Of a stretch of DNA of 23,165 bases, positions 1 through 23,165 are shown in pieces. How positions within the stretch are numbered: position 1 is the stretch's first letter; every line of letters begins with the position of its first letter. Source of the stretch: a virus; the IMG/VR virus record IMGVR_UViG_3300024520_000512, positions 1 through 23,165 of that record. One strand, 5' to 3'. Below the pieces are notes generated by a model, which saw only the letters and a list, made by a program, of their open reading frames with translations, was not told the DNA's origin and searched no databases. A program made the translations under genes and the position numbers.

Positions 1-672
1 TGGTTGTAGTCCGTTCTGTATATTGTTAATATGATAATTCGATACCTCTTCTTCTAGTGAACAATACTGTAAACATCCGTGATAGTCAACAGGTGCATAG
101 TAATAGAAACCACTTCTATAAGGTTTAACTACATATATCTCGTTAAGTTCTTTATTAGAACCATTACCAAATGATGGTATGCGTTTAGGCTTATCCGTAG
201 TCTTAATATCCTTCCAAGATGGGTGATAGTAGTATGCTCTAATAAATCCTTTTGTATCTGCTTTCTCTGCTCGTAAACACTCCATAGGGAAGTGAGATAC
301 TTTAAGCACCTTAGTTCTTGCCTTGTTGTAAGTAACTTGAATAGCTGCTTGACCTAATAGCTTATAATCTGAACAAACCTTCTTTACGTGTCGTTTATGT
401 AACAAACGTTTCATCTCAAGATACTCTTTAGGTTTGTCTAAAGAATCTAATGCGTCAAGACCTCTACCGAATATCATATCGGTAATACCATTAACACATC
501 TTGAATTTGTAGGTGAGCCTAAGTATCGCTCTATAATCTTATCAAAGTAATCATTGTTATCGCCAAAGTTCATCCAACTCTTATTGTACTCTTCTTTAAC
601 GGTAGGTTTTTCGTACCCTGATAAGTTATACTTAGATACTCTTATTCCTGTTTGTGGTTTTTTATCTTCCAT
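1..672 (-). CDS. Phage portal protein, N-terminal part (runs off the left edge)
   Basis: The frame is open from the ATG at 672-670 to base 1, giving the first 224 residues. It begins MEDKKPQTGIRVSKYN. The portal forms the dodecameric ring at the capsid vertex through which DNA is packaged and the tail attaches. The assignment rests on the overall pattern known from Bacteroidota phage portals: a short polar N-terminus, a WMNFGDNNDYFDKII segment, NGITDMIFGRGL, a basic LLHKRHVKKVCSDYKLLGQ helix, and an IYVVKPYRSGFYYYAPVDY strand region. The start lies 2 bases after the stop of the 114-aa gene, so the two are co-transcribed. Terminase genes would be expected further left. The C-terminal half, which would confirm the call, is outside the window. 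Confidence 0.75.
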   Translation of the reverse strand, partial: MEDKKPQTGIRVSKYNLSGYEKPTVKEEYNKSWMNFGDNNDYFDKIIERYLGSPTNSRCVNGITDMIFGRGLDALDSLDKPKEYLEMKRLLHKRHVKKVCSDYKLLGQAAIQVTYNKARTKVLKVSHFPMECLRAEKADTKGFIRAYYYHPSWKDIKTTDKPKRIPSFGNGSNKELNEIYVVKPYRSGFYYYAPVDYHGCLQYCSLEEEVSNYHINNIQNGLQP

Positions 673-674
673 AA

Positions 675-1019
675 TTATACAAAGGCATATTCGCCACTGT
701 TATCATTTTGTTCGTAATCAGAATCCGTATCTAGCCTATTACTAAATACAACTATATCTCTATAAATTGGTAGGTTATTAGAATCAATAGCTGATACCAA
801 TAATGTTGTGTTTACATTTACATTAGCAACTAAATCTGTTATATCAATAGTAAAATAGCCATCATAGAAAACAGAAGTAGGTAGAGTTACTGCATCACAA
901 AAGAATTTCTCCTTAGTTTCTTGGTTAGTAACCCACGCACCAATAGCAGGATTCTCTACATCTCTTAAGATATAGGGAATACTTATTGTAGGTAGATTGT
1001 CGTAATCGAATATTGTCAT
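675..1019 (-). CDS. Unknown 114-aa virion-region protein
   Basis: This 114-aa protein begins MTIFDYDNLPTISIPYIL. It is acidic, has no membrane segment, and looks all-beta, with alternating hydrophobic strands around residues 45-95. I do not recognise the family. It is the first gene after a strong terminator and a copy of the TTGTTATTATATTATG element whose last three bases are its start codon, and it lies 2 bases ahead of the portal. That places it at the head of a small 114-aa/portal transcription unit. Position and fold impression suggest a small structural or connector protein, but that is inference only. Confidence 0.7.
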   Translation of the reverse strand: MTIFDYDNLPTISIPYILRDVENPAIGAWVTNQETKEKFFCDAVTLPTSVFYDGYFTIDITDLVANVNVNTTLLVSAIDSNNLPIYRDIVVFSNRLDTDSDYEQNDNSGEYAFV

Positions 1020-1037
1020 AATATAATAACAAAAAAA
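1017..1037 (-). promoter_or_regulatory. Copy of the TTGTTATTATATTATG promoter/leader element
   Basis: On the minus strand this reads TTTTTTTGTTATTATATTATG, and the final ATG is the start of the 114-aa gene. It follows directly after the terminator at 1059-1090, as expected where one transcript ends and another begins. It also holds a tiny reading frame, ATG GCT TTT... TGA, whose stop overlaps the gene start. Confidence 0.55.
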
Positions 1038-1058
1038 GCCATATTTGTTTTATATAAT

Positions 1059-1090
1059 AAAAAAGAGGCTACCGTTTTAAGTGTAGCCTC
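1059..1090 (-). terminator. Rho-independent terminator after the tail tube gene
   Basis: On the minus strand GAGGCTAC (1090-1083) pairs perfectly with GTAGCCTC (1072-1065), an 8-bp stem with a 10-base loop. It is followed at once by TTTTTT. It sits 32 bases downstream of the tail tube gene stop and is the clearest terminator in the window. Confidence 0.85.
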
Positions 1091-1122
1091 CATATTATTA
1101 AACATTTTAATACTATTAAGTA

Positions 1123-1692
1123 TTAAGGTACTAAAACTCCATTAGATAATACTGCTGTTTGCACATCATATCCTGTTAATGCTCCTGCAACAACTATATC
1201 AGGGTCTACAAAGTAAGCCATACTTAATTCTTTACCTTCGATAGCCATTGTGTAACCGTTTAAGTCACCCATTGCACCACCCGTAGAACTAGATACTGCT
1301 ACTTCACATCCGTTTTGCGCTCCTAGTATTCTAAAATTACCATTATAATCTTCAAGGATTATATGTGGTCTACCATAAGATAACAATTTTAACTGCACTT
1401 GAGTTAAGTTATCTTGTTTTTTAACAACGATGTTCGCTGTTTGTGTCCAGAACGATGTTCCGTTATCACGAGAGATTTCGTTAGCTTCATCAAAAGTATT
1501 ATTTTCACCTCGTAACTCAAATTTATACACATCTACTGGTGTAACTAAAGCGGTTATAAGGTCTAAATCTTTATCTGCATCTAAAAACTCATCGTACATT
1601 CCTGCTGAAAAGTTACCGATATACATATTACGTAAACCACCTACATTGGATTTACACGCTTCGGTTCTTCCTGCACTAATATCACAAGCCAT
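1123..1692 (-). CDS. Major tail (tube) protein
   Basis: This 189-aa protein starts MACDISAGRTEACKSNVGGL. That N-terminus (Ala-Cys, then GR..C....GG) is the pattern I know from tail tube proteins of Bacteroidota phages. The rest is beta-rich, as expected for a gpV/tube-like fold that polymerises into the tail tube around the tape measure. The length is typical for a short tube protein. The gene follows the major capsid gene after a 69-base gap containing a GC-rich hairpin without a U-tract, and is followed by a strong terminator. Capsid and tube protein are thus probably made from the same abundant transcript. No separate promoter element is seen ahead of it. Confidence 0.75.
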   Translation of the reverse strand: MACDISAGRTEACKSNVGGLRNMYIGNFSAGMYDEFLDADKDLDLITALVTPVDVYKFELRGENNTFDEANEISRDNGTSFWTQTANIVVKKQDNLTQVQLKLLSYGRPHIILEDYNGNFRILGAQNGCEVAVSSSTGGAMGDLNGYTMAIEGKELSMAYFVDPDIVVAGALTGYDVQTAVLSNGVLVP

Positions 1693-1724
1693 AAGTTTAT
1701 ATTTTTTTTTAATTAATTAATTAG

Positions 1725-1759
1725 ATAATATTGGGAGGCTTTCACCTCCCTTATATTAT
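1725..1759 (-). other. Strong hairpin between capsid and tube genes (attenuator or mRNA-processing element)
   Basis: GGGAGG (1733-1738) pairs with CCTCCC (1745-1750) around a 6-base loop. An outer 7-bp AT stem (1725-1731 with 1753-1759) extends it. The hairpin begins 2 bases after the capsid stop. On the minus strand it is followed by mixed A/T and then a run of A's, not U's, so it is not a canonical terminator. A role in partial termination or 3'-end protection is inference. Confidence 0.6.
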
Positions 1760-1761
1760 TC

Positions 1762-2685
1762 TTAGTTAGCAGCGTTAACGATACCGTAAGTTACAATTTC
1801 TGTAATCTGTCCGTATTGTGTTCCTGCGGTCATTCTCATAATGATTCTCACATTCTCATCACCTAAAGTATCGGCAGTATCAATTACCTTAACCATATTA
1901 GTGTCATTCAATAATCCCGTTCCAAACCACAAGTTAGATTTAAGAGTTGCTATTGCTGTGTTAGCTGCAAGTCCATTAACCATAACTACTGTGAAACCAT
2001 CGATTACTACTTCACCAAATGATTGGTTATTGAATCTATCAACAAATCCTAAGTTACCTAACGCTTGAACATACGCTCTGTAAATGTTTTGTGATACATA
2101 TATTCTTAAATCAGGGTTTCCAAATAAAGTATCAGGAATAGCTGAATGAATTTTCTGTAACTCTGCAATAACGTTAGTTGCAGTAATAGCTGCACCTGTA
2201 ATCTCTTGTGCTGCTGGTAAGTCTGCATCTAAAGCGATTTGAGTAGCGAAACCATCGAAACTACCTGCTGCTGCTGTACCTCTCCAAATAGATACTTCAT
2301 TCTCTGCTGCTACTTGCTTAACAATGTGTGCTAATAAGAATGATTGAAAATCAGGAGGTAAATTATCGTATGCACTATATCCCATAGAGATTGCATCCCA
2401 ATCTTCTCTGAAATCATCTTTACATAAGACTTTGTTTACCATTAAAGATTTTGGCTCTAATACTCTTTCGTCTAATACTACTGTTCCTGCATCTGTGAAA
2501 TCACAAGCTGCATCTTGTAAAAGACCATTAGTTACTACGTTTTTTACAGTTGTTCTGTATTTAACGTTAGGTTTTACTGTTACCAATCCTTTCTCTAAGG
2601 TTGGAGCAGATAATAAGGCAGCTGAAATATATTTCTGTGCGTCAAATTCCCCTGCGTAAGTTGATGTTACTGTTGCTGTTGGCAT
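1762..2685 (-). CDS. Major capsid protein (HK97 fold)
   Basis: This 307-aa protein forms the icosahedral shell. It directly follows an acidic scaffold-like gene (6-base gap), the standard position for a major capsid protein. Visible features are an extended N-terminus, a long helix with DNLPPDFQSFLLAHIVKQ (the spine-helix type region, about residues 110-130), an Ala/Gly-rich A-domain-like stretch with GNPDLRIYVSQNIYRAYV, and a terminal beta segment ending near ITEIVTYGIVNAAN. The length is within the usual range for HK97-fold capsids without a fused protease domain. The call combines position, size and sequence pattern; I cannot run a profile search. Confidence 0.8.
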   Translation of the reverse strand: MPTATVTSTYAGEFDAQKYISAALLSAPTLEKGLVTVKPNVKYRTTVKNVVTNGLLQDAACDFTDAGTVVLDERVLEPKSLMVNKVLCKDDFREDWDAISMGYSAYDNLPPDFQSFLLAHIVKQVAAENEVSIWRGTAAAGSFDGFATQIALDADLPAAQEITGAAITATNVIAELQKIHSAIPDTLFGNPDLRIYVSQNIYRAYVQALGNLGFVDRFNNQSFGEVVIDGFTVVMVNGLAANTAIATLKSNLWFGTGLLNDTNMVKVIDTADTLGDENVRIIMRMTAGTQYGQITEIVTYGIVNAAN

Positions 2686-2691
2686 AATTTT

Positions 2692-3135
2692 TTAATTAAA
2701 TAGTTTATTATAAATTTTAGACTCTAATGATTCATTGTTCGCTTTAGGAACGTGAAAATTTTGTTTCTTCTCTACTTCCAATTCTGGAGAATGAGCAATC
2801 TCTTCAACTGCTAATTCAACTTCTTCTTCTTTAGATTTAGAAAGTTCTTGAGGTACTTCTTTTTCAGTAATGGATTCTTTTTGCCAAGCAACAAGTAAGT
2901 CCATAAACTTCTTTTTCATTTCCTCTAATTCTAACTTCGTTGCGTACTCTACCGTTTGTACAGGTGCAGCCTCAACAGGTGCTTCCTCCTTTACAGGCTC
3001 TTCCGCTAATTCCGTTTGTTCAACCACTTCTTCTACTACTTCCTCCACTACAACTTCCACCTCTGATAACTCGGCTTCTATCTCTTTAGGAGAAAATACT
3101 TCTTGAAGTTTTTGTAAAACATCTTTTGTATTCAT
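2692..3135 (-). CDS. Capsid scaffold-like protein
   Basis: This is a 147-aa, very Glu- and Val-rich protein with strong coiled-coil character. The middle (residues 20-60) is almost entirely E, V, P and A. A lysine/leucine helix follows (YATKLELEEMKKKFMDLLV), and it ends in a conserved-looking basic tail (ESKIYNKLFN). The composition, predicted helicity and position immediately before the major capsid gene match phage scaffolding proteins, which template prohead assembly and are then removed by the prohead protease. Here the protease is about 6 kb upstream, not adjacent. Its leader has the TTGTTATTATATTAT element 17 bases before the ATG, the only one of the four gene-associated copies not touching a start codon. 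Confidence 0.65.
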   Translation of the reverse strand: MNTKDVLQKLQEVFSPKEIEAELSEVEVVVEEVVEEVVEQTELAEEPVKEEAPVEAAPVQTVEYATKLELEEMKKKFMDLLVAWQKESITEKEVPQELSKSKEEEVELAVEEIAHSPELEVEKKQNFHVPKANNESLESKIYNKLFN

Positions 3136-3152
3136 AATTATTGGGTTTATTT

Positions 3153-3168
3153 ATAATATAATAACAAA
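3153..3168 (-). promoter_or_regulatory. Copy of the promoter/leader element ahead of scaffold
   Basis: On the minus strand this reads TTTGTTATTATATTAT and is followed by a 17-base A-rich leader to the scaffold ATG. Because it is separated from the start codon, it argues that the repeated element is a transcription signal and not a ribosome-binding sequence. Confidence 0.55.
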
Positions 3169-3190
3169 TTCGTTTAAATTCCGTTTCATT

Positions 3191-6100
3191 TTACAACTTC
3201 ATTCTAATTTCGCCAGTTGCAGTTACATATAAATACCCACTTGGATAACCTGCCACTACTGCTGCTGCTTCGTCTGCAAAAGATGCGTATGTTGTCATCA
3301 ATGGACTAGGTTTAGTAAATACTACAAAGTCATCAACTGCATCTAAATTAGCTACTTTCCGCAACGTTATAGACATACCATTCTTAAGTATAGGATCTAT
3401 AAACGTGACCGCTCCTAAGTTGTCTCCAAAATTAATACCTTGTCTCATATCCATTACATAATTTGGATTACCCTGCATATCAAATTCACAATTTTCTAAT
3501 ACAGTTGTTCCCAAGTGATTAATATCAAATAATTTCTGACTTGCGATATAATTATATGCAAAGGCTTGTTCTATTTTAAATTTGTGATTTTTTAAATAAT
3601 AACTAACATTCTTTTCTGCTGTTGACCATAGGGCAAAACCATTATTAGTCATAGGATAACCATCAGCTTCTAAGAGATTGAATTCAGAATCTATATATGT
3701 AATTAAAGGTGTTGGACTAATAATCGTGGATTCGTATTGATTCAAATCTTCCTCAACCCAACTATTAACAATTAGGTTTTCTCTTGTGTAATCTACGGGG
3801 AAACCATAGTTAAACTCTACTGGTATATCAATTCTGCAATTTGTAGTGCCTAATCTAAACCATCCATTTCCGCTAGAAAAATCCCTGCTGTCTACCGATG
3901 GAAGCATACCTGTGACAGTATTACCTGTAAACACACCACCTATATCTAACGTTTGTGTTTGTCTTAAAAACAACCTGTTAACTGTTAAACCAAGTTTTAC
4001 AGAATTGGTAATCATATTGTTTGAACTTGATTGCGTGTCGTTTTTCCATTCAGAAACATCATTAAAAACAAATTCATTGTCTATAAATGAAGCTGCGTTA
4101 AAACTTTCTTTAAAATAGTAAGAACTGTTGTCTAAATCATATCTGAATACATTATTCTTAAATACAGATGGATTACCAACTCTAGAATTACTCGTGTTTT
4201 CGTAAAGTGCTATATTTCTGAAAAGGTTTTGTTCAATCGATTCACCTGTTCCTTCATAATCTACTCTACCAAATATGAACTTATTTTCAAACATTCTTGT
4301 TCTCCTACTAATACCAGTACCACAGTTATAAAGCGTGTTGTTGTAAACTTCGACATTGTACCCATTAGTAGTTATACCTGCTTGCCATTCATTAGTTGGT
4401 GCAGCACTTAAATCTAGTGTTTCAGCACCTATCACGTTACCACTTATAAATACATTCTCAGCGTTTTTAATGGAAATACCACCCCAACAGTTAAAGATAC
4501 GGTTGTTTGTAATTCTTAAGTTTTGTTTAATTCGTCCTCCATCTTCCCAGTTAATTGCATACCCAGGACCTGCGGGTAAACCTCCAATATTGGCTAGTAT
4601 GTTATTATCAATCTCGTAGTCTGAACCACCATTAGAGTATGCTTCACGACCACAGAACATTATTTTGGAATTATACAAACCACCACCGAATGAGTGTAAA
4701 GATGGTCTTAAATTAATTTCAATTTCAGCAGTATCACCACCAAAATTATCAGGGTTCATTAACAAAATCTTACATTTAACATAACTTTCTTCTGGAATAT
4801 ATACCCTAGAAAACCACGTTAAAGGTTGTGTTTTCCATAAAAAATTATCATTTGTGTCATAGTATAATACCCAAAAATAAGGATTAGCAGAACCACCCCA
4901 CGAACCAAAAGCACTACCCGTTAGCATCATAAATCTTTGTACTCCTACCGATGTAATGTTATCAAATTGACCACCTTCTAAGGTTAGAAATGATGTTGAA
5001 TACACAAAGTCTGTGTTAGCAGCATCTACCACACCAAATTCGTCAATATATCCAACACTTATTAAGCTATCTGTTGCAGCGTCTATTTTGTTTGTTCCAT
5101 CTATTTGATTCATAAATTGAGAATCTCCCGTGCCATAGATACCATCACCATAAAACCCAAAAATGTTCACACCATTTTCAGTACAATTAACGCTCATAGA
5201 GTGCTTGACAATACAGTGATTATTTTCACTTTTTCCGTTTTGATTCGTATAAATATGAACTCCTAATGGTGTTTTATAATCTCCTAAAAAACGCCCACCA
5301 GTTCCTATTATGTGAGAGTTTCGTGTGTACCAAGTTGAGAGCAGATGTGATTTTTCTAAGTCGTGAGAAAATAATTGAATATCTCCTTGTATATAAACGT
5401 TATGTCCATTTGTCTTATCACCTATGCACCACCCTGATGGTCTGTATGTTATACCTGCTGCAACAAATACAGATTTTGTTGTCATAGTTTTACCGCTAGA
5501 ACCAATCGTTAAATTAGAACCATTAATCTGATTCATCATTCTTAATGCTTGGTCTACCAAGTTGAAATCATCACTACCATATATGTAATTAGTACTTGAT
5601 GTTGTATTATCTGCTGCATCGGCTAATTCAATAGTAGTGGCATTTGTTACACTTGCAATAGTTGAAGATAATACATAATTAATAGATTGCCCTACATTAG
5701 CGTTAACACCTGCATCAATTACTGTTATAGTTTTCCCAACATCATTAGACGTAAATGATGCTGTTGCATCAGTAAAAGTTGTTGCACCTGCCGATATATT
5801 ACCACTACCCATTATAAGTAATCCATCTTCACGAACTCCAAACATTTTAGTTGTTAGTTCAGTTGGTGGATTCCATACCCCATCCAATTGACTTACTTCG
5901 TCTAACTGAAAATAAACCTGTTTAGTAGTTAGACCATCAAACGAAGTGTTATCTCCTGTTATATTAAATCCATTTAAAATAATTTTACCTGTTGAAAAGT
6001 AAAGAGTTGAATCACTAGGTACTACATAATTAGCTAATAATGTAATAGGCTCTTGTATATCTATAATCTTATTAGTGCCTGTTACTGCTAGTAATTCTGC

Positions 6101-6217
6101 TAAACTTGTAACAACAATTATATTTGGGTTACTAGAACCACCTGCATCACCTTGTTCTCCTTTATCTCCTTTTGAGCCTGAGTTTAATGTTGTACCACCT
6201 TGTTTTACTATTGCCAT
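3191..6217 (-). CDS. Large tail spike / receptor-binding protein (right-handed beta-helix)
   Basis: This is a 1008-aa protein. Residues 14-27 are a short collagen-like run (GSKGDKGEQGDAGG), typical of trimeric fibre linkers. Residues about 50-95 form a cap module ending in LNGFNITGDNTSFDGL that closely resembles one in the 738-aa spike of this window. The long middle is rich in Asn/Gly/Ile rungs (for example RITNNRIFNCWGGISIKNAENV), characteristic of a parallel right-handed beta-helix. The C-terminus (TYASFADEAAAVVAGYPSGY...) looks like a small attachment or chaperone-type tip. Such spikes bind, and often cleave, surface polysaccharide. No catalytic residues can be assigned by eye. It is last in a receptor-binding cassette, 4 bases after the jelly-roll protein. 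Confidence 0.7.
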   Translation of the reverse strand: MAIVKQGGTTLNSGSKGDKGEQGDAGGSSNPNIIVVTSLAELLAVTGTNKIIDIQEPITLLANYVVPSDSTLYFSTGKIILNGFNITGDNTSFDGLTTKQVYFQLDEVSQLDGVWNPPTELTTKMFGVREDGLLIMGSGNISAGATTFTDATASFTSNDVGKTITVIDAGVNANVGQSINYVLSSTIASVTNATTIELADAADNTTSSTNYIYGSDDFNLVDQALRMMNQINGSNLTIGSSGKTMTTKSVFVAAGITYRPSGWCIGDKTNGHNVYIQGDIQLFSHDLEKSHLLSTWYTRNSHIIGTGGRFLGDYKTPLGVHIYTNQNGKSENNHCIVKHSMSVNCTENGVNIFGFYGDGIYGTGDSQFMNQIDGTNKIDAATDSLISVGYIDEFGVVDAANTDFVYSTSFLTLEGGQFDNITSVGVQRFMMLTGSAFGSWGGSANPYFWVLYYDTNDNFLWKTQPLTWFSRVYIPEESYVKCKILLMNPDNFGGDTAEIEINLRPSLHSFGGGLYNSKIMFCGREAYSNGGSDYEIDNNILANIGGLPAGPGYAINWEDGGRIKQNLRITNNRIFNCWGGISIKNAENVFISGNVIGAETLDLSAAPTNEWQAGITTNGYNVEVYNNTLYNCGTGISRRTRMFENKFIFGRVDYEGTGESIEQNLFRNIALYENTSNSRVGNPSVFKNNVFRYDLDNSSYYFKESFNAASFIDNEFVFNDVSEWKNDTQSSSNNMITNSVKLGLTVNRLFLRQTQTLDIGGVFTGNTVTGMLPSVDSRDFSSGNGWFRLGTTNCRIDIPVEFNYGFPVDYTRENLIVNSWVEEDLNQYESTIISPTPLITYIDSEFNLLEADGYPMTNNGFALWSTAEKNVSYYLKNHKFKIEQAFAYNYIASQKLFDINHLGTTVLENCEFDMQGNPNYVMDMRQGINFGDNLGAVTFIDPILKNGMSITLRKVANLDAVDDFVVFTKPSPLMTTYASFADEAAAVVAGYPSGYLYVTATGEIRMKL

Positions 6218-6221
6218 AATT

Positions 6222-6746
6222 TTAATTTGTTTTTTCTATTGATATATTATCTACATAAAAATGATTTCCTATTGTTGCACTTGCAAATTGAGGATAAAAT
6301 CTTAAATAAGCTGTTGCTGTTGCACTTGCTTCTACATTGAAAACATATTCGTTCCACCCTGCGGTAACCGTTACAGGGCTTGGTGTAACTACGAACCCCG
6401 CCCAATAAGCTATAATGTTAGTTCCTGTACCTGCTTTAGCCCATATTTTAATAGTATATTGGTCTCCTGCTACTACTTGAATTCGTGTTTCACCTCTTTG
6501 ATTACTACCTCCTCCTGTATTAGTTATTTTAATACAATAATCTCCATTTTGTGCAACTGTCGTATCTGATTGTCCTACACCTGCTGATTCTACACTACAA
6601 TTTGATATACCCCAATACCCAAAACCTGTATTAGCTGTTTTCACAGTTGCTGTTTCCGTTGTATAATCTGCTGAATCTTCAAAATCGTATAATTCTGTAA
6701 AACCAACCACCGCTTGCTTAAAAAACATTGCTTTTTTCTTGCTCAT
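6222..6746 (-). CDS. Jelly-roll (carbohydrate-binding-module-like) tail protein
   Basis: This 174-aa protein has a short basic N-terminus (MSKKKAMFFKQAVVG), then a single beta-sandwich-like domain. It contains QNGDYCIKITNTGG, the AGDQYTIKIWAKAG strand pair, GWNEYVFNVEASATATAYLRFYP and the closing NHFYVDNISIEKTN. This order (GxYCxKI, YTIKIWAKA, W..Y.F, LRFYP, FYVDNISI) is the pattern of CBM4/9-type carbohydrate-binding modules. Its start overlaps the stop of the 218-aa gene by one base (TAATG), implying coupled translation. A role in binding host surface glycans beside the large spike is inferred. Confidence 0.6.
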   Translation of the reverse strand: MSKKKAMFFKQAVVGFTELYDFEDSADYTTETATVKTANTGFGYWGISNCSVESAGVGQSDTTVAQNGDYCIKITNTGGGSNQRGETRIQVVAGDQYTIKIWAKAGTGTNIIAYWAGFVVTPSPVTVTAGWNEYVFNVEASATATAYLRFYPQFASATIGNHFYVDNISIEKTN

Positions 6747-7402
6747 TACAAATCGTATTTATTATCAAAATAATCAAGTATTTCAGTTTGAAACCAAGTT
6801 GCAGTTCCAATCATCCCTTGAACTAAATCTAATTCTGTTTGATTATTTGTAATTACTTTAGCAATCTCTTGCTTTGCTTGTTGAAAGTTGCCTAAAATTA
6901 ACCATTGATAAACAGGGGCAAACCATTTCTTTAAATCTCTCCCCTCGCCTTGCGTTAATTTATTATTAGCATCTGAATCCTTGAATCTTCTTCTCCATAT
7001 TTTGCGTTCACATCTACCGTATAAATTCGCTCCTTTTTGCGTGTGTGCGTCTATTTTAGTTCTAGCTTCTGAATCTTCGTTAGTTTCTAAATTAGCATCT
7101 AATTCAATTTGAGTAAAAGCAATTACAGGGTGGGTGAATTTTTGAGTTGTTACATCAAAAAACAAATCTCCTAACTTTTCAATAGCTGTATCGTAAGTTG
7201 GTTTCACAATACTAAAAAACCCATCTGCTTCGTGAATATCAATTAAGGTTTGATACCCATCTGTTCTCTGTCCTACAAAATATGTAGGTGAATAGAAACT
7301 TTTAGGTATTAATGATAATTGTCTAATGCTTCCAACATCGTAATTTCTAAAGAAATTAGAGTTTAGGTCTTTTAATTCTTGTGTTATGGTTATTGCTATC
7401 AT
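6746..7402 (-). CDS. Unknown 218-aa protein of the receptor-binding cassette
   Basis: This 218-aa protein is mixed alpha/beta at the N-terminus (MIAITITQELKDLNSNFFRN) and mainly helical at the C-terminus (KKWFAPVYQWLILGNFQQAK, then QTEILDYFDNKYDL). A basic patch, CERKIWRRRFKDSD, lies near residue 135. It has no signal peptide or membrane segment. I do not recognise the family. It lies 3 bases after the repeat-containing fibre gene and overlaps the jelly-roll gene by one base, so it belongs to the host-recognition set. It could be a fibre adaptor or a dedicated folding helper; neither can be shown from sequence. Confidence 0.65.
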   Translation of the reverse strand: MIAITITQELKDLNSNFFRNYDVGSIRQLSLIPKSFYSPTYFVGQRTDGYQTLIDIHEADGFFSIVKPTYDTAIEKLGDLFFDVTTQKFTHPVIAFTQIELDANLETNEDSEARTKIDAHTQKGANLYGRCERKIWRRRFKDSDANNKLTQGEGRDLKKWFAPVYQWLILGNFQQAKQEIAKVITNNQTELDLVQGMIGTATWFQTEILDYFDNKYDL

Positions 7403-7405
7403 ATC

Positions 7406-9040
7406 TTAATCTTTTTGTGAAATTTGAACCAACCATATATCAGTAGTTGTATTAACATATTCTATTACTATTGTATTTAATGCTGCTGTGTCATACACAC
7501 CTCGTATATATGTACTCCATCCTGCGGGATATGTAGGAGCAAATGCACCATCCATATGAATAGTTATTACTTTTGTTCCGTTTGCAGGTAAATTGGTGTC
7601 ACTAAATACTGTTGCTCCTGTCATAGTGTATCTGAATGTTTCTGCTACACTCCAATCAATATTCTTTGTTCCTGTAACCGCTAAATCTTCACTTACTCTA
7701 TCGTTAATAGCTTTCACATTTTCAGTTGTAGCACTTACTAAACCACTATACAAAGTATTAACAGCGTTATCACCTGTATTTGTACCACTTGTATTACCTA
7801 CAACAACTTTCTCTGCATCGGTTACGTAATTATCATCTGCTCCAAGAACAGGCGCATAAGTAGTACTTGCAGTTGATGGTGATAAATAATCTGTATCTGC
7901 TACTAATGGCACTTGGTAATCTGTACCTGCTACAAAGTTAGCTGCTCGATAATCATTTGCGTAAGTTGTGTTTGCTGCGTTATTATCCGAATTATCTGTT
8001 CCAACGGGGTCAAAATCTACACCGCTTACTGGTATAACTTGGTCACCTGTATTTGTATTAGTTGTGTTTCCAACAACTACCTTTTCTGCATCTGTGAAAG
8101 CATTTGTATTAGCATTATTCTCATAAGCAATTTTAACTTCGGCATCAGTCATTGTACCACCAACCGCTTCATCTCGCACTTCTTGAATAGCTGCTTGTAC
8201 ATCTGTTGATGCTATACTTCCATTAGGTACAAAAACTATATCGCTAGCAGTTGTTGGTGTTACCGCTCCATCGGTAATTACTACGAAATAATTAGTAGGA
8301 TGTCCGCTAGGAAAATCAATGTCATACTCAGCTTGAGTGCCACCCCAATAAACTGGCGAAATATTACTATTAGTATCTACTTTAAATACTTGACTTTCTA
8401 TAAAATCATATAAAGCGTTTTGACTTGGAGCAACTCCTATAACTCCATCCCAACTAATAGAATATGCTGCATCACTTACACCACCACTACCACCCAAAGC
8501 AACGATAGCTTGTTTAACACGTTCAGCAGTCCATATACGCTCTGTTGTTGCTGTACCTGCTTCTGCTTCAACCTGACTAACTACATCAGGATTTGCTTCT
8601 TCTGTTGTTACGCCAACTTTAGCATTGTTAGTTGTTATGTCACTTGCTTGTTGTACAGTAATACCTACTTTAGCAGTATTCGCATTTATAATAGGGTCAT
8701 ATGTAGATGATAACATATCACCACCGCCAAGACCTGCTATATCGTCTTGAGTCATTAACTTATTAACTCCCGTAACAGGCGATAAAGTATCTGCATCTTT
8801 TAATACATCAGCATCATTATAAATAGTATCAGTATCAGTAAATACCGCATCACTAGGTACTGCTTTCTCAACTAATGGGTGTGCTATGTTAGTTTCTTTA
8901 GCAGTATTCAAATCAATAGCTGCTTGTTTCGCAACTAAGTCATCTGCTATGTCTACTAGGTTTGTTCCTACTCTTGTTGCTGTATTCGCTCCCGTAGTTG
9001 TTTCATCTCTGATTACTACTGCGTCTGTTTTTATACTCAT
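7406..9040 (-). CDS. Tail fibre protein with internal repeats
   Basis: This 544-aa protein is rich in Thr, Asn, Asp, Ala and Val, with low-complexity repeats typical of phage fibre shafts. The N-terminus (RDETTTGANTATRVG) is a familiar fibre start. AVPSDAVFTDTDT near residue 60 is another recurrent fibre motif. The block DAEKVVVGNT..TNTGD appears twice (about residues 313-333 and 405-424), and AKVGIT/AKVGVT is also duplicated near residues 120-145. The C-terminus is a beta-rich tip (GTKVITIHMDGAFAPTYPAGW...). It probably forms a trimeric fibre for host recognition. It starts 6 bases after the 57-aa gene. Confidence 0.7.
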   Translation of the reverse strand: MSIKTDAVVIRDETTTGANTATRVGTNLVDIADDLVAKQAAIDLNTAKETNIAHPLVEKAVPSDAVFTDTDTIYNDADVLKDADTLSPVTGVNKLMTQDDIAGLGGGDMLSSTYDPIINANTAKVGITVQQASDITTNNAKVGVTTEEANPDVVSQVEAEAGTATTERIWTAERVKQAIVALGGSGGVSDAAYSISWDGVIGVAPSQNALYDFIESQVFKVDTNSNISPVYWGGTQAEYDIDFPSGHPTNYFVVITDGAVTPTTASDIVFVPNGSIASTDVQAAIQEVRDEAVGGTMTDAEVKIAYENNANTNAFTDAEKVVVGNTTNTNTGDQVIPVSGVDFDPVGTDNSDNNAANTTYANDYRAANFVAGTDYQVPLVADTDYLSPSTASTTYAPVLGADDNYVTDAEKVVVGNTSGTNTGDNAVNTLYSGLVSATTENVKAINDRVSEDLAVTGTKNIDWSVAETFRYTMTGATVFSDTNLPANGTKVITIHMDGAFAPTYPAGWSTYIRGVYDTAALNTIVIEYVNTTTDIWLVQISQKD

Positions 9041-9046
9041 AATTCT

Positions 9047-9220
9047 TTAGTTGAATGTTGTGTCAAATGTTTCATCAAATATATCAAGTAACACCTCTTC
9101 TTTTGGTAATGCTACTGTTCTACCTATACCGTGTTTCCAATAGTAAGGTTGTTTGTCACACTTACATAAGTGTTCTGCTAAATATCTGTTTTTGCATAAG
9201 CAATAGAAACTCTTAGGCAT
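9047..9220 (-). CDS. Small Cys-rich protein (57 aa)
   Basis: A 57-aa frame begins MPKSFYCLCKNRYL and ends TFDTTFN. Its ATG overlaps the last 8 bases of the protease gene, and it ends 6 bases before the fibre gene, so it fills the gap exactly. Cysteines at 7, 9, 19 and 21, arranged CxC-x9-CxC, with His17, could bind a metal ion. The C-terminal half is acidic. I do not recognise it. Tight packing between two real genes and sensible codons support it as genuine. Its role is unknown. Confidence 0.6.
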   Translation of the reverse strand: MPKSFYCLCKNRYLAEHLCKCDKQPYYWKHGIGRTVALPKEEVLLDIFDETFDTTFN

Positions 9221-9824
9221 CTTTTAATATTTCTTTAATTTGTTCTAACCAACTTACTTCTTGTTCGGTTAGTTTATCTTCAAGTACTTCTTTATTCATC
9301 TCTAATTTATCACTAAAGAATCCTTCAATACTGAAACCTTTTACTCTCTTAGTTTTAACAAACTCTTCCCAAATCTCATCGTTGTTTACCTTGACAGAAA
9401 CCATCCACGCTCCAACTGGCATATGTAAACCATACTTTCTCGACTTGTCTTGTACATCATCTTCAATAATCCAAGATTCTACAACAGACAATCCCTCTAA
9501 CTCGCTTTCGTGTTCTAAGGTTGAGTTGTTTTGCTTACCTTTAGATAAGAATAGTTCAGAGGCTTTACGTACCGTATCATTTGAAAAGAAGATGTAATAC
9601 TCTTGTAAGCCATTGTTACGGTATATCTTCTTGTTAGGTATGAGTGCTGCACCCATTAAGATACGCTTCTCTTCATCTACCTTTGCTAATTCAAGTCTAC
9701 CTTGTTCTTTTAATGCGATGAAATCTTCTTCAATAGCAGGGTTCTCAACTATACTAATAGCCTCTATACCACTAAAGTCACTCTCTTCATCAATTACCAG
9801 TTCTATAACTTCTAAATCTTCCAT
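9213..9824 (-). CDS. Prohead serine protease, XkdF-like
   Basis: This 203-aa protein matches the XkdF-type phage protease pattern: an acidic N-terminus with SIVENPAIEEDFIAL, a core with MGAALIPNKKIYR, the likely catalytic His in STLEHE (H105), the ESWIIED strand (E116), GLHMPVGAWMVSVKV, and the likely nucleophile Ser in GFSIEG (S165). Such proteases cleave scaffold and capsid N-termini during maturation. The catalytic assignment is by analogy with the family. The ATG is the end of a TTGTTATTATATTATG copy. The scaffold gene is not next to it: about 6 kb of small and receptor-binding genes lie between. Confidence 0.75.
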   Translation of the reverse strand: MEDLEVIELVIDEESDFSGIEAISIVENPAIEEDFIALKEQGRLELAKVDEEKRILMGAALIPNKKIYRNNGLQEYYIFFSNDTVRKASELFLSKGKQNNSTLEHESELEGLSVVESWIIEDDVQDKSRKYGLHMPVGAWMVSVKVNNDEIWEEFVKTKRVKGFSIEGFFSDKLEMNKEVLEDKLTEQEVSWLEQIKEILKDA

Positions 9825-9837
9825 AATATAATAACAA
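9822..9837 (-). promoter_or_regulatory. Copy of the promoter/leader element ahead of the protease gene
   Basis: On the minus strand this reads TTGTTATTATATTATG, and the last three bases are the protease start codon. It sits in the 34-base gap after the tape measure gene. No terminator hairpin is seen in that gap, so tail transcripts may read through. Confidence 0.55.
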
Positions 9838-9858
9838 TTTATCTATTTTTTATTTTAC

Positions 9859-11793
9859 TTATCCGATAGTTACTTCGCCTTGAATTTGGTTATCGAATTG
9901 TTGTTGATTGGTTATCTCACTTGATACTACGTATGCTTTGATAGGTTGTTGTACTTGACCACCTATTGTTTGAGCAAGTTGATTCTGTCCTGTACTTCCT
10001 GCTAGGTTGAAATCAAATGTTCTTCCTTTATTAGCGGGTGCACCACCTATACTTGCTTGATTTGGCACTTTAACTGCTAATATTGCCTTAACGTTAGCTA
10101 ATCCTTTTGCGATAGCAACACCTGCTGCTATTTGTGCTCTAATTGGTGAATCTGGTGTGAGTTGCATTTGGCTCTCGTATGCTTTCTGTGCCGCATTGTA
10201 AGTAGATATAGTTGTAGAAGCTACTGCTAATCCTTTCCCTACCGCAGTGTGTTTACCTGCTAGTTGACTAGCAGAAGAAAGTATAGAGCCTATGTTCTCA
10301 AACATTTGCCTCTTGTTTTCAACTTCTAATCTATCAATTTCATTCCTTGCTAATTGAGCGTTTTTCTTAATAAGAGTTTGTTCGGCTTCAAGGTCTGCGT
10401 ACCCTTCATTTTCTTCTTTTCGTAGACCAATCAGGAATTCAACTCTAGCCAATTCCTCATTCATCTCCATATCAATAAGCGTTGATTGACCTTCAAAAGA
10501 GCCACCATTTTGCTCCGCAAAACTAGCCATATCAATTTCAGATTCAATCGCCCTTACATCTTCTGTATATTCTTTATATCTTTTCTTATAAGCCTCTATT
10601 CTAGCCTCGAAATCTTCATCAAAATATCCACCACCAAAAAACTCCTTCTTACCTTTACCTTTAGTACTGCTATCATCTTCCTCTATCTCAACAGTTTTAG
10701 CGATTATACCTAGATTAGCTTGTTTTAATCTATTTATTTCTTTTTGTATCGCTATGGTTTTATTTAGGTTTATTATACCTACATCTTCTAGTTTTCTGGT
10801 TTCTTGTGCTTTAGTTATTTCGCCATCAGTAAATTCTTTTTTTATGTCATCAATAGATTTTATCCTTTTATCAACAACTAATCTTTCTTCTAAAAGTTTT
10901 GTTTTCTGCTTCTCTATTGCTACCAAGTTACCTGCTATCAATATTCTATCGGACTGTAAAATGTTTGCGTCTTTTAAATACTTAGCCTCTTTAGAACCTA
11001 TCTTTTGTAGCCTATCTGCTAATTCAGTTAAAGCAGCTTCATATTTCTCTGATTCTTGTATGCCACTTGTAAATATCCCAGAAAACAACTCTGCTATTTG
11101 GCTTGAGTTTATTAAACCTGTTATCTGCTCTAATTGTATTTTTCTAAGCCTTATATTTTCCTCTAATGCCTCGTTTTGTTCTTTTATCTTATCTGTTAAT
11201 TCTTCGGTGCTATCTTTTGCTCCTTCATTAGCCATAGACCATTTCTCAAGCAAAGCTATCGCTCCTTGAAAAAGCAATAGAATACCAAGAGGTCCTGCCA
11301 TTGCAGAACCAATAGCTTTTAAACCTGCACCTAAACCACCTGCTGCTTTTGTGGTGTAAACCATATTAGACGCTAATTGCGACAAGTTATTCGCAACACC
11401 TCTAATTCCGTAGTTGGAATCCGAAATAACCCTACCCATTTCTAAAACAGAAGCAGACGCACTACCTGTTGCAGCAGACACACCAGTTAAACCTGTACTA
11501 CTACTCCCTATAAGAGCTTGTTGCTTTGTGTTTAAAGATGTTATTGAATTACCTAGTTCATTATATCTCTGACTACCTATTGCAACACCATTCTGTAATT
11601 GCGTTAACTTATTTATTTGAGCATTAAATTGATTAGTTGACATAGATAGAGTTCCATTTAACTCTAACAGTTCTTTATCAAGATTATCTACACTAACACC
11701 CGTTTTTATAAGTTGACCGTTAACGCCACGAATAACTGCGGTAGCGTTATCATTAATTGTTATTGTATAAACTAAGTTTTTATTTCCTGCCAT
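9859..11793 (-). CDS. Tail tape measure protein
   Basis: This 644-aa protein has the usual layout: a beta N-terminus (residues 1-30), a long helical region rich in Gln/Leu/Asn, a hydrophobic Gly/Ala stretch at about 152-182 (GLKAIGSAMAGPLGILLLFQ), then long charged coiled coil (about 185-500), and a low-complexity C-terminus with an Ala-rich helix (AAGVAIAKGLANVKAILAVK). It sets tail length and is ejected with the DNA. 644 residues is short for a siphovirus. At the usual rough rule of 0.15 nm per residue it predicts a tail near 100 nm. The ATG overlaps the stop of the 46-aa gene (TAATG). Confidence 0.85.
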   Translation of the reverse strand: MAGNKNLVYTITINDNATAVIRGVNGQLIKTGVSVDNLDKELLELNGTLSMSTNQFNAQINKLTQLQNGVAIGSQRYNELGNSITSLNTKQQALIGSSSTGLTGVSAATGSASASVLEMGRVISDSNYGIRGVANNLSQLASNMVYTTKAAGGLGAGLKAIGSAMAGPLGILLLFQGAIALLEKWSMANEGAKDSTEELTDKIKEQNEALEENIRLRKIQLEQITGLINSSQIAELFSGIFTSGIQESEKYEAALTELADRLQKIGSKEAKYLKDANILQSDRILIAGNLVAIEKQKTKLLEERLVVDKRIKSIDDIKKEFTDGEITKAQETRKLEDVGIINLNKTIAIQKEINRLKQANLGIIAKTVEIEEDDSSTKGKGKKEFFGGGYFDEDFEARIEAYKKRYKEYTEDVRAIESEIDMASFAEQNGGSFEGQSTLIDMEMNEELARVEFLIGLRKEENEGYADLEAEQTLIKKNAQLARNEIDRLEVENKRQMFENIGSILSSASQLAGKHTAVGKGLAVASTTISTYNAAQKAYESQMQLTPDSPIRAQIAAGVAIAKGLANVKAILAVKVPNQASIGGAPANKGRTFDFNLAGSTGQNQLAQTIGGQVQQPIKAYVVSSEITNQQQFDNQIQGEVTIG

Positions 11794-11933
11794 TATCTAC
11801 GTTTTAATCTATCCTTTAAATCCTTTAAACCCATTGGTGTTTTATACTTACCTTTGGCTATCTGTATATCTTCATCAGCACCATAGAAATCATCCATTGC
11901 CAATACCTCTAATATCATCTTTAAGTTTATCAT
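11793..11933 (-). CDS. Small 46-aa protein immediately before the tape measure gene
   Basis: A 46-aa frame begins MINLKMILEVLAMDDFYGAD and ends in a basic tail, LKDLKDRLKRR. It starts 1 base after the stop of the fibre gene (11935) and its stop overlaps the tape measure ATG as TAATG, so it fills the gap and is probably translationally coupled. Codon choice resembles its neighbours. The family is unknown. The slot before the tape measure is where chaperones usually sit, but the chaperone candidate here is at 20.5 kb, so no role is assigned. Confidence 0.6.
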   Translation of the reverse strand: MINLKMILEVLAMDDFYGADEDIQIAKGKYKTPMGLKDLKDRLKRR

Positions 11934-11934
11934 A

Positions 11935-13251
11935 TTATCTCTCTGTTATATTCCAAGCTGAATCAAGTTCTAATGTACAATCACCTGCTCCTGTAACATT
12001 AGCTACTTGCCAAAACATATATTCGTTTTGATTTAAACTAACTGATGTTTGACCACTAAAATAGGCTACATCTCTACCGCCTTGAAGATTATTTATAACT
12101 CTAATCTGTGTGTATTCTACAGAAGGTGAACCACCATCGCTTTTTAATAGAAACAATTCGTAATCACTATTCTGTACTCCTTCTAAAATAAAGTCAAAAT
12201 TAACCATATATTCACGAGGGTTTACTCCGATGTGTCTTAATCTTCCGTTCGAAGGACTGTCAAAATGTTGTAGGTCTTTTGGTGTAAAAGTTCCGTTTAA
12301 ATCTACTGCTACACCTTGTGTTACTATAGTTGTTTGAACCTCTGAAGTATTATTCAATCCCCCACCAACAAAGGTATTCTTGATACCTATATTATTATCC
12401 CAGTCGCAAGCTAAATCAGATGCCTCTAAGTTACTAAATATATTTGTGTCATTAGGATTAAATGCTCCGTCTCTAGTAAAGATAGCTCCTTTCAATTGTA
12501 CCGTACTAGGGTTCGGAAAGTTCACTTCTTGAAAGTCAGAAAATGGTGCAAGTGTTGGCAAGTCGCAATTTATGTCTGTTAAAAATCTTGAGTTCATTTG
12601 AAACAAAGTCCCCGTTTTAAATAAGGGTTCTGTCATAGTTCCCGCCAAACTTCTAACGATTGAAGTTGTAATTCTAAAACCACCACGCCAAAGACCGTGT
12701 AAAGTTAAACTTGGTGAACCACCAAATCTACCTGTTCCGCTTTCTAGTCCTTGTCTATAATCATAAATATCACCTAAAGAAGTACAATCGTTGTAATTGA
12801 TTCTTTGAAACTCAAAAGCGTTAAAACCCGTTGCGTCGTACAATTCATATACTTTAGAACCTGCACCCGTAACAGAAACAAAATAATCAGCCCCTAGAAG
12901 GTTTCCCGACCCTATTGCGATGCTTTCAGATACGAACATAGTATAACTGTTCTCTGAAGAAATTAAACCGCTTATATCGAATGATAAGCCGATTATTGTC
13001 ATTCCCGTAGGTGGCACTGTAATTTGAGTAGTACCCATATCAATGATGCCATCTAAGAAGTATTGTTTCGTAGAGTCTATAGTGCCTCCTAAAGTTGTAG
13101 CTACATTATCTTGAGTAACTACAATACGGTTTTGTAAAAATTCACTGTACAGTTCTGTGAAATTGTCATTAGTTTTTATAAAAGCATCTCTTAGAGCATC
13201 CCCTGTTCCATCGTTTGCTGTTGAGCCTATACCTATTATCTGTTGTGCCAT
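11935..13251 (-). CDS. Tail fibre-like protein with a GTANDGTGD N-terminus
   Basis: This 438-aa protein begins MAQQIIGIGSTANDGTGDAL and continues RDAFIKTNDNFTELYSE, a motif seen at the N-terminus of many phage fibre and baseplate-attached proteins. The remainder is beta-rich, with Gly/Asn-rich rungs (about residues 70-300) suggesting a beta-helix or beta-solenoid, and a C-terminal domain ending ECTLELDSAWNITER-like (GDCTLELDSAWNITER). It starts 1 base after the stop of the 731-aa gene. It probably forms part of the tail tip or a side fibre. Confidence 0.65.
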   Translation of the reverse strand: MAQQIIGIGSTANDGTGDALRDAFIKTNDNFTELYSEFLQNRIVVTQDNVATTLGGTIDSTKQYFLDGIIDMGTTQITVPPTGMTIIGLSFDISGLISSENSYTMFVSESIAIGSGNLLGADYFVSVTGAGSKVYELYDATGFNAFEFQRINYNDCTSLGDIYDYRQGLESGTGRFGGSPSLTLHGLWRGGFRITTSIVRSLAGTMTEPLFKTGTLFQMNSRFLTDINCDLPTLAPFSDFQEVNFPNPSTVQLKGAIFTRDGAFNPNDTNIFSNLEASDLACDWDNNIGIKNTFVGGGLNNTSEVQTTIVTQGVAVDLNGTFTPKDLQHFDSPSNGRLRHIGVNPREYMVNFDFILEGVQNSDYELFLLKSDGGSPSVEYTQIRVINNLQGGRDVAYFSGQTSVSLNQNEYMFWQVANVTGAGDCTLELDSAWNITER

Positions 13252-13252
13252 T

Positions 13253-15448
13253 TTATATTGTTTTATCTACTGTTATTAATGTTGAATCTACTGTGAATCC
13301 ATCGTTATCTACTGTGAATCCGTTATATCTTACGAGTTTTCTATACGTTACTAATTCTAAACTTGCATCGCCTGTTGTTATGTTAATATCTATTTTATTT
13401 ATCCTATACTTCTTTCTGTTAACTACTACTACATCATTTAGTTTTATTGTGTTTGCTATTGATATTGGTAGGTTAGCTTTGTAAGTAGTTATCCTTGACT
13501 TCTCATCGTATATTGCTAATATAGTGTTCTTCCAATACATATTAAACAAGCTAGTTTCATTACTACCTAAACTTGTGTAAAACTCATCTTCTTCACTACC
13601 AAAATGTAGAGATTGACCAAGAGTAGTGCTAGTGCTTAATGAATTTGATGGTCTGAAATAATATGATATAGGGATATTAGCTTGTCCTGTTGTTGGGTCG
13701 AAACCCATTTGAACAGTTAAAGGAATAACATCTACATCTACGTTTTCCGTATAGTGTAATATAGGTTTTGTTAGTGTTGCTTTTTGGTCATCAGTAACAC
13801 ACCATCCCCAACAGAAATTCTGTAATAAAGTAGGATTACTCTGGTCTGTCATTCTCTCATACTGCATCTTCTCAAACTTAGGAGCAACTTCATATTTTCC
13901 ACCATCAAAAGCTAGTAAAGCTGATAATTCGGGGTCATTGTTTGTGTTATCTATTCTTTCATTACCAAATTCATCTCTTGATAACTCATTAGAGTTTATT
14001 GTAGCGAATGTCTTGGGTTCTTCAAACATAAAGTCTATTTGAGAATATAACTTATTTCTAGAAACAGTCGATTCTTCATTCTTGGTAAACCTAGTTATAT
14101 CAACAGTACTACCTTTTCTATAATAGTCATCTAATGTATCTACTACTATATTATCATCATCATTCACATAAGCAGTTAGATTAAACATCTTAAATAAGCC
14201 TGTTAAGAAGTCTATAACCTTTATCTTAGGCATATTCTTTCTTATATTAAACACACCATCTGTTACTGCGTCTATGAATGAATAATTAGAAGTGCTTTGT
14301 AGTCCATTACTAAAAAGTTCAAGTTTTGCACTTAATGTTATAGAATTAGATTCGACACCTGTAATCTCAAAGTTTAAGTCATATGTATAAATACCTCCAC
14401 CTCTAAATAGTAATGGTATCTCAAATGTATTAGTTCCTTTTGCGGTTGACGTGTAAATTGTCTTGCTATCTTTATTATTAGTAACATTTAACTCGTAATC
14501 ATCATTTACATCATCAATATTAACAGTAAGTAATAGTCTATAAAACACGCTAGACGTTGTGGTTATTGGTCTTTCATCATTACCATTATCAAGTGTAAAT
14601 TCAGAGAAATCAGTACCAACCGTTCTTTCTTCACCATATAAACCCTTGTCATTATTAAGCCATATATATAGCTTATTAAACGCATCAGTAGTAAAGAAGT
14701 CGCTTACAAACGATATACCGTACTTTTCCTCTATTGCTTGCATTAGTATTGGTAACTTCAAAGATGGTCTTAAATCCTTCCAATTTACACCGTGTGGCGT
14801 GTCATCAGGGTACGCAACACCTCCATTAAAGTTTACATTCCTAGATTCAGAATCTCCTTCTAATGGACTTATACCTGTTACATCATCGTCATAGTAATAA
14901 TGGCTATTTGTAGATATGAACGGTATTATTAAGTCGCTATTCTCAACAGGCACATCATTCGCTACTATATTTTCACCTATTAAACTGTAACCATAATTAA
15001 AACCATCAAATACATTTTGAGCATTATATTCTATATTAAACTTACTTAAAATAGAAGTGTCCATATCTTCTAGTAAATCATCACTCAATAACGTCTTGAA
15101 GTCTATGGTTTTACTATAAAATACTAACTTATAATTAACAGGTCTATTATTTTTAAGTGACGAGTTTAATAAAGTAACTCTACCATTTTTATAGACCATT
15201 CCGTTTACTTTAATGACAGCAGAAATCTTAAACCTAGCATCAAAGCCATTAACAATATCATTATTGTAGTAATGCTTGAATATCTTGTTATTATTCTTAG
15301 AAGCAGGTACAGTAAACTCCCTAGAGTAAGGAACAAATATCTTAGCAATATCCCTTACGTCTTGTACCGAATCGACAATATTAATATCCTCAAAATCGAA
15401 TAAGTCAACTCTCTGATTGTTTATAAATACTTCTACGTTCCTTCTCAT
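13253..15448 (-). CDS. Tail/baseplate protein (731 aa)
   Basis: This is a 731-aa protein beginning MRRNVEVFINNQRVDLFDFE. The early segment RDIAKIFVPYSREFTVPASK, followed by NNKIFKHYYN, is a pattern I associate with large tail or baseplate proteins of Bacteroidota phages. The body alternates beta strands and Asn/Asp-rich loops. The extreme C-terminus repeats a short unit (NGFTVDNDGFTVDSTLITVD), visible in DNA at about 13262-13325. It overlaps the 366-aa gene by one base (15448). It is likely a tail-tip hub or distal-tail component, but the exact role is not resolvable by eye. Confidence 0.6.
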   Translation of the reverse strand: MRRNVEVFINNQRVDLFDFEDINIVDSVQDVRDIAKIFVPYSREFTVPASKNNNKIFKHYYNNDIVNGFDARFKISAVIKVNGMVYKNGRVTLLNSSLKNNRPVNYKLVFYSKTIDFKTLLSDDLLEDMDTSILSKFNIEYNAQNVFDGFNYGYSLIGENIVANDVPVENSDLIIPFISTNSHYYYDDDVTGISPLEGDSESRNVNFNGGVAYPDDTPHGVNWKDLRPSLKLPILMQAIEEKYGISFVSDFFTTDAFNKLYIWLNNDKGLYGEERTVGTDFSEFTLDNGNDERPITTTSSVFYRLLLTVNIDDVNDDYELNVTNNKDSKTIYTSTAKGTNTFEIPLLFRGGGIYTYDLNFEITGVESNSITLSAKLELFSNGLQSTSNYSFIDAVTDGVFNIRKNMPKIKVIDFLTGLFKMFNLTAYVNDDDNIVVDTLDDYYRKGSTVDITRFTKNEESTVSRNKLYSQIDFMFEEPKTFATINSNELSRDEFGNERIDNTNNDPELSALLAFDGGKYEVAPKFEKMQYERMTDQSNPTLLQNFCWGWCVTDDQKATLTKPILHYTENVDVDVIPLTVQMGFDPTTGQANIPISYYFRPSNSLSTSTTLGQSLHFGSEEDEFYTSLGSNETSLFNMYWKNTILAIYDEKSRITTYKANLPISIANTIKLNDVVVVNRKKYRINKIDINITTGDASLELVTYRKLVRYNGFTVDNDGFTVDSTLITVDKTI

Positions 15449-16548
15449 TAAAATACGTTGTTTATCTTGTCAAAAGCAAACTCAAACTCTATCTTATAAT
15501 CAATTAACTTGTCGTTAACTTGCGTCTTAAATGACAACTCTTTAGATTTAATGTTTACTGGTAATATCTTATCATTGTAATATATCCAAATCTTTTCGCT
15601 AAGTAAAACTTGTCTAAACACCTCATTTATATCTTCTGTATAGAAACCGCTATTTAAAGATATAGATTCTCTACCTATTACATTATAATTTCTGTATTGG
15701 TGTTCTGATATGTCATATCCTGTGCTAGAGCCTGTAAACCCTCTGTAATTCTCATTCTCTACACTCATAGATACATCACTACGCTTAAACATCCAAACAC
15801 TTTGTAATGCACCAAACTTATTAATAAACGTTATTCTATAAGGTTCGTGTTTACATTCCGACCTTCTTTCTATTTTAATAGTCTTTGTAGATGCGTCATC
15901 ATAAGTTATTCTTATAGCATCTGCGTTATCAGCATCATCACTAAAGATAAAGTTGTTTAAGTTTTCAAATAAGTAATTATTTTCGTCTTGAAATATATAA
16001 TTAGTAACAGTATAACCTATATATCTTATTACATCGGTGCTATTTGTTGTAGATGTAAAATATTCTGTTGTGCCTATTGGACTTCCTTGATACATTAAAT
16101 CTATATAATCTAGGTTATCTTGTTGAACAGGAATATAAAAAGAGTTATTATCTAAGATTACTACCTTATCGTTTGATTGAAGTAATTTATCTGATAACTG
16201 TGGGTTTACTTCATCTTCAAAGTAACCATACCCATCAAAAGCAACTGTTTGAACAACAGGAGATGGTGTTGTAGCAACATTATTTATAGTTTCTGTTACT
16301 TGGTAATTTACCCAAGCCACTTGAGATGCGTTAACACCATTGTAAGTAACATCGAGATAATCAGAGATTAGTTGACTTATCTCAAAAGAAACATATCCAT
16401 TATAGACACTACCTTCTAACGAATACGTTATACTATCCATTGTAGCTACTTGTGTTCCTGTGTAAATATATAAATCTAAAACAGCACTTGTAATATTAGC
16501 TGTTGATATATTTATAAAATACGGACTTCTTATGTTTATTTTACTCAT
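15448..16548 (-). CDS. Tail protein, distal-tail-like (366 aa)
   Basis: This 366-aa protein begins MSKINIRSPYFINISTANIT and is strongly beta. It has an early Ig-like segment (AVLDLYIYTGTQVATMDSIT), a region with two similar strands (NYIFQDENNYLFENLNNFIF), and a C-terminal half with CKHEPYRITFINKFGALQSV, the sort of distal-tail or tail-tip fold seen in this phage group. It sits between the beta-helix spike and the 731-aa protein and overlaps the latter by one base. A role in attaching the spike or closing the tail tip is inferred from position. Confidence 0.55.
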   Translation of the reverse strand: MSKINIRSPYFINISTANITSAVLDLYIYTGTQVATMDSITYSLEGSVYNGYVSFEISQLISDYLDVTYNGVNASQVAWVNYQVTETINNVATTPSPVVQTVAFDGYGYFEDEVNPQLSDKLLQSNDKVVILDNNSFYIPVQQDNLDYIDLMYQGSPIGTTEYFTSTTNSTDVIRYIGYTVTNYIFQDENNYLFENLNNFIFSDDADNADAIRITYDDASTKTIKIERRSECKHEPYRITFINKFGALQSVWMFKRSDVSMSVENENYRGFTGSSTGYDISEHQYRNYNVIGRESISLNSGFYTEDINEVFRQVLLSEKIWIYYNDKILPVNIKSKELSFKTQVNDKLIDYKIEFEFAFDKINNVF

Positions 16549-16555
16549 TTTAATA

Positions 16556-18772
16556 TTATTTAGCTACCCATCCTGTTTTAGAAGTTCCTGCACTTTCTTT
16601 TATATACATACTTGTAGATGTACCCCCATCTGTTCTATACCAAATAGAGCCAGTTCCTGCATAATATATATTTTCTGGTGTACCTGTTCCGCTTTGAATT
16701 AATAATGGAGCATCAAATGTGCCATCAGATAATTTAAACCATCTTGATGAATCAAACCACCCACTAGTGGGATTATTCTCGACAATACTATTAACCGTTG
16801 CTTTTGCAAAATATATAGATTGAATACCAACAGAAGTATTTTGATTGATACGATTGTTTTTTATGGTGATATATTCTGTTTCTTGATTCATATAAATACC
16901 ATAATTACTAGAAACACCATCAAAAATATTATCTAAAACATTAACACCTTTAAGTTCATTAATTTGTATCACCACATCACAATCGCCATAAAATAAATTA
17001 CTGTGAATAACAAGGTTAGATTCTTCTAAATTTGTAAATGCAATACCTGAAGCACGTTTTACTTCAATGAATTTCTGTGTGTTAATAATAGTATTACCTT
17101 TAATTATTACATTCTTTGGATTTCTAACTAGTACACCCTTACTTAGAATTGTGTGGTCTGTTCCATTTATTTTATTATTTATAACCCTTGAACCGATTTC
17201 ATAATAATCTGCATTGTCCTCTGTACCTATAACAACACCAGTGCCATTTAAAACTGTAATATCACAATTTATAACATCTGTTTCTGATTTTGATATCAAA
17301 ACACCTGCAAAATTAGCGGTTAGATTACACCCTTTTATAAGTGATTTATAACCATAATTACTTGCAATAACACCATAAGGAACATTTTTAGCCATTGAAT
17401 TTGTAATAATACACATATTAGCAGTATTCTCTATCGAAAAACCACCCTGCGAATTTGTTGTTGATACAGTAGAAATGCCTTTACTATAACAATTTTCTAT
17501 TATGTTTTCCTCTTGTGCGTATAAAGTAAATCCATTATCTCTAAAATTTTCAGCGATACAATCCCTCACAACATTGTTACCTACTGGATTATTTCCATTG
17601 TAAAGACTTACACCATTACCATCTCCAATTAATTGATTATCAACACCTATTGTATAGGGAACTAATCCAATATTATATAAATAAACGTTTTCAATTATTG
17701 AATCATAAACCCCAGAGAATAATAAACCTGCTGTGTGTGTGTTACGAACCTCTATGTTGTTAATATGTGCATTTTTGACATTGTAAAGTCTAACTCCCGC
17801 ACCTACATTATTAGTAGTTGGTGTTCCTGTAAGACCTGCACAATTAGCATCAACAATAATATTTGAAATAGTTATATCATTACTGTTAGCGACTAATGTT
17901 ATAGGGTTTAAATAATAATTCTCATTAACTATTGTATCAAACATATCTAACGACAAATCATTACGTAATGCTTTTATAATAGCTTTACCGCTTTTAGTTG
18001 TTAGTGTTGTGTTTGATGGAATAACTACCGTATTTGATGTTCTATATGTTAACTCTTTTTGAAGTACAACAGTACCACTTGATATTTTAGCAAAAGCTAA
18101 TGAATTATTTATTGCTTGTATATCATCTGTAATACCATCACCAACTGCTCCAAACCATTCAACATAAGAATATTTATTTTTAAACGTTCCGTTATGTGTA
18201 ATATCAGTATCAAAAATTTTAACCAAACTAGTTTCTAACTTTGTATCGTTTCCTGTAATAGTAAACGCTCCACTAATAACACCACCGTTAAAATGTAAAG
18301 TAACATCAGGAGGTATTGTTTTATCTGCTGTTAAAGTAATATCATCTAATATTAACCAAGTACCAGAAGTGCCTGCTGCAACTAGCGTATCAAACTCCCC
18401 AATCGTTCTTACAACCTCATAACCCAATGTATCAATAGGTATTTCTAACTTCTCAAAAGTTGTTTGAGTATCTGAAACTGTTATAATAGTAATCTTGCTT
18501 GCTAAAGAAACAACTAAACTCCCTGCATTTGTATATGTACCTGATTCGGACGCATAGTAGTAGCCATCTTCTATTGGTGTATCTGCTATGGCTAAAAATC
18601 CTTTGTAACCAGATGATATGCCTGCTAATTGGTCTGAAACAATTTGTATTTTATCATCAACAGCAACACTCATTTTTTGCTGATAAGACCTTGCTCCTTT
18701 AACAACGTGTATTATGTCGCTTGAATCAGAAATACTAGATACACCTCTATCTGTTAATTTTTGGTTTGTCAT
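16556..18772 (-). CDS. Tail spike with pectate-lyase-type beta-helix
   Basis: This 738-aa protein begins MTNQKLTDRGVSSISDSSD, a phage fibre-type N-terminus. Residues about 140-180 form a cap module ending ISGAFTITGNDTKLE. Residues 204-225 (VEWFGAVGDGITDDIQAINN) match the start of the pectate-lyase-superfamily repeat domain seen in many spikes. A long run of short Asn/Ile/Val-rich rungs follows (about 250-660), typical of a right-handed beta-helix. The C-terminus (GSIWYRTDGGTSTSMYIKES...) is a recurrent fibre-tip module. It probably binds or degrades surface polysaccharide; catalytic residues are not assignable here. It is encoded among tail genes, far from the second spike at 3.2-6.2 kb. Confidence 0.75.
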   Translation of the reverse strand: MTNQKLTDRGVSSISDSSDIIHVVKGARSYQQKMSVAVDDKIQIVSDQLAGISSGYKGFLAIADTPIEDGYYYASESGTYTNAGSLVVSLASKITIITVSDTQTTFEKLEIPIDTLGYEVVRTIGEFDTLVAAGTSGTWLILDDITLTADKTIPPDVTLHFNGGVISGAFTITGNDTKLETSLVKIFDTDITHNGTFKNKYSYVEWFGAVGDGITDDIQAINNSLAFAKISSGTVVLQKELTYRTSNTVVIPSNTTLTTKSGKAIIKALRNDLSLDMFDTIVNENYYLNPITLVANSNDITISNIIVDANCAGLTGTPTTNNVGAGVRLYNVKNAHINNIEVRNTHTAGLLFSGVYDSIIENVYLYNIGLVPYTIGVDNQLIGDGNGVSLYNGNNPVGNNVVRDCIAENFRDNGFTLYAQEENIIENCYSKGISTVSTTNSQGGFSIENTANMCIITNSMAKNVPYGVIASNYGYKSLIKGCNLTANFAGVLISKSETDVINCDITVLNGTGVVIGTEDNADYYEIGSRVINNKINGTDHTILSKGVLVRNPKNVIIKGNTIINTQKFIEVKRASGIAFTNLEESNLVIHSNLFYGDCDVVIQINELKGVNVLDNIFDGVSSNYGIYMNQETEYITIKNNRINQNTSVGIQSIYFAKATVNSIVENNPTSGWFDSSRWFKLSDGTFDAPLLIQSGTGTPENIYYAGTGSIWYRTDGGTSTSMYIKESAGTSKTGWVAK

Positions 18773-18776
18773 TTTA

Positions 18777-19295
18777 TTATATGCTTTTTATATTATCTTT
18801 AAATGCAAATGCTAGAAATTTATCTATATCTAGTCCGTATGCTTCTACTAATTCATTAGGAAGTGTCTTAAACTCCTTTTCTAACGCCATTGTCATAAAT
18901 TTACTAGGTTTTAACCCTTTTCTATACACACTTCTTGCTATCGCCCAATTTATGCTTTTTCTACCCTTTTTAAACCTACCTTTACTATCTCTAGGCTCAA
19001 TACCTTTAGCTATTATCCATTTATCAAAAACTCTTGCAGGTGGCATCTTCTTAAACTTAAATCTAGTGTTATAACCCCTCTGCGTACCACTAACACCTTC
19101 ATCTATATAGAAACCGTGTTCTGCCATCTCTAAAGATAACTGTATCGAGTTTTCACTAGCATTTACCTTCTTCTTAAAGCTATTTTCTAATTCCTTAGTA
19201 GCACTTTTCCCTTGAGAATGTAAATTCATCTTCGCTTGAGCAAATACTGCATCTGCAAAGTCATTTAATAGCTTTTTAGTGTTATCTCTTAACAT
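18777..19295 (-). CDS. HK97 gp10-like tail-completion/neck protein
   Basis: This 172-aa basic protein has an N-terminal helix (LLNDFADAVFAQAKMNLHSQ), then a beta segment with MAEHGFYIDEGVSGT, a basic region (RDSKGRFKKGRKSINWAIAR) and a C-terminal helix. The order helix, YIDEG-type turn, KGRFKKG loop, helix is that of HK97 gp10-like neck proteins, which join the head connector to the tail. It overlaps the preceding gene by 7 bases and leaves 4 bases before the spike gene. Confidence 0.6.
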   Translation of the reverse strand: MLRDNTKKLLNDFADAVFAQAKMNLHSQGKSATKELENSFKKKVNASENSIQLSLEMAEHGFYIDEGVSGTQRGYNTRFKFKKMPPARVFDKWIIAKGIEPRDSKGRFKKGRKSINWAIARSVYRKGLKPSKFMTMALEKEFKTLPNELVEAYGLDIDKFLAFAFKDNIKSI

Positions 19296-19741
19296 TTATC
19301 CTGCATTGATGAGCGTAATGTGATAGTTCCTTCCCATCCTGCTAATTCATTGTTAAATTTGTCTAAAAATGGCGTTACTCTACTAGAATCTACTATCGTT
19401 ATACCACTTTCTCTATAATCATTGCGTCTAAAGAAGTTATTAACATCTGTAAGCACCTTTAATTGGCTATTTAACACATCTTGTAGGTTATTACTACCTA
19501 AAAACTGGTCTGCAACCTGTTCTTTACTAATATCTAGTATGTCTGCTGCTATGATATTGACCGTAAAATCAATATAATTCTCGTCTATAAGAGCATCTTC
19601 AATATTCAAGTGTACTAACGGGAAATTGGTCTTTTTGTCCAAATCCACCTGTTCAACCTCTCCAAAGGTCACTTTATTGGTAAAACTAGACAATATCAAG
19701 TATTCTCTTAGTTCATCTAGTATTTTATAGAAATTATTCAT
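19289..19741 (-). CDS. Tail terminator-like protein
   Basis: This 150-aa protein begins MNNFYKILDELREYLILSSF. It has a helix, then strands VTFGEVEQVDLDKKTNFPLV and a C-terminal FNNELAGWEGTITLRSSMQD. The N-terminal helix, FPLVHL strand and LAGWE ending are a recurrent set in Bacteroidota phage genomes, in the position and size of tail terminator (gpU-like) proteins that cap the tail tube. The assignment to that role is inference from size, fold impression and its partner the gp10-like gene, which it overlaps. The start follows the -1-frame stop of the chaperone by 2 bases. Confidence 0.55.
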   Translation of the reverse strand: MNNFYKILDELREYLILSSFTNKVTFGEVEQVDLDKKTNFPLVHLNIEDALIDENYIDFTVNIIAADILDISKEQVADQFLGSNNLQDVLNSQLKVLTDVNNFFRRNDYRESGITIVDSSRVTPFLDKFNNELAGWEGTITLRSSMQDKC

Positions 19742-19743
19742 TA

Positions 19744-20537
19744 TTATCTGTTAAAACTCTGTTTCATTAACTTATTTTCTAAACTCACCTTATCTTTCTC
19801 GTAATCTAGCATCATAAAACATTCGTGAACCCTTGTTTTTGTAACCTCATCGAATCTTCTGACATCTCCTTGAGCAAGTGTATGTATCGATTGATACCAT
19901 CCCCATTTTCTCCCAAAATTGGCTTGAGCGTCTGTGGCACTCCCTCCGCCTTCATCACTCTTTGTAAATAGTCCATCGTAAGAAGTGGTAATTTGCTCCC
20001 TAAACGATAAAAAAAAACCATCGCACCAATAGCAACATCAACAGGCATATCTAACATTACCTCTGAATACTTAGCACTACCTTCGTATTCGTTAATCTCA
20101 TAGAACTCCTTCTTACTATGATACACTGGTCTAAATAAAACCGCCATAGCCTTGTGCATAGTCTGCCAATCAGAGATGTATTTCTCTAAGTCTATAAACT
20201 CACCAAAGGTCATATCATCTAACTTAGGTATAAAGCCAAACTCAACCTTAGTGTCATCACCTGCTTTATTCTTTCCTGTCATAGTAAACTTCTTTACTAG
20301 CGGAGTTTCTTCCTTAAAGCACTCTAAAACGTGTTCTATAACGCTATTGAACTTAACAATAGGTATCTTATAGGTATCATCTATATCAAGACCGCAGAAT
20401 ATTTGTAGCACTTTAGTCTTAAAATAAACCTCATCTTCCTTATCCCATCTATCGTGCATCTTTAAATACTGCTGATACTGTCTAAGTGATATACCACCTA
20501 AATCTTTGGGTATAGATATTTCAAACTCTTTTGTCAT
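19744..20537 (-). CDS. Tail assembly chaperone, -1 frameshift product (gpGT-like)
   Basis: Proposed fusion: codons 1-176 in the frame starting at 20537, then a -1 shift in the T9 run (20017-20009), then 88 codons in the -1 frame to TAA at 19746-19744, about 264 aa in all. The -1 frame has a stop 10 codons upstream of the run and is open right after it. Its product includes GGGSATDAQANFGRKWGWYQ and SIHTLAQGDVRRFDEVTKTR, then LDYEKDKVSLENKLMK. This is the C-terminal domain I recognise from tail assembly chaperones, where the T part contacts the tube protein. It ends 2 bases before the next gene. A second possible slippery heptamer is T TTG GGA near 19918-19912. A homopolymer sequencing error (true T10) would give the same fusion without recoding. 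Confidence 0.65.
19812..20537 (-). CDS. Tail assembly chaperone, zero-frame product (gpG-like)
   Basis: This 241-aa protein begins MTKEFEISIPKDLGGISLRQ. I place the start at 20537-20535. An in-frame ATG ten codons upstream would only translate the repeated leader (MKSIVFCYYI), and the same leader precedes other starts. The protein is helical and acidic with DDMTFGEFIDLEKYISDWQT, fitting a cytoplasmic chaperone that coats the tape measure. At codons 174-177 the coding sequence is GTT TTT TTT TAT, a run of nine T's. Beyond it the zero frame (65 codons) uses many G/C-ending codons (GCG GAG GTG CAG ACG CTC AAG), unlike neighbours, while the -1 frame there looks normal. The zero-frame tail may therefore be the by-product of dual coding. 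Confidence 0.65.
   Translation of the reverse strand: MTKEFEISIPKDLGGISLRQYQQYLKMHDRWDKEDEVYFKTKVLQIFCGLDIDDTYKIPIVKFNSVIEHVLECFKEETPLVKKFTMTGKNKAGDDTKVEFGFIPKLDDMTFGEFIDLEKYISDWQTMHKAMAVLFRPVYHSKKEFYEINEYEGSAKYSEVMLDMPVDVAIGAMVFFYRLGSKLPLLTMDYLQRVMKAEGVPQTLKPILGENGDGINRYIHLLKEMSEDSMRLQKQGFTNVL
20009..20017 (-). other. Probable -1 ribosomal slippery site (T9)
   Basis: Nine T's on the minus strand read G GTT TTT TTT TAT in the zero frame. Both tRNA-Phe positions can re-pair one base back. The -1 open frame of 88 codons begins here. No unambiguous downstream stimulatory stem was identified by eye. Confidence 0.55.
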
Positions 20538-20554
20538 AATATAATAACAAAAAA
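20535..20554 (-). promoter_or_regulatory. Copy of the promoter/leader element ahead of the tail operon
   Basis: On the minus strand this reads TTTTTTGTTATTATATTATG, identical over 20 bases to the plus-strand copy at 22567-22586. The match is longer still: both are preceded by AAAATGAAA at the same distance. The final ATG starts the chaperone gene. Confidence 0.6.
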
Positions 20555-20568
20555 CTATCGATTTCATT

Positions 20569-20597
20569 TTGCTATATGATATTTATTTTGTATATTG
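20569..20597 (+). promoter_or_regulatory. Possible Bacteroidota-type promoter for the lipoprotein gene
   Basis: In the 79-base divergent gap, TTG (20569-20571) and TATATTG (20591-20597) are 19 bases apart. This resembles the -33 TTG / -7 TAnnTTTG arrangement of Bacteroidota promoters, though the -7 box lacks one T. It is about 20 bases ahead of the start at 20617. Weak call. Confidence 0.3.
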
Positions 20598-20616
20598 CCA
20601 CCTAAACAGATAAATT

Positions 20617-20868
20617 ATGACACACAAGAACAAAGTAATTATGGCATATATAGTTCTATACGCTATAATTGGATTCCTATTATTTAATTGCACACCAGAA
20701 GAAGAATATGGCTGCGGATGTGTAAAGACCACGTATGTAGAAGCTAATAAGGTAAACATAAATCCATACATACCATATAATGTGGTTAGTAAAGAGTTAG
20801 TGCCTTGCCAACCTGATTCTATTAAAAGAATAGATGATGAATCATTCTATACAATACTATGTGACTAA
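20617..20868 (+). CDS. Small phage lipoprotein (83 aa)
   Basis: The N-terminus MTHKNKVIMAYIVLYAIIGF is a short basic leader plus a hydrophobic segment (residues 9-23), ending in LLFNC, a loose lipobox with Cys at 25. The residues after it, CTPEEEYG, are acidic. In Bacteroidota an acidic stretch just after the lipidated Cys is the known signal for surface exposure of lipoproteins. The mature part has five more Cys (GCGCVKTTYVEA, VPCQPDS, YTILCD), a pattern (C.CVK.TY ... PCQ ... C) recurring in small Flavobacteriia phage and prophage proteins of unknown function. It is transcribed away from the virion genes. A role in altering the host surface, such as superinfection exclusion, is only a suggestion. 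Confidence 0.65.
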   Translation: MTHKNKVIMAYIVLYAIIGFLLFNCTPEEEYGCGCVKTTYVEANKVNINPYIPYNVVSKELVPCQPDSIKRIDDESFYTILCD

Positions 20869-20984
20869 TGAAATATAAGAAAAGAGCAAATAAGTATATA
20901 AAAAAGGACTTGAGAATGTTCTTTAAGTTTAATAATGAGTATAATAAAAAACAAAGAGATGAAAGAAGAAAAAAAATGGACTGA
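20868..20984 (+). CDS. Possible 38-aa very basic protein
   Basis: The frame starts at an ATG overlapping the lipoprotein stop (TAATG) and encodes MKYKKRANKYIKKDLRMFFK followed by FNNEYNKKQRDERRKKMD. It is almost all Lys, Arg, Asn and Tyr. The overlap suggests coupling, but the composition is what any A-rich leader would give, and it overlaps the next gene by 26 bases. It could be a real small nucleic-acid-binding protein or a leader frame. Confidence 0.35.
   Translation: MKYKKRANKYIKKDLRMFFKFNNEYNKKQRDERRKKMD
20937..20954 (+). repeat. Leader repeat GAGTATAATAAAAAACAA, copy 1
   Basis: These 18 bases recur exactly at 21572-21589. Each lies just before an ATG followed by RAAGAAGAAA. In this copy it is within the 38-aa frame; in copy 2 it is intergenic. 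Confidence 0.75.
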
Positions 20985-21567
20985 TGATGAGTTTGAGAGA
21001 TATAGTGGTGGTGTAATAAATGTTAAGAAGAATAAAATAACAAATAAGCCAAAAGCAGACCAAAAACTAACATACCTTATGTTTGATGGTAATCTATATA
21101 AAATAGGTAAATCTAAAAACCCAGAAAACAGATTAAAACAAATCAAAACAGGTAATCCTAATTGCAAACTTATTTGTTATGGATATGGAGCGACAGAAGA
21201 ACTTTTACATAAAAGATTTTGCAAGAAAAGAATTAAGCTAGAGTGGTTTAATCTAAACGAAAATGACGTATCATCTTGTGTAGAATTAATTAAAGGTACT
21301 AAGAAGTATAAAAGATGGTATGTTGAAGAAATTTTAGAAGGGAAACATTCAAGCTACAATAAGAATATAAAATACGTAATAACATTTGGTAAATTCAAAG
21401 GTAGGAAGATTACATCTATGATTGAATTTGCAGAAATAAATTACTGTAAATGGATATGTGAGCAAGAAGAAGAAAATTACGGAATAGGTATATTGAATTC
21501 TAGTCGTAAATATAAAGCCCTTAAATGGTGGATTACAGATGGAATTAAAAACTATAAATCTTATTAA
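20959..21567 (+). CDS. T5orf172 / MUG113-type GIY-YIG-like protein with a C-terminal DUF3820-like domain
   Basis: I choose the start at 20959 (MKEEKKWTDDEFERYSGG, 202 aa). The upstream ATG at 20935 lies inside a leader repeat whose second copy has no ATG there. Residues 37-103 (KLTYLMFDGNLYKIGKSKNP...ENRLKQIKTGNP...ELLHKRFCKKRI...EWFNL) match the T5orf172/MUG113 family, a branch of the GIY-YIG nuclease fold: YLM, YKIGKS.NP..RL, the helix with H.RF, and EWF. Residues 140-195 (ITFGKFKGRKI...YCKWICEQ) resemble the FGK.KGK.I domain (DUF3820 / exonuclease-X-like C-terminus) found attached to nucleases. It is probably a DNA-cleaving accessory or mobile nuclease; the substrate is unknown. Confidence 0.7.
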   Translation: MKEEKKWTDDEFERYSGGVINVKKNKITNKPKADQKLTYLMFDGNLYKIGKSKNPENRLKQIKTGNPNCKLICYGYGATEELLHKRFCKKRIKLEWFNLNENDVSSCVELIKGTKKYKRWYVEEILEGKHSSYNKNIKYVITFGKFKGRKITSMIEFAEINYCKWICEQEEENYGIGILNSSRKYKALKWWITDGIKNYKSY

Positions 21568-21571
21568 TAAC

Positions 21572-21589
21572 GAGTATAATAAAAAACAA
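21572..21589 (+). repeat. Leader repeat GAGTATAATAAAAAACAA, copy 2
   Basis: An exact 18-base match to 20937-20954, immediately before the 41-aa gene. In both copies the flanks also agree (AATAA before, ATGRAAGAAGAAA after), suggesting duplication of a leader with its start region. Confidence 0.75.
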
Positions 21590-21590
21590 G

Positions 21591-21716
21591 ATGGAAGAAG
21601 AAAGCAAAACTAAAATAACATTAAAGTATTTACAAGATAATAAATTGTGGGATAGTTATTGGTTAGAAGAGAAGTACCCAGAAAGGTTTGCTACTAAAAT
21701 AAGAAGGTTATGGTAA
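21591..21716 (+). CDS. Small 41-aa protein of unknown function
   Basis: The frame begins MEEESKTKITLKYLQDNKLW and continues DSYWLEEKYPERFATKIRRL W. It is preceded by leader repeat copy 2, has a balanced composition with hydrophobic spacing typical of a short helical protein, and overlaps the HNH gene start by 7 bases. The family is not recognised. Confidence 0.5.
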   Translation: MEEESKTKITLKYLQDNKLWDSYWLEEKYPERFATKIRRLW

Positions 21717-22537
21717 AGAAAAGGAAAATGATAAGGATTGATATTGAAATGCCTAGAGTAGTTGTAAACACGCTTATTAAGAAATTAAACAAGCCAAGAC
21801 CAACAGGATACAATGCAAAAAAAGAAAATATTAATAAATTAAGAGATGTAATTGATACACTATTCCTTGATGGTGAATGTGGTATTCTACGTAATAATGA
21901 AATAATAATCAATGACGAAGAAGTAGAATATGCAGAAGAGAACGCATATAAGTTTTCAGATAAAACAGGCAAATACATAGGCTCTGGTCTTAGTGTTTTA
22001 GGAGTTAAGAACCTTGTTATGAAAGGAGATTTTCTTTTTCACTGTGGTTCTTGTGATACAGATATGGTCTATACAGAGTATAAAGGTAAAAAGAATTTCA
22101 ATTTTAGAGTGCTAGATGATTTAAGATTAGATATTGGGTATTGTAGTAACTGCGATAATAAAAGGCAATCAAATTATAGAGAGAATACATTATTTAGGTT
22201 GTCATTAAATTATAGAAACAGGACATCATCTGCTTTCAGATTAGGAGGGTATCAAAAAGGAACTAAAACAGAAAAGATGCTTGGAATAGATTTCAATTCA
22301 TTAAATCAATATTTAGAAAATCAATTCACAAAAGGTATGTCTTGGGATAACTACGGTGAATGGCATATAGACCATATCATACCTCTTTGTGCAGCTAATA
22401 CCGAAGAAGAACTTAAATTATTATGCCATCACAAAAATCTACAACCTCTATGGGCGTTTGATAATATAAGCAAAAACGGTAAGTATAATGAAAAAGAGAA
22501 AGCAGAAATGTTAAAGTTTATTATAAACTGTAAGTAA
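21710..22537 (+). CDS. HNH endonuclease with a zinc-ribbon-like module
   Basis: This 275-aa protein has two CxxC pairs (C112/C115 in CGSCD, C145/C148 in CSNCD) that could form a zinc ribbon. Next is the segment ENQFTKGMSWDNYGEWHIDH, which leads into the HNH motif: H219-I-D-H222, then EEELKLLCHHKNLQPLW (H240/H241, N243) and FDNISKNGKY (N252, K255). GMSWDNYG.WHIDHIIPL...E...L.H..NLQPLW..DN is the family signature of phage and intron-associated HNH nucleases. The N-terminal 100 residues are unrecognised and include a charged helix. It probably makes double-strand cuts as a homing or packaging-associated enzyme. An internal ATG at codon 7 is an alternative start. Confidence 0.8.
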   Translation: MVKKRKMIRIDIEMPRVVVNTLIKKLNKPRPTGYNAKKENINKLRDVIDTLFLDGECGILRNNEIIINDEEVEYAEENAYKFSDKTGKYIGSGLSVLGVKNLVMKGDFLFHCGSCDTDMVYTEYKGKKNFNFRVLDDLRLDIGYCSNCDNKRQSNYRENTLFRLSLNYRNRTSSAFRLGGYQKGTKTEKMLGIDFNSLNQYLENQFTKGMSWDNYGEWHIDHIIPLCAANTEEELKLLCHHKNLQPLWAFDNISKNGKYNEKEKAEMLKFIINCK

Positions 22538-23165
22538 TGTTAAAAATACCAAAATGAAAAGAGTACTTTTTTGTTATTATATTATGCATTATCCAAGAAC
22601 ATAGATGCGTAGTATAAATCAGTAATAACACTTGGCTCTGTTATTAAAAGAATCCTATAACTTCCTAATTAGGTTTATCTGAAATCAAACACGTTAGAGT
22701 GTTGCTAAGTGGGTAAAGCAAAGGTCTTTCCTCGTTACTGTCATATGAGTAACCGCTTGAATGAGTTTAGCCGAATATCTAATAGATAGAACTATCACTA
22801 ATAAGCATAAACACTTTATTAGGATAGAAGCGTAAAGTAACTAAGTAAAATCAAATATATTTATTTTTTTCAAATTTATATTACCAGTTTTAAGTGAATA
22901 TCTTTCTCACTATTTCAAAAGTTAATGAAATCTCAAGGGTGGAGTAATAGCAATCTACATTATTTGTTTTACGTCAACAACCCACATAGAGCTTCTGTAA
23001 TGCACGTTCTAATTTCAGTAATAGGATAACACCAAAATAATATTTGAGTTGATTAGAAGGGTTGTGAATGGGGTTAAAAGGGGTGTTTACCACCACACAT
23101 ACCATCTCTATTCTATATCATATCATTAACACAATAATAGTAATACTTTATACTACCATATACTA
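22538..23165 (+). ncRNA. Gene-free, hairpin-rich region; candidate structured non-coding RNA
   Basis: No frame above about 45 codons lies on either strand of these 628 bases. On the plus strand, after the promoter-like element, several stems can be drawn: 22623-22630 with 22639-22646 (8 bp, perfect); 22688-22692 with 22699-22703; nested 22704-22708 with 22767-22771, 22716-22719 with 22755-22758, and 22734-22739 with 22748-22753; 22792-22804 with 22816-22827 (12 bp, one bulge); and 22977-22983 with 23059-23065 closing a domain. From 23086 to the end only one G occurs in 80 bases. No tRNA or known intron core was recognised. It could equally be a leader, a replication region or decayed sequence. 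Confidence 0.35.
22567..22586 (+). promoter_or_regulatory. Plus-strand copy of the promoter/leader element, pointing into the gene-free end
   Basis: TTTTTTGTTATTATATTATG is identical to the element of the tail operon (20554-20535), with AAAATGAAA at the same distance upstream. The ATG at its end opens only a 6-codon frame; counted from the upstream ATG at 22554 it is a 16-codon frame. Confidence 0.55.

Follow-up and report, generated by a model that had tools for sequence, protein, structure and literature searches.

A conserved, previously unannotated putative frame switch at a T9 run in a late phage gene

The T9 run and its conservation among relatives

The window analysed here, i.e. the whole stretch of 23,165 bases of an IMG/VR virus record, contains a minus-strand gene that begins with an ATG at 20537 and encodes a protein with the N-terminus MTKEFEIS (Table 1). 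The zero frame of this gene has 241 codons and ends with a stop codon at 19814-19812, and 65 of these codons lie past a run of nine T's that is embedded in codons 174-177. No stop interrupts the -1 frame at the run, the nearest preceding one being located at 20040-20038, and this frame continues for 88 codons from a TTA at 20010 to a stop at 19746-19744, which is only 2 bases before the ATG of the next gene at 19741. The FF at the start of the -1 segment is common to both frames. Close to the run there is no separate start codon for the -1 frame; the two parts are connected by the fixed T run. The first-pass annotation had already noticed the run, the 88 open -1 codons reaching up to the next gene, and the 65 codons over which both frames stay open, and all of this was confirmed. 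A further run of nine bases, read as T9 on the plus and as A9 on the minus strand, is found in the window at 1702-1710, where it is intergenic and just upstream of the start of a phrog_19091 gene at 1692.

Table 1. Coordinates of the locus in the window, with the basis of each assignment
Feature	Position	Strand	Basis
Zero-frame gene, short form, 241 aa (stop codon included)	19812..20537	-	ORF; phrog_32199 match; zero-frame constraint before run
Putative T9 slip site in GTT TTT TTT TAT	20009..20017	-	T9 or T10 in 304/304 distinct relatives, never shorter
-1 frame segment FFLSFREQ...KQSFNR + stop; C-terminal 88 residues of the proposed 264-aa long form	19744..20016	-	Conservation; codon-position pattern
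Overlap read in both frames, up to the zero-frame stop	19812..20008	-	Suppressed substitution; zero frame open beyond expectation
T TTG GGA heptamer, judged non-functional	19911..19917	-	Unconserved in relatives
Next gene, phrog_30964, conserved neighbour	19289..19741	-	
Following gene, phrog_29822; P12024L counterpart weakly matches tail completion/Neck1 family	18777..19295	-	

Viral contigs were first scanned twice, once for the zero-frame protein and once for the -1 product, and all of the 160 loci obtained have both parts, with the second part in the -1 frame. The set was widened by alignment-based scans and by a scan with the protein of the cultured Nonlabens phage P12024L; two of the scans each gave at least about 580-600 related stretches. 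Among the matches listed, 304 distinct loci contain both parts, originating from IMG/VR, from one Flavobacteriaceae MAG and from P12024L. Their N-terminal parts fall into 149, 87 and 25 clusters at 90, 70 and 50% protein identity, respectively, and relatives reach down to about 25-30% protein identity. In all 304 loci the run is found at the same codons, always within (V/L/I/F)FF(Y/W/L/F/C), and the second part is encoded in the -1 frame. T9 accounts for 275 loci and T10 for the other 29, with no shorter or longer run among them, which answers the suggestion of the earlier annotation to compare run lengths in related phages. The T10 members, which include the Flavobacteriaceae MAG, have other flanking codons (ATA TTT TTT TTT TAC, or ATT TTT TTT TTG), and this preserves their -1 relation. 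The search itself can hardly have selected for the run, since the scan patterns were peptides away from it and did not contain VFF, the one exception being FFYHLGND among the six patterns of one scan. When the set is reduced to 104 representatives with at most 85% DNA identity, all of them have T9 or T10 at the site, and elsewhere in their loci sense-strand T runs of at least nine occur only 17 times in 417 kb. The conservation of T9/T10 is thus far above chance.

This recurrence also settles the question of whether the site is genuine. Homopolymers are error-prone in general, and a miscount in sequencing or assembly, with a true T10 and one continuous gene, had been put forward as an explanation of the two open frames. 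The miscount is refuted by the fact that the -1 relation recurs in 304/304 loci, from many separate assemblies as well as from the GenBank record of P12024L, and even the T10 members keep it. A decayed gene would not have both of its frames under selection, as described below, and either of these two possibilities is so improbable that it can practically be neglected.

The cultured relatives illustrate how such an arrangement can be overlooked. Among about 50,700 phage records, only the Nonlabens phages P12024L and P12024S gave matches, with 27% identity. In P12024L, genes 40 and 41 (JQ823123.1, 23946-24640) are annotated as separate hypothetical proteins, but gene 40 contains the same T9 (CTT TTT TTT TAT), from which the -1 frame reads FFLSFRERLRDLYPELY...LKWGWYHTF directly into gene 41. 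It is almost certain that genes 40 and 41 are a single gene that switches to -1 at the T9, and phrog_32199 and phrog_38404 would then each represent one half of the same product. These two families, which are represented by P12024L and P12024S, are homologous to the shared N-terminal part and to a part of the -1 extension, respectively; they are kept as separate families of unknown function, whereas we propose one frame-switched product. All 44 aligned homologues of the zero-frame protein match phrog_32199. The hosts presumably belong to the Flavobacteriia, since a cultured Nonlabens phage and a Flavobacteriaceae MAG carry the site. A hidden second product can thus be named in a large, mostly uncultured phage family, and it becomes apparent why annotation has missed it.

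Selection on the two reading frames

The -1 product has a mean column identity of 60% across 42 aligned representatives, and it is conserved as a protein from the T9 itself (FFLSF.....Y.ELF). This is important for the position of the putative frame change, as there is a second candidate: T TTG GGA is a textbook X XXY YYZ heptamer that exists in the correct phase in the window, at 19917-19911 rather than at 19918-19912, where the first-pass annotation had placed it. If the frame changed there, the zero frame would be the sole coding frame up to this heptamer. The heptamer is not conserved, though, since relatives read LEKNG, LAQSG and similar peptides at this position, and both frames are constrained already before it. 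Use of T TTG GGA as a second slip site is therefore unsupported, and we regard a frame change at this point as very improbable. The conserved -1 peptide and the lack of conservation of T TTG GGA point to the T9 as slip site.

Substitution rates at the zero-frame codon positions 1/2/3 were determined from 88 disjoint sequence pairs, and the same pattern was obtained with 326 overlapping pairs. Before the run, the rates of.177/.126/.396 are those of a coding zero frame. In codons 1-15 past the run all three positions are suppressed (.074/.090/.135), and the rates are.147/.188/.192 in codons 16-30 and.039/.165/.097 in codons 31-45. Past the zero-frame stop, where only the -1 frame is coding, they are.080/.277/.117, the third position of the -1 frame being position 2 of the zero frame; codons 31-60 resemble this part in having their highest rate at position 2. 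The suppression in codons 1-15 and the subsequent peak at position 2 show that the first third of the overlap is constrained by both frames, and that its later part is dominated by the -1 frame.

As independent evidence, the zero frame remains open past the run for 61 codons on average in the 104 representatives, as opposed to 15 codons expected from synonymous reshuffles of the -1 product that follow the observed codon usage, and such reshuffles are expected to reach the observed openness in 1.7 of the 104 representatives. The short product's own tail is thus maintained in most of the family. This tail is short in the P12024L-like clade (24 codons in P12024L). In 100 of the 104 representatives, the third frame ends at a stop located exactly 3 codons behind the run (+7 to +9). 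Such a stop would be a clean end for other slip products, but we give it no weight, as both proteins largely dictate these bases, and it may simply be a by-product of the two coding frames. A long stretch that is selected in two frames represents a clean natural example of dual coding.

The dual-coding frameshift that had been considered at the T9 is strongly supported by the conserved run, the -1 relation and the selection on both frames. From its conservation we regard the frame switch as real and as having escaped annotation, and very probably it is a programmed switch that gives rise to two proteins from one start. The short form of 241 aa would result from reading straight through the T9, and the long form of 264 aa would arise once expression enters the -1 frame at the T9, whereby residues 1-176 would be joined to an 88-residue, mostly helical tail that starts with LSFREQ.

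Polymerase or ribosome at the run

In principle, the frame can be changed during transcription or during translation, and both ways would result in an identical fusion protein, in which ...MVFF is directly followed by LSFREQ.... In the first case, the RNA polymerase would add one U on the T9, and the U10 message would be read into the -1 frame. In the second case, ribosomes would shift by -1 on U UUU UUU within the T9, and the outer T's would then be fixed by the encoded amino acids and the last T by a preference of the ribosome. The latter possibility, to which we assign somewhat less than an even chance, is consistent with the heptamer T TTT TTT being in phase in T9 and T10 members alike, and with the fact that -1 frameshifting in tail genes is common among long-tailed phages and does not always depend on stimulators (PMC5009743).

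Informative in this respect is the last T of the second TTT. Its exchange to C would be silent in both frames (TTC for Phe; CTA/CTG for Leu) and would keep the heptamer as T TTT TTC. Such a C is found in none of the 304 distinct relatives, although TTC makes up 21.6% of the Phe codons in these genes. If the 87 clusters were independent, the chance of this absence would be 0.784 to the power of 87, i.e. about 6e-10, and for 25 clusters it would be 0.002, both values being only indicative because the clusters are related. As the doubly silent C would break only the run of nine and is never seen, polymerase slippage is favoured over ribosomal frameshifting, but ribosomes may prefer U UUU UUU over U UUU UUC, and this T would then be kept for that reason. 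Another point against the ribosome is that U_UUU_UUU is much less shift-prone in E. coli than A_AAA_AAG (PMC5009743).

A stimulatory RNA structure, which is common in -1 frameshifting albeit not obligatory, was detected neither upstream nor downstream of the run (mean z -0.06 to -0.24, no lower than in controls), and the site region has no match in Rfam. This absence is still compatible with a ribosomal shift, since U UUU UUU is a shift motif and some ribosomal frameshifts of tailed phages seem to work without stimulators (PMC5009743). From programmed transcriptional slippage one would expect an uninterrupted A/T run of about nine or more that is kept beyond the needs of the proteins, and the run described here, with never fewer than nine T's and never the doubly silent C, is of this kind. 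In many bacterial genomes, signs of selection against slippage appear once runs reach nine bases (PMC1088944), and slippage sites of 9A/9T are used by IS elements and others (PMC1088944, PMC5009743).

Taken together, the sequence evidence leans towards transcriptional slippage without deciding between polymerase and ribosome, and we consider it somewhat more probable that the slip occurs mainly during transcription. There is about an even chance for the more far-reaching idea that in a widespread family of flavobacterial phages programmed slippage of the RNA polymerase on T9 controls how much is made of each of two late proteins, with about 60 codons read in two selected frames, and that this replaces the ribosomal frameshift of lambda-like phages. 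With a transcriptional slip, it would be the RNA polymerase and not the ribosome that determines in which ratio two structural-assembly proteins of a phage are made, and the behaviour of the host polymerase on T9 would become part of phage assembly. P12024L and its marine flavobacterial host are a cultured pair, with which the question of polymerase or ribosome is directly testable.

Role of the two products and comparison with known systems

The first-pass annotation had addressed the gene as a tail chaperone gene. The architecture and the gene neighbourhood fit this idea by inference, but no chaperone was matched in Pfam, NCBIfam or PDB: neither product matches any family in Pfam or NCBIfam, and PDB contains no relative by sequence, the best fold match having an E value of 1.2. 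In PHROGs only families of unknown function were found, and scattered single-member matches were taken as noise. The model of the zero-frame protein is good to about residue 187 (mean pLDDT 80.5), and the -1 part modelled alone forms three helices with low confidence (pLDDT 63). Fold matches in BFVD are unnamed phage proteins and, in addition, R9VW65 of Flavobacterium phage 6H (E 3.3e-4, but TM only about 0.3), and there is one weak match labelled tail assembly chaperone (E 0.17). Phage 6H was considered as a parallel and rejected, as no T9 but A runs of seven or eight bases are found in its candidate region of 191 aa.

In P12024L, the terminase large subunit gene is followed by this gene, phrog_30964, phrog_29822, further structural genes and the tape measure gene. 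Downstream of the gene, this block is also present in the window, where it is interrupted by an additional gene for a beta-helix (tail-spike-like) protein. Among the matches listed, 184 loci have terminase-like sequence upstream, and 287 have phrog_30964-like sequence downstream. The gene is not located directly before the tape measure gene but is separated from it by several genes, and this order is unlike the usual chaperone-then-tape-measure arrangement.

Some further genes of the window may be mentioned here. The inserted gene, at 16556-18772 on the minus strand between the phrog_29822 and phrog_35281 genes, which are both conserved, encodes a 738-aa right-handed beta-helix protein (PF13229). 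Beside the start of the late operon there are two genes on the opposite strand (20935-21567 and 21710-22537, plus), one encoding a T5orf172/MUG113-domain protein and the other a protein without Pfam match, in which an HNH-like motif is recognized by eye. The minus-strand genes at 9213-9824 and 1762-2685 code for a peptidase S78-like head protease (PF14550) and a virion structural protein, which is probably the major capsid protein. The placement of the head protease and the putative capsid gene after the tail genes is an unusual late-gene order.

Our best guess, which we hold to be reasonably probable, is a role in tail assembly of the gpG/gpGT kind. The pair would act like gpG/gpGT of lambda, in that both forms share the module at the N-terminus and differ in the jobs of their C-termini. 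The products could also be real but serve another late function, for example as head-completion or packaging factor. Such a function would agree with the position after the terminase and with the missing match to chaperone families, but the gene lies within the tail/neck part of the operon, with a tape measure gene further downstream, two products that are related by a -1 shift are typically found for tail assembly chaperones, and the weak structural match to a protein with this label points in the same direction. We therefore regard another late function as possible but less probable, and a tail-assembly role as the better assumption.

How does the proposed switch compare with known systems? 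For the tail assembly genes of long-tailed phages, including those for gpG/gpGT of lambda, the conserved -1 frameshift has been reviewed (PMC5009743). From architecture and gene neighbourhood, the frame switch at T9 appears to be of the lambda G/GT type. The -1 extension is conserved among the relatives at a fixed slip site (304/304), as expected of such a switch, and common features are the single start, a short and a -1-extended product, a second part without independent start, and the position in the late structural region. In contrast to lambda gpG/gpGT, the gene described here has no sequence or fold match to named chaperones, it has a strictly kept T9/T10, both frames are selected in an overlap that comprises 53-65 codons in most members, and the gene follows the terminase instead of being located just before the tape measure gene. 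In the literature searched, no tail-gene case of programmed transcriptional slippage is described. On nine A/T, such slippage is known from Thermus dnaX, IS transposases, and Shigella spa13 and mxiE (PMC1088944, PMC5009743). With these systems the gene family shares an uninterrupted run of nine or ten A/T within a coding sequence and products that differ in their C-termini, and it differs from them in being a phage gene family, in which the slippage is putative and read from the sequence.
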